Positions 1-56,799 of a stretch of 56,799 nucleotides of DNA are shown one piece after another. The position numbers and the translations under genes were made by a program. The notes under the pieces are model-generated. The model made no database searches and was not told the DNA's origin. It worked only from the letters and a program-made list of their open reading frames with translations. Numbering within the stretch: the stretch's first letter is position 1; every line of letters begins with the position of its first letter. This DNA is from Candidatus Kaiserbacteria bacterium RIFCSPHIGHO2_02_FULL_49_34 (lineage in GTDB: Bacteria > Patescibacteriota > Minisyncoccia > Phycocordibacterales > UBA918). The stretch spans positions 1 through 56,799 of the forward strand of contig MFLE01000018.1 of NCBI GenBank assembly GCA_001781205.1, in the 5' to 3' direction.

Positions 1-46
1 CCCGCTTGCACCGGGGAGGTAGCGGGTTCAAGTCCTGTCGGGTCCA
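1..46 (+). tRNA. tRNA-Ala(TGC), 3' part only (truncated by window edge)
   Basis: Anticodon arm CCCG-CTTGCAC-CGGGG (TGC), T-arm GCGGG-TTCAAGT-CCTGT, acceptor CGGGTCC-A with T70, compatible with G3:U70 alanine identity. Confidence 0.8.
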
Positions 47-273
47 CAAAGACATAAAACCAACGCGTCTAGCGTTGGTTTTATTCTGTCTTTGTGAGAC
101 CCGACAGGACTTGAACGCCGGAGCCGGTATACAAGATTGTTACTGATACGAAGCTTTAGCGTAGTACGGTAACAATACTTGTCGGCGAGGCGGGGTCGGC
201 AACGCTTAGTATTTTTGGAGCGGCAGCGAACAACAAATACTTAGCGATTGTGACCAAGTCCTGTCGGGTCCAC
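30..273 (+). repeat. tRNA-tail-nested structured element downstream of tRNA-Ala
   Basis: tRNA tail AAGTCCTGTCGGGTCCAC (30-47); hairpin CACAAAGACA...TGTCTTTGTG; antisense tail GACCCGACAGGACTTGAAC (98-116) + GCCGGAG; internal stems ACAAGATTGTTAC/GTAACAATACTTGT and GCTTAGTATTT/AAATACTTAGC; GTGACC + exact direct tail copy 256-273. Confidence 0.75.
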
Positions 274-441
274 TGCCACCAACAGCGACTAGGCCCGCCC
301 CAAACAACTCCTGAATTCAAGAAATTAATGCAATAATTCCAGAGAATTAAGAATCTAACATATGGAGAGCCGACACGCCTCTTGCTCTAGCTCTGGATCC
401 CGCCAGCATGACAAATGTTAGGTACAATGTTTTAAATCGAC

Positions 442-469
442 TAATGGTTAAAATCGATTTTAACCATTA
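442..469. repeat. 28-nt palindrome TAATGGTTAAAATCGATTTTAACCATTA
   Basis: Perfect inverted repeat; related copy at 21205-21232 with compensatory stem changes. Confidence 0.8.
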
Positions 470-695
470 TCTATTTTAGAGAATTCCACCCCCATTTTGT
501 ACCCCAGGGCAGCCTCTCTTGGTACTCCGTACCAATTCACCTCCTCATCCAGGAGGGATCCAGATTCAAAGCGGTGTTCACTAGTCTTCTTTTGTTGTTC
601 TGTAAAATAGAAACCCCCTAGTAGTGTTACATTTAATTTCTGGACTGAGGCACTTAGAGCTCACCATTTCACCAAACCTGCGGTATACTACCCCC

Positions 696-1142
696 ATGAA
701 TGAATCACCACAACAGTCACTTGATTCGACGCTTAGTAACGAGATGTATGTATATCAAGGGAAGACATACGCACGGAAGCGTCTGTATAAGACATCGTCT
801 CTTAAGACGATGCTTATCGGCGTGTATATTGCGATAATGCTTGTGGTGATTGGCGGGGTTGCGGCATGGTCTCTTGGGGTGTCGATTACGCTCCCAAATT
901 TCTTACTGGGAATTGAAGATACTGCGCCGATGGTGCAGGTACGTGAGCGTGGGGCGGCACCGGTGACCGCTCCTGCAGCGGTTGCAACAACAACGGAAGC
1001 AGAAGGGCAGGTGGAGACGTCCGTTGAGGTTTTGGATGACAGTGCGACAAGTACTGCGACAACGACTGATGCGGTAGAGTCCGTACAAACCTCCGCCGAA
1101 GTGCTTGCTGCAACCAGTACGGAGGCCGAGACGACTCCGTAA
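696..1142 (+). CDS. Hypothetical single-TM membrane protein with Thr/Ala/Glu-rich tail
   Basis: ORF trimmed to ATG at 696 (MNESPQQS...), 6 nt after a TATACT box; hydrophobic segment TMLIGVYIAIMLVVIGGVAAW. Confidence 0.65.
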   Translation: MNESPQQSLDSTLSNEMYVYQGKTYARKRLYKTSSLKTMLIGVYIAIMLVVIGGVAAWSLGVSITLPNFLLGIEDTAPMVQVRERGAAPVTAPAAVATTTEAEGQVETSVEVLDDSATSTATTTDAVESVQTSAEVLAATSTEAETTP

Positions 1143-1181
1143 ACATAACAAAAGCCGCAGTGAAGCGGCTTTTGTTATGTT
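1142..1181. terminator. Hairpin AACATAACAAAAGCCGC(agtga)GCGGCTTTTGTTATGTT
   Basis: Near-perfect inverted repeat between convergent units. Confidence 0.7.
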
Positions 1182-1431
1182 GGTAGCGGGACTTGGAATC
1201 GAACCAGGGTTGCTCCGCGGAGGTCATGAGTCTATCTTGCGAGATACCCTAATCTCCACCTATCCCTGCACAGAAAATACCAAGCTGAATGCCTGGTATT
1301 TTCATTGGTAGCGGGACCTGGAATCGAACCAGGGTTGCTTCGCGGAGGTTATGAGTCTACATTGCGAGGTACTTATAATCTCCACCTATCCCTGCACAGA
1401 AAATACCAAGCGTGATGCCTGGCATTTTCAT
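1181..1431 (-). repeat. Two tandem degenerate tRNA-Met-like units (about 125 bp each) with terminator-like hairpins, downstream of the intact tRNA
   Basis: 1181-1305 and 1306-1431 each keep the T-arm/acceptor 3' half ACCCTGGTTCGATTCCAGGTCCCGCTACCA (C>T variant in unit 1) and GAAAATRCC...GGTATTTTC hairpins, but the 5' acceptor and anticodon stem are broken. Confidence 0.75.
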
Positions 1432-1505
1432 TGGTAGCGGGACCTGGAATCGAACCAGGGTCTTGAGGTTATGAGCCTCACGAGGTACCTCTCCTCTATC
1501 CCGCT
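1432..1505 (-). tRNA. tRNA-Met or tRNA-Ile2 (CAT), CCA encoded
   Basis: Revcomp AGCGGGA TA GAGGAGAGGTACCTC G TGAGG CTCATAA CCTCA AGAC CCTGG TTCGATT CCAGG TCCCGCT ACCA folds as a cloverleaf. Confidence 0.88.
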
Positions 1506-1617
1506 ATGTATTGTTACTTCAACAGCGTAATTCTGCTATTTTGTTCCAGTACCATAGCAGAAGTTTATCAAAAAGTCCAGTCTTTTAAGCCTTATATATC
1601 ATGGTATAGTGTCAGGT

Positions 1618-2634
1618 ATGTTAGAAAAATTCTTCGGAGCAGGGAAGATTGGTATAGACCTTGGAACGACGAGTGTGCTTGTGTATGTGCCAGGAAGGGG
1701 GGTAGTAACCTATGAACCCTCTGTGGTGGCGGTTTCCGACGACCAACAGATTCTTGCGGTGGGTGATGAAGCGAAGCGTATGATTGGACGTACGCCGGAG
1801 CATATTCGTGCGTATCGCCCGATGAAGGATGGGGTGATTGCGGACTATCGTGTAACAGAAGCGATGCTTCGGTACTTTTTGCGGCAGGCGTGTGGACGAT
1901 TTAATCTACGCAGACCTGATGTGCTGGTGTCGGTGCCGTCGGGGGTATCTTCAACTGAAAAGCGCGCAGTGATTGAAGCGGCACTTAATGCCGGGGCAAA
2001 GAATGCATATGTGCTCAAGGAGCCTATTCTTGCAGCGCTTGGTGCAGGACTTCCCATTTACGAACCGCGCGGTCACCTTATTGTCGACATTGGTGGCGGC
2101 ACGACAGATGCTGCGGTGATTTCACTTGGTTCAATCGTTGCTGCGACATCGGTACGCTGCGCAGGGAATAAAATTGATGCCACGATTGTCGATTATGTCA
2201 AGAAGACCTACAATTTGGCAATTGGTGAGAAGACTGCAGAGGATATTAAAATTGGTATCGGTTCAGCACTTCCCGTGGAAGAAGAGCTTTCGATGGAAGT
2301 GAAGGGCCGTGACTTGATGTCAGGACTCCCGCGTACTATAGAGCTTAAGACGAACGAGGTCGTGCGTGCCACGCAGCGAGAGCTGCGTGAGATTGTTGGT
2401 GCGATTAAGGCGGTGTTTCAAGATACGCCTCCAGAACTTGCGGCAGACATTATTGACTACGGGATTATTCTTACGGGCGGTTCGTCACAGCTCCGTAACC
2501 TTGCCGAGTTCGTGAAGCGTCGCACTGGCGTGAAAACACAAATGGCGGATCAGGCGCAGTTTTGTGTGGTGAAGGGGACAGGTATCGCTTTGCAACATCT
2601 AGATACCTATAAACAAGCTCTCATTAGAAAGTGA
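1618..2634 (+). CDS. mreB: Rod shape-determining protein MreB
   Basis: KIGIDLGTTSVLVYVPGRGVV, VDIGGGTTDAAVISLG, GIILTGGSSQLRNL; actin-like ATPase. TATAGT box 7 nt before ATG 1618 (GTG 1609 alternative). Confidence 0.93.
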   Translation: MLEKFFGAGKIGIDLGTTSVLVYVPGRGVVTYEPSVVAVSDDQQILAVGDEAKRMIGRTPEHIRAYRPMKDGVIADYRVTEAMLRYFLRQACGRFNLRRPDVLVSVPSGVSSTEKRAVIEAALNAGAKNAYVLKEPILAALGAGLPIYEPRGHLIVDIGGGTTDAAVISLGSIVAATSVRCAGNKIDATIVDYVKKTYNLAIGEKTAEDIKIGIGSALPVEEELSMEVKGRDLMSGLPRTIELKTNEVVRATQRELREIVGAIKAVFQDTPPELAADIIDYGIILTGGSSQLRNLAEFVKRRTGVKTQMADQAQFCVVKGTGIALQHLDTYKQALIRK

Positions 2635-2701
2635 TTCTTCCAAGGTATGCTGAGATATTTGCGATTGTAATTTTTCGTGATTTATGTATAATGCGGACAC
2701 C

Positions 2702-2974
2702 ATGGTACATGAGAAGGACGACACAGAAGCGCTTCGGCGAGAGCTGCGTGAACTTCGCGCAGAATTTGATGTCACTTCGTCTTTGGTAAAAAAGATACAC
2801 CGCCATACCGTGACGGCTACCGCGATGCGGTTCCTCTGGCTTGGTATCATTGTGGGTATTCCGATTATTGCGTACATTTTTGCAGGCTCGTTCATCGAGA
2901 GTGCAGCAAATTATCTCAATCAGCAAATTCATAATGTGCTCGAGGTGTATATACAGCAGTCTACGGGAAGATAA
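2702..2974 (+). CDS. Small hypothetical protein with coiled-coil N-term and TM segment
   Basis: ORF trimmed to ATG 2702; EALRRELRELRAEF, then a hydrophobic helix. Confidence 0.6.
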   Translation: MVHEKDDTEALRRELRELRAEFDVTSSLVKKIHRHTVTATAMRFLWLGIIVGIPIIAYIFAGSFIESAANYLNQQIHNVLEVYIQQSTGR

Positions 2975-2983
2975 TTTCCAAAC

Positions 2984-3120
2984 GCTTGAGTAGCTCAGCC
3001 CTAGATCGCCGGCCGCTAGCGCGGACCGGGCCGGCGAAGCTGCTAAGGATGTCCGCCTCCGCGAACGCTACTTAAAGTGTTCGCTAGCGCGAACACGGCA
3101 GATAGAGCACTTGTTGCATG
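2984..3120 (+). repeat. Partial tRNA-Phe 5' copy interrupted in the D-loop by a structured GC-rich insert
   Basis: GCTTGAGTAGCTCAG (2984-2998) identical to tRNA-Phe 5' end at 3147; TAGAGCAC (3103-3110) resumes after about 100 bp containing CGCCGGCC/GGGCCGGCG and GTGTTCG/CGAACAC stems. Confidence 0.6.
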
Positions 3121-3146
3121 GAATGCTGTAGTATAAAATTATATAT

Positions 3147-3219
3147 GCTTGAGTAGCTCAGTTGGTAGAGCACTCCCCTGAAGAGGGAGGGGTCACCAGT
3201 TCGACCCTGGTCTCAAGCA
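3147..3219 (+). tRNA. tRNA-Phe(GAA)
   Basis: GCTTGAG TA GCTC AGTTGGTA GAGC A CTCCC CTGAAGA GGGAG GGGTC ACCAG TTCGACC CTGGT CTCAAGC A. Confidence 0.93.
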
Positions 3220-3535
3220 CAGTAACAAAATAATAGCCGGCTTTGCCGGCTTTATTTTGTTACTGTGCTTGAGAAGAAAGGCGCCTGCGCGCCTTTTGTC
3301 CAGGGTCGAACGCCGGAGTCATGTTTTTCTGACCTCGGGGGAAGAAAAACAGACGAGGCGGGTGAGAAGGTCTGGGAGACCTTCGTAAGGGGTTGTCGAC
3401 AGATTATGAGGCGGATGCCGAAATAATATGTCATACAACCTGAACAGAATCTGTAAGATTGGGCAGTGCTTAGACTTTTATGAGCATAGCGAAATAAAAG
3501 ACTTAGCAACTGTGACCGACCCTGGTCTCAAGCAC
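3203..3535 (+). repeat. tRNA-tail-nested structured element downstream of tRNA-Phe
   Basis: tRNA tail GACCCTGGTCTCAAGCAC (3203-3220); hairpin; antisense tail GTGCTTGAGA..CCAGGGTCGAAC (3265-3311, with a 25-nt insertion) + GCCGGAG; stems GTTTTTCT/AGAAAAAC, AAGGTCT/AGACCTT, GCTTAGacTTTTAT/ATAAAAGacTTAGC; GTGACC + exact direct tail copy 3518-3535. Confidence 0.78.
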
Positions 3536-3571
3536 AGATACTACTCACGCCTCATGGCATGAGTATGTTAT

Positions 3572-3604
3572 AAAAAGCACATACACATTTGTATGTGCTT
3601 TTTA
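3572..3604. terminator. Hairpin AAAAAGCACATAC(acattt)GTATGTGCTTTTT
   Basis: Inverted repeat with A/T flanks. Confidence 0.7.
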
Positions 3605-3632
3605 TGTGGTGTTCATATGCTATACTCACGAC

Positions 3633-4727
3633 ATGGAAAAGATACGAGCTTTTATTGCGTGGGGGAAGAAGAACCAGCATCACTTGTTGTCGGCTTCGTT
3701 TTTCGTGGGTTTTTTGATTGATAGTCTGACCCTCAATCGTGTCGATGATGCGCTCGATAATATTATCCTTGCGTCATACATGAGTATCATGATGATATCG
3801 ACACTCGTGCTGTATGCGGCGCTTGCGACAAAGTTGCCAGATCGGATTGTGCCGTTTTGCCGTGACTACATGCCGTACCTGATGCAGTTCGCGTTCGGTG
3901 GTGTGCTTTCGGGTATGCTTATTTTCTACAGTCGTTCTGGCTCATGGGAAGCAAGTTGGCCATTCTTGGTTATTATCATTGGTGTTATCGCGGGTAATGA
4001 ACTTCTTTCACGACGTGCTGAACGGCTTGTCTTTAATCTCTCAGTGCTGTTTATTGCGCTCTTTTCATACACCGCGCTTATTATTCCCGTGCTGATCGGA
4101 CGAATGGGAGAAGTGGTGTTTGTGATTAGTAGCATTATTGCCCTCGGTGTTTTTATAGTGTTCGTACAGGCACTTATCGCCATTGTGCCGAATTTCATCA
4201 GGCTTCATTTGCGCTCAATTGTATTTGCCGTTGCAGGCATTTTTGCTACGATGCAGTTTCTCTATTTTGCAAACCTGATTCCGCCAATCCCACTCTCGCT
4301 CAAAGACATCGGCATCTATCATAAAGTGGAGCGAACACAGGAGGGGAATTATCTCTTAACCTACGAGCGGCAGGCATGGTGGCGCTTTTGGAGTCGTCCA
4401 GATAAAACGTTTACTTCAAGCGGGGGAAGTGTGCCGCATTGTTATTCGTCGGTCTTTGCGCCGACAAAACTAGCAACGGCGATTGTGCATGAGTGGCAGC
4501 AATATGATGAAGCGTCTGGAGAATGGCTGTCTCGTAATACGGTCTCCTTCGGCATTGCGGGCGGCCGCGCAGAAGGGTATCGTGGTTATTCATATAAAGA
4601 AAGTTACACGCAAGGGAAGTGGCGGTGCCTCGTACGTACAGAGCGCGGGCAAACAATAGGCTATACAACCTTCCATATTGGCGAGAAGTCCATTATTTCC
4701 CTTGATCTTGAAACGGTTATCAAGTAA
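3633..4727 (+). CDS. Hypothetical polytopic membrane protein (DUF2914-like C-terminal part possible)
   Basis: Several hydrophobic helices; ATG 3633 lies 6 nt after TATACT. Confidence 0.65.
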   Translation: MEKIRAFIAWGKKNQHHLLSASFFVGFLIDSLTLNRVDDALDNIILASYMSIMMISTLVLYAALATKLPDRIVPFCRDYMPYLMQFAFGGVLSGMLIFYSRSGSWEASWPFLVIIIGVIAGNELLSRRAERLVFNLSVLFIALFSYTALIIPVLIGRMGEVVFVISSIIALGVFIVFVQALIAIVPNFIRLHLRSIVFAVAGIFATMQFLYFANLIPPIPLSLKDIGIYHKVERTQEGNYLLTYERQAWWRFWSRPDKTFTSSGGSVPHCYSSVFAPTKLATAIVHEWQQYDEASGEWLSRNTVSFGIAGGRAEGYRGYSYKESYTQGKWRCLVRTERGQTIGYTTFHIGEKSIISLDLETVIK

Positions 4728-4804
4728 TTGACAATTGCATGATGTGTTCTGTACTGAATACATCATTTTGTTTTTATGGAAAGTGTCCGTATACTAATGC
4801 TCAT

Positions 4805-6985
4805 ATGCAATCAATCATTCGTTCACTGACACTTGCCGGCATTTTTGCGGTACCAGCTGTCGTATTTATCGTTTCGGAAACCATGTTCTTTCCGTACATT
4901 ACGGGAAAGAACTTTACGTTCCGTATTTTAGTTGAAATTATCACGGTAGGATGGCTTATCCTTGCGCTTCGCGATGTAGCATATCGCCCACGATGGTCGT
5001 GGGTGCTTGGTGTGTTTGGCGTGTTGCTCGTTAGTATGTTTGTTTCAGATATGCTCTCGCCATCGACGCAAAAAAGCTTCATGAGTAACTTTGAGCGTAT
5101 GGACGGTTATGTGACGCTGGCGCACACCTTCCTCTACTTCATCGTTACGGCAAGCATGCTGACCACACAAAAACTTTGGCAACAATTTTTTGGTTGGAAT
5201 GTTATTCTTGCAACACTTCTTGCGGGTTACGGTATTTTGCAGGCGACCGGTCAGGCTTCTATTAGCCAGGGCGCCAGCTGGCGTATCGATGGTACCCTTG
5301 GCAACTCGACCTACATGGCAATTTACATGTTGTTCTCTGCGGTGATTGCAGCTTTGTATGCACTGCGTACGCCGGTTGTGGAGCGTAAATGGGTAGCAGG
5401 CATTCTCGCACTTCTTTTTACGGTACTTATTTTTCAGACAGGAACGCGCGGTACCGTACTCGGCCTCCTTGCGGGCGGTGGTACGGTGGCGCTCTTCCTC
5501 GCAGTGCGAGGAAGAAGTATTCCGCGGGTACGGAACATCGCCAGCGGTGTCCTCATTCTTGGTGTGGTGCTTGTTGGTTCATTTATGGCACTTCGGAACA
5601 CGGCATTGGTGCAAGAAACGCCAATGCTGCAGCGTCTGAGTCAGATCTCACTCAGTGAAGGAGGCATCCGCTTCACCAACTGGGGCATGGCATGGGAAGG
5701 TGTGAAAGAACGTCCTATCTTTGGTTGGGGACACGAAAGTTTTAACTATGTCTTCAACGCGTACTATGACCCCGCAATGTACGGTGCAGAGGAATGGTAC
5801 GACCGTGCGCATAATATTATTTTCGATTGGCTCGTGCAGGGAGGCTTTGTTGGTGCGACACTTTATTTTGGACTTATCGGTGCTGCGCTCTACCTGTTGA
5901 CAAGGCAGTCACGAAAAGACGAGACTGAAACCGAGACTGAGCTTCTAACACGTGCCTTGCTTGCAGGGCTTCTCGTGGCATACGTAGTGCATAACTTCTT
6001 TGTCTTCGACAACGTGGTGAGCTACATTTATTTTGCAATTATTCTTGCGTACATTCATACAACACATGCTCGTGAGGAGATTCACCTGCCACAGGTTCGT
6101 GACGAGCGAACATGGTCGCATGTTGTGGTTCCTATCGCGGGTGTTGCGCTTGCGGTGATAATCTTTATGGTGAATGTTCCCGGAATTCGCACAGCACAAA
6201 ATCTCATTACAACACTAATGGCACCCGATATTACGGGTCGCTTGGCAGGTTTCGAACATACACTTACACAAGGCTCGTTTGGCAATCAAGAAGTTCGTGA
6301 GCAACTTCTGCAGTTTCTTGGAAAAGCAGTTGCTGCGACAACAAGCGAGGAAGGAAAGACAATGCTTTTCAATGTTGCAGAACGCGAAATTGGAGCACAG
6401 ATTGCAGAAAAGCCAGGTGATGCGCGTATCTATATTCTTGCAGGCAGTATGTATCGAAGTGCAGGAATCCCCGCGAAGGCGCTCCAGTATTATAACGAAG
6501 CACTCAAGCTCACCCCTGAAAAGACAACGCTCAAGCAGGAGCTTGGCATGACGCATATAGCACTTGGCGATACCGAAAAAGGTCTCGAATATTTGAAAGA
6601 TGCGTACGAAAAGGACACTAGTAAAATGCGCGCACGAATGATTTATGCGCTCGGTACTATTTACGTTAGAAAGATGGATGTCTATGATGAGCTTATTGCT
6701 GATGAAGCTGCATTTGCGGCAGCGGTCGATACAGACTTCCTCTATCAGGCGCTTTACGAACAAAAAGATTTTACTCGTGTTCGTGCACTCTATGCAGCAC
6801 GCCTTGCACGTGATCCGTCAGTGTTTGATACATGGAAGAACCTTGCAGTGGTAATCTACAATTCGGGAGATGTTGCTGAGGCAATAGCTCTCCTTACTTC
6901 AGCAAAAGAGCAAGCAACATTTACCGTAGAACAACAGGAAGAAATTGACACCATGATTGTTGAACTTCAAAAGGAAAAAAAATAA
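4805..6985 (+). CDS. O-antigen ligase/polymerase-like (Wzy/WaaL) membrane protein with C-terminal TPR repeats
   Basis: Multi-TM protein with GTRGTVLGLLAGG and RPIFGWGHESFNYVF motifs, then TPR (AKALQYYNEALKLTPEKTTLKQELGMTHIALGDTEKGLEYLKDAYE). Confidence 0.8.
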   Translation: MQSIIRSLTLAGIFAVPAVVFIVSETMFFPYITGKNFTFRILVEIITVGWLILALRDVAYRPRWSWVLGVFGVLLVSMFVSDMLSPSTQKSFMSNFERMDGYVTLAHTFLYFIVTASMLTTQKLWQQFFGWNVILATLLAGYGILQATGQASISQGASWRIDGTLGNSTYMAIYMLFSAVIAALYALRTPVVERKWVAGILALLFTVLIFQTGTRGTVLGLLAGGGTVALFLAVRGRSIPRVRNIASGVLILGVVLVGSFMALRNTALVQETPMLQRLSQISLSEGGIRFTNWGMAWEGVKERPIFGWGHESFNYVFNAYYDPAMYGAEEWYDRAHNIIFDWLVQGGFVGATLYFGLIGAALYLLTRQSRKDETETETELLTRALLAGLLVAYVVHNFFVFDNVVSYIYFAIILAYIHTTHAREEIHLPQVRDERTWSHVVVPIAGVALAVIIFMVNVPGIRTAQNLITTLMAPDITGRLAGFEHTLTQGSFGNQEVREQLLQFLGKAVAATTSEEGKTMLFNVAEREIGAQIAEKPGDARIYILAGSMYRSAGIPAKALQYYNEALKLTPEKTTLKQELGMTHIALGDTEKGLEYLKDAYEKDTSKMRARMIYALGTIYVRKMDVYDELIADEAAFAAAVDTDFLYQALYEQKDFTRVRALYAARLARDPSVFDTWKNLAVVIYNSGDVAEAIALLTSAKEQATFTVEQQEEIDTMIVELQKEKK

Positions 6986-6986
6986 T

Positions 6987-8030
6987 ATGAAGCATATCGA
7001 ACTAAGCGCGCGTGAAGCGCGCTTCATTCGTGCAGGTGTTGCACTTGCACCATATACAACATTTAAGATTGGTGGGAATGCAGATTTCTTTGCAGAAGTA
7101 ACTCACACAGATGAGCTACGCGAGGCGTTTCTTTTTGCACACACACATACGCTCCCCATCTTCATTCTTGGAGGTGGTACAAACCTGCTTGTTGCGGATG
7201 AAGGATTTCGAGGGCTTATAGTACATGTGCATGTGCGTGGCATTACGTATGCCGATGAGCATACGCTCACTGTTGGTGCAGGGGAGTCGTTAGATGACGT
7301 CGTGCGCTACGCAACACTCCATGGATTGTGGGGGATTGAAAATCTCAGCGCAATTCCTGGCACTATTGGTGGCGCAGCAGTGCAGAATGCCGGGGCGTAT
7401 GGTGTTGAAATAGCGAGCGGTATCAAAAATATTGAGGTGTATGATACGCTTACAAATGAATTGCGCACGCTGTCGCCTGCAGAATGCCAGTACGGCTACC
7501 GAGATAGCATTTTTAAAACAGATGAAGGCAAGCGTTTTGTGATTGTTCATATCACACTTGCACTCTCGACAAGACCAAAGCCGCAATTTTCCTATAAAGA
7601 CCTTGCAGCAGTATTTCCTGAGGGGAGTGCATCGCTTGAAGAAATTCGCGCTGCCGTTGTGAATATCCGTGCGGCGAAATTTCCTGATCTAAAGCAGTAC
7701 GGAACTGCCGGATCTTTCTTCAAAAATCCTGTTATCTCAGGAGAGGAGTATGCGGTGCTTCAGGAGAAATATCCACTCCTCCCAGGACACACGCAGGGTG
7801 ACGGTATGATAAAAATTCCTATTGCTTGGATACTCGACAACGTGCTTGCGATGCGTGGCGTACGAGAGGGTGACATTGGTGCATGGGAAGCGCAGCCGCT
7901 TGTGCTGACAAATTACGGTCATGCGACCGCTCGTGACGTAGATGCATTCGCACAAAAAATCGCACAGGATGTATATGAAGCAGCAGGGATTGAGATTGAG
8001 AGGGAAGTAATACAAGTATCTGGTATCTAA
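6987..8030 (+). CDS. murB: UDP-N-acetylenolpyruvoylglucosamine reductase MurB
   Basis: LAPYTTFKIGGNADFFAEV, GGGTNLLVADEGFRGLIV, IPGTIGGAAVQNAGAYG, YGYRDSIFK, GTAGSFFKNP. Confidence 0.93.
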   Translation: MKHIELSAREARFIRAGVALAPYTTFKIGGNADFFAEVTHTDELREAFLFAHTHTLPIFILGGGTNLLVADEGFRGLIVHVHVRGITYADEHTLTVGAGESLDDVVRYATLHGLWGIENLSAIPGTIGGAAVQNAGAYGVEIASGIKNIEVYDTLTNELRTLSPAECQYGYRDSIFKTDEGKRFVIVHITLALSTRPKPQFSYKDLAAVFPEGSASLEEIRAAVVNIRAAKFPDLKQYGTAGSFFKNPVISGEEYAVLQEKYPLLPGHTQGDGMIKIPIAWILDNVLAMRGVREGDIGAWEAQPLVLTNYGHATARDVDAFAQKIAQDVYEAAGIEIEREVIQVSGI

Positions 8031-8035
8031 TGTTT

Positions 8036-8092
8036 AATCTTCGACATTGGAAATTTCATTGGGAATTAGAAATTAGGCATTAGACATTCAGG
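8036..8092. repeat. Degenerate short-period repeat (ATTGGAAATTTCATTGGGAATTAGAAATTAGGCATTAGACATT)
   Basis: Internal repetition of attagNNatt/attgg units. Confidence 0.45.
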
Positions 8093-8277
8093 GTGCTCTA
8101 TGTGCTCTGTAAAAAACCTCAGACGCATAACTTGTTGGTTCGTAACATGTTAACAATCAGAGAACCCAAGAGTTATCCACAGGTTGACGCTTGGAGTTTT
8201 TTCAAAATGACTGCATACTATATGGAAGCAGAAATTCTCTGCGGTCGAGATTATAAACATGTTAACTATACGTTCCC

Positions 8278-8478
8278 ATGGTAATGAAAAAGCCTGCAGC
8301 TAAAAAAGCTGTAAAGAAGGTTGCCAAGAAAGTAGCTAAGAAGGTTGTCAAGAAGGCACCAGCTAAGAAGGTTGCGAAGAAGGTTGTTGTCAAGAAGGCA
8401 CCAGCTAAGAAAGTAGCCAAGAAGGTTGTCAAGAAGGCACCAGCTAAGAAGGTTGCGAAGAAGACCGCAAAGAAGTAG
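8278..8478 (+). CDS. Lys/Ala/Val-rich histone H1-like low-complexity protein
   Basis: Tandem (K)KAPAKKVAKKVVKKAPAKK repeats. Confidence 0.75.
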   Translation: MVMKKPAAKKAVKKVAKKVAKKVVKKAPAKKVAKKVVVKKAPAKKVAKKVVKKAPAKKVAKKTAKK

Positions 8479-8494
8479 TCTCTTCGTCTACTCG

Positions 8495-8527
8495 AAAAAT
8501 ACCATGATGCTCTACATGGTATTTTTT
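8495..8527 (+). terminator. Hairpin AAAAATACCATG(atgctcta)CATGGTATTTTTT
   Basis: Inverted repeat with T-run downstream of the H1-like gene. Confidence 0.8.
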
Positions 8528-8530
8528 CTA

Positions 8531-8649
8531 TAACTACCCAGACTCCCCAACTACTTCGTTGCCGTTGTTATTTTTCTCCTCACCGTACTTAGGTACGGCT
8601 CCGAGAAAAATAACAACAGCGCCTCGTATTTGGAAAGTCTGGACAGTTA
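8531..8649. repeat. Nested palindromic element with GTACTTAGGTACGGCTCC core
   Basis: Outer stem TAACTaCCCAGACT/AGTCTGGaCAGTTA, inner stem GTTGTTATTTTTCTC/GAGAAAAATAACAAC, core 8585-8602 shared with 22358-22375. Confidence 0.75.
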
Positions 8650-8704
8650 TAGATTGCTTACGTTTGATTTTGTGCAGTAATCTGTGCATGGTATACTGCA
8701 GGCT

Positions 8705-9718
8705 ATGGAACATACAACACTCTATCGGAAATATCGCCCACAGCACTTTACGGATGTAAAGTCACAGGACCATGTGGTGCAGGTGTTGCAGGCGTCAATT
8801 GTGAAAGGAGCGATACCACACGCGATACTCTTTGTAGGAACGCGGGGCACAGGCAAGACAACCCTTGCCCGTATTTTTGCTCGTGAGCTTGGAGTTGCTG
8901 ATGAAGACCTGTATGAACTCGACGCAGCATCAAACAACTCCGTTGAAAACATTCGTGAGCTTAATGAGGCGGTTGTCTCACTCCCGTTTCTCTCTCCTTA
9001 TAAAGTGTATATTCTCGACGAAGTTCACATGCTCTCGAAGAGTGCTTGGAATGCATTTTTAAAAACACTCGAAGAGCCACCACGACATGTTGTCTTTATG
9101 ATGGCGACCACTGAACTTGAGAAGGTTCCTGAGACCGTACTCTCGCGCTGCCAAGTTTTTTCACTCAATGAACCCGATCGTGCCGCAATCGCAGCGCTTA
9201 TCAATGATGTCTTTGCGCGCGAACAGGTGTTACTGCCTACAGGGGTTGCGGATATGATTGCAATTGCAGCAAACGGTTCGTATCGTGATGCGCTTTCTAT
9301 TGCGCAAAATGTACTGCTTGTTGCGGAGAATGGCGTTGTCTCTGCTGCCATGGCTGCGCAAACAATTGGTGCGCCAACCAGTATGGTTGTACACTCCGCA
9401 CTCGAAGCACTTGCAGAGGGCGATGTACAGAAGTCACTTGAAGCACTTACTAAGGTTCAGACACAGTCTGCGAGTATGGATCTTTTTGCAACATTACTCA
9501 TTGAGCGGGTTCGTGCCATTATGCTTGCACGCGCAACAAAAAATACTACGGTCCTTGAAGCATATGGTGAAGAAGCGAGCACTCTTCTTCCCATGCTGAC
9601 AAATGCACGCATAAATTCAAAGATGCTCCTGCGCCTTCTTGACGCGCGGCAGGGGATTGGTACAAGCTCCATCCCTTCGATAGCACTCGAATGTGCGTTT
9701 GTTGAATTATGCGAGTAA
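8705..9718 (+). CDS. dnaX: DNA polymerase III subunit gamma/tau
   Basis: LYRKYRPQHFTDVKSQDHVV, GTRGTGKTTLARIFAREL, ELDAASNNSVENIREL, VYILDEVHMLSKSAWNAFLKTLEEPP. Confidence 0.92.
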   Translation: MEHTTLYRKYRPQHFTDVKSQDHVVQVLQASIVKGAIPHAILFVGTRGTGKTTLARIFARELGVADEDLYELDAASNNSVENIRELNEAVVSLPFLSPYKVYILDEVHMLSKSAWNAFLKTLEEPPRHVVFMMATTELEKVPETVLSRCQVFSLNEPDRAAIAALINDVFAREQVLLPTGVADMIAIAANGSYRDALSIAQNVLLVAENGVVSAAMAAQTIGAPTSMVVHSALEALAEGDVQKSLEALTKVQTQSASMDLFATLLIERVRAIMLARATKNTTVLEAYGEEASTLLPMLTNARINSKMLLRLLDARQGIGTSSIPSIALECAFVELCE

Positions 9719-10317
9719 TAGTGGTTCGTCATGGGAAGACGGAGCTCGGTGCATCACATCGATTTCAGTCGCCAAATACACCTCTTTCAGCACAAGGTGC
9801 AGAAGCTGTCATGCAGTGTGCGAACACGCTTGCACAAGAACGTGTTACGAAGGTGTATACGAGTGGATACCAGCGTGCTGTTGAGACTGCGCAAGTAATT
9901 GCGAAGCGGCACGCTCTCGTCCCTCAGGAACATAAACTCTTTTTTGAGAAATATAATAGCAGCGCCGTCATAGGACGTTCGTATGTTTCCGTACCGTTCC
10001 TTGTACTGGGGCTTACCACGATCGCACATCTTTTTGTTCGTCAGGCAAAATACAAGGATGAAGAGACTCTTGATGAACTCTGGGAGCGTGCAAATGAAGC
10101 ACGGGCGTACCTTTCCGGTGAGGCGAAGCACGAAGATACGGTAATCGTTGTCTCACACGCACTTTGGATAGCGGCGTTTCTTGGTGCCTGTGAGAAGGAA
10201 CGTCCTCGAATCATACGGTACGTGATACTCGTTCTCCGTGCGCTCTGCATGAGAAATACACAACAATACGTGCTTGAGCTTGATAATGTGACGAAAGCAT
10301 GGAAAAGGTTAAAATAA
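9709..10317 (+). CDS. Histidine phosphatase (phosphoglycerate mutase-like) family protein
   Basis: MRVIVVRHGKTE (RHG), TSGYQRAVETAQ, VVSHALWI. Confidence 0.8.
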   Translation: MRVIVVRHGKTELGASHRFQSPNTPLSAQGAEAVMQCANTLAQERVTKVYTSGYQRAVETAQVIAKRHALVPQEHKLFFEKYNSSAVIGRSYVSVPFLVLGLTTIAHLFVRQAKYKDEETLDELWERANEARAYLSGEAKHEDTVIVVSHALWIAAFLGACEKERPRIIRYVILVLRALCMRNTQQYVLELDNVTKAWKRLK

Positions 10318-10335
10318 TTTTTCTCAGGGGAAAGA

Positions 10336-10396
10336 CTTTATTTTTTCTTTAACTCTCGAGGTAGATACTAGAGAGGTAACAATAAGAAAAATAAAG
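10336..10396 (+). promoter_or_regulatory. Hairpin immediately upstream of the small zinc-ribbon ORF
   Basis: CTTTATTTTTTCTT...AAGAAAAATAAAG outer stem with inner ACTCTC/GAGAGGT. Confidence 0.5.
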
Positions 10397-10399
10397 ACC

Positions 10400-10528
10400 A
10401 TGAGTGATTATAAAGAGTACCGCTGCGACTGTCATAAACTGCTTTTCCGCGGCAATCTTACTGGAGATACCGCTGTTGAAGTCAAGTGTAAGCGGTGTGG
10501 TTCCATTAACACCTACGCAGCTTCTTAA
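10400..10528 (+). CDS. 42-aa Com-like zinc-ribbon protein (absent from supplied ORF track)
   Basis: MSDYKEYRCDCHKLLFRGNLTGDTAVEVKCKRCGSINTYAAS*; CxC...CxxC pattern and 'LLFRGNL...EVKCKRCGSIN' resemble Mu Com-type proteins. Confidence 0.7.
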   Translation: MSDYKEYRCDCHKLLFRGNLTGDTAVEVKCKRCGSINTYAAS

Positions 10529-10552
10529 TATGTATACAAGTGAGGCAACGTA

Positions 10553-10582
10553 AATCGCTCAGAGTTATCGAGCGATTTTTTT
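10553..10582 (+). terminator. Hairpin AATCGCTC(agagttatc)GAGCGATT + T-run
   Basis: Canonical intrinsic terminator shape. Confidence 0.8.
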
Positions 10583-10583
10583 A

Positions 10584-10672
10584 TCTTTCAAACGAGTGAG
10601 TGTCGTAGCCAAGTCGAAACGCTAGCTGAGATTTGGATATGACCGAACGAGAGCAGAAAGAAGCGAAGCGTC
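10584..10672. repeat. Intergenic repeat, ATCTTTCAAACGAG...GAAGCGAAGCGTC family (copy 1)
   Basis: Shares long blocks with 22269-22353, with a variable internal stem CCAAGTC/GATTTGG. Confidence 0.75.
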
Positions 10673-11210
10673 AGTCTATATCATTTGCTGAGGTGTAAAC
10701 ATCTTGAACATCAGGGTGTTCTTCGAGCTTTTCAACAAGTTCACCGAGTTTTTCTGCGTCGCCATCAGAAAGGTCGACGGGCATGGTTGGTAGGTAGCCG
10801 TCACTTGTTTTTTGAAATGCCCATGAGCTACTTCCTGGGGTACCAAGTGTGTAGCCATTTTTACTCAAGAGATGGCGAATTTCTTGTGAGGTTCGATTGG
10901 TGTTGTCTGTGAAGCCGGTAATAATAATGGCAACACCACCAGGACCGAAAGTTTCGTAGGCGACCTCCTCAATAGAAGCGCCACCTGCACCCGTGCCTTT
11001 TGCGACAGCGCGGTCTATGTTTTCCTTCGGCATATTGTCTCGCTTTGCACGTTCAATTGCGTTTGTAAGGGCGGGGGATGCAAGATTACCCGCCGCCTCA
11101 CGTGAAGCAATAGCAATAAGTGCTGCATGCTTTGAAAAGATTTTACTACGCTTGGCGTCGGTTGCGCCTTTTTGTCGTTTAATTTGACTCCATTTATTAT
11201 GACCTGACAT
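10671..11210 (-). CDS. YebC/PmpR family transcriptional regulator
   Basis: MSGHNKWSQIKRQKGATDAKRSKIFSKHAALI...ERAKRDNMPKENIDRAVAKGTG; start trimmed from the longer supplied ORF. Confidence 0.93.
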   Translation of the reverse strand: MSGHNKWSQIKRQKGATDAKRSKIFSKHAALIAIASREAAGNLASPALTNAIERAKRDNMPKENIDRAVAKGTGAGGASIEEVAYETFGPGGVAIIITGFTDNTNRTSQEIRHLLSKNGYTLGTPGSSSWAFQKTSDGYLPTMPVDLSDGDAEKLGELVEKLEEHPDVQDVYTSANDID

Positions 11211-11253
11211 AAACGTTTCGTGTTTTATTTTGAGGGTTTGTTGCCTCAAGGTG

Positions 11254-12234
11254 TTAAAGATTAATTTCTGAGAGATGCTTTTGTGCATCTGCCGTTGCGA
11301 TGCGTCCGCGCGGGGTTCGTTCGAGGAAGCCTTCACGGATGAGGTAGGGTTCGAGGACGTCCTCAACGGTTGATTCTTCTTCGCCAGTTGCAGCAGCGAT
11401 GGTGTTGAGACCGACAGGACCTCCTCGGAATTTGTAGATAATCGCTTCAAGGACACGACGGTCTGGTGCGTGGAGTCCGCGATGGTCGATTTCGAGAAGT
11501 CCGAAGGTGCGCTCGACAATGTCATCGGTGATTGCACTACTATCAAGCTGTGCCAAGTCGCGGCAACGCTTGAGAAGATAGTTTGCGGTACGTGGCGTTG
11601 AGCGGCAGCGCGTTGCAATTGCGGCAAGTACACCATCTGCAAGTTCTGTCTCGAGAAGATGGGCAGAGCGTCTGAGGATTTCTGCAATCTCGTCATCGCT
11701 ATAGAATTCGAGTCGGAAGGTTCCTCCCGAGAAACGTGAGCGGAGGGGGCTTGATAATAGTGACATTCGTGTTGTTGCAGCAACCAGGGTGAAGGGCGGA
11801 AGTTCGAGCTGCACGGTGCGTGCCGACGGACCTTTGCCGATGATAATGTCGAGCACACCAGACTCCATCGCTGGGTAGAGTACTTCCTCAATAGATTTTG
11901 AGAGTCGGTGGATTTCATCGATGAAGAGTACGTCGCCAGGGGAGAGGTTGGTGAGAATTGCCGCAAGGTCACCGACACGTTCAATGGCTGGACCCGACGT
12001 TGTTCTCATGTTTGTCCCGAGCGTACGCGCAATAAGATTTGCAAGTGTTGTTTTCCCGAGTCCTGGAGGTCCATACAGCAAAATATGTTCCGCTGCATGC
12101 CCACGTTCGCGCGCTGCCGTCAGTAAAATACGGAGATTCTCCTTTATTTTTGCTTGCCCAATGTATTCATCCCACTCTTTTGGGCGAAGTGTTTGGTCGA
12201 GATTTGACGCGTGGTCTTTAGTAAACGTTGCCAT
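11254..12234 (-). CDS. ruvB: Holliday junction branch migration helicase RuvB
   Basis: [63 protein letters not shown]. Confidence 0.96.
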
Positions 12235-12353
12235 GAAGGCAGTATACCGTATATGCTACCGAGTATCCAGCACGGTAGAGAAGGCCTCGCAGAACTTGAC
12301 GATAAAGATTATTTATGTTTAAATGCGCACACGACAATTTTGAGGAGAATATC

Positions 12354-12644
12354 ATGATGCCACTCCAGTCTCTTGATTTGCGAAAACCTGCAGAGGTACT
12401 CAGCTTTCTATGTGGACTTCAGGAGCTCAGTTGTCATGCAGAGATTGATATCGAAAGCATGTTATGTACGTTCGCGGAGCTCGGATATGAACCATGTGAA
12501 CACGCCGTTTGTGCAGACAATGCAGCACTCCCGCAATGGATTATTGCCGATGCGCTCAGCTCACTTCAAAAAAACGGATTTATTCATCCGAATATCCATC
12601 AGCATGTGCAATGGTGTCGGGAGAATAATTTACTTGCTCTTTAA
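12354..12644 (+). CDS. Hypothetical protein
   Basis: ATG 12354 preceded by GAGGAGAATATC (SD) and followed by a terminator hairpin. Confidence 0.6.
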   Translation: MMPLQSLDLRKPAEVLSFLCGLQELSCHAEIDIESMLCTFAELGYEPCEHAVCADNAALPQWIIADALSSLQKNGFIHPNIHQHVQWCRENNLLAL

Positions 12645-12648
12645 CCCC

Positions 12649-12676
12649 AGCGCGGAATGTATTCCGCGCTTTCTTG
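12649..12676 (+). terminator. Hairpin AGCGCGGAAT(gt)ATTCCGCGCT + TTTCTT
   Basis: Inverted repeat with T-rich tail. Confidence 0.8.
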
Positions 12677-12722
12677 TGCCCGAAGTGTTTTTTTAAAGGA
12701 ATTCCTGTATACTTCTTATATA

Positions 12723-13210
12723 TGTTGAAAGAAAGTTTCGCTGCAGAGCGAGCGTGGCGCTCTGGTCCAGGCATTGCCGATGGCGAAGATATTGAAAAGG
12801 GCGTGCTTGGTGCACCAGTCTTGAAGCCTCGGGAGAAAATGCCTGAGGAATATATGGCATACAAAGACGCTGTTGCATGGGTGCGGGAACATCAGCCTGA
12901 TGCGTTTTCTCGCTCAAAACTTATTAAGAATCTACGTACACGTGTGGCAGAGCTTTGCACGAACATTGATGAGCCGGTAAAATTTTATACCGCAGTCGGA
13001 ACACCGCTTGATATCTACCATGGTGTTGATGCGTTCTTTGCGCAAGGGCACAAGATTGCGACGGTCGATCTTTCAATGAAGGAGAAAGAGAATTATAAGG
13101 CAGATGTACTCATGACCGTTGCCTTTGATAGTAATGGTGAACCCGTGTCGACTGAGCGAGCACTTCAAATGACCGCAGAAGCAATTGCAGATACTTTGAA
13201 TCGAGCGTAA
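12723..13210 (+). CDS. Hypothetical protein, directly upstream of TraG/TraD-like ATPase
   Basis: MLKESFAAERAWRSG...; TATACT 8 nt upstream of ATG. Confidence 0.6.
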
Positions 13211-13283
13211 AAGAAGCATGTCTTTGATGCCTTCATGGGGGTACGTAATTTTTCGTAAAACTCATGGTATACTTCGTACAATC

Positions 13284-15392
13284 ATGGCATCTATTGATCC
13301 AGAACGAATTACGTATTTTGCAGAAACAGATGCTCGCGGGAAGCGGGTACCTTTTGGTATTCGTGCGAAGGATAGGACGCGGCACGTATATGTAATTGGA
13401 AAGTCCGGTATGGGAAAGTCGACACTGCTTGAAAACATGGCGGTGCAGGATATTCGTAACGGCGAAGGTTTTGCATTTATCGACCCACACGGACAGTCTG
13501 CCGATGCTATTATGCGGCACATTCCGCAGGAGCGCTTGAAGGACGTGCTCTATTTTAATCCATCAGACCTTGCGAATCCGGTGGCATTCAATGTGCTTGA
13601 AAAGGTAGACCCTGACAAGCGGTTTTTAGTAGTGGCAGGGCTGATGTCGGTCTTTAAAAAGATTTGGGTTGACGCATGGTCGGCACGTATGGAGTACTTG
13701 CTGCAGTATACACTTTCGGCGCTTCTTGAATATCCCGACGCAACGCTTCTTGGTGTAAACCGTATGCTTTCTGAAAAAGGTTACCGCGATGCAGTAGTCG
13801 CACACGTAACCGACCCTGCTGTGAAGTCATTCTGGCAAGACGAGTATGCAAAATATTCTGAGAAATATGCGCAAGAAGCAGGTGACGCGATTAAAAATAA
13901 GATTGGACAATTTACCTCGAATCCCGTGGTGCGTAACATTATTGGGCAGCCGCATACAAGTTTTAATCTCCGCAAGTTCATGGACGAACGCAAGATTCTT
14001 ATCGTAAACCTTTCAAAAGGACTCATCGGAGAATCAAACGCAAACCTGCTTGGTTCGATGCTTACCACAAGTCTTTACCTCGCAGCAATGAGTCGTGCTG
14101 ATTTGTCACCGCGTGAACATGCTGCTGCACCGAACTTTTACTTTTATGTTGACGAATTTCAGTCCTTTGCGAATGCCACGTTTGCGAACATTTTGTCTGA
14201 AGCTCGCAAATATAAGCTTAACCTCACCATTGCACACCAATATGTCGACCAGATGGAGGAGGATGTACGGAACGCTGTGTTCGGCAACGTAGGTACGACA
14301 ATTACCTTTCGTGTTGGGCCGCTCGATGCGGAAGTGCTCGAAAAAATGTTCGAGCCGACCTTTATGGCGACCGATATTGTGTCGCTGGGCTTTGCGCAGA
14401 TCTACCTTACTATGATGATTGACGGCATCGGGTCACCACCTTTTTCTGCGAAGACGCTCCCCCCAATTCGCGAGCCAGAGACAACGTACTATGATGTTGC
14501 TATTGCAGAAAGTCGTAAACAATTTAGCTCACCACGTACCGAAGCTGAAGTAAACGTGAGCGCTTTTTATGCAGAACAATTTGCCTCGGCGTCATCGGCA
14601 AAGAAAGACTTTAAAAAAGATTTTAGGCGGGATACTCCGCGAGAAGGCGCTTCGCATACGCAGAGTGCTCGTCGTACGCCCGAAGAGCGTACTGTTATTA
14701 CCGAGGAGGAGAAAGCGCAACATAAAGATGACTTACGTGCAATCCTTTCAGGAATACAAGATGCTCCGAAAAAGGCATCTGAGCCTGAACAAGTGCCTGC
14801 AGTTCGCGAAGAAGTTGACAAAATTGAGAATCGTGTTACTTCAAAACCCCTGCAACAGGAAGAAATTAGAAAAGAAACGGTCCATACCGAACGAGAACAG
14901 CGCGAGCACGTACCCCGCGGCGATGTTCCTCGAAAAGTTTCTGAGCACTCACGAAGTCGTCAAGATCGTGATTTGGGCAAGTACGGGAAAACCGTAGAAC
15001 GTGCTGAACGTATGCCTCGAAATGAGTCGAGAATACTGTCAGAAAAGCCAAAGCAGCACGATCTCAAAAATGCACTCGCTGCAGCACTCGCGGGGATTAC
15101 CGCTCCTGAAACTCCTTCTAAAAATGAGTCAGTCCCGGAGCCAGTAATTACACCAGTACCTGAAGTTGTCTCGGTTGTTATTGAACCGTCCGACGCGCCG
15201 AGTCTTCATGAAGAGGTTCTTGCAGAGTCGCATCCGCTCAAACCAAAAGATGTAGAAAAACTACGTGAGCACTTCGATGAGAAAGCAGCAGTGTTTGCTG
15301 CAACAAAACGCGCCCCACACGAGGTGTCACCGCAAGCACTCGCACATATGATGCGGATAACGCTGCGGGATAAAAAGAAACGGCCACAATAA
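13284..15392 (+). CDS. TraG/TraD-like type IV secretory DNA-binding ATPase with charged disordered C-terminus
   Basis: HVYVIGKSGMGKSTLLENMAVQDI (Walker A), GFAFIDPHGQSADAIM, FYFYVDEFQSFANATFANILSEARKYKLNLTIAHQY. Confidence 0.85.
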   Translation: MASIDPERITYFAETDARGKRVPFGIRAKDRTRHVYVIGKSGMGKSTLLENMAVQDIRNGEGFAFIDPHGQSADAIMRHIPQERLKDVLYFNPSDLANPVAFNVLEKVDPDKRFLVVAGLMSVFKKIWVDAWSARMEYLLQYTLSALLEYPDATLLGVNRMLSEKGYRDAVVAHVTDPAVKSFWQDEYAKYSEKYAQEAGDAIKNKIGQFTSNPVVRNIIGQPHTSFNLRKFMDERKILIVNLSKGLIGESNANLLGSMLTTSLYLAAMSRADLSPREHAAAPNFYFYVDEFQSFANATFANILSEARKYKLNLTIAHQYVDQMEEDVRNAVFGNVGTTITFRVGPLDAEVLEKMFEPTFMATDIVSLGFAQIYLTMMIDGIGSPPFSAKTLPPIREPETTYYDVAIAESRKQFSSPRTEAEVNVSAFYAEQFASASSAKKDFKKDFRRDTPREGASHTQSARRTPEERTVITEEEKAQHKDDLRAILSGIQDAPKKASEPEQVPAVREEVDKIENRVTSKPLQQEEIRKETVHTEREQREHVPRGDVPRKVSEHSRSRQDRDLGKYGKTVERAERMPRNESRILSEKPKQHDLKNALAAALAGITAPETPSKNESVPEPVITPVPEVVSVVIEPSDAPSLHEEVLAESHPLKPKDVEKLREHFDEKAAVFAATKRAPHEVSPQALAHMMRITLRDKKKRPQ

Positions 15393-15404
15393 AATTCCCC
15401 TCCT

Positions 15405-15878
15405 ATGCTCACAAGCTTCCTTAACATACTTCTCGATTTCGCAACACTGCTTACGTTACTTGCAGTGTTTCTTGGTGTTTCCATGAAATGGGGAATAGAG
15501 TCACTGCGGCGCATTGCTGTTGCGTTGTATCTTGCGGTGATGTTGTGGCTTATGTTCCCGCACCATGAGCTTGTGTCATCGATTGTTGGGACAACAGCAG
15601 TCGCACGCGGATTATTCTTTGTATCTTTTTTTGTAGGGACGTATTGGCTTGCTTCATATTTTCTCCATCGGAGCTTTGAAAAACCTTTTGAGTTTTTCGG
15701 TAAAAAAATAATCTATGCTGTCGCCATTTCAGTACAGGTCATTATCATCGCAGTGCATATCATTACCTTTACCACATTCCCGCTCCTAAATTCGAGCGCG
15801 CTTCTGACACTGTTTGGTAATCCAGACGTCGCATTCTATTGGTTTGTTGCCCCTCTTATTTTGATTGCTATTTTTTAA
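15405..15878 (+). CDS. Hypothetical membrane protein
   Basis: Multiple hydrophobic helices. Confidence 0.6.
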   Translation: MLTSFLNILLDFATLLTLLAVFLGVSMKWGIESLRRIAVALYLAVMLWLMFPHHELVSSIVGTTAVARGLFFVSFFVGTYWLASYFLHRSFEKPFEFFGKKIIYAVAISVQVIIIAVHIITFTTFPLLNSSALLTLFGNPDVAFYWFVAPLILIAIF

Positions 15879-15885
15879 AGATAAC

Positions 15886-15923
15886 GCAAGAAAACCAGCC
15901 TCTCCACAGGCTGGTTTTCTTGC
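15886..15923. terminator. Perfect hairpin GCAAGAAAACCAGCCT(ctccac)AGGCTGGTTTTCTTGC
   Basis: 16-bp perfect stem. Confidence 0.8.
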
Positions 15924-15948
15924 ATATATGGTACACTGTGTGCACATG

Positions 15949-18900
15949 AACGTGATGCGCCTCTTTAAAATATGTGTTCTCGTACTCACGTTTTTTCTCG
16001 TGCCGCCCTCAGTGCAGGCAGCAGTACAATATATCGGTTCAACATCGGGAGGTAACTCCGCGGCAATGCCGGCTGGAGTACAGGTTGGCGATATTCTTAT
16101 CGGTGTTGGTTATCGTGGACAAAACGCAACTCCTGTGGGAGTTCCTTCAGGATGGACAGCAATCGATCCAAGCAGTGGCAGTAGCAACAACTCATCACGT
16201 ATTGGATTTCGGTATGTGACCAATGTAAACGATTCGCTCGGTAACTGGGCAAGTGCAAATAGAGTTATTATTGTCGCCTATCGTGGTGTGCGCAGTGACT
16301 ACAGCGAGAGTAATCTTCCAAATTTCGGAGGGGTATGGACAGGAACGAATGCAACCCTTGCATTTCCATCCTTGTCACTCACTGGTACCACAAACACCTC
16401 GCACATCCTCTGGTTTGGAGGCAGGCGTGGTTCGACAACATTCTCAGTTCCTGGGTGGACACGTAGTGGGACGATTCGTAATCAATCAGCGGCGAGCAAC
16501 GGTTCAGTTGTTGCTCTCGATACCAATGGTGTCACAAATGACGGTTCATCGATTTTTACAACCACCAATGCATCAAACGCCTATCGTACCTATGCGATTG
16601 AAGTTGAAAGTGACGGTATTATTCCTCCACCGACCGTCACTATCACATCGCCCGTAGCAACCCTTGCACTCAATGCAACAACAACAGTAACGTGGTCATC
16701 AACCGATGCAGATTCGTGTACTGCGTCAGACGGTTGGAGCGGAATAAAAGCAACCTCGGGAACTGAAGTAACATCACCAATTATAAAAAGCACACTCTTT
16801 GTCATTACGTGTGAGAACGCACAAGGTTTTGCGACTGCAGAAGTGCGTGTTACTCCAGGTATTAATGTAGACAATGTGCTTAATACGAACGAAGGTTTCC
16901 AGGTGTATGCGTTTAATCCTGATGGTAGCCCTTCGACTATCGCACGAAGGACGACAGCACCAGAAGGGTACGGTGTTACTGGCGCGGTACGTGGTGCAGA
17001 CATTGAAATCGGTAATGCAGGAACTGGTTCAGAACTTTTGCGGATTATTTTTGACAATCCCGCAACGAGCACACAAATCCAGATAGCATGGTCGCAAAAC
17101 ACCGACCCCGCTGCTTATGCGCTCTATGATGCTGCAGGAAATCTTGTCGCCACAGGTCAAATCCCTTCAAGTGCGTCTGATCAAATTGAGGAGCCGGTAA
17201 CCATTAACTCGGGTGGTCTCGCCTATTCACGTATTGATTTCACCGCTAATGATAACCGAGATTACCTCATTCATAGTGTTCTTTTACCGAACGGGCTTAC
17301 CGTTGGGACCTCGCCGCTAGTAACGTCGATGGCGGCAGTCGGTACGAACGCAACACGTGAATATGTTGTGAGTGATACTGATGGACTCATCCAGCTCATA
17401 GGCACTGACTTTGACGCAACCGCAGGCAGTGTGGTGTTCTCCGGTACATGGGGAAGTGCAACAGGAACACTTCATACTACGGCAGAAGGTTCGTGTGCAG
17501 TTGGCGGCTGGACTGATACCTCAGTCTGCTCTGAAGTGCCAACAAGCATTCCTGATGATGTGTATTCCGTCACGGTCACGCTCGTGCGTGATGATGGAAA
17601 AACAGCAACCGCACCAACACTTGCGATTCTTCCTCGTATTACCAGTACGTCTCCGGGAAGTGTTGCTGCAGGCGATACCTTCACGATAAGCGGTGATCAC
17701 CTCTGTCAATCAGGTATCTGCCCAACATCATTCGACGGTGCGAATACGATTACTATTGGTGGTGTTGAGACAACACTTGTCTCATGGTCGCATACGGAGA
17801 TTGTCGTCACAGTGCCATCAGGACTTTCTGCTGGTACTCATAGTGTGGCTGTTACCACAGGTGGCATTAGCGTGAGTGCAGGCGCGGTTATCTTCGTACC
17901 GCCACCAACCGTCATCCTCACTGCCGCAACAACAACAGTTGCGGTCGGAACGGCGACAACACTTTCATGGTCGTCAACCGATACTGCTTCATGTACCGCA
18001 TCAGGCGGCTGGAGCGGCTCTAAGCCAGTCAATGGCTTAGAGTCAACAGGTGCAATCAATGGCGTTACAACATTTACGCTTACTTGTACAAACATCGCAG
18101 GCACAGCAACATCATCAGTAACCATCAGTACTGTTTCTGCAGCATCAGTTACTCTTTCGGCATCACCGACATCTGTACCGCTTAATGGAACTTCAACACT
18201 TTCGTGGACGTCATCCGACGCAACAAGCTGTGCGGCTTCTGGCGGTTGGAGTGGTACGAAGTCGACAAATGGTACTGAAGCAACCAGTGCGCTTGCGACA
18301 ACAACACTCTTTGTCCTTGAATGTTCGAATCTTGCAGGCACAACGACCGCAACAACATCAGTGACAGTAGTGGAGCCACCAATCCTCAGCGGTACAAATG
18401 GCGGCTACGTAAACACAACTAACAATGCTCTTATCGATGGCGGACGTATTGGGGACAGCATTACTATTTCAGGCGCAAACTTTGGCACACAATGCGATGT
18501 GAATAATTTCATCGCCATTGGCAACTATACGGTGCCATGTTCGAGCGTGACGAATTGGACTGATACTGAGATTGTCTTCACCATTCCTGCAGGCATTACC
18601 AACTTCGGAGGAATAGATTCTCTAGGACTGACTGTTACCGCAAGTGGACAAAACTCAGAGTCAGTCACCTTTATTATCTATCCAGATATAACCGCTGTCG
18701 CCGCAGAAGGTACCAACACGGGTAAAGAGGGAAGTTACATCCAGCTCATCGGTACCGCATTTGGTGCAAGTGAAGGTACTGTCACGTTCTCAGGTTCATG
18801 GGGTACGACAACTGCTGTTGTCAGCAGTACGGCACAAGGCTCGTGTACTAGTGGTGGTTGGACAAATACGTCCGTTTGTGTGCAAGTTCCGGCAAGTGTC

Positions 18901-20427
18901 CCTGATGATGTCTATAGTGCAACCATCACACTTACCCGTACAGATAGCAAAGAAGATACTGCACCAACATTTACGCTACTGCCACACATAACTGCGACCG
19001 CACCAAGTTCGGGGGTGGCTGGCGATACCATTACGATAAGCGGTGACCACCTCTGTCAATCAGGTATCTGCCCAACAGCATTCGATGGTGCGAATACGAT
19101 TACTATTGGTGGTGTAACCGCGGAATTTGTCTCATGGTCTCACACGGGCATTGTTGTACTAATTCCCCCAGGAGTTCCAACTGGTTCAAATACTATTGTG
19201 GTCACAACGGGGGGCATATCAGTGGCTGCTGGCACAGTGACAATACTTACAACAGAACCAAATGCACCAAGTCTCGGACCAAGCGCAACCACGGGACAGT
19301 TCAGCGGAGGTACATCTATCAGTATTGGGGGTGCAACGGCCTCAAGCACGATTACCTTCGCCGCAGCAATGAGTGCGCAAATCTCCGCATCGCTCACACT
19401 TGAAGTTGAAGTAAAACCAGTCGGCAGTGCATTCGATGGTATAAATACGAATACAAGCAGTGTGGTAAATTATACGGGTACTACCATTATCGGTAGCGTC
19501 ACGGAAGTTCTCGATACAAACATGTCATATCACTGGCGAGCTCGAGTACGCAACACAAGCACAAACGAAGTCTCCGTGTGGGTCGCTTTCGGTAGTAACC
19601 CAGCTGGTGATGGCTCTGGCGATGGGCTTCCGGCAAATGCAGACTTCACCATCGCAACAGACGGTCCAGAACTCGGAGGAGTAGGTACTGCACCAAACTG
19701 TAGTGCGCACGACCTCGTCAAAGACACGTCCGCGCGTATTTCATGGACAGCATCCTCAATCCTGACACCAATTCAAAACAAAGTCCGTGTTGCAACCTCG
19801 TCAAATATGGCAAACTTCCTTGAATACCAAGCCTCGAACGGCACTTCGCCACAAGTGACCCTCACAGGACTTACTGCAGAAACCGCATACTTCTACCAGG
19901 TCATCTCACAAGATTCACTTGGTACTGAAAGTATTGCACAAGAAAATGATCCGCACTGCACCTTCATTACTGAAGAAGCATCAAAGCGTATCAACAAGCT
20001 TTCAGAATTCTATATCTGTCAGATGCACGAGCAGGATGAGGTCTGGACAGGCGGCTCAGGTGTCACTTGTGCGTCAGAGCAGGACGGCGCAAAAACATTC
20101 AACGTCTTCGTATCAGAGATGATTGCTTCAAAACCAGTCGTGCAAACTTCCGCATTTGTCGAAGTCTTCGGTATTGCCGAGGCATCGACCGACTTCACGG
20201 TCACGGTCAACGTAAATAACCTCGGCCCTAAAACCATCACCGTGAAAAATCCACAAGGTTCAATTCCGTACCGCGTTCTCTACCACCTACCAGATGGCTA
20301 CAACCTTGATTTCCCAGCAGACATCAGCGCCTCGAACCTTCTTGACGTGCAAATAAATGGGGCGGATGCGGTCTCCTCGATGGGGGCGAAGGCAATTCTC
20401 AACTATTATTACTTCCCCACCTACTAG
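15949..20427 (+). CDS. Large secreted surface protein with tandem IPT/TIG-type and Ig-like modules
   Basis: Signal peptide MNVMRLFKICVLVLTFFLVPPSVQAA; repeats PPTV.LTA..TTVAVGTATTLSWSSTDTASCTASGGWSG and FTISGDHLCQSGICPTSFDGANTITIGGVETTLVSWSHTEIVV. Confidence 0.85.
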   Translation, partial: NVMRLFKICVLVLTFFLVPPSVQAAVQYIGSTSGGNSAAMPAGVQVGDILIGVGYRGQNATPVGVPSGWTAIDPSSGSSNNSSRIGFRYVTNVNDSLGNWASANRVIIVAYRGVRSDYSESNLPNFGGVWTGTNATLAFPSLSLTGTTNTSHILWFGGRRGSTTFSVPGWTRSGTIRNQSAASNGSVVALDTNGVTNDGSSIFTTTNASNAYRTYAIEVESDGIIPPPTVTITSPVATLALNATTTVTWSSTDADSCTASDGWSGIKATSGTEVTSPIIKSTLFVITCENAQGFATAEVRVTPGINVDNVLNTNEGFQVYAFNPDGSPSTIARRTTAPEGYGVTGAVRGADIEIGNAGTGSELLRIIFDNPATSTQIQIAWSQNTDPAAYALYDAAGNLVATGQIPSSASDQIEEPVTINSGGLAYSRIDFTANDNRDYLIHSVLLPNGLTVGTSPLVTSMAAVGTNATREYVVSDTDGLIQLIGTDFDATAGSVVFSGTWGSATGTLHTTAEGSCAVGGWTDTSVCSEVPTSIPDDVYSVTVTLVRDDGKTATAPTLAILPRITSTSPGSVAAGDTFTISGDHLCQSGICPTSFDGANTITIGGVETTLVSWSHTEIVVTVPSGLSAGTHSVAVTTGGISVSAGAVIFVPPPTVILTAATTTVAVGTATTLSWSSTDTASCTASGGWSGSKPVNGLESTGAINGVTTFTLTCTNIAGTATSSVTISTVSAASVTLSASPTSVPLNGTSTLSWTSSDATSCAASGGWSGTKSTNGTEATSALATTTLFVLECSNLAGTTTATTSVTVVEPPILSGTNGGYVNTTNNALIDGGRIGDSITISGANFGTQCDVNNFIAIGNYTVPCSSVTNWTDTEIVFTIPAGITNFGGIDSLGLTVTASGQNSESVTFIIYPDITAVAAEGTNTGKEGSYIQLIGTAFGASEGTVTFSGSWGTTTAVVSSTAQGSCTSGGWTNTSVCVQVPASVPDDVYSATITLTRTDSKEDTAPTFTLLPHITATAPSSGVAGDTITISGDHLCQSGICPTAFDGANTITIGGVTAEFVSWSHTGIVVLIPPGVPTGSNTIVVTTGGISVAAGTVTILTTEPNAPSLGPSATTGQFSGGTSISIGGATASSTITFAAAMSAQISASLTLEVEVKPVGSAFDGINTNTSSVVNYTGTTIIGSVTEVLDTNMSYHWRARVRNTSTNEVSVWVAFGSNPAGDGSGDGLPANADFTIATDGPELGGVGTAPNCSAHDLVKDTSARISWTASSILTPIQNKVRVATSSNMANFLEYQASNGTSPQVTLTGLTAETAYFYQVISQDSLGTESIAQENDPHCTFITEEASKRINKLSEFYICQMHEQDEVWTGGSGVTCASEQDGAKTFNVFVSEMIASKPVVQTSAFVEVFGIAEASTDFTVTVNVNNLGPKTITVKNPQGSIPYRVLYHLPDGYNLDFPADISASNLLDVQINGADAVSSMGAKAILNYYYFPTY

Positions 20428-20604
20428 AGCAACTTCCATAATTGACACATTTGCCCTGGCTTCGGAACATTTCAACCTCCATCGTATGTTATATATGCCT
20501 ACGGCTGAAAAGTTCCTCCAACCAGGGCAACTGTATTCAATTCTGAAAGTCGCCAGAACGTGAGACGAGGTATTGGAGTTTGATTAAGAATTAATGTTAA
20601 TAGT

Positions 20605-21192
20605 ATGAAAAAAGAAGCATCAAAAATTACGTATGAGTCGGTCGACCCGAAGAAAGGTGGGTCCTTTACAGTGCCGTGGGTTATTGCAGCAATCTTTGCA
20701 CTTGGTGTGTTAGGGTATGCGGTGTGGCAATATGGTCCCGTTTCGGAAGATTTGTATGAAGAGCCACAGGTCTTGTTGGAAGCGAGTTTGAGCGCATATG
20801 ATGCAGCGCTTCTTGTTGCAACAAAAGCGGCACAGTCATGGCAATCTAATGCAGTTGTTGCGTCGTTTGAACCACTTGAAGAGAGCAATGCACGCGGTGA
20901 TGCGCGCGGCTGGCGTTTTGTCTTTACCAGCACATCAAAGCGCGGCACAGGGTATGTGGTCGATGTTAAAAATGGCGTCGTAGTTTCCCACCAAGAAGGT
21001 GCAGTAGGCAGTGTTGGTACAATACTTCCACAGAATGCAAAAACGATTGACGAAGCAATCGCTGAAGTCCACGCTATGCCTGGGCGCGAAAACGCAATCA
21101 TTGAAGGCGTTGAAGCTCTCGTTACCGAAGGTGTGTGGTATTGGGGGGTAAGAACCGACAAGGGGACGATCTCAATTAAGATGGAGAAGTAA
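20605..21192 (+). CDS. Hypothetical membrane-anchored protein
   Basis: N-terminal TM (VPWVIAAIFALGVLGYAVW) followed by a soluble domain. Confidence 0.6.
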   Translation: MKKEASKITYESVDPKKGGSFTVPWVIAAIFALGVLGYAVWQYGPVSEDLYEEPQVLLEASLSAYDAALLVATKAAQSWQSNAVVASFEPLEESNARGDARGWRFVFTSTSKRGTGYVVDVKNGVVVSHQEGAVGSVGTILPQNAKTIDEAIAEVHAMPGRENAIIEGVEALVTEGVWYWGVRTDKGTISIKMEK

Positions 21193-21204
21193 CCTTTGAT
21201 TATG

Positions 21205-21232
21205 TAGTGGTTAAAATTGATTTTAACCACTA
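21205..21232. repeat. 28-nt palindrome TAGTGGTTAAAATTGATTTTAACCACTA
   Basis: Sister copy of 442-469. Confidence 0.8.
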
Positions 21233-21291
21233 CTATATTTAAAACACTACCCCCTCATTTTGTCATCCTGACGGGATCCAGAGTCATATCT

Positions 21292-22221
21292 ATGAACACG
21301 AAGATTCTATTCACTATAATTTTTACAATCATCCTCGCAGGAGGCGTAACTGTTTTTGCGCAACTTGCTCCCGAAGAGGTGCAGCCGACAGAGTTTCAAA
21401 ACCGTACTACGCGTTCGTTCATTTATCAAGCAGAGGGGATACATATTGCACCCGAAGAGATCCATGCACCGTTTGTCTACTCTATCAGCGAGACATCACC
21501 CTCAGTCCAAAGTGCGTTCATTCAAATTACAGGTATCGCCTATCCTGCGGCAGGAACATCGACATCAGGGGTAACTATCTCGATTGATGATGAAACGTTC
21601 ACGACAGAGCGTGCCGAATTTTTCCGCACAAATGCCACACCGAAAGGCCGTTCATTTACACTCTTATATGACGCAAGTGCGTATTTTGCAGGGCAAATCA
21701 CCGCACCAGGTGACTATACCTTTGTATGGGATGCGCTATTGCAAAACGTCGAGTATGGCTCACTTGCCGTTGAGCTCATAACAACATATCAATACGAACC
21801 AATCAATCCTCTCATGCCAATATGGGGCACTCTCGATTCGGGCGTCTTCGATACACAGACTCCTGTTGGTGCCGGATACAATGCGCTTATGTGGCGCGGG
21901 ACGCTTGGTGGACCAACATTTGATCAAGGGCGTGTGCAGCTCCAGCTTGCTACCTCTCACTGCGAAAATGGCGCAAGTAATGCACCAGCATGTGATGATG
22001 GTGCTCCATGGGAGTTCCGTGGAGGCGCGCTCTGCTCAGCAGATGCCTGGTTTGAAGTGGATGCAGACAAACCACTTGACCTCCATGCAACAGGGTGTCT
22101 TCCGCAGTGGAATGACAAACGCTACTATCGCTACCGCGTAAAAATTTGTTCGGTGGAATGCGAGACAGCGGGGCTGTATACGCCAACCGTCGAAGAGGTA
22201 ATAGTCAATTGGTCTCCCTAA
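21292..22221 (+). CDS. Hypothetical secreted protein
   Basis: Signal peptide MNTKILFTIIFTIILAGGVTVFAQ. Confidence 0.6.
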   Translation: MNTKILFTIIFTIILAGGVTVFAQLAPEEVQPTEFQNRTTRSFIYQAEGIHIAPEEIHAPFVYSISETSPSVQSAFIQITGIAYPAAGTSTSGVTISIDDETFTTERAEFFRTNATPKGRSFTLLYDASAYFAGQITAPGDYTFVWDALLQNVEYGSLAVELITTYQYEPINPLMPIWGTLDSGVFDTQTPVGAGYNALMWRGTLGGPTFDQGRVQLQLATSHCENGASNAPACDDGAPWEFRGGALCSADAWFEVDADKPLDLHATGCLPQWNDKRYYRYRVKICSVECETAGLYTPTVEEVIVNWSP

Positions 22222-22426
22222 TTCTCCAAAACTGGCGCATATGCATTCGCTTCAGTCAGTCGCTCCTCATCTTTCAAACGAGCGAGCAAATGAAAGTCGG
22301 AGTGTTAGGGGAGATTTTCATTTGGAAACGAGAGCAGAAAGAAGCGAAGCGTCTCAAGTACTTAGGTACGGTTCCTTCACTTCTTTCTTCCAGCAAACGC
22401 ATCTGCATCCAGTTTTGAAGAATTAG
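22219..22426. repeat. Long nested palindromic element combining both intergenic repeat cores
   Basis: Outer stem TAATTCTCCAAAACTGG/CCAGTTTTGAAGAATTA; contains ATCTTTCAAACGAG...GAAGCGAAGCGTC block (22269-22353), inner stem AGAAAGAAG/CTTCTTTCT, core GTACTTAGGTACGGTTCC (22358-22375). Confidence 0.75.
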
Positions 22427-22447
22427 ATTGCTTAAAACACCGTAAAG

Positions 22448-23317
22448 TTAGCCTCGGCGCAACATTCCACTTGCGCTCGCGATCTCACCCATAAGTTCCA
22501 TTCGCATCAAGAGCGTATTTGCAGCACCGACGTTTAGTTGGTGCTTTTCTTGGAGAGTACGTATGACACTGTCAGATGATGTTGGTTCACGAAGGAGGTG
22601 GAGTACAGTAGCTTCAGGTGTGCCTTCAGGATAACTTACGGCAACCACGTTCTCTTCAGTTCGTAGAGGCAAGTGGAGCGCATGAATGATATCAACCGCG
22701 CTCGTCACAGGTATTGCGCCAAGTTTTAAGAACTGATGCACGCCAGCGGTGTTTTCAGAGAAAATGTTGCCCGGTACTACAAGTAAATCTTTATTGTATT
22801 CATGCGCAAGGCGAGCAGTAATAAGCGTGCCGGAGCGCTGTTTTGCTTCAATGAGAAGCACTGCGTCTGCAATGCCTGCAATGATACGATTGCGAGCAGG
22901 GAACATCCATGGCATCGATTTCTCTTCAGGTGCAAACTCACTCATAATCATGCCATCTTCACGTAAAATCCTCGCCGCAAGATGACGATTACTGCGCGGA
23001 TACAAAACACTGTCTGCAATACCGCTCCCGGGGATTGCAATCGTATGTAGTCCCGCATCAAGCGCGGCTTCATGCGCTAGTCCATCAATACCAAGCGCCA
23101 GTCCTGACACAATTGAAATAGGATACCCGCGTAATCCTTTGATTAAATGCTGCACACACTGCTTCCCATAATTCGTATAATCCCGACTCCCGACCACCGC
23201 AAGGAACCGTAATCCGGTAGGTGCCGCAGCACCGCGCATAAAAAGTTCTTTCGGCACATCTGGAATCTCCTGCAGTGCAGGGAAGTTCGATGGCGCATAC
23301 TCATGAATAGGATACAT
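22448..23317 (-). CDS. dprA: DNA-processing protein DprA/Smf
   Basis: LRFLAVVGSRDYTNYGKQ, SIVSGLALGIDGLAHEAALDAGLHTIAIPGSGIADSVLYPRSNRHLA. Confidence 0.93.
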   Translation of the reverse strand: MYPIHEYAPSNFPALQEIPDVPKELFMRGAAAPTGLRFLAVVGSRDYTNYGKQCVQHLIKGLRGYPISIVSGLALGIDGLAHEAALDAGLHTIAIPGSGIADSVLYPRSNRHLAARILREDGMIMSEFAPEEKSMPWMFPARNRIIAGIADAVLLIEAKQRSGTLITARLAHEYNKDLLVVPGNIFSENTAGVHQFLKLGAIPVTSAVDIIHALHLPLRTEENVVAVSYPEGTPEATVLHLLREPTSSDSVIRTLQEKHQLNVGAANTLLMRMELMGEIASASGMLRRG

Positions 23318-23434
23318 CCCCTGATTGTACGCAGAATACTAAAAACTCAAAATGAATTGACAATTTGATATAATTATGGTACATTATTGCCAATCTGAAC
23401 GTTCCCCTTTGCTCTTTGACAAAAGGATATTCTC

Positions 23435-24469
23435 ATGAACTCACATCGCATCTGCTGCATCGTTCCTGCAAAGGACGAAGCAGTGGTAATCGCTGCAACA
23501 CTGACGAGTCTCCTCGAGGCTGGCATGCATCCGCATGACATCTACCTCGTTGATGATTTTTCGTCTGACGGCACGGGTGACATCGGGCGCGAGCTTGGTG
23601 TGACCGTACTGCGGAACGAGCCGAATCTAGGCAAGGCACATGCAATCGCACGCGCCGTTGACCACTTCGAACTCGATACACGCTATGAATTCATCGCACT
23701 TATGGATGCCGACACACGCGTCAACGATGTCTACTTTGCAGAAATGCTCAGTGGTTTCGCTGACGAGAAGGTTGTTGTTACGTGCGGACGGCCGAAAAGC
23801 CGTCCGTTCAACTGGCTTACCGCGTATCGTGCATACAGCTACGGCTACACGCATATGGTGTACCGCAAAGGGCAGAGCAACATGGGTGTCATTAACGTGG
23901 CGCCTGGTTGCTCGACGGTGTACCGGGCGACAATCTGGCGAGAGCTTGATTGGAGCAAGGATACCATTGTGGAGGATATGGATGTCACCATCCAAATCCA
24001 CAAGAAAAAGCTCGGCGTGATTCGCTATGTACCAAGAGCAATCGTGCACACACAAGACCCGCAAACTATCCCTGACTATACGAAGCAGATGCTTCGTTGG
24101 AATACGGGTACGTGGCAGGTTGTGAAAAAGCATAAGCTATATCGCCTACGGGACAAAATCGATTGGGAGTGTATGTTTCTCTATGGAGAGGGCGTACTAT
24201 TCTCGATGATGTATCTCATCATGCCACTCTTGATGCTGCTGGATTACCGGTTCGCTTTTGCGGCAGTCATTGATGTGGTCTTTGCGCTCATGTTTGCGGC
24301 TGCGGTCGCGACTATGGAAAAGCGCAAGGATATCATTATGTACGCACTTGCGTTCCCATTCATCCGCATCTTCGATGCGTCGTGTTTCGTTCGCGGTTTC
24401 TGGAAAGTTATCATTCGCCGTCAGGCGATGACGAGCTGGTTCACTCCTAAGCGCTATGCGCAGAAATAA
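23435..24469 (+). CDS. Processive family 2 glycosyltransferase (PgaC/cellulose/chitin synthase-like)
   Basis: CIVPAKDEAVVIAATLTSLL, LMDADTRV, IVEDMDVT (ED), KQMLRW (QxxRW), C-terminal TMs. Confidence 0.85.
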   Translation: MNSHRICCIVPAKDEAVVIAATLTSLLEAGMHPHDIYLVDDFSSDGTGDIGRELGVTVLRNEPNLGKAHAIARAVDHFELDTRYEFIALMDADTRVNDVYFAEMLSGFADEKVVVTCGRPKSRPFNWLTAYRAYSYGYTHMVYRKGQSNMGVINVAPGCSTVYRATIWRELDWSKDTIVEDMDVTIQIHKKKLGVIRYVPRAIVHTQDPQTIPDYTKQMLRWNTGTWQVVKKHKLYRLRDKIDWECMFLYGEGVLFSMMYLIMPLLMLLDYRFAFAAVIDVVFALMFAAAVATMEKRKDIIMYALAFPFIRIFDASCFVRGFWKVIIRRQAMTSWFTPKRYAQK

Positions 24470-24486
24470 TGAGGAGCACTGTGATA

Positions 24487-25245
24487 ATGAAAAACCTTCT
24501 GAAACTTATGTTTGCTGTAATTGCCACTATTGCTGTAACTGGATGTATCGAAAAACAAAAGGTGACTGAAAAAGCTGTTTCGCAAGAACCCCGCCAAGCA
24601 GTGATCACCTTCACCTTTGATGATGCACCAAAATCTGTTGCGACGCATGCATTTTCGCTCCTACGCGACAACGACATGCTTGCAACCGTCTACCTTTCCA
24701 CGAAATTTATGGATGAGTCCGGCTACGTGTCGTGGGCTGATGTAAAGGCCTTCGATTCTCGTGGTTGGGAAATTGGTGCACATACCCATACACATGCAAA
24801 CCTTACCGCAATACCAGAAGTGGGTATTATGCAGGAGCTGGAAACGTCTACCAAGATGTTCAAGGATCGCGGTTATGCCCCAACATCGTTTGCGGCACCA
24901 CTGGGTGAACTAAATCCTATCGGGAAGAAAATCATTCAGCAGTTCTACGCGTCACAACGTGACGCGTGGGGTAACGGCGGTATGAACGCACTTCCTGTCC
25001 AGGACGTGTATCATATCAAGTCGTTGCCACTTACTGACAAGATGACCATGGCGGATATCAATGCCACACTGGATCGTCTTGAACAAGAAGGTGGTTGGCT
25101 CGTGCTGCAATTCCATGATGTAGGACCTGTCTCGACTGGTCCGTGGTCGACAACCCTCCTTTCGGAGATTGTCGCTGAAGTAAAACGTCGTAACATTCCT
25201 GTCGCAACGATTTCCGAAGTTCTCAAACACCACTCTGTTCAATAA
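24487..25245 (+). CDS. Polysaccharide deacetylase (NodB-like) lipoprotein
   Basis: Lipobox IAVTGC; FTFDDAPKSVATHAFSLL, IGAHTHTHANLT, WLVLQFHDV. Confidence 0.85.
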   Translation: MKNLLKLMFAVIATIAVTGCIEKQKVTEKAVSQEPRQAVITFTFDDAPKSVATHAFSLLRDNDMLATVYLSTKFMDESGYVSWADVKAFDSRGWEIGAHTHTHANLTAIPEVGIMQELETSTKMFKDRGYAPTSFAAPLGELNPIGKKIIQQFYASQRDAWGNGGMNALPVQDVYHIKSLPLTDKMTMADINATLDRLEQEGGWLVLQFHDVGPVSTGPWSTTLLSEIVAEVKRRNIPVATISEVLKHHSVQ

Positions 25246-25263
25246 CTCGTAAGGAGCTTTCCT

Positions 25264-26022
25264 ATGAAAACTATTTCGTTCGCTACACTTGCTGCTGTCT
25301 CCCTCATTGCTACCGCCGTTCATGCTGGCGAACCTGTCAACAAGTACCCCGGTTCGTCCTGGGGAAGTGTTGGTAATACGTCGCCGAGTGAGAAGGACAA
25401 CTTCATCGCAACGATCCATGCTGAACAAGGTATGGTCGTGGCGAATGGTGATGACTGGAACTTGGCTCCGTTCGTTACAGGCACGGTCACAGTCGACAGC
25501 AAAGGCTACGACTGGAACAACAAGGCTGTCCTTCGTGGCGGCGTCAAACTCGAGCACACGGTACCGCATGGTATTGTTGCGCTGCGGACTGGCGTTGCGT
25601 ACGAAGACCGTTTCCGTTCGGGCGAAAGCGACTCGTCACTGTTCGTCTCGGCGGAGCACTGGCTCGGCTGGGGCTACGGCACACACTTCCCGGGTTCGAC
25701 CTGGGGTCAGCTCGGCTATGGCATGTCGCCTGCGGAGAAAGATAATATTTCTCTCATGGTGCATGCCGAACAGGGGTTGTTCGCAACAAAGTTCGACTCA
25801 GGTCGTCTGGTGCCGTTCGTCGATGCGACCATTTCGCGCGATACGAAAGGCTACAACTGGAACAACAAAAACCAGTTCGGTGCCGGTGTGAAGTATTCAA
25901 TCCCCATGACTGATAACGGCGTCTTCGATGTCGGCATCAAGTACACGCGCGAAACCATGACTAAGTCCGGTGCTTCGGCATCGAATGTTGGCGTGTTCGC
26001 AACCTATTGGTTCGGTTGGTAA
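25264..26022 (+). CDS. Secreted protein, internally duplicated, beta-barrel-like, ending in ...FATYWFGW
   Basis: Signal peptide MKTISFATLAAVSLIATAVHAGE; two copies of YPGSSWGxxGxxxSPxEKDN...HAEQG...KGYxWNNK. Confidence 0.65.
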   Translation: MKTISFATLAAVSLIATAVHAGEPVNKYPGSSWGSVGNTSPSEKDNFIATIHAEQGMVVANGDDWNLAPFVTGTVTVDSKGYDWNNKAVLRGGVKLEHTVPHGIVALRTGVAYEDRFRSGESDSSLFVSAEHWLGWGYGTHFPGSTWGQLGYGMSPAEKDNISLMVHAEQGLFATKFDSGRLVPFVDATISRDTKGYNWNNKNQFGAGVKYSIPMTDNGVFDVGIKYTRETMTKSGASASNVGVFATYWFGW

Positions 26023-26062
26023 GTTTCTTCTTTCATCTTCTCTTTTCAAAAGGAGTTTTCCT

Positions 26063-26824
26063 ATGAGTAATGGTATGCCGCTGGGCGGTTGCTCGGCAAT
26101 TCTGCATCTGGTCGCCTCGTATCCGAAAGTTGCGGCTTGCGCTGCAATTCTCGGTGTTGGCGGTACGCAACTCTCCTCACTACAACTCGAAGAGTGCGAT
26201 GAAAAAATCGCACAATGTCGCAGTGGTGCTCCATCGGTGCCGGTCATGCCATTGCCGATGAATCCCATCGTGACGGCAATCGAGACGGCAAAGCCTATCG
26301 TTGTTGAAGAAGTTCTGCCCGAAGCCCTGGTCATCGACCTCTGCAAGGGTGCGCCAGTACTTACTGACGCAGACATCTTCACGGTGAGCGGCAAACCGTT
26401 CCTCTGGAAGCATGGTGGCGCAGACCCCGTTCGCGGGCATGCTGCCGAACCGTTCCTTCAGAAACTCGAGTACACGTCCGCTGAGCGTGAATACTTCATG
26501 CACAAGGTGGCGACAGGGCAATATGCTCGTGTGCATCTCCAAAATGGTGACAGCGTCGGTCGTTCGACCTCTGGCTCCGGCAAGGTGATGAACAATACGA
26601 TTGTTCAGTTCAGTCCGGTGGTCAACACTGGTGCGAACTACAAGAACGACGCCCGCATGAACGTCTACACCTACTCGCAGAACGTTGTCTATAATGGCAA
26701 CTGTGTGGAGCGTACAGTAACCCTGTACGAACCGCTCGTCTGCCAGAACTGGTCGCGACCAAGCGATACAGTTCGCTTGCTGCATCCTGTAGCCGATCGT
26801 CGGGAAGACGAGATCTTTGAATAA
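26063..26824 (+). CDS. Hypothetical protein, last gene of the SD-led operon
   Basis: SD AAAAGGAG upstream of ATG 26063; terminator follows. Confidence 0.65.
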   Translation: MSNGMPLGGCSAILHLVASYPKVAACAAILGVGGTQLSSLQLEECDEKIAQCRSGAPSVPVMPLPMNPIVTAIETAKPIVVEEVLPEALVIDLCKGAPVLTDADIFTVSGKPFLWKHGGADPVRGHAAEPFLQKLEYTSAEREYFMHKVATGQYARVHLQNGDSVGRSTSGSGKVMNNTIVQFSPVVNTGANYKNDARMNVYTYSQNVVYNGNCVERTVTLYEPLVCQNWSRPSDTVRLLHPVADRREDEIFE

Positions 26825-26847
26825 ATATCCTTTTGCTTTTTTCTAGC

Positions 26848-26876
26848 AGCGCCCCACCTTGGGGCGCTTTTTTTTT
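26848..26876 (+). terminator. Hairpin AGCGCCCC(acctt)GGGGCGCT + T9
   Basis: Canonical intrinsic terminator. Confidence 0.92.
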
Positions 26877-26924
26877 GCACGGATACTTCTGAAATGTTTT
26901 GCTGAGTTGTAGTATACTGCGTCT

Positions 26925-27425
26925 ATGCAGCGGGGTATGTCACTTATTGAATTATTGGTCTATATCGCTATTTTATCGATTGTCGTTGTGGTACTTTCGG
27001 CGACGTATGTTTCGTTTGTGGGTATTCGTGCGAAGACAGAAGCAGTGGCTGCTACAGATACCGCGCTCCGCTATGTGAGCGAGACATTAACGCGTGATGT
27101 TGAACGGGCATCAAGCATTAGTGCGCCTGCGCTAGGTGATACAGGAATACAGCTCACACTCGTGCAGGGCAGTAGTACCATTATATATGCACTAACAAAC
27201 GGCAGTATGAGTCGTTCAGTTGATGGGGTTCTAGAAATATTGACAAGTGACCGAGTTACCATCACCAGTTTCGACGTACGCCGGACGGCAAACAGTCAAT
27301 CACTCACGGTACGGTCACATGAAGGCGTGCAGTGGCTCCTTGAAGCCGAGCATAGCTATGGTGGAGGCGAGTACCGCTACGATGCCGCACGAAAAGGTGC
27401 TGCATCATTACGAATATATGAATAG
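26925..27425 (+). CDS. Type IV prepilin-like protein
   Basis: MQRGMSLIELLVYIAILSIVVVVLSATYVSF: prepilin cleavage/methylation motif. Confidence 0.85.
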   Translation: MQRGMSLIELLVYIAILSIVVVVLSATYVSFVGIRAKTEAVAATDTALRYVSETLTRDVERASSISAPALGDTGIQLTLVQGSSTIIYALTNGSMSRSVDGVLEILTSDRVTITSFDVRRTANSQSLTVRSHEGVQWLLEAEHSYGGGEYRYDAARKGAASLRIYE

Positions 27426-27903
27426 CAAAACAACACGAAACACAATTTTGTCAATAAAGAGCGCACGTGGCGTTGCGCTTTTGCCGCTCGTGTTTGTGTT
27501 TGCTGGACTCGTGGTGACTGTTGCTCTCGCTTTTTCTGCGATTTCTATTGCGCAGGGTATTGCAGTTGAGAGTGAATTTGGTGCATCGCGTGCACTTCAT
27601 TACGCCGAAGCAGGGCTCAGTGATGCACTTATGCGTCTTGCGCGTGACCGTGACTATCGTTGCGATACGGCTGACTGCTATACGCTTCCGTTTGCTGAAA
27701 ATGGCTGCGTACAAAACATTGCATGTGCTTACGTTACCATTGAGGACGGCGCTACTGAGAATACACTCCGTATTGTCGCTCGTGGTATTGCGAACACAAA
27801 TGTTCGTATTCTTGAACGAATAGCAACGTTCGATGCGGAAAACACCGGCGCTCATACACTCACAACCTGGTGTGAGCAAGCGGGGAGTGTATGTCCCGAG
27901 TAG
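27418..27903 (+). CDS. PilX-like / pseudopilin-associated protein
   Basis: SARGVALLPLVFVFAGLVVTVALAFSAISIAQG...SRALHYAEAGLSDALMRLARD; overlaps the prepilin ORF by 8 bp. Confidence 0.65.
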   Translation: MNSKTTRNTILSIKSARGVALLPLVFVFAGLVVTVALAFSAISIAQGIAVESEFGASRALHYAEAGLSDALMRLARDRDYRCDTADCYTLPFAENGCVQNIACAYVTIEDGATENTLRIVARGIANTNVRILERIATFDAENTGAHTLTTWCEQAGSVCPE

Positions 27904-27916
27904 CATATATCTACCC

Positions 27917-28161
27917 ATGAAGAAAGATATACATAATTGCCAGAAAGAGTTCTCTACGCCATTCAGTGGGACTTTTTGCATTTGCGACTGCACCAATGAT
28001 ATTTTTTTTTTGGCCCTACTACGGTGACAAACATATTACTGAAATGTTATGGCTATGAATTTTCGTAGGGCGGGTGCTCGATGTTACATTGAGCACTGTT
28101 TTCATCGGGCTTGGCATGGGATTTTTTCGTTATGTGCTTATGTGTATTTCTGTGGCATTAT
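27917..28161 (+). pseudogene. Possible decayed small membrane protein gene (early frameshift plus in-frame TGA)
   Basis: Frame 2 reads RKIYIIARKSSLRHSVGLFAFATAPMIFFFWPYYGDKHITEMLWL*IFVGRVLDVTLSTVFIGLGMGFFRYVLMCISVAL*; plausible ATG at 27917 is in another frame. Confidence 0.4.
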
Positions 28162-28167
28162 AGGTGC

Positions 28168-28887
28168 ATGGAATGGATATTTTTAAGTATTGCATTTTTC
28201 GCAGAGGTGGCAGGAACAATCGCGGGGTTTGGATCATCAACCATTGCACTGCCACTTGCATTGTTTTTATTTGATTTCCAGACAGCCCTTGTGCTTGTGG
28301 CATTTCTGCATATTTTTGGAAATATTGGCAGGATTGGATTCTTCCGGCATGGGCTCGATAAAGGGCTCCTTTTGCGTTTTGGTGTGCCGAGTATCGCGCT
28401 CACCTTGGTTGGCGCACTTTTAGTACAAAGTGTACCGCAGGATATCCTTAAGATGATATTGGGTGTGTTTCTGATATTGTATGTATTCTGGGCATGGACA
28501 GGGAAGCGTACGGTAACACCATCTCTCACAACCTCAGTGATTGGTGGCGGAGTCTCAGGATTCTTTGCGGGGCTTATTGGTACAGGCGGAGCACTCCGTG
28601 CGGCATTTCTCACCTCTTTTCACCTATCAAAAGAACGATATATTGCAACGGCTGCCACCATTGCGCTCATGGTTGATATTACACGATTGCCCGTATATCT
28701 TGCTGGTGGTTTCTTGTCACCAGAGCACTCTCGTATGATTCCTGTACTCCTTGTTGTTGCACTTGTGGGAACATACGTGGGAAAGATAATTGTACGTAAT
28801 GTGCCGCAGATGCTATTCCGACACGTGGTATTGGTTGCGATTGGTAGTATTGGGGTTAAATTTATTATCGACTTCATTGGTACCTAA
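28168..28887 (+). CDS. TSUP (TauE/SafE) family permease
   Basis: GTIAGFGSSTIALPLALFLF, GGVSGFFAGLIGTGGALRAAFL. Confidence 0.88.
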   Translation: MEWIFLSIAFFAEVAGTIAGFGSSTIALPLALFLFDFQTALVLVAFLHIFGNIGRIGFFRHGLDKGLLLRFGVPSIALTLVGALLVQSVPQDILKMILGVFLILYVFWAWTGKRTVTPSLTTSVIGGGVSGFFAGLIGTGGALRAAFLTSFHLSKERYIATAATIALMVDITRLPVYLAGGFLSPEHSRMIPVLLVVALVGTYVGKIIVRNVPQMLFRHVVLVAIGSIGVKFIIDFIGT

Positions 28888-29026
28888 CTGAACGTTTGCC
28901 TTCCATAACACACGCAGTAAGCACATTTCCTTTGACTTTGAGGGTATTTGTGGTATATTCGCTCACGTATTCCGTGCGAGAGGAGGGGTTTTCCTTTCCG
29001 ATCCACTGGGGTGCGATTAATTTTTT

Positions 29027-29548
29027 ATTACCTTGAAGCAAAATATTCGTATCAATACTGACATCCGCGCGCGTGAACTTCGCGTCATTGCTGCGGATGG
29101 CTCAAATATTGGCATTCTTTCCCGCGCTGACGCACTGGCGCAGGCGAAAGAAGCCGGACTTGACCTGCTCCTCGTTACTGAGGACGCACAGCCGCCGATT
29201 GCAAAAATCGCGGATTACGGGAAGTTTATGTATGAGCTTAAGAAGAAAGCCAAGGAAGTAAAAGCAAAATCACACGTCACGGAAACGAAGGGAATACAAG
29301 TCAAGGTAACCACCGGTGACGGCGATCTCGCAACAAAAGCGAAGCGCGCTGCCGAGTGGCTCCAAGAACGGCACCGTGTTAAAGTCGACCTCTTCCTCTC
29401 TGGTCGCTATAAATACATGGACCAAACGTTCCTCAAGGAACGTCTCGAGCGATTTTTGAAACTCATTCCTGGCGAACATCGCCTCGCTGAGCCGATCAAA
29501 AAATCACCTAAGGGATTTTCAACAGTCATTGAACCCGTAAAAAAATAG
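29027..29548 (+). CDS. infC: Translation initiation factor IF-3 with non-AUG start (ATT 29027 or TTG 29033)
   Basis: IRINTDIRARELRVIAADGSNIGILSR...; in-frame TAA at 29018-29020, no ATG until far inside the protein. Confidence 0.9.
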   Translation: MTLKQNIRINTDIRARELRVIAADGSNIGILSRADALAQAKEAGLDLLLVTEDAQPPIAKIADYGKFMYELKKKAKEVKAKSHVTETKGIQVKVTTGDGDLATKAKRAAEWLQERHRVKVDLFLSGRYKYMDQTFLKERLERFLKLIPGEHRLAEPIKKSPKGFSTVIEPVKK

Positions 29549-29553
29549 TCATC

Positions 29554-29778
29554 ATGAAAACTAACAAATCATACACCAAGCGTATTAAGGTGACCAAGAA
29601 CGGCAAACTCGTCGCTCGTAACCCTGGTCGCAATCACTTCAATGCGAAGCAGTCAGGCCGCAAGCGCCAGCAGCTCCGCCGTGGTAACCACCTTCAGCTT
29701 TCACAGCGTATTATTCGCCGATTCCTTCCAGGACTCAAGGTTCAAAAGACCGTTACCAAGGTTGTTGTTGCAGAATAA
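29554..29778 (+). CDS. rpmI: Ribosomal protein L35
   Basis: MKTNKSYTKRIKVTKNGKLVARNPGRNHFNAKQSGRKRQQLR; infC-rpmI-rplT order. Confidence 0.92.
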   Translation: MKTNKSYTKRIKVTKNGKLVARNPGRNHFNAKQSGRKRQQLRRGNHLQLSQRIIRRFLPGLKVQKTVTKVVVAE

Positions 29779-29819
29779 TCTGTCGACAAACCTCTCGTAA
29801 TTTAATTTAAAACTCAACT

Positions 29820-30164
29820 ATGTCACGTGTTAAAGGAGGAATGATGGCGATGAAGCGTCGTCGCAATATCCTCGCACAGGTAAAGGGTTACCGTTTTGGT
29901 CGCTCAACAAAGAAGCGTCAGGCTATCGAAGCGCTCCACCATGCATACAACTACTCATTCGCGCACCGTAAGGACAAGAAGAATGACTTCCGCCGCCTCT
30001 GGGTTGTTCGTATTAATGCAGCACTTCGTACTCTCGGTATGACCTGGAGTACCTACACGCATGCTGCGTCAAAGAAAAGTGTTGCAATCAATCGCAAGAT
30101 GCTTGCAGACCTTGCACTTAATAATCCGTCTGTATTTGAAAAAATCGTCGCGACAGTTAAGTAG
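29820..30164 (+). CDS. rplT: Ribosomal protein L20
   Basis: MSRVKGGMMAMKRRRNILAQVKGYRFGRSTKKRQA...; infC-rpmI-rplT order. Confidence 0.95.
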   Translation: MSRVKGGMMAMKRRRNILAQVKGYRFGRSTKKRQAIEALHHAYNYSFAHRKDKKNDFRRLWVVRINAALRTLGMTWSTYTHAASKKSVAINRKMLADLALNNPSVFEKIVATVK

Positions 30165-30167
30165 TCG

Positions 30168-30198
30168 AAAAAATACACTCTCACGAGTGTATTTTTTT
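30168..30198. terminator. Hairpin AAAAAAATACACTC(tcac)GAGTGTATTTTTTT
   Basis: Bidirectional terminator between rplT and gap. Confidence 0.88.
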
Positions 30199-30202
30199 GT
30201 AC

Positions 30203-31210
30203 CTATTTTGTAACTGAACGGACATGTCGAATGAGGGTTTCCGTGTAGCCGGCTTCATTGTCGTACCATGCGAGGACTTTGACGAGATTACCGCCGACAA
30301 CACGGGTAAAGGAGAGGTCGGCAATGGAAGCAAATGGTGCGCCGATAATGTCGGAGGAAACAATGGGCTCGTCGGTGACGGTGAAGGCTGTTTCCCATCG
30401 AGGGTCTTCGGCCGCTTTACGGAGGATGTCGTTGACTTCGGCAACAGTGGTATCACGAGAGGCTATGAAGGTGATGTCGACGATAGAGCCGGTGATGACG
30501 GGGACACGCATGGCGATACCATCGAACTTGCCGGCAAGCTCAGTGTGTACTTGTGTGACAGCAATTGCTGCACCAGTGGATGATGGGATAATATTTTGTG
30601 CGGCAGCACGACCAGAGCGGAAGTCTTTTTTTGCGGGGCCATCAACAAGCGCCTGAGACGCGGTGTATGCATGGACAGTATTAAGGAGCGCCTTTTCGAT
30701 GCCGACTGACTCCTTAAGAATGGTGATAACTGGTGATGAGGCATTGGTCGTACAGGATGCGTTCGATGTAATGGCGACACCGCCGAGCGCACCCTCATTA
30801 ACACCAACGAGCATGGTGCCTCCGACTGATGCATCACCCTTTGCGGGTGCGGTAATCACAACTCGCTTTGCGCCGGCAATAACATGTGCGTTTGCGGCTT
30901 CATAATCAGTAAAGAATCCTGTTGATTCAATAACAACATCAATAGTGAGCTCTTTCCAGGGAAGGTTTGTAGGATCTTTTTCCTGGCAGACTTTAATAGC
31001 ATGACCATCAATAAGAAGGTTGTCACCATCTACAGAAACCTCAAAAGGCTGCTGGCCATACGCAGTATCATACCGTAAAAGGTACGCAAGGTTTTCTTTG
31101 TCACCGAGGTCATTCACCGCAACAATTTCTAAATCAGGAAATTCCTGAGCACGGCGCAAAAATGCGCGCCCAATACGACCAAGGCCGTTGATTGCAATTC
31201 TTGTAGACAT
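30203..31210 (-). CDS. gap: Glyceraldehyde-3-phosphate dehydrogenase, type I
   Basis: RIAINGLGRIGRAFLRRA, TSNASCTTNASSPV, WYDNEAGYTETLI. Confidence 0.95.
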   Translation of the reverse strand: MSTRIAINGLGRIGRAFLRRAQEFPDLEIVAVNDLGDKENLAYLLRYDTAYGQQPFEVSVDGDNLLIDGHAIKVCQEKDPTNLPWKELTIDVVIESTGFFTDYEAANAHVIAGAKRVVITAPAKGDASVGGTMLVGVNEGALGGVAITSNASCTTNASSPVITILKESVGIEKALLNTVHAYTASQALVDGPAKKDFRSGRAAAQNIIPSSTGAAIAVTQVHTELAGKFDGIAMRVPVITGSIVDITFIASRDTTVAEVNDILRKAAEDPRWETAFTVTDEPIVSSDIIGAPFASIADLSFTRVVGGNLVKVLAWYDNEAGYTETLIRHVRSVTK

Positions 31211-31239
31211 GCACGCATTGTATCACGACTTGCAAAAAA

Positions 31240-31719
31240 CTAACGAAGGTGGGCGAGGCAGGTGACACCTATGGCAATGGCGTCGTACTCGTCGTCGAGG
31301 GCTTTATCGGGAACTCCTTGTACAAGACGTTTGACCATGTCGGTGACAGCTTTTTTGTCGCTGCCGCCGTGGCCGGTCATGGCGACTTTTATTTCTTGTG
31401 GGGTGTACTCGTGGATTTCGAGATTATTTACACGCGCAAGAAAGAGCATGATGCCACGTGCTTCAGCGACAACCATGGCGGTCTTTGCGTTGTTCTGAAA
31501 GAAGAGTTTTTCTATGGCAAAGACCGTTGGTTCATGTTCAAGGATGAGTTTACGGACAGCATTGCCCGTTGTGAAGAGGCGTTCATGATGTGATGCTTTT
31601 CTGTCGGTTTGTACACAGGTTGAAAAAAGACAGACATCACGTCCAAAAGCGTCGCGCTCAAGGAGTGCGACGCCGATGCGGTCGTAGCCGGGGTCAATTG
31701 CGAGAACTCGTGCGGTCAT
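31240..31719 (-). CDS. ruvC: Crossover junction endodeoxyribonuclease RuvC
   Basis: VLAIDPGYDRIGVALLE, FAIEKLFFQNNAKTAMVVAEARG, DDEYDAIAIG. Confidence 0.93.
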   Translation of the reverse strand: MTARVLAIDPGYDRIGVALLERDAFGRDVCLFSTCVQTDRKASHHERLFTTGNAVRKLILEHEPTVFAIEKLFFQNNAKTAMVVAEARGIMLFLARVNNLEIHEYTPQEIKVAMTGHGGSDKKAVTDMVKRLVQGVPDKALDDEYDAIAIGVTCLAHLR

Positions 31720-33122
31720 GGTGTGTGTGGTTCGTTGTGTGCAATTGGGTCATGGGGATGTGCGGAGCTACGCATAGGGCCTTGGATAAGTGCCTCACGT
31801 CGTTTCCTGAAGAGGGTGAGGAGTATGAGGATAATAATCCCGATAAAGGTGAGGAGTGCGAAGGAAATAATAAAAAGGGTAGTGAGACGGGCTGTTGCGC
31901 GCTCAACAATACCTGGCTTTTCAGCGCCGAGAATAGCGAAAATGCCAAGCTGTGTGGAGCGGAAGGTGACGGTGTGTGCATTGTAGCTTTCAATGGTGAC
32001 TTCCTCCCAGAGGGTGTTTTCGGCATTCAATCGATAGACACGTACGGGTACATCGGTGAGATCATCAGGAACGACGAGGGTAATGCGGAGCGCTGCAGTG
32101 AGAGAGTTGAGAGTTTCTCCGAGATGGTTTTCTGCGTAGACGTTAAAGAAGGAGTCATTTACGACGGTATAATTTACTAAACTACAGGCAACATTACTGA
32201 CAAGAGGACTACATCGTGGAATATTTTCATTCGAAAGATGTTCTGCGAAGAGCGTGAACCATACTGGTGATGCCCCTGAGGGTACTTCGATAGCTACGGC
32301 GCGGGTGGTGCTTTTGGAGGGAGAGGGGTCGTCGCTCGCATCAAACACTAAGAGTCCAGAGTCTCGGTGTGCAACACGAAGCGTGTTACTACACGCCTCG
32401 GTGTGGCGTGGATTCCGACGAATGGTTGGTTCCGGCTTATCGATGCGGTGGTAAAATTCAGCGATACAGTCAGTGCCTGATACTACCACGCTTGGTGTAG
32501 TTGTGCCGGTTGTTGTCTCTGAGGTGCCAATTTCCGTGGGGGGGTTACTTTCTTCAGGTGACGTCTCCAGAACTGGTGCAGGGGGTTCTTCGACAGGGTA
32601 GTAGCCAATTGATCCAGTATTGAATGAGAAGGCATCGATAGAAAATGGCTCGGTACGCGTCCCTGTTGCTTGATCAAGATCAGTAACGGTAAGGTGTGCG
32701 TGCCATGCGCCGTATGAGTATGCTTGTGGGATGGAAAAAGAGCATTGGTACCAAGCTTCAGTGTCAGTTCCTAGAGTTGTGTTGAATGCGCATGAGGGGA
32801 CATGATAACATTGGTTTGGATCGGCGGTACATGCTGGACCGAGCCCGTTGCCGTCACGCCATGCAACAAGCAGGACGCCCTGAATGTCGGCGGCGCCGTT
32901 TTGATCGTCAGCGAAACCGTTAAAGGTGATAGTTCGCTCAAATGATGAAGATGGTGCGCCAGTATTGCCAGAGATGCTGAGTGTTTTTATGGTTGGGGAT
33001 GCGTTTTCAACGATCGCACTGGTGAGTGCCTCGCCTACCTGTGCAAGCATGCCACCACTCGAAAACGCAAAAAAAGTTGTGGCCGTACCAACGAGTGAAA
33101 GAAGAAAGGTGATCACTGAACT
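31716..33122 (-). CDS. Secreted/membrane-anchored protein; Cys-containing N-terminal domain related to the 56176 product
   Basis: ATG at 33122 (MLSSVITFLL); TIKTLSISG...TADPNQCYHVPSCAF...WYQCSF; C-terminal TM LFIISFALLTFIGIIILILLTLF + RKRR. Confidence 0.7.
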   Translation of the reverse strand, partial: SSVITFLLSLVGTATTFFAFSSGGMLAQVGEALTSAIVENASPTIKTLSISGNTGAPSSSFERTITFNGFADDQNGAADIQGVLLVAWRDGNGLGPACTADPNQCYHVPSCAFNTTLGTDTEAWYQCSFSIPQAYSYGAWHAHLTVTDLDQATGTRTEPFSIDAFSFNTGSIGYYPVEEPPAPVLETSPEESNPPTEIGTSETTTGTTTPSVVVSGTDCIAEFYHRIDKPEPTIRRNPRHTEACSNTLRVAHRDSGLLVFDASDDPSPSKSTTRAVAIEVPSGASPVWFTLFAEHLSNENIPRCSPLVSNVACSLVNYTVVNDSFFNVYAENHLGETLNSLTAALRITLVVPDDLTDVPVRVYRLNAENTLWEEVTIESYNAHTVTFRSTQLGIFAILGAEKPGIVERATARLTTLFIISFALLTFIGIIILILLTLFRKRREALIQGPMRSSAHPHDPIAHNEPHTP

Positions 33123-33214
33123 AAGCATATCTTGCAAATAGTATACCCCATAATTAGGAAAAAGAAGTGTGCATAACGGTGTACTTTTTATGCGGGTGTG
33201 GTACTATCGGCACC

Positions 33215-33988
33215 ATGATAACGAAGAAGAAGCCAGAAGATATTGAACGTTTACGAAAAGGTGGGCGTATTCTTGCGCGTATTTTGCGCGAGACAAAAGA
33301 ATATGCAAAGCCAGGAATGTCAACGGTAGCGCTCGATGCGTACGCTCATAGTCTTGCGCAGAAGTACGGTGTCGAATCTGTACTTAAAGGATATCACCCC
33401 GTGTTCGCGGAGTTTCCGTATCCGGCAAGTATGTGTATTTCTGTAAATGATACCGTACAACATGGTGTGCCAAACGAAGATGAAATCCTTGCTGATGGCG
33501 ATGTAATTAACCTTGACATGTCAATTGGGTACGAAGGTATGATTGTTGACTCAGGTATTACCTTTGGACTAGGGGTAATTACTGAAAAGGAAGAAGAGCT
33601 TTTGAAGGTCACTAAAGAAGCACTGAAAGAAGGAATTAAAGCCGCAAAACCGGGGAACAGAATCGGTGATATATCGCACGCTATCGAAACGTATATTAGA
33701 AAGTACGGACTCGGTATTGTTGAAGATTTGGCAGGGCACGGTGTTGGCTATAAGGTTCACGAAGAACCGATGATTCCTAATCTTGGTAAAAAGGGAACAG
33801 GGCCCGCGATTCAGGTGGGGCATGTGTATGCTATTGAGCCGATTACCACCATGGGCGCGCCAGATGTCTTGTACGACGATGATGGCGATGGCTACAGTAT
33901 CTTCACAGCAGACGGGAGCAAGAGTGCACACTTTGAGCACACCGTGGTCATCACGGAAAAAGGTGCGGAAATTCTCACACAAGAATAA
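33215..33988 (+). CDS. map: Type I methionine aminopeptidase
   Basis: KKKPEDIERLRKGGRILARIL, VNDTVQHGVPNEDEIL, DLAGHGVGYKVHEEPMIPN, FEHTVVIT. Confidence 0.95.
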   Translation: MITKKKPEDIERLRKGGRILARILRETKEYAKPGMSTVALDAYAHSLAQKYGVESVLKGYHPVFAEFPYPASMCISVNDTVQHGVPNEDEILADGDVINLDMSIGYEGMIVDSGITFGLGVITEKEEELLKVTKEALKEGIKAAKPGNRIGDISHAIETYIRKYGLGIVEDLAGHGVGYKVHEEPMIPNLGKKGTGPAIQVGHVYAIEPITTMGAPDVLYDDDGDGYSIFTADGSKSAHFEHTVVITEKGAEILTQE

Positions 33989-33989
33989 T

Positions 33990-34367
33990 ATGCGATATCT
34001 TGGAATAGACTACGGCACAAAGCGTGTGGGGCTCGCCCTCTCAGATGAAGGGGGCAACATGGCATTCCCTCTTGCTGTGGTGAAGAATGATGCAAAACTA
34101 AATGACACGATTGTAAATTATGTCAAGGAGAAGCAGGTTGGCGCAATCGTGATTGGACACTCTCTCGATATGAAAGGAAATGAAAATGCTGCACACGCAG
34201 GTGCGCAGGCACTCATGCTCGAGCTCACCCTTGCAACAGGACTTCCGATTCATCTTGAACCAGAATGGTTCACCACCGTCGCAGCAACACGCTTTCAGGG
34301 AAAGACTGAGCTTAAGGACGCATCAGCTGCGGCACTCATTCTCGAATCCTACTTAAGTAGACAATAA
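33990..34367 (+). CDS. ruvX: YqgF/RuvX Holliday junction resolvase-like
   Basis: MRYLGIDYGTKRVGLALSDEGG, KDASAAALILESYL. Confidence 0.9.
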   Translation: MRYLGIDYGTKRVGLALSDEGGNMAFPLAVVKNDAKLNDTIVNYVKEKQVGAIVIGHSLDMKGNENAAHAGAQALMLELTLATGLPIHLEPEWFTTVAATRFQGKTELKDASAAALILESYLSRQ

Positions 34368-34371
34368 TACT

Positions 34372-34704
34372 ATGGAAACAATTACGTACGATGATTTTGC
34401 AAAACTTAATATCCGTATCGGCACAATACGTTCTGTCGAGCTTATTGAGGGTGCTGATAAACTTCTGAAACTCATGGTTGATGTCGGCGAAGAAACGCCG
34501 CGACAAATCCTTTCAGGTATCCGTATGTTTTTTACAGATCCGCAGGAGCTTGTCGGGAAGCAATGTCCGTTTTTGATAAACCTTGCACCGCGCACTATTC
34601 GTGGACTCGAATCAAACGGTATGATTCTCGCTGCGGGTGATGCTGAAACCTTCTCTCTTCTGCACCCAACAAAAATACTGCCACACGGAACAGAAGTACA
34701 TTAA
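34372..34704 (+). CDS. tRNA-binding domain protein (MetRS C-terminal/CsaA-like)
   Basis: ITYDDFAKLNIRIGTIRSVELIEGADKLLKLMVDVGEETPRQILSGI. Confidence 0.88.
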   Translation: METITYDDFAKLNIRIGTIRSVELIEGADKLLKLMVDVGEETPRQILSGIRMFFTDPQELVGKQCPFLINLAPRTIRGLESNGMILAAGDAETFSLLHPTKILPHGTEVH

Positions 34705-34738
34705 AAACCTCCTTCTCAATTGAGGGAAGGCAACACGT

Positions 34739-35290
34739 ATGAAAGAAAAACTTAATCATAAGAATGTTGGTATCGGGCTTGCAGGAGTCTCCTTCTTGGA
34801 GTCTTCGTTTTTCCCCGTGATTATTGATCCGTTTCTTCTTGCTGCGGTAGCACTCCATCGTGATAAGTGGGTTCGGTACGCGATTATTTCGTCAGCCTTT
34901 TCAGTCCTCGGCGCGACGTTCGCCTATGTCGTCGGTGTGTATGCATGGGGTTTATGGGGCGCAGCAATCTTGGAGTGGACAAACGGCGCAAAAGCATTTT
35001 CTGAAATTGCGGTAATGCTCGATCGTGGTGCGTTCATTTTTACCATGATTGGCGCCGTCACACCTGTACCGTATAAGCTCACTGCGCTCGCGGGGGGTGT
35101 CTTCCAGATTAACTTCTTTGCGTTTCTTGCAGCCTCAGTCATAGGACGCTTCGCGCGATTCTTCCTCGTCGCCTACCTTGGTGCAGTTGGTAAAGATGTT
35201 GCGCTCAAAGTGTTGCCACACGTAACCTGGCGTCGTGCGTTCATTGCAGGAGCTGTTGTTGGCGTTGCGCTCATACTTGTTTTGCGCTAA
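34739..35290 (+). CDS. YqaA/DedA-like (VTT/SNARE-associated) membrane protein
   Basis: FLESSFFPVIIDPFLLAAV, GAVTPVPYKLTALAGGVFQINFFAFLAASVIGRFARFFLVAYLG. Confidence 0.8.
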   Translation: MKEKLNHKNVGIGLAGVSFLESSFFPVIIDPFLLAAVALHRDKWVRYAIISSAFSVLGATFAYVVGVYAWGLWGAAILEWTNGAKAFSEIAVMLDRGAFIFTMIGAVTPVPYKLTALAGGVFQINFFAFLAASVIGRFARFFLVAYLGAVGKDVALKVLPHVTWRRAFIAGAVVGVALILVLR

Positions 35291-35303
35291 CATGCGCACA
35301 CAA

Positions 35304-35375
35304 GCTTCCATAGTTCAATGGATAGAACAGGGGACTTCTAAGCCCTTGATCGTGGTTCGATTCCACGTGGGAGCA
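35304..35375 (+). tRNA. tRNA-Arg(TCT)
   Basis: GCTTCCA TA GTTC AATGGATA GAAC AGGGGA CTTCTAA GCCCTT ... CGTGG TTCGATT CCACG TGGGAGC A; A31:G39 mismatch noted. Confidence 0.88.
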
Positions 35376-35541
35376 CAAAATACATAAAAAGATGTCGGGA
35401 CATCCGTTGCAGGAGTAGCGGAGTCTAGAGACTGGTTTCGGACAAGTCGCTCGGCACGGTACGGTAGTGTTCCATTCGACTCCAAACAACTTTCGTTATT
35501 CAAAATTGCAAAAGGAATGATTGTTTTGTATAATATTCAGT

Positions 35542-36609
35542 ATGATAGATATTGTGAAGCGAAGCGTTCGTTATGCTGAATATGTGGAGCACTACATCAC
35601 AATACCTCGTGGTGTTTTGAGTAAGGAGGAGTTTGCACGGATGCTACAAGAGTTGGAGGATGAGAGAATACAGGTGATGCGTGCCGATTTCTTTGGTGGC
35701 GCTGCCAGCGACGCCGTTGTTCTCTATGAACATTTCCATAAAAGTATCCCTTCCTTGTTGTTATCAGATTCAGAAGCTCAGGATACGACAATGGGTGTAT
35801 GCCTTTATGGAGTACAGTCTCTTGCGGGAGGGGAAGTAGTATACCACACAAGAGACAATGTGCTTGTTGGAGCAAGCTTTTCAGCAAGCGATCGTACTAT
35901 TGTGGTGCGTTCAGGAATGGGCAGCAAGATGCAATATACTGATTTTGAACAAGAGGCATACGAGGAATACCGTATCATATCAAATATGCTCCAGGACTAC
36001 TCACTTGAGCCTCGTCATATCTATAGATATTGGAATTATATGAGTGATATTGTGCGTTACTATCAGCCATTTAATACAGTACGGAATGAGTACTACGATA
36101 GACACACCATTAGAGACTATCCTGCAGCAACAGGTATTGAAGCACAGCTACCCAATACAAAAAATATCTTTATTGGTTTTGAGGCGATAACAGGAGATGG
36201 TGTCGGTATTCGAACTGTATCATCAGACATGCAGAGCGACGCATGGACATACGGTCCGCGGTTTTCTCGTGCGGTTGTGCTTGATTTTAAGCACGACAAT
36301 GTCAAAAAGATATATATTTCAGGAACGTCAACCATTGACCTGTACGGGAAATCAATTCTACAGGATGAGCCAGAAAAAAATGTTGCCTACGTCATCGCTT
36401 CAGTCGAACATCTTCTTGAAAAAGAGCAGCTTAACACGAACAACATCGTCAGCGCCTATGTCTATGCGGTAGATGATATGGTGCTTGGTTTTTTTGAAGC
36501 ACTCTATCGGACGAGGGGATACACCTTCCCCTACCTCGTGCTCCGAACGCCAATCTGTCGCAACGACCTGTTATTTGAAGTGGAGTGTATTGCTATATCA
36601 AATAGTTAA
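35542..36609 (+). CDS. Chorismatase (FkbO/Hyg5/XanB2)-like, RidA-fold-related protein
   Basis: IYRYWNYMSDI...YQPFNTVRNEYYDRHTIRDYPAATGIEAQLP...WTYGPRFSRAVVL...KKIYISGTSTIDLYGKSI matches the chorismatase motif order by eye. Confidence 0.6.
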   Translation: MIDIVKRSVRYAEYVEHYITIPRGVLSKEEFARMLQELEDERIQVMRADFFGGAASDAVVLYEHFHKSIPSLLLSDSEAQDTTMGVCLYGVQSLAGGEVVYHTRDNVLVGASFSASDRTIVVRSGMGSKMQYTDFEQEAYEEYRIISNMLQDYSLEPRHIYRYWNYMSDIVRYYQPFNTVRNEYYDRHTIRDYPAATGIEAQLPNTKNIFIGFEAITGDGVGIRTVSSDMQSDAWTYGPRFSRAVVLDFKHDNVKKIYISGTSTIDLYGKSILQDEPEKNVAYVIASVEHLLEKEQLNTNNIVSAYVYAVDDMVLGFFEALYRTRGYTFPYLVLRTPICRNDLLFEVECIAISNS

Positions 36610-38095
36610 CATGCGAGGTAAGTTTGCGAAAATCTTTTAAGTTCAAATTTTCACCAAGGGGGATATCGCTCGTATAGCGTATTTTTTGTACGATCTTCCG
36701 TTCAGGAAAGCTGTAGAAATATATAAAATGATGACTGAGCAAGAAGAGATATTGTCCATCTGATGAGATCTCAATAGCTCGAATGGCAAAAGACTCAGTA
36801 TTTGTGTAGTTTAGAAAGTCATTAATATTTGATTGTCCAGAAAGAAGATCTTCTTCAATATCGTCATGATATAGCATTTCCATGGTGTCGGCATCTACAA
36901 AGAAAAGTCGGTTCGGTTGACCGAATGTGCATAAATAGCGCTTACCTTTGTATTTGAAGAATCTGTGTGTGGTAAAGCGATAGCCGTCGGGGTGTGAGAA
37001 AACGCCCTTTCTTTCCAACTTCTCGCCTGTGAAGGAAAATTCTTCAATAGCTGCAGGTCCGAGATATCCATGCTTGGGGAGCATAATGAAATTGTGTGAA
37101 GATATATACACAGTATTTGTTTCATCATCAATTTCAAAATGTGCAGGCATGCAGTTGGCCGTTCGATAAACTTCAAGTTTTTTTGTATCTAAATTGAGAA
37201 GTGTTATTTCTCCCTTATCAACCGAGAATGAGTAATCCTCGTCGTTGGCACATATCTCGAATAGATTTCTCCCCTTCGATTGCATGTATACAATAAAATC
37301 CTCATCATGTAAGATTGTGGTAAGAAAAGCATGTTCATCACCGGGGAGTGGTTCTTTGAATATTTTGTCGTGCAGTGCGCAAAAAGAACGATAGAGGCTT
37401 TTGTACATGAATCGAATGTACGGTCCTTCACCAGTAAAAACCTGTCCAGTTTTATTGTTTGTTAGGTTCGCAACAACAAATTTAGAGTTTAAAAGACAAT
37501 TTCCAATCTTTTTCGTAACATGAGGAGCTCGACCCTCTGCACGCTGCTCTGTGTATAACAGCTCGAACTCTGATAAATCTAAACGGGCACGATAAAAGAG
37601 AAGCTCTTTTTCATCAGCAGGACCACGTAGTGTAGCAGCTGAGAAATAGAAAAAGTCTGCATCGTCAGCGTCTTTGTATGCTGTACTGCAAATATTATAA
37701 ATATTTTTTCCGGTACTAGACGCTAAATCATTCGCGGTGTAAAGAATCATCTCGTTACGTGCGCGGTCAACATGATAAAAATATCTTGCTTGATCCACAA
37801 TGGTTAGAAAATGCTCATTATTAATTTTTAGTGAACAGTGGGGATTGTGTTGGAGTGAGCCGTTAAGTATCTCTTGGTCCTCGTGGTCTTCAATTTTTTT
37901 GATATTCTCAGGCAGATAGCTTACGGTATACTGTAATTCTTGCTTCTTGCAATCAAGAATGACAAAGGTGGGAAGAATGCGACGCTTGTCGCTATGGTGT
38001 GTGAGATAGAAAATAATCGGGTGCTCGAAAACCTCAAGCAGCTCTGGCTTGATGCGTACGGGCAGTACAAATGCTTCTGTCTTTAGATTGATCAT
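36593..38095 (-). CDS. Hypothetical beta-propeller-like protein
   Basis: Repeated beta-blade-like segments; 3' end overlaps the convergent 35542 gene by 17 bp. Confidence 0.55.
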   Translation of the reverse strand: MINLKTEAFVLPVRIKPELLEVFEHPIIFYLTHHSDKRRILPTFVILDCKKQELQYTVSYLPENIKKIEDHEDQEILNGSLQHNPHCSLKINNEHFLTIVDQARYFYHVDRARNEMILYTANDLASSTGKNIYNICSTAYKDADDADFFYFSAATLRGPADEKELLFYRARLDLSEFELLYTEQRAEGRAPHVTKKIGNCLLNSKFVVANLTNNKTGQVFTGEGPYIRFMYKSLYRSFCALHDKIFKEPLPGDEHAFLTTILHDEDFIVYMQSKGRNLFEICANDEDYSFSVDKGEITLLNLDTKKLEVYRTANCMPAHFEIDDETNTVYISSHNFIMLPKHGYLGPAAIEEFSFTGEKLERKGVFSHPDGYRFTTHRFFKYKGKRYLCTFGQPNRLFFVDADTMEMLYHDDIEEDLLSGQSNINDFLNYTNTESFAIRAIEISSDGQYLFLLSHHFIYFYSFPERKIVQKIRYTSDIPLGENLNLKDFRKLTSHVNYLI

Positions 38096-38110
38096 AGTAT
38101 CAGTAATATT

Positions 38111-39841
38111 TTATTCATACATAGAATCCTTAATTGCATATATTTCATTTGCAAACGTCGGCACGAAGAATGTATTTGTCTCAGGATCGTAAGCTGCTTT
38201 GTTGGTGATTCGTTCAGTAAAATGTGACAGTGAAGTAACTTGTCCTGTCTCTGGATTTATTTCATAAAAGTGTCCGCTATTCTGCCCAATGTAGAGTCTG
38301 TCATCAATAATAATCGGACTTGCAAATATTCGCGCAGGAGTTTCATATTTCCATGCTGCTTCTCCCGTATCCCGATGGAAGGCATGTATGCATTTGTCGA
38401 GACCAGTGACAATAACGAGATTCTTATATAACATGGGTGTCGAATATATTCCGAAATATAAGTCATTATATTGCGCGCGGATATGTCCTGTTTTTATATC
38501 GCATACATAGACAGTACTTCTGCCATCATTCTGCTCATTCCCGCCTATACCGCCAAAAATAATACAGCCAGTTTCCTCATCTATGCAGGGTGCATATTTT
38601 ATTTCTAATATAGTCTCATGCTTCCAGAGAAGTTCGCCTGTCTTTGCGTTGAGTACATGTAGGTACTTGTCGTTCGAGCCGCACGCAATAATATTATATT
38701 TTTGCGAGTACGCTGGAGAACCATGTGTGAGGTATTCGCTGCGATATTCCCAGCGTTTTTTCCCCGTATGTACATCAATGGCAGTTACACCACCTTGTTT
38801 CTTGAAAAGTCCGTATTCCATGCCTGAAAATACAAGACCTAGTTTTTCAGAAAAACATGGTGAAGAACCTATCCAGTCCGCCTCCATAAAAATCCACTTT
38901 CGTTTCCCAGTTTCTGCATTCAGAAGGTAGAGATTGCCGTCATATGCACCGAAACATATAAAGGACTCTCCGCGATCATGGACAAGACATGGGGAAGAGA
39001 AAATGAGTTTTTTCTTTGAACCAAACGGCACCAAATGACTCCATTTTTCTTTTCCAGTCAAACTATCAAGGCATGTAAAATGGCCTGAGTCGGTACCAAA
39101 GTAAAGACTCTTGTTGAAGTAAAGTGGTGAAGATTTCGGAATTACATAAAAATAATTCGGCTTCGATCCTTTCCAGTGCCATGCGGTAGTGAAGTTGTTT
39201 GGGGTGAGTCGTGTAGTGATGTTCTTTATGTTGTGAAGGTCGAGCTGTGGTGCGGATTCTTTGATGTAAGGGTTAAGGTCATTAAGATCTAGAATAGAGT
39301 TAATATCTATATTTTTATCAGTGAAATATGAGTAGTGTGTGTGGTCCCGGAAGCGTACAATACTAAAAACTGACGCAATACTGAGGTTGTCGAGAGATGG
39401 TGTCTCCACGCGTAATTTTTCTAGTACCTCTATTTGACGAATAAAGCTATTGCCTGAATTCATGATGTCGTCAACGAGGATTACCTTTTTATTTTGTACC
39501 TCTCCCTCAACCATGGAAAGGAGTCCACGCTTACTACGAGACTTTCTAATATAAAAACCATTCACAGGCATGTTGAGCATCTTGCTCTTCATAACGATTG
39601 CTGCAACTAAAGATATTGCAGCTGTTTCAAGTCCGGCAACTTGAAACGGATACTGATCTGCATATCGTTCAAAAAAATCGGTTGCATAGCAATCAAGTAC
39701 CTCTGGACTTAGTGTTGCTTTTCTCAAATCAATAAGCCAGTGCTTTGGATTCTCATTATCAAGGTCTATCTGCTGTTTATCGGCAGTTGTGATGCATGCA
39801 TTCGCAATCTTTTCAGCAAAAAAAGTTTGTGTTTTGTTCAT
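38111..39841 (-). CDS. Phosphoribosyltransferase domain fused to PQQ-type beta-propeller
   Basis: N-term KKVILVDDIMNSGNSFIRQIEVL (PRPP-binding motif); C-term repeats GKEKWSHL, GKRKWIFMEADWIGSSPCFSEKLGLVFSG, GKKRWEYRSEYLTHGSPAYSQKYNIIACGSND, GELLWKHETI, GEAAWKYETPARIFASPIIIDDRLYIGQNSG. Confidence 0.85.
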   Translation of the reverse strand: MNKTQTFFAEKIANACITTADKQQIDLDNENPKHWLIDLRKATLSPEVLDCYATDFFERYADQYPFQVAGLETAAISLVAAIVMKSKMLNMPVNGFYIRKSRSKRGLLSMVEGEVQNKKVILVDDIMNSGNSFIRQIEVLEKLRVETPSLDNLSIASVFSIVRFRDHTHYSYFTDKNIDINSILDLNDLNPYIKESAPQLDLHNIKNITTRLTPNNFTTAWHWKGSKPNYFYVIPKSSPLYFNKSLYFGTDSGHFTCLDSLTGKEKWSHLVPFGSKKKLIFSSPCLVHDRGESFICFGAYDGNLYLLNAETGKRKWIFMEADWIGSSPCFSEKLGLVFSGMEYGLFKKQGGVTAIDVHTGKKRWEYRSEYLTHGSPAYSQKYNIIACGSNDKYLHVLNAKTGELLWKHETILEIKYAPCIDEETGCIIFGGIGGNEQNDGRSTVYVCDIKTGHIRAQYNDLYFGIYSTPMLYKNLVIVTGLDKCIHAFHRDTGEAAWKYETPARIFASPIIIDDRLYIGQNSGHFYEINPETGQVTSLSHFTERITNKAAYDPETNTFFVPTFANEIYAIKDSMYE

Positions 39842-40095
39842 GATTCTTAGTATACATCAGTTAGCATTACGTATCAATCTTCATCTATATGAGCTGATTA
39901 GACCGCTATAGATAAGAATTAGTTGTCACCCCCCCCCCGTAACCTTTTGCTGTTCAAGCATTTATGTGGGTAACAATTAGGATACCTAACTACTAGCACA
40001 ACTAACATGTTGCCCACACAAAACTCTGAAGAATCAAAATAATTACCAATACTTTTGCCGTGTCACGGTGTATGCATTCAAATCAAAAAAACAAT

Positions 40096-40135
40096 AAAAA
40101 ACCAAACAAACTATTGCGGAGTCGTTTGGTTTTTT
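40096..40135. terminator. Hairpin AAAAAACCAAAC...GTTTGGTTTTTT
   Basis: 12-bp stem, A/T-flanked. Confidence 0.78.
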
Positions 40136-40164
40136 AACTGAGCACGCGTGACTTGGCGCCTTTA

Positions 40165-40740
40165 TCAAAACATAAGCGTATGTGTCATTGGTGCATCTTC
40201 GCGGACTTTCCAGAGGGTGGTGTCGATAGGGATTTCTATTTTCTTGGTGCCTTGCTTGACGTAGACTTTTCCATGCTCCATGGCGTGATCAAAGACTTGC
40301 TTGGTAACACGAACGTCTTGCTCACAGTACTTTTTAATATCGGCAATGTTGCCTTCTTTCCACCATTTAACGGCAATGAGTCCGTTGGCATTCTTCTTGG
40401 CGTTCACCGTTGCTGATGCGACGTCGTCGAGCTTAAGACGCTTTCCAAAGGAGTCCTGAATAGATGCCATAATGTCGATAGACTTCATTTGAGTAAGGTC
40501 GCCAGGGTAGTATTTGTTCAAAATCGGGATGTCGAAGTGGTTGCTGTTGTAGCCAACAAGTGCGTCACCAGCTTCGATGATTGGCCAAATAGTGTCGAGC
40601 TCACTGATATCGACGGTGGTGTACCTATCGGTGCCGGAGTCGTATACGGTGATAACGGAAATGTCGAGTGCCGCAGGGTCGCGTGACGCGACGTCCTGAA
40701 AGAGGTTTTGTGTTTCGATGTCGAAGACGATGTAGCGCAT
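40165..40740 (-). CDS. Ribonuclease H-like / PolB-type 3'-5' exonuclease-like protein
   Basis: MRYIVFDIETQNLF (DxE), LVGYNSNHFDIPIL (NxxxFD), DIKKYCEQDVRVT (YxxxD). Confidence 0.75.
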   Translation of the reverse strand: MRYIVFDIETQNLFQDVASRDPAALDISVITVYDSGTDRYTTVDISELDTIWPIIEAGDALVGYNSNHFDIPILNKYYPGDLTQMKSIDIMASIQDSFGKRLKLDDVASATVNAKKNANGLIAVKWWKEGNIADIKKYCEQDVRVTKQVFDHAMEHGKVYVKQGTKKIEIPIDTTLWKVREDAPMTHTLMF

Positions 40741-40744
40741 GGAA

Positions 40745-41983
40745 TTAAGAAAGGATTTTTTTAATAAGTTCTTCGGCAGTGCCAGATGTTTGTTCGCCTG
40801 AAGCGAGGTGTTTGAGAGCATACACACCTGATGCTATTTCGTCAGATCCGAGGATGAGGGCGAATTTTACCCCGTCGTCTCCAGCGTTACCGAGTTTTTT
40901 ACCGAGTTTACGATCGGTAGCGTCGACGATGGTAGTAATGCCTGTAGTGCGGAAGGTGTTTGCAAGAGCTATAACCTCTGTTGCTGTAGCTTCTTGGAGA
41001 GGAAGGATTGCGAGTGTTGCTGCTGAGTTCAGGGCTTCAGGGAGAAGATTGTGTGTCGTAAGGAAATTCACCATAGAGACATCTCCCATACCGAAGCCGA
41101 TGCCAGTGATAGGTTCGCCACCGAACATTTCGGTGAGGTTGTCGTAACGACCGCCTCCGCCGAGTGCGCGGGAGTTTTCTGGGTTCGTGTCGTAGATTTC
41201 AAAGACGAGACCGGTGTAGTAGTTGAAGCCGCGAACAATAGCAGGGTCGATAATGACATTCGTGAGGCCAAGATTATGGAGCGCTTGTACTGTTTGCGCG
41301 AGACGTGAATCAGCGGGGGGTGTCGGGAGGATAAAGGATGCTCCAATAATTTCTGCTGCCTCCGCATCAAACGCTTCTGCAGTAATTTTATTTTTCTTGT
41401 CGAGAAGCAAAAACATCGCACGCTTCTGCTCATCAGTGAGATTGAGTGAGTCAAAAACAGAATTCACAAAGCCGCGGTCATTAACACGAATCACAAATGT
41501 TTCAAGTGTTGCACCGAAATCTTTAAAGATATTTGCAACATACACGAGCATGTCGATGTCGCAGGCGATGGTGTTGTCACCGAAGACGTCGGCATTGAGC
41601 TGCCAGAATTCGCGCAAGCGTCCACGTTGTGGGCGTTCGTAGCGGTAAAGATTAGGGATAGAGTACCAACGAATAGGGAAGTGTAAATCATGACGCTTGC
41701 CGGCAACCATACGTGCAACGGATGGTGTTAGCTCTGGACGAAGGGTTACTTCGCGGTCACCACGGTCTGTGAACGTGTAGGTTTGCTCGTTCACCATTTC
41801 TTCATTTTCTTGCCCCTTTGCTTTATAGAGAGCAGATGGCTCAAAAATAGACGCACCGAAGCATTCATACCCAAAACGTTCGGCAGTCTTCGCCCATCCA
41901 TCAAAAATATAGCGTTGCACCGCCATCTCCTTCGGGTAAAAGTCCCGCACACCTTTATACGGTTGTGTTGAAAGATATTCCAT
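40745..41983 (-). CDS. hisS: Histidyl-tRNA synthetase
   Basis: GVRDFYPKEM, TLRPELTPSVARMV, YRYERPQRGRLREFWQLNADVFG, ALGGGGRYDNL, GIGFGMGD. Confidence 0.95.
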   Translation of the reverse strand: MEYLSTQPYKGVRDFYPKEMAVQRYIFDGWAKTAERFGYECFGASIFEPSALYKAKGQENEEMVNEQTYTFTDRGDREVTLRPELTPSVARMVAGKRHDLHFPIRWYSIPNLYRYERPQRGRLREFWQLNADVFGDNTIACDIDMLVYVANIFKDFGATLETFVIRVNDRGFVNSVFDSLNLTDEQKRAMFLLLDKKNKITAEAFDAEAAEIIGASFILPTPPADSRLAQTVQALHNLGLTNVIIDPAIVRGFNYYTGLVFEIYDTNPENSRALGGGGRYDNLTEMFGGEPITGIGFGMGDVSMVNFLTTHNLLPEALNSAATLAILPLQEATATEVIALANTFRTTGITTIVDATDRKLGKKLGNAGDDGVKFALILGSDEIASGVYALKHLASGEQTSGTAEELIKKILS

Positions 41984-42122
41984 GTCGCTGAGTGTAGCAT
42001 AAAAGTTTTATTTTTTCACATTTTCTGATATGCTCGGGGAATGTTCGCTTTTGTGAACTTGTGGCTGATTTCCACACATTATACATGTACCGCTGATATC
42101 GGTACGATCAAAAGAAATTTCT

Positions 42123-45100
42123 ATGAATGAAAATAAAGTAAGCGACGTTGCACGTCGCGAAGAAGAGATGCTCCAGTTTTGGCGTGAGCATGACATCTTT
42201 CAGAAGAGTATTGCAAAGGATGCACCGAACGGGCAGTTCACCTTTTATGATGGGCCACCGTTTGCAACAGGGCTTCCACACTATGGGCACTTGCTCGCGG
42301 GTACTATCAAGGATGCCATTCCACGTTTCTGGACGATGAATGGCTACAGCGTTCCTCGACGTTGGGGATGGGATTGTCATGGTCTTCCCCTTGAGAATCT
42401 CATTGAGAAGAAGCTCGGACTTGCGACAAAGCGCGATATTGAAACCTACGGCGTAAAGAATTTTAACGAAGCAGCTCGCGGTGCGGTTCTTGAGTATGCC
42501 GATGAGTGGCGCAAGATTGTGCCGCGTATGGGGCGCTTTGTGGATATGGAGGATGACTATCGCACCATGGATGCGAGCTACAGTGAAAGTGTATGGCATG
42601 TGTTCAGCGAGCTCCATAAAAAAGGACTCGTGTACGAAGGCTTTAAGTCAATGCACCTCTGTCCGCGTTGTGGGACAACACTTTCAAACTTTGAAGTGAA
42701 TCAAGGCTACCGCGACATCAAAGATATTTCGGTGTATGTAAAATTGCCACTTGTTGAAAGTCCTGATACCTCACTTTTGGTGTGGACGACGACACCGTGG
42801 ACATTGCCTGGCAACATGGCTGCGGCAATTCACCGTGAGGCACTGTATGTTGCAGTTTCAATTACGGTAGAAGAAAAGACAGAGAGTGTAATTGTTGCGA
42901 AGGCTCGATTCGAATCGCTCTTTGCTGGTGCACAAAACGCAACCATTGTTCGTGAATTTCCAGGTAGTGAACTCGAAGGGAAGGCATACATGCCGCCGTT
43001 CGATTATTTCAAGAATCAAGAGATTCCGAATATCGAAAACGCGTGGAAGATTTGGCATGCAGACTATGTTGATGTCGAAGGAGCTGGAACTGGTGCAGTA
43101 CATATCGCGCCAGCATATGGTGAAGACGATATGCAGCTTGGCAAAGCGAATAATATTCCGCTCGTGCACCACGTTGACCCCGATGGTCGCTTCAAAGCGC
43201 TTGTTACGGATTGGGCAGGATATATTGTAAAGCCGAAAGATGATGCTGATGCGGAGGTTTCGCACCTTGATACGGATATTGAAATCGTGCGTGCGCTTGC
43301 GCAGAAAGGAGTGCTCTTTAAGAAAGAGAATATCACGCACTCGTATCCACATTGTTGGCGCTGTGAGACGCCGCTCCTTAATTACGCGACAACGTCATGG
43401 TTTGTAGAGGTAACGAAGATTAAGGATCAGCTTGTTGCAGCAAACAATACCGTGAACTGGGTGCCAGAACATGTTGGTGTCGGACGCTTTGGCAAATGGC
43501 TCGAAGGCGCACGAGACTGGGCGGTTTCTCGTCAGCGCTATTGGGGTGCACCGTTGCCTATTTGGCGCAATCCAGAAACAAAAGAATGGAAAGTGTTCGG
43601 CTCATTCAAAGAGCTTCTTGCGCAGGTGCCACAGAGTGGTTCGCAGTACTTCCTTATGCGTCATGGTGAAGCGGAAGCGAACACAAAGAATGTGACGCAG
43701 ACAAAAATTGAGGTTGCAAATCCACTTACCAAAAACGGTCGAAAGGTGGCGCAGGCCAGCGCTTCATCACTTAAGGATAAAGGCATTGACCTCATCATTG
43801 CGTCACCTTTTGAGCGTACGAAGGAAACCGCGCAGATTGTTGCTCGTGAACTTGGACTGGATGGCACTTCGATTGTCTATGACGACCGCATTGCGGAAAT
43901 TAAAGTCGGCGAGTTTGATGGAAAGTCTATTGACGAGTACCATGCGTTCCTTAATGCATCGGGTGATTGGTATACTGCAGCTCCCGAGGAAGGTGAGTCA
44001 CATCAAGCAGTACGTCGCCGTGTCGGAGCGTTCTTGCATGATATTGATACAAAATATGCAGGGAAGCGTGTGCTGATTGTTTCGCACAACTCCCCGCTTA
44101 ATGTACTTCGTGCGATGTTGCACGAAGACGGCGCGCTTCCTGAAGTGTTTGATCATACACATGCTGGACGAACATTTACCCATGGTGAGATGCTCGAAGG
44201 AACATTCACGAAGTATCCGCACAACGACGATTATGTGCTGGATGTGCATCGTCCGTATATCGATGACCTCGACGTGCGTGATGAAAACGGTACACGCCTC
44301 GAACGTGTACCAGACGTCTTTGACTGCTGGTTTGAATCAGGTTCGATGCCCTACGGACAACAGCATTATCCGTTTGAGAACACTGACCGTTTTGATGCGA
44401 CAACAGGACTCGGCTTCCCCGCAGACTTCATTGCGGAAGGGCTTGACCAAACCCGCGGCTGGTTCTACTCACTCATCGTGCTCGGTACGGCACTCTTTGG
44501 CAAGTCGCCATTCAAACATGTGGTTGTGAATGGTCTCGTGCTCGCGGAAGATGGACGTAAAATGTCGAAGTCGCTTCGAAATTATCCCGACCCAATGGAA
44601 CTTGTTGATAGACTTGGTGCCGACGCAATGCGGCTCTATCTCCTTACCTCGCCAATTGTGCGCGGCGAAGACTTGAACTTCTCAGAGAAGGGTGTTATGG
44701 AAATTCAGCGCAAGACTATCGGGCGTCTGCATAATGTGCTCCAGATGTACGAAATGTACACTGATGGCACGAAGACATCTTCGCAATCATCGCAGGTGCT
44801 CGACCGCTGGATGGTCGCGGTGCTCTCGGATGCTATTCGTACTTCGACCGAAGCATACAAGACCTATGAGCTCGACAAAGCGACTCGTCCGATTCTTGAT
44901 GTGATTGACGACCTTTCGGTCTGGTATCTTCGTCGTTCACGCGACCGACTTAAGGGCGATGACCTTGCCGACAAACAGGCAGCGCTCGCTACCTTGCGAT
45001 ATACACTCAAAACGACTGCGCTTCTTATGGCTCCCGTTATGCCATTTTACGCAGAATACCTCTATCAAAAAGTTCGTGATGAGAGCGACCCAGAAAGTGT

Positions 45101-45581
45101 CCACCTAGATAGCTGGCCAGTTGAGACCGATGTTGATGCAGACGTGCTTACGAGCATGAAGCTTACTCGCGAATGGGTAACAAAAGCTCTCGAAGCGCGC
45201 ACGAAGGCAGGTATGAAGCTTCGTCAGCCAGTTGCAACAATCAAGCTTCCTGTGGAGCTTAGTGGTGCATGTGATGAAATCTTCAAAGACGAGCTTAATG
45301 TGAAGAATCTTGAAGTTGACGCAGCACTTACGGGAGCATGGATTGATGAGGTAATCACGCCAGAGCTTAAACGCGAAGGGGAAGTACGTGACCTTACTCG
45401 TCAGATTCAAGATGCTCGCAAAGACGCAGGACTTGAGCCGAAGGATAGAATTGTGCTCACACTCAATCCGTCACTCGAAGAGACCGTTATGCCGCATAAA
45501 GATGAACTTATGAAAACCGTTGGCGCTGATAGTATTGTATATGATACAGCAGTTACAACGTTTACGCTTAAAACACCATAA
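42123..45581 (+). CDS. ileS: Isoleucyl-tRNA synthetase with inserted histidine-phosphatase domain (about 43640-44240)
   Basis: [62 protein letters not shown]; insertion [13 protein letters not shown]...[12 protein letters not shown]...VGEFDGKS...[13 protein letters not shown] between FKELLAQ and [12 protein letters not shown]. Confidence 0.95.
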   Translation: [1152 protein letters not shown]

Positions 45582-45601
45582 TTGGTGTTTTGTGTTATTT
45601 A

Positions 45602-45645
45602 TGCTTTGACGTCCCGGATGGATCCAGACGTCAAAGCATATTTTC
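45602..45645 (+). terminator. Hairpin GCTTTGACGTC(ccggatggatcca)GACGTCAAAGC downstream of ileS
   Basis: Perfect 11-bp stem followed by a T-rich run. Confidence 0.7.
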
Positions 45646-45670
45646 TCAACCCTGTGGTATACTTTTCGTA

Positions 45671-46789
45671 ATGCAAAAGAAAAAGGGTTTTGTCGATCAA
45701 CTCAAGGAAATGTTTCATATTGAGTCACCACTACCACGTGATGTTGTCATGGGTGTTGATTTTGGTAGCGCAACACTCAAGGTGGTGCAACTTTCAAAAA
45801 AGCAATCGATTCCAACACTCGATACCTATGGTGAAGTTTCGCTCGCGCCGTACCAGGGGGAATCCGAAGGAAAGGTTGTGCCGCTCAACATTGATGCACA
45901 TACGAAGGCGCTTCGCGATGTTGTGCGTGATGCGGGTATTGTGGCGCAGAGCGCTGCGATTGCGCTTCCGTATGGCGCAACGTTCACGGTTGTGCTCACC
46001 GTTGACTCAACTGACCCTACCGAAATAACCGCACGTGTCCCTATTCAAATCAAGAACCTCATCCCCGTCCGCCTGCAAGACGTTACCATTGATTGGTTTC
46101 CATTTGTGCACGATGAAGCAGCAAAAAAGACAACACTCATTGCGGTGGCGGTGCATAATCATACACTTGCACAATTGCGCGAAGTAGTGACACGTGCGGG
46201 GTTTTCAATTCTCACTACCGAGCTTGAATTTTTTTCCACTATTCGTAGCGTTGTGGAGCAGGCGGATTCGAAAAGCTCCTTCGACTTCGCTCAGGGTAAA
46301 TCGCCGCAGGCAGCGTCCATGATTGTGCTTGATCTTGGTGCAGGGAGCGGCAAAGTATATTTTGTACATGAAGGGAAGCTCGTTGGCGTGCATAGTATTG
46401 CATCGCTTGGTGGTGAGGGGGTTACCAAGCGCATTGCAGGAGCGTCGAATGCGGCATTTGAAACCATCGAAGCGCAAAAGCGCGAAGGTGCCGTGTCTCT
46501 TCCGGATGAAATCATTACTCAAGCAGCGCGTGAAGTATCTTCACTTATAAGTGCACATGTCCATGCGTCGACTCTTTCTTCTGCACCGTGTGTTGTGGTT
46601 GGCGGAGGCGCTCGCATGCATGATCTTACGACCGCGTTTCGTACTGCATTTGCACGCACTGTGACACTTGGTGAGCCGTTTCATCATGTTGCGTATCCGC
46701 AGATTCTTAAGGATACACTTACACGAACAGGGGGCGCATATGCACCGTCTGTCGCGGTAGCGTTTGCTGCGGTCGGACTATCAAAATAA
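45671..46789 (+). CDS. pilM: Type IV pilus assembly protein PilM
   Basis: VVMGVDFGSATLKVVQLSKK, MIVLDLGAGSGKVYFVHEGKLV, VVVGGGARMHDL. Confidence 0.85.
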   Translation: MQKKKGFVDQLKEMFHIESPLPRDVVMGVDFGSATLKVVQLSKKQSIPTLDTYGEVSLAPYQGESEGKVVPLNIDAHTKALRDVVRDAGIVAQSAAIALPYGATFTVVLTVDSTDPTEITARVPIQIKNLIPVRLQDVTIDWFPFVHDEAAKKTTLIAVAVHNHTLAQLREVVTRAGFSILTTELEFFSTIRSVVEQADSKSSFDFAQGKSPQAASMIVLDLGAGSGKVYFVHEGKLVGVHSIASLGGEGVTKRIAGASNAAFETIEAQKREGAVSLPDEIITQAAREVSSLISAHVHASTLSSAPCVVVGGGARMHDLTTAFRTAFARTVTLGEPFHHVAYPQILKDTLTRTGGAYAPSVAVAFAAVGLSK

Positions 46790-46793
46790 ACAT

Positions 46794-47603
46794 ATGCATA
46801 CACTTTATAAAAAAATAGGTCTCAGCTGCATGGCGCTTGCAGTACTCATTGCGGGGAGTACGGGTGTTCTCTCGCATTTTAAAGATGTAACACCGGCAGC
46901 AGTTGTTGCAAGTACGGTTGTAGAGAACACAAACGTTGCACGCACGCAGGCACAGCGTATGCTTTTGACACGAAGTGCCGTACTTGACAGGGCAGCAACG
47001 CTCAAGGCAAACGACATGCTCAAAAACCAATACTTTGCACATCGAAGCCCAAGCGGTGTTACACCATGGTACTGGTTCGATAAGGCACAGTACAAGTACC
47101 TTCGTGCAGGGGAGAACCTTGCAGTGCATTTTGATGACTCAGCTGAACTGGTTGATGCATGGCTACATTCGCCGAGTCATCGTGCTAATATCATGAATGG
47201 TGCCTATACTGAAATAGGCATCGGTATGGCCAAGGGAACGTTTGAAGGCGTGCCAACAACTTTCGTGGTGCAACTTTTTGGTACACCAAGACCAGCAACA
47301 AAGCAGGGGGCAGCGGTGGGTCTTCTTGACACAAATGAGTTTCGTGTTGTTTCAGAATCCAGTGATGTTGCACCGCATGAACTTGCAACGATTGAGCGCA
47401 CTACAATAACCACACAACATACGTTTGTACCGATTGCAATTATTGTATTCCTTATCGGCGCACTCTTTCTTGCGATACACATATGTCTCCGATGCCTTGC
47501 GCGGTCATGTACGCACATTTCTTTCATCATGCTTGGGGCGATTCTTGTACTCTCCCTTATCATCACATATACGGTTCGCATGATGCTTATGGGTGTGATA
47601 TAG
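46794..47603 (+). CDS. CAP/SCP domain secreted protein with C-terminal TM segments
   Basis: RSAVLDRAATLKANDMLKNQYFAHRSPSGVTPWYWF...AGENLAVHF...WLHSPSHRANIMNGAYTEIGIG. Confidence 0.87.
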   Translation: MHTLYKKIGLSCMALAVLIAGSTGVLSHFKDVTPAAVVASTVVENTNVARTQAQRMLLTRSAVLDRAATLKANDMLKNQYFAHRSPSGVTPWYWFDKAQYKYLRAGENLAVHFDDSAELVDAWLHSPSHRANIMNGAYTEIGIGMAKGTFEGVPTTFVVQLFGTPRPATKQGAAVGLLDTNEFRVVSESSDVAPHELATIERTTITTQHTFVPIAIIVFLIGALFLAIHICLRCLARSCTHISFIMLGAILVLSLIITYTVRMMLMGVI

Positions 47604-47613
47604 TGCGCGCGTT

Positions 47614-49008
47614 ATGTCGTCACGTACCATGCTCCATGTTGCTGTTTGGATTCTCGGCACACTCCTTGCTCTAGGGGTCGTTGCCTTTTTTCTGTATTTC
47701 CAAAATATGCAATCGACAGATGGTGTCTCTGTGAATATGGCGCAGAAGGATGATGTCGAAGAAATGACGGAATTTCCTTTGCCGACACCACAAGAACTGA
47801 GCCGTTTCGGTACGGGTTCGGTGCGTGTTGAGCCGAATTACTATACAGACACCGTAAAGGCGCTGAAAGCTTCCAGTGCATCGTTTATCGAGGCAAACCT
47901 CACGACAATGAAAATTAACGCGTACCAAGAAGGCGTACTTTCATTTACTGTTGATATCAAAACAAAAGGTCGTCCCGGTTCATGGTGGCAGACTCCTGCA
48001 GGCGTCTATCATGCACAGACAAAAAAGCAAAAGCATTTTTCATCGTTCGGACACGTCTACACTGATTGGAATCTCCCATTCCAAGGCAATTTCTTTATCC
48101 ACGGTTGGCCGTACGATGAAGACGGTACGCCAGTCCCGCAGGGATTTTCAGGTGGCTGTATACGGCTAACTGATGAGGATGCACAGCGACTTTATGAATT
48201 TGCTGAAGTGGGTACACCGATTATTGTATACGAAGACTACTTCGCATCGGATAATTTCTCGTACGAAGCTGTTGCGCCAGTTGACATTACGGCAGCATCG
48301 TATCTCGCTATGGATATTCGGAGCAATGATGTCATTCTTGAGCAACATGCCTCAAGCACCTTTGCGATTGCATCAATTACCAAAATCATGACCGCGCTCA
48401 TTGCTACGGAATACATTAATCTCGACAAGAATCTCACCGTGTCCGCACGTGCTGCCACAGCGACAACCAGTAAGCCTCGCTTCACAGAGGGTGAATCAGT
48501 GCTTGCATTTCATGTGCTTTATCCGCTCCTCAATGAATCGTCAAATCAGTCTGCAACAGTGCTTGCTGAGTCAGTGGGTACGGAGCGGTATGTCCGTCTC
48601 ATGAATGACAAAGCAACAGCTATTGGGATGGCGCAAACAACCTTTGCTGATCCTTCGGGAGTTTTGGCTACGAATACCGCAACGGCCGAGGACCTTGCTC
48701 GTCTTGCACAGTATCTTTACTACAATCGTCCATTTGTCTTGAATCTTCTTGCTGGACGACTTGATCCTGGATTCTACGACGCACCTCAGTTTAATGATTT
48801 ATCGAACTTCAATATCTTTAGCGACGATGAGGCGTTTGTTGGCGGCAAAGTAGGACACACAAAAGCTGCTGACGAAACCATGCTTGCGGTATTTCATATC
48901 GACATTCGCGGCACCTCTCGTCCGATTGCTATTGTGGTCCTCGGTTCGACCAACATAAAAGATGATGTTAATAAAATTAGAGATTATATTGCTGAACGAT
49001 ATCGTTAG
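47614..49008 (+). CDS. L,D-transpeptidase (YkuD) fused to D-Ala-D-Ala carboxypeptidase (S11)-type domain
   Basis: YkuD: FIHGWPYDEDGTPVPQGFSGGCIRL; S11: FAIASITKIMTALIA (SxxK), LLNESSNQSATVLAE (SxN), VGGKVGHTKAADET (KTG-like). Confidence 0.85.
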   Translation: MSSRTMLHVAVWILGTLLALGVVAFFLYFQNMQSTDGVSVNMAQKDDVEEMTEFPLPTPQELSRFGTGSVRVEPNYYTDTVKALKASSASFIEANLTTMKINAYQEGVLSFTVDIKTKGRPGSWWQTPAGVYHAQTKKQKHFSSFGHVYTDWNLPFQGNFFIHGWPYDEDGTPVPQGFSGGCIRLTDEDAQRLYEFAEVGTPIIVYEDYFASDNFSYEAVAPVDITAASYLAMDIRSNDVILEQHASSTFAIASITKIMTALIATEYINLDKNLTVSARAATATTSKPRFTEGESVLAFHVLYPLLNESSNQSATVLAESVGTERYVRLMNDKATAIGMAQTTFADPSGVLATNTATAEDLARLAQYLYYNRPFVLNLLAGRLDPGFYDAPQFNDLSNFNIFSDDEAFVGGKVGHTKAADETMLAVFHIDIRGTSRPIAIVVLGSTNIKDDVNKIRDYIAERYR

Positions 49009-49037
49009 AACAAAAGATGCCGAGGGCATCTTTTGTT
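49009..49037 (+). terminator. Hairpin AACAAAAGATGCC(gag)GGCATCTTTTGTT
   Basis: Inverted repeat after the LDT-S11 gene. Confidence 0.85.
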
Positions 49038-49080
49038 ATCCACAGGTCGCCTTTCTTGATATGTGGTATACTTCTGAGGT

Positions 49081-51033
49081 ATGAAATGTATACCGATTCA
49101 GATGCAGATATACCTCCGAATGACGGCGCTCCTTTTAGTGTCTATGCTTGTCGCGCTCCTTATAAGTATTCCACAAGCACATGCTACTGCAAATGATAAA
49201 ATTCACTACCAAGGCAAGCTCCTTGATTCAGGTGGTAGTCCTGTGACCGACGCTTCGCACACTATGCGTTTTCGCCTCTATACTGTCTCGACAGGCGGCT
49301 CAGCATTCTGGGATGAAACACAAACCGTTACGACCGCTGGTGGACTCTTCACTGCGCTCCTCGGTTCCGTCACCAGTCTGAGTGGTATCGATTGGAATCA
49401 AGCTCTCTACCTCGGTGTGACGGTTGATAGTGACAGCGAAATGACCCCTCGCCACACCGTCGGTGCTGTTCCCGCCGCACACACCCTTGCAGGCGCCCTT
49501 CGTCTCGACAGCGCCCTCGATTCTTATTTGAGCGGCAGTCTTGGTGTCGGCACGACAACCCCCATTTCAAAATTATCAGTTGTGGGTAGTGGTACTGGGT
49601 TTGGTTTGCGAGTAGACAACACAAGCACAGGAGATGGAATACAGATAAATACAGAAGCTAATACTTCCAATAATGGTTTACTTTGGAGTCAAGGAGGAAA
49701 CAATATCTTAAATATTTTCTCTACAGCAAGCAATCAGGCGACTTTGCGTCTGGCAAGCAGTACCGCGACGATGGTGGAGTTAAGTGCTGCTGGAAACTCT
49801 TATTTTAACGCTGGAAATATTGGTATCGGCACGACATCTCCATTAGCGAAACTCGACATCTACGGCACTGCGGGCTCTGCAAATATATTCACTCTGTCAT
49901 CGTCAACAAACGCACGACTCTTTACTGTAACAGCAGGAGGGGATGTGGGGGTTGGTACATCAACACCTACTGCGCAATTGCACACCACGGGTTCAGTACG
50001 TTTTCAAACGTTTGGTTCAGGAACACTCACGACAGATGCAGATGGTAATCTATCCGTATCTTCTGATGAACGCTTGAAGAATATCGAAGGTTCATTCACC
50101 AACGGCCTTGCAGCAATTCGTGGGCTTGAGCCAATTCGGTATCGCTGGAATGCGGAGAGTGGGCTTGAACAGGAATCTATCTATGCAGGTTTCTCTGCGC
50201 AGAATGTTATGGATCATATCGAAGATGCTGTTGGTATCGACAAAAACACTGGTTACTTCACGCTCAGTGATCGTCCGATTATTGCGGCATCAGTCAATGC
50301 AATTAAGGAGCTTGATAGTACCATTGAGTCACTTGCGTCAACGACTGCGGCAACTTCAACTGAAGAAGGTACACAAACCTTCATAGGTCGATTCTTCGAC
50401 CGTATGATTGCCTGGTTTGCAGATGCGGCAAATGGCATCGGCAACCTCTTCGCTAGCAGTTTCCATGCGAAGGATACGATCTGTATTAATGACACCTGTG
50501 TTGACGAAACAAAGCTTCGCGAGCTTCTTGGAGACGTGTCCGCAAGCGATACGACGGATTCAACAGGTTCATCGCAGACAACCTCTTCGGATGATAACAG
50601 TTCTGATACGATAGACGATACTGCAACCTCAACCGATGATGGCAGTACTTCGACAAGCTCAGGGCAGGCCGCAACCTCAACTGATAGCGGTACTGCAACT
50701 GCGACGTCAACCGATGATGGTGCCGGACCATCAACCGATTCTGTGGACGACACAGAGGCGCCAGTAATTACACTCAATGGCAATCCATCGATAATGATTG
50801 AGTACGGAGGTACGTATAACGAAGAAGGTGCAACGGCAACCGACAACGTCGACGCGAATGTTGAGATTGTCGTAACAGGTGCCGTTGATACAGGGGCGGC
50901 TGGCACGTATACTATTACTTACAACGCAACCGACACCGCAGGAAATGAATCAGTGATAACACGAGAAGTAATCGTAGATCCTGAGCCAACACCCGAACCT
51001 GAACCCGCACCTGAACCTGTGCCTGAAGAATAA
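49081..51033 (+). CDS. Secreted protein with peptidase S74 chaperone-type domain, Ser/Thr/Asp linker, DUF5011/Ig-like domain and Pro/Glu tail
   Basis: VSSDERLKNIEGSFTNGLAAIRGLEPIRYRWN...YAGFSAQNVMDHIEDAVG; EAPVITLNGNPSIMIEYGGTYNEEGATATDNVD; PEPTPEPEPAPEPVPEE. Confidence 0.85.
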   Translation: MKCIPIQMQIYLRMTALLLVSMLVALLISIPQAHATANDKIHYQGKLLDSGGSPVTDASHTMRFRLYTVSTGGSAFWDETQTVTTAGGLFTALLGSVTSLSGIDWNQALYLGVTVDSDSEMTPRHTVGAVPAAHTLAGALRLDSALDSYLSGSLGVGTTTPISKLSVVGSGTGFGLRVDNTSTGDGIQINTEANTSNNGLLWSQGGNNILNIFSTASNQATLRLASSTATMVELSAAGNSYFNAGNIGIGTTSPLAKLDIYGTAGSANIFTLSSSTNARLFTVTAGGDVGVGTSTPTAQLHTTGSVRFQTFGSGTLTTDADGNLSVSSDERLKNIEGSFTNGLAAIRGLEPIRYRWNAESGLEQESIYAGFSAQNVMDHIEDAVGIDKNTGYFTLSDRPIIAASVNAIKELDSTIESLASTTAATSTEEGTQTFIGRFFDRMIAWFADAANGIGNLFASSFHAKDTICINDTCVDETKLRELLGDVSASDTTDSTGSSQTTSSDDNSSDTIDDTATSTDDGSTSTSSGQAATSTDSGTATATSTDDGAGPSTDSVDDTEAPVITLNGNPSIMIEYGGTYNEEGATATDNVDANVEIVVTGAVDTGAAGTYTITYNATDTAGNESVITREVIVDPEPTPEPEPAPEPVPEE

Positions 51034-51049
51034 TCTGCTTGCTCGAACT

Positions 51050-51090
51050 AAAAAACACACCACTCAAAACTGGACTGAGCGGTGTTTTTT
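51050..51090. terminator. Hairpin AAAAAACACaccACTCaaaactggactGAGTcggtGTTTTTT-type
   Basis: Imperfect stem with A/T flanks. Confidence 0.65.
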
Positions 51091-51176
51091 ATGAGGTAGT
51101 CACAATCTGCTCCAGAATTTGACTTCCTGTAAAAAGAGGAATACACTTTGCGCCTCATTCGAGTAACAATATTGCC

Positions 51177-53255
51177 ATGATAGAAAGCATTCTTGCCCTT
51201 ATCCTCATGTTTCTGTGCGCCTCTGGCGTCGGCGTTCTTGCAGAACGTATTCGGGTTCCGTACACTGTTCTTTTGGTGCCTGTTGGTATTATCCTCCTTC
51301 TTGCCTCGCAAATTACGTCGTTGCAATTTATTGGCTCCATCAACCTCACTCCTGAGCTTCTCTTTTACGCGTTCCTCCCTGTCCTTATCTTTGAATCCGC
51401 GTATAACATAAACTGGAAGCAGCTCCGTCGCAATAAATGGTCTATCACACTCCTCTCAGTCGTCTCGCTCCTTATCTCAACAATACTCATCGCGGTTGCA
51501 TTTAAGTTTGGACTCGGTCTCGCTGGGTGGGATGTACCGTGGCAAGTGGTGATTCTCTTTGGTGCGCTTATTTCGGCAACCGACCCGGTCGCCGTACTCG
51601 CACTCTTCAAAGAATACGGTGCGCCCAAACGCCTCTCGCTTATTTTTGAAGGCGAGTCTCTTTTCAATGACGGTACAGCACTCGCGCTCGCACTTGTACT
51701 TATTGCTGCATTTACCGCAACAGAAGACATCTCACTCGCGACAATGGTCGGGGAAGGCAGTCTCCTCTTCGTGTCGATGGTGGCGCTTGGTGCCGCACTC
51801 GGCGCGGTCTTCGGTTTTGTCTTTGCGAAGCTTATCGAAAAAATCCGCGACGACTCATCACTTGAGCTTACCCTTGCGCTCGTCATGGCACATGCAACCT
51901 TCATCAGTGCTGAGCTTCTTTCTGAATGGATGATGCACACCCAGCATTGGCCGATTGGGATTTCACCTGTTATCGCTACAACAATCGGCGCCATCACGAT
52001 GGGGAACTGGGGTCGCTATAAGCTCTCGTCACAAGTCCATGAATTTGCAGAGCACACGCTTGGTTACTTTGGTTTCTTGATCAATTCGATTATTTTCTTA
52101 CTCATTGGTTTTGAATTTATCGACATTACGCACCAGGTCGACATGTCGACACTTCTTGTGCCAGCACTTATTGCTATTGCGGTCGTGGTTGTTGCGCGAG
52201 CTGTCTCTGTGTATCCTGTCATGCAACTCTTTAATAAGACCAAGCTTGAGGAGCATATTCCGCTCCAGTGGCAACATATGCTCGCGTGGGGTTCTCTCCG
52301 TGGTGCCATTGCTATCGCGATTGTGCTTTCGATTCCAAAGGATTGGGTACCAGCGGGCTGGGTATACGACTTCACCCCGCAAGCGTTCATTGCAGGTATC
52401 ACCATTATCTGTATCTACTTCACGCTCTTTATTAAGGCAACAACCATCGGCGCAATTCTCGAACGTTTCCAGCTTACCAAGATGACGGCAATTGAATACG
52501 CGGGATATCTCCTTGCGCGTATGCGTATTGCTGACAAGGCGCTTTCTGAATCAGAACGATTCCTACGTCGTGGCTATGTCGACGAGGCGACGGCGCTGCA
52601 TGCGCGCGACGGCTACGAAAAATGGAAAACGCGTGCAATCGGACACATGCAGGCAACCTGCGCCGAGTATCCACAGACACCGATTCTTGCACTTCATTTG
52701 CACGTTGCTGGTATTGAAGCAAAGGTACTACACCGTCTCTATCACTACAAAGAAATAAATGAATTAGTGTATCGTCGTCTCTTGGGTAAGATAGAAGAAC
52801 GTATTCTTGATCTCGAAGAATCGACCGTTCCAACTATCGCAACAACCTGTGAGCCGTACTTCTCACTGTTTGACAAAATTGAGTCAGGCATGAGTCGTGT
52901 CGATGAGCTTCGTAATCACTACCTCTTCGCTCGCGCACGTATTATTGCTGCCAACAAAGTTCTCGAAGCGCTTGAACATGCAACACATGAAAAGAATCTC
53001 TTTGCCGACGATGACGTGCAAGATCTTATTTCTATCTATACGAAGCGTCGCGAAGAAGCGAAAAAACACATGCGGACACTTGCGGAAAAAGCGCCGAAAA
53101 TTGTGGGCGAGCTTGCGGTTGAACATATGGAAGACGGACTTCTCAAGGCAAAAGAACGAGAACTCGAAGAAATTATCGAAGAGGGTGTGGTAACGCCCAA
53201 AGCTGCACAAAAGCTTTCTGAGCGTATTCTCATCCACCGAACAACAAAGAAATAA
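51177..53255 (+). CDS. CPA1-type Na+/H+ antiporter
   Basis: Many TMs; GALISATDPVAVLALFKEYGAPKRLSLIFEGESLFNDGTALAL; WGSLRGAIAIAIVLSIP. Confidence 0.92.
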   Translation: MIESILALILMFLCASGVGVLAERIRVPYTVLLVPVGIILLLASQITSLQFIGSINLTPELLFYAFLPVLIFESAYNINWKQLRRNKWSITLLSVVSLLISTILIAVAFKFGLGLAGWDVPWQVVILFGALISATDPVAVLALFKEYGAPKRLSLIFEGESLFNDGTALALALVLIAAFTATEDISLATMVGEGSLLFVSMVALGAALGAVFGFVFAKLIEKIRDDSSLELTLALVMAHATFISAELLSEWMMHTQHWPIGISPVIATTIGAITMGNWGRYKLSSQVHEFAEHTLGYFGFLINSIIFLLIGFEFIDITHQVDMSTLLVPALIAIAVVVVARAVSVYPVMQLFNKTKLEEHIPLQWQHMLAWGSLRGAIAIAIVLSIPKDWVPAGWVYDFTPQAFIAGITIICIYFTLFIKATTIGAILERFQLTKMTAIEYAGYLLARMRIADKALSESERFLRRGYVDEATALHARDGYEKWKTRAIGHMQATCAEYPQTPILALHLHVAGIEAKVLHRLYHYKEINELVYRRLLGKIEERILDLEESTVPTIATTCEPYFSLFDKIESGMSRVDELRNHYLFARARIIAANKVLEALEHATHEKNLFADDDVQDLISIYTKRREEAKKHMRTLAEKAPKIVGELAVEHMEDGLLKAKERELEEIIEEGVVTPKAAQKLSERILIHRTTKK

Positions 53256-53260
53256 CGAAG

Positions 53261-53292
53261 AAAACAACTCCACACAACAGGGAGTTGTTTTA
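53261..53292. terminator. Hairpin AAAACAACTCC...GGAGTTGTTTT
   Basis: 11-bp stem. Confidence 0.75.
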
Positions 53293-53395
53293 ATGTCGGA
53301 CGGGGCGGATATGTTGACAAAAAACGAGAACCGTGTTTATATACATTCGGATTTGTTTTTTATCACCGCCACGTATATCTCTGAAGGAGAAAATC

Positions 53396-54121
53396 ATGGA
53401 AGCAGTCAATGTGTTTCCGGGTCTGAGTATTCTCGACCGACACGAAACTGAATTGTTTGATGTCGAAACCTGTATGCTTAGCTACAACAATGTTGACTAT
53501 TCGGTCACTCGCATCCACGCAAAGGCGTCTGAAAACCCTCGATTCCTCGTCAACCTTGTCACCTGTGGCGAGCGCATTATTTGGAGCCATGAATGCTCGG
53601 GCTATCCCGGCGTTGCACTCCTTGCCATGACGGAAGGAGGTCCTGTCGTAGCGCTTTGTAAAGGCGAACGTGTCCAACGGATTGAGCCATTTGTCGACGA
53701 CCCCGACCTCGACGACATTGTCGAACGTGCAGAAGCAAAACGCGAGGCAGCCGAATCTATCGGGTATCAACCGTGGTTCTCTGACTACGAGCGGCGTGCG
53801 CAGATGCTTGAACAGGAAATCATCCGTATCAGCGCATGCGAAAATCGTCGCCGTGCGCATGTTGAATCCGAAGAAGCTCGTGCGGCACTTCTCACTCGTG
53901 TCATGCGTCGTCCGTACATCTCGGTAACTACCGAGAGGAATATGCGGGTTCGTGGCATTCCCGTTCGTGAGAACGAATGGGTCATGCTGCCGCCATCCTT
54001 TACCGCAGTTCTCGTCGAAGACCTTTCACGTCCACGCGACACCGCACGCGAAGTGTTCGATGTATATACCGATCTCCAAGGCGCCACCAAACGCCGGCAT
54101 GTACAACAAGTAGCGAGGTAA
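53396..54121 (+). CDS. Hypothetical protein, SD-led (GAAGGAGAAAATCATGG)
   Basis: Intact ORF with strong SD; no family recognised. Confidence 0.65.
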   Translation: MEAVNVFPGLSILDRHETELFDVETCMLSYNNVDYSVTRIHAKASENPRFLVNLVTCGERIIWSHECSGYPGVALLAMTEGGPVVALCKGERVQRIEPFVDDPDLDDIVERAEAKREAAESIGYQPWFSDYERRAQMLEQEIIRISACENRRRAHVESEEARAALLTRVMRRPYISVTTERNMRVRGIPVRENEWVMLPPSFTAVLVEDLSRPRDTAREVFDVYTDLQGATKRRHVQQVAR

Positions 54122-54245
54122 TCGCATGCTTGTGAATATTTGCACATTTTTGCAGCATTAATCTATTGGATTGGTGCTGCTTTTCTTTTTCGAAAAATTC
54201 AGTATAGTACACATATTATTACATATACATAAACAAATATATTTC

Positions 54246-55517
54246 ATGTTATTTGACATTAAAGCAATTAGTGCGGCAATAGACGCATTTGAAGAGGAAA
54301 AGGGTATTGACCGCACAACGATGATTTCTGCTATCGAAGCAGCGCTCGGCACCGCCTACAAGCGCGAGTACGGCAAGAAGGGGCAAATCGTTCGTGCACA
54401 TCTCGATATGGCAACGGGTGCAACAAAGTTCGAGCAGATTAAAACCGTCGTTGACGAATCAACCGTACGTATGGATGAAGAAGAGGAAGTGGAACTCCCC
54501 GCACACCTTCAAGGCGACCGTCCGCGCTTCGACCGTAACGAAGAAGTTGTTGAATACAACGAAGACGGCACGCTTAAAATTCCGCGCTACGAGCCAGAGC
54601 GTCATCTCCTTATCCAAGCGGCGAAGCTTATTAAGAAGAACGTGCAGCTCGGCGACGAACTCGTCTTTCCACTTGATGCACCTGATGAAGATTTTGGGCG
54701 CATCGCCGCACAGGCAGCGAAGCAGGTTGTCTTCCAGAAGGTGCGCGAAGCAGAGCGAGGCATCGCACTCAAGGAATTCGCAACCAAAGAAGGCGAAATC
54801 ATTGTTGGGCAAGTACAGCGTTTCGAACGCGGCAATCTCTATATTGAGCTCGGCCGTACCGTGGCAATTATGCCCTATGCAGAACAGATTCCTGGCGAAC
54901 GTTACAAGACCGGCGACCGCATTACTGCGCTCGTAGTTTCGGTTGAAGAAACGCCGCGTGGCATCTCGATTAAACTTTCTCGTGCACATCCAGACTTCCT
55001 TGTGAAGCTCTTCATGCGCGAAGTGCCAGAAATCGCCTCAGGCGAAGTTGTGGTCAAAGCAATCGCACGCGAAGCAGGGCAGCGATCAAAGATTGCCGTG
55101 GCGTCTGAAGACCCCGGACTCGACCCCGTCGGTGCACTTATTGGTCAGCGTGGCGTCCGCGTTTCTGCGGTAACTGGTGAACTCTCGGGCGAACGCGTCG
55201 ATGTTATTGAATGGATGGAAGACCCAATCGACATGATCGAAGCAGCGCTTTCACCAGCACGCATCGAAGACATCGAAATCCTCGAAGAAAACGAAGAAGG
55301 CTCCGTTATCCGTGGACATGCACGCGTTACGGTTGCTCCCGACCAACAGTCACTCGCCATTGGTCGTGCGGGGCAAAACGTCCGCCTCGCCGCAAAACTT
55401 ATCAACTGGAAAATCGACATCGAAGCATCAAAGAAAGAAGAGGAGGAAGATGAAGAAGAAAAACCTGAAGACGATATGGAAGAAATGATCGAAGACATCG
55501 TCGACGGCAAGGAATAA
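54246..55517 (+). CDS. nusA: Transcription termination/antitermination factor NusA
   Basis: FEEEKGIDRTTMISAIEAALGTAYKREYG, S1 (EGEIIVGQVQRFERGNLYIEL), KH (DPVGALIGQRGVRVSAVTGELSGERVDVIEW), acidic tail. Confidence 0.95.
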   Translation: MLFDIKAISAAIDAFEEEKGIDRTTMISAIEAALGTAYKREYGKKGQIVRAHLDMATGATKFEQIKTVVDESTVRMDEEEEVELPAHLQGDRPRFDRNEEVVEYNEDGTLKIPRYEPERHLLIQAAKLIKKNVQLGDELVFPLDAPDEDFGRIAAQAAKQVVFQKVREAERGIALKEFATKEGEIIVGQVQRFERGNLYIELGRTVAIMPYAEQIPGERYKTGDRITALVVSVEETPRGISIKLSRAHPDFLVKLFMREVPEIASGEVVVKAIAREAGQRSKIAVASEDPGLDPVGALIGQRGVRVSAVTGELSGERVDVIEWMEDPIDMIEAALSPARIEDIEILEENEEGSVIRGHARVTVAPDQQSLAIGRAGQNVRLAAKLINWKIDIEASKKEEEEDEEEKPEDDMEEMIEDIVDGKE

Positions 55518-55546
55518 AAACATTCTCAGTAACTAAGTAACTAACC

Positions 55547-56062
55547 ATGAATCTCTTACACGATATCCCAGCGGGAACCGCTGATGAAATGAACGTTGTC
55601 ATTGAAATTCCAAAGTTCTCAAAGAACAAGTACGAAATTGACAAAGCAACCGGCATGATTGCACTCGACCGCGTAATGCACTCAGCGCAGGATTATCCGT
55701 TTGACTACGGCTTCGTGCCACAGACACACTGGCATGATGGCGACGCACTCGATGTGGTGGTGCTCACCACATACCCGCTTCATCCCGGCATCCTCGTCCG
55801 TGTCCGTCCTGTTGCAATTATGGACATGATTGACGGCGGCGAAAATGACAACAAAGTCATTGCAGTCCCGCTCGACGACCCACGTTTCGACGGTGTAAAG
55901 GATCTCACCGACGTGAACCCGCACACCCTCAAAGAAATCGAACACTTTTTTGCAACCTACAAAAAGGTTCAGAACAAGTCCGTTGAGGTCGGCGGCTTCC
56001 GCAATGCAGAAGCAGCAAAAGAAGCCTTCGCAGAAGCAGTGGCGCTCTACAGCACAAAATAG
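55547..56062 (+). CDS. ppa: Inorganic pyrophosphatase (family I)
   Basis: KFSKNKYEIDKATGMIALDRVMHSAQDYPFDYGFVPQTHWHDGDALDVVVL. Confidence 0.96.
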   Translation: MNLLHDIPAGTADEMNVVIEIPKFSKNKYEIDKATGMIALDRVMHSAQDYPFDYGFVPQTHWHDGDALDVVVLTTYPLHPGILVRVRPVAIMDMIDGGENDNKVIAVPLDDPRFDGVKDLTDVNPHTLKEIEHFFATYKKVQNKSVEVGGFRNAEAAKEAFAEAVALYSTK

Positions 56063-56066
56063 CAAA

Positions 56067-56102
56067 CCAAAACTCCGCATATATTTGTATGTGGAGTTTT
56101 GT
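56067..56102. terminator. Hairpin CAAAACTCCGCATATA..TGTATGTGGAGTTTTG
   Basis: Imperfect inverted repeat. Confidence 0.7.
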
Positions 56103-56175
56103 ATTGCCGACGTGTTTGAAAAACGTCCACAGCCATATACTTGGTGTTTTTATAGTGTCGACATATAATACCCTC

Positions 56176-56799
56176 ATGAAAAATACCCAAGTATTTACAG
56201 CACTCGTCGCAATCGCTTTCATTCTCATTGTAGGCCTCGTCCTCCGCTACACAGGAGCAGCCGACGTCACCACCACCGCAGAAATCCAAAACGAACCACC
56301 AACCATCAACACACTCCGCTTCGCCACGACCGCATTTGACGCGGACGACCTCACTTCAACCGGCATCCTCCCCAGCGTAGGCAACACCCGCACCATCCAC
56401 ATAAACGGCCTCATCGAAGACAACAACGGAAAAACAGACATAGCAAGCTCAACAATCTCCCTCACCTTCTTCCGTACTACAAAAGGAAACACCTGTACCA
56501 CCGACCAAAACGACTGCTACCGTACCACTACCTGTACCTTCGACTACTCCCTCCTAAGCGAAACAGAACTCGCATACAACTGCCCCCTTGACCTTTCATA
56601 CTACATAGACGCAACAGACCCAGCAGGAGCATACGCTGACGACAACTGGACCGCAGAACTCACCATAGCTGACCAGGCAGGTTCACCCGCAACACTCGAA
56701 GCAACAATAGAAGTAAACTCTCTTCTTGCACTGAACCTCCCTGATGGTATTGACTACGGTACCCGCTCTCTCGGTGAACAATCAAGTAGTACTACCAAC
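56176..56799 (+). CDS. Secreted hypothetical protein, 3'-truncated by window end (not in ORF track)
   Basis: Open frame MKNTQVFTALVAIAFILIVGLVLRYTG...CTTDQNDCYRTTTCTFDY...YNCPLDL...; TATAAT 6 nt before ATG. Confidence 0.7.
   Translation, partial: MKNTQVFTALVAIAFILIVGLVLRYTGAADVTTTAEIQNEPPTINTLRFATTAFDADDLTSTGILPSVGNTRTIHINGLIEDNNGKTDIASSTISLTFFRTTKGNTCTTDQNDCYRTTTCTFDYSLLSETELAYNCPLDLSYYIDATDPAGAYADDNWTAELTIADQAGSPATLEATIEVNSLLALNLPDGIDYGTRSLGEQSSSTTN

Follow-up and report, generated by a model that had tools for sequence, protein, structure and literature searches.

What kind of element follows a tRNA gene whose 3′ end is found twice in sense and, between the two, once in antisense? We addressed this question for the tRNA-Phe (GAA) gene of the window, the whole 56,799-nucleotide stretch of DNA analysed here; it corresponds to contig C18 in a genome (G000) that totals 828 kb in 26 contigs, and a sister genome (G001) served for comparison. 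The gene, the target of the element, lies at 3147-3220 (ARAGORN and the Rfam tRNA model) on the + strand, as do all parts of the unit, and the GTTC of its T-loop ends at 3202. The 18 nt that follow (R or tail1, 3203-3220) are the restored 3′ end of the tRNA as well as the first 18 nt of the unit, and they recur as a direct repeat at 3518-3535 (tail2), which the repeat search and the sister-genome comparison point to as the displaced original end. A long hairpin (hp0, 3211-3274), detected by inverted-repeat search and in both DNA and RNA folds, starts inside the tRNA tail and has perfect arms of 23 bp around an 18-nt centre with a GC-rich, terminator-like stem. The reverse complement of TTC plus tail (S′, 3265-3311) appears among the inverted repeats in two pieces (3265-3274 and 3300-3311) with a hairpin between them (hp0b, 3275-3299); other loci show the same split, and a small hairpin interrupting the antisense arm recurs across the family. 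GAACGCCGGAG is located at 3308-3318 and core hairpin 1 (CGCCGGAG...CGAGGCGGG), delimited by alignments and our covariance model R1, at 3311-3361. Core hairpin 2 (GCTTAG...ACTTAGC, 3461-3517; R1 match 3434-3517, E = 1.6e-6) ends in GTGACC (3512-3517), the right boundary of the unit. At this locus the repeat search gave a direct repeat of 21 nt and a perfect inverted repeat of 23 nt.

Every block of the tail, antisense, tail architecture listed for tRNA-Phe in the original prediction was found where it had been placed. The Phe element had further been described as having the same architecture as one at tRNA-Ala, which holds in part. The Ala copy at the start of the window (30-273, +) is the canonical compact unit, composed of tail1 (30-47), hp0 (48-96), S′ (97-115), core (113-255, the extent of the R1 match, E = 4.8e-31) and tail2 (256-273). 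Both copies share the conserved blocks, but the Phe copy is atypical and enlarged: its antisense arm is split, and an additional stretch of about 100 nt (3362-3460, +) that forms more hairpins, seen by alignment and folding in this copy only, separates its two core hairpins. The Phe arrangement is far beyond chance. Antisense runs of at least 10 nt matching a tRNA's own tail occur at 20 of 69 tRNA loci in the two genomes, and swapping tails between loci as a control gave runs of at least 12 nt in 13 of 4314 trials.

Other tRNA-associated inserts lie close by in the window. At 2987-3136, a different structured insert splits a partial 5′ tRNA-Phe copy in its D-loop (CTGCTAAGGATGTCNGCCTCCGC...GCAGATAGAGCAC), and inserts of this type are also found, sometimes inverted, near Lys, Thr-TGT, Tyr and Lys-CTT genes (L008, L053, L056, L074, L085). 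On the − strand, 1192-1505 holds a tRNA-Met (1432-1505) followed by two degenerate 3′-half copies, both with an insert in the middle and a full tail at the end.

The idea that one core joined to different tRNA tails makes a family, rather than a local accident, is borne out genome-wide. GAACGCCGGAG has 8 matches in the 828 kb genome, all directly 3′ of tRNA genes, compared with 0 for the reversed pattern. A search with R1, which was built on the 142-nt core, recovered 13 copies, each of which immediately follows the 3′ end of a tRNA gene (Asp, Gly-TCC, Gly-GCC, Val-GAC, Val-TAC, Leu-GAG, Leu-TAA, Leu-CAA, Ala, Lys, Arg-GCG, Trp and Phe). R1 units were present in 40 of 59 genomes of the same order, at up to 16 copies per genome, and a phylum-wide sample searched with stricter filters had matches in only 3 of 193 genomes, all of the same class. 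The family is thus widespread within a single order of Patescibacteria but hardly present in the rest of the phylum. An 18-mer pattern found at least 117 further stretches in GTDB genomes; among the matches listed were Kaiser-, Yonath-, Nomura- and Campbellbacteria, and nearly all titles among them were Patescibacteria lineages or unnamed MAGs. No viral contig matched in two pattern scans. We did not find a description of the family in the open-access literature, and a paper on gene exchange in Patescibacteria mentions neither tRNA nor integrons (PMC12455944), so this is apparently a large family that has so far gone undescribed.

The predicted enrichment of the shared blocks at tRNAs extends beyond this genome. 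Within 400 nt of 78 further R1 hits, we found a same-strand tRNA ending upstream in 52, a downstream tRNA in 8 and one on the opposite strand in 1. The remaining hits are on cut contigs, are second units of arrays, or lie at the 3′ ends of ftsZ (L031, L037, L043, L161, L175) and apparently topA (L176), names that come from translated gene ends read by eye. At these protein genes the gene end, and with it the C-terminus, is restored upstream, and the displaced copy follows GTGACC. We also observed a second family at the same T-loop sites (L166, L173, L190, L196, L198, L214, L224, L227), with a right-end hairpin of the type GAAAC-TGTAA-GTTTC, such that TTC is itself restored ahead of the second copy of the tail. 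Additional core types sharing the S′/S′′ architecture (GAAGACACGGAGC...GGGTC; GAAAAGAGCGCCTGGG...GTGACC) occur at L014 (Leu-TAA), L083 (Pro), L072 and L077, and among them are cases in which orthologous loci differ by a replaced hairpin 1.

Which of the two tails is original, and whether the unit was inserted at all, could be read from the sister genome, with which G000 differs at several tRNAs. At tRNA-Leu-CAA, the stretch that immediately follows the tRNA in G001 aligns with what comes after tail2 in G000 (score 132; shuffles no higher than 29). G001 thus has the empty site, and the insertion was precise, separating the TTC of the T-loop from the tail; the original prediction had proposed just such a comparison. 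At Phe, the DNA after tail2 is orthologous to the DNA 3′ of the tRNA-Phe region in G001, a region that holds a different insert, and tail2 has a terminator of its own behind it at both Leu-TAA and Leu-CAA. Taken together, these observations indicate that tail2 is the original end and that everything from tail1 through the core is the insert. They also bear on whether the units are remnants of ordinary tRNA-integrating genomic islands, the attL/attR sites left after an island decayed. Direct repeats of 18 nt that restore a tRNA 3′ end are indeed typical of att sites. We nevertheless consider this origin very unlikely, given a precise small insertion that differs between sister genomes, a conserved and covarying core in hundreds of small copies, which also speaks against the core being a random leftover of a larger deleted element, a third, antisense copy matched to each tRNA, and one core serving many tRNA specificities.

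Across the family, the unit reads in the order tRNA ...TTC | R, optional genes, hp0, S′, core hairpins 1 and 2, GTGRCC | R, with boundaries GTGRCC|GANTC and TTC|GANTC. The R at the unit start is a full replacement tail and the R after GTGRCC is the original one; because the unit begins with a copy of the right side of its target, the split gene is restored. hp0 is a hairpin with a bulge on its 3′ side, often with GCC..GTTGC around a terminator-like stem, and S′ is the reverse complement of TTC plus R, often split by a small hairpin. The target is mostly the T-loop TTC|GANTC and less often the acceptor end or the ftsZ and topA 3′ ends. In 68 T-loop-type units, pairing of S′ with S′′ across the junction was 0.79-0.90 over the first seven positions, 0.68 at the eighth and no more than about 0.5 further on, and shuffled partners paired much less, except at universally conserved tRNA positions. 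Unlike this match, which is best over the first 7-8 nt and then declines, the tRNA-adjacent tail is complete, so that all 18 nt are kept where the tRNA needs them. The junction pattern fits a short homology or crossover region combined with selection on a functional tRNA. At sites other than the T-loop, S′:S′′ complementarity is short, about 2-5 nt, which counts against the reading that we prefer below.

Beyond what had been predicted, the units pair in a DNA-like manner, carry genes, form arrays and occupy the ftsZ and topA 3′ ends. In 88 aligned cores, 91.7% of cells were paired, compared with about 35% in slid controls, in an alignment that was itself fitted to the model. Covariation was exceptional: 50 of 52 pairs changed on both sides, with 673 double-changed cells vs 190 when shuffled. 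G·T (G·U) made up 1.9% of standard pairs, and its 50 occurrences were about as frequent as those of A·C (32), whereas 190 tRNAs from the same loci had 6.5% G·T (a comparison in which the tRNA finder itself excludes A·C). Folding as DNA was highly significant, and two mismatches are conserved, a T·T in CTTAG/CTTAG and a G·T close to the base of hairpin 2. Most apical loops of this hairpin are GNA triloops, which account for 37 of 48 triloops and are unusually stable in DNA. The combination of strong covariation, few G·U pairs and GNA triloops suggests, from substitution patterns, that the core acts as folded DNA rather than RNA.

This pairing weighs on two RNA-based explanations. The units could encode a structured non-coding RNA transcribed together with the tRNA, for instance one acting in 3′-end maturation or attenuation through alternative pairings among tail1, antisense and tail2 that exclude one another. 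A strong, covarying + strand structure in fixed orientation 3′ of tRNAs, a terminator-like hp0, and the retention of hp0 without the core at G001 tRNA-Trp all speak for it. We consider it improbable nonetheless, since G·T pairs are scarce and hardly commoner than A·C mismatches, sister tRNAs lack the unit, units also sit at ftsZ and topA ends, and tRNA was the only convincing Rfam match in window positions 1-4000; the cargo units described below add a further difficulty. An RNA-guided element, in which R/S′ would lead to TTC-flanked targets as a guide and the core would serve as its scaffold in the manner of an omega-RNA or an IS110 bridge RNA, would account for S′ being the reverse complement of TTC plus R beside a two-hairpin scaffold and for a target address read from a stretch of 8-11 nt. 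No adjacent nuclease or transposase was seen, however, and the pairing is DNA-like, which leaves only a slim chance for such a guide. A group I intron, with S′ resembling an internal guide that pairs with both exons, was rejected, as the core has 100-142 nt, two hairpins only and no ribozyme core.

A search for far-downstream tail copies revealed seven R1-bounded units of 1.6-2.9 kb that carry genes, although cargo is absent from most genome copies. At tRNA-Gly-TCC, an OLD-like AAA/TOPRIM protein and an HTH protein are followed by three successive S′-core units (L229); other cargoes are a SET protein (L210), an ImmA/IrrE (M78)-HTH protein with DUF4411 (L236), DUF6671 (L224), a 530-aa large serine recombinase at about 435-2424 in a unit at tRNA-Gly-CCC (L170), and proteins of no known type (L193, L209). 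Despite the distance, 9-14 nt of the far-end S′ agree with the tRNA tail in most of these units. As this S′ stands at the far end of units of 1.6-2.9 kb, up to 2.6 kb from the tRNA, a purely local tRNA or terminator structure is ruled out, and with it a simple terminator or attenuator; the distance likewise argues against the non-coding RNA and makes local quasi-palindrome correction unlikely as the sole source of the S′ match. Tandem units were found at L027, L172, L227, L229 and L224, and a test for a following unit was positive in 6 of 82 cases vs 7 of 407 controls. The parts of the unit also appear to move separately. The Lys and Ala units have cores that are 98% identical, with 67% identity in S′ and 61% in hp0; G001 Gly-GCC and Val keep hp0 with a different hairpin 1; and G001 Trp keeps hp0-S′ with the core absent. 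These patterns indicate that cores are exchanged relative to the arms, and the last one hints at an additional local role of hp0/S′. Whole-unit movement only partly explains this independence of core and arm, a point against our preferred reading.

Given these data, the reading that we favor, at roughly even odds, is that the units are mobile cassettes working like integron cassettes, with a structure-read site, an address of tRNA T-loop homology, and a tyrosine recombinase. The stretch hp0-S′-hp1-hp2-R would fold as single-stranded or extruded DNA, and the folded form would be a structure-read recombination site comparable to the integron attC. The crossover or address region might consist of about 8 nt over which R is homologous to the tRNA. 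In the weakest step of the scheme, a tyrosine recombinase, most simply the XerA-like protein of G000, would insert and excise units and so give rise to arrays. The absence of any visible circular or excised unit form from the assemblies was counted against this reading, as were the lack of cargo in most genome copies and the retention of hp0/S′ where the core is lost.

G000 encodes a single tyrosine recombinase (PF00589) of XerA type, which passes the XerA model (239.6; cut-off 220) and fails integrase_gron (141.7; cut-off 265). Almost all relatives encode one or a small number of PF00589 recombinases. The three genomes without one also lack R1 units, but this co-absence is weak evidence because many genomes with a recombinase lack units too. 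A recombinase gene lies beside a unit at 1 of 30 loci checked: the sole tyrosine recombinase gene of G000 is about 1 kb beyond the tRNA-Gly-TCC unit (contig C13:1-2120), and at the 29 other loci recombinase and unit are not neighbours. The XerA-like recombinase, the only candidate found in G000, is therefore an unproven, hypothetical driver. Large serine recombinases are present in 36 of 59 order relatives and in L170, but we rejected them as drivers since none was found in G000 (PF07508, PF00239) or in G004.

Another type of enzyme, a single-strand-DNA transposase of IS200/IS605 or REP/RAYT type, would make the units non-autonomous, MITE-like transposons whose ends are hp1 with a 5′ GAA guide and hp2 with GGTC/GACC. 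Such elements would suit the pair of imperfect hairpins with their conserved mismatches and DNA-like pairing, the insertion 3′ of a short motif and the presence of Y1 transposases in 32 of 59 relatives. Yet no Y1 transposase (PF01797) was found in G000, G001 or several genomes with 4-10 copies (G004, G008, G011, G017, G020, G021), and recognition of 4-nt ends leaves both the R/S′ addressing over at least 8 nt and the cargo units unexplained, so that we regard this origin as unlikely.

Returning to the mobile-cassette reading, we tentatively propose, with somewhat less confidence than in the reading itself, a new class of gene cassettes in Patescibacteria that would combine a folded DNA site, genome-wide tRNA platforms, a tRNA-specific arm, tRNA repair, defence or toxin-antitoxin-type cargo and a host-encoded recombinase. 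Patescibacteria have tiny genomes, and how they acquire genes is poorly understood; widespread tRNA-anchored cassettes, if true, would offer a concrete route and would make tRNA 3′ ends the place to look for accessory genes. Structure-read recombination would then reach beyond integrons, with programmable-looking insertion sites in which one core goes with many tRNA addresses. The units may also account in part for tRNA pseudo-copies and for assemblies that break off at tRNAs.

How does this family compare with known systems? Like islands and phages that integrate at tRNAs by tyrosine integrases, the units target the stretch from T-loop to 3′ end, create direct repeats and restore the tRNA 3′ end. 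In contrast to these, they contain no tyrosine integrase (one of seven cargo units has the large serine recombinase), most copies measure 100-300 bp, an extra antisense att copy is present, and one core serves many tRNA specificities. REP/BIME-RAYT elements and IS200/IS605 ends resemble them in having short hairpins with conserved mismatches and in the recognition of folded single-stranded DNA, but differ in that G000 has no Y1 transposase and in the tRNA-tail homology address and gene cargo seen here. Some elements exploit host Xer recombinases, such as the CTX phage with its folded attP. A parallel would be that the only Xer protein of the host might act on a folded DNA site here as well, although our units do not lie at a dif site and no dif-like sequence was identified. 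The closest likeness is to integron cassettes, whose arrays are built by a tyrosine recombinase that recognises attC in its folded, single-stranded form (PMC9668308). Integron cassettes too are small units with or without ORFs, set in arrays and bounded by a folded imperfect-hairpin site, and here we likewise find tandem units with ORFs between sites, with most copies lacking ORFs. As in attC, what precedes the hairpin is complementary to what follows the cut, and the site found here is folded and covarying. Unlike in integrons, there is no IntI in G000, whose one tyrosine recombinase falls below the integrase_gron cut-off; the boundaries are GTGRCC|GANTC and TTC|GANTC rather than those of attC (RYYYAAC...GTTRRRY, cut G|TT); and no attI platform lies beside the recombinase, which has a unit nearby at 1/30 loci. 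The targets are instead the tRNA genes themselves, to each of which the unit brings a replacement tail. With IntI, attI and attC ends thus missing, the units are by these tests neither integrons nor REP/RAYT or IS200/IS605 elements, and we describe them as a family that is integron-like in its working.
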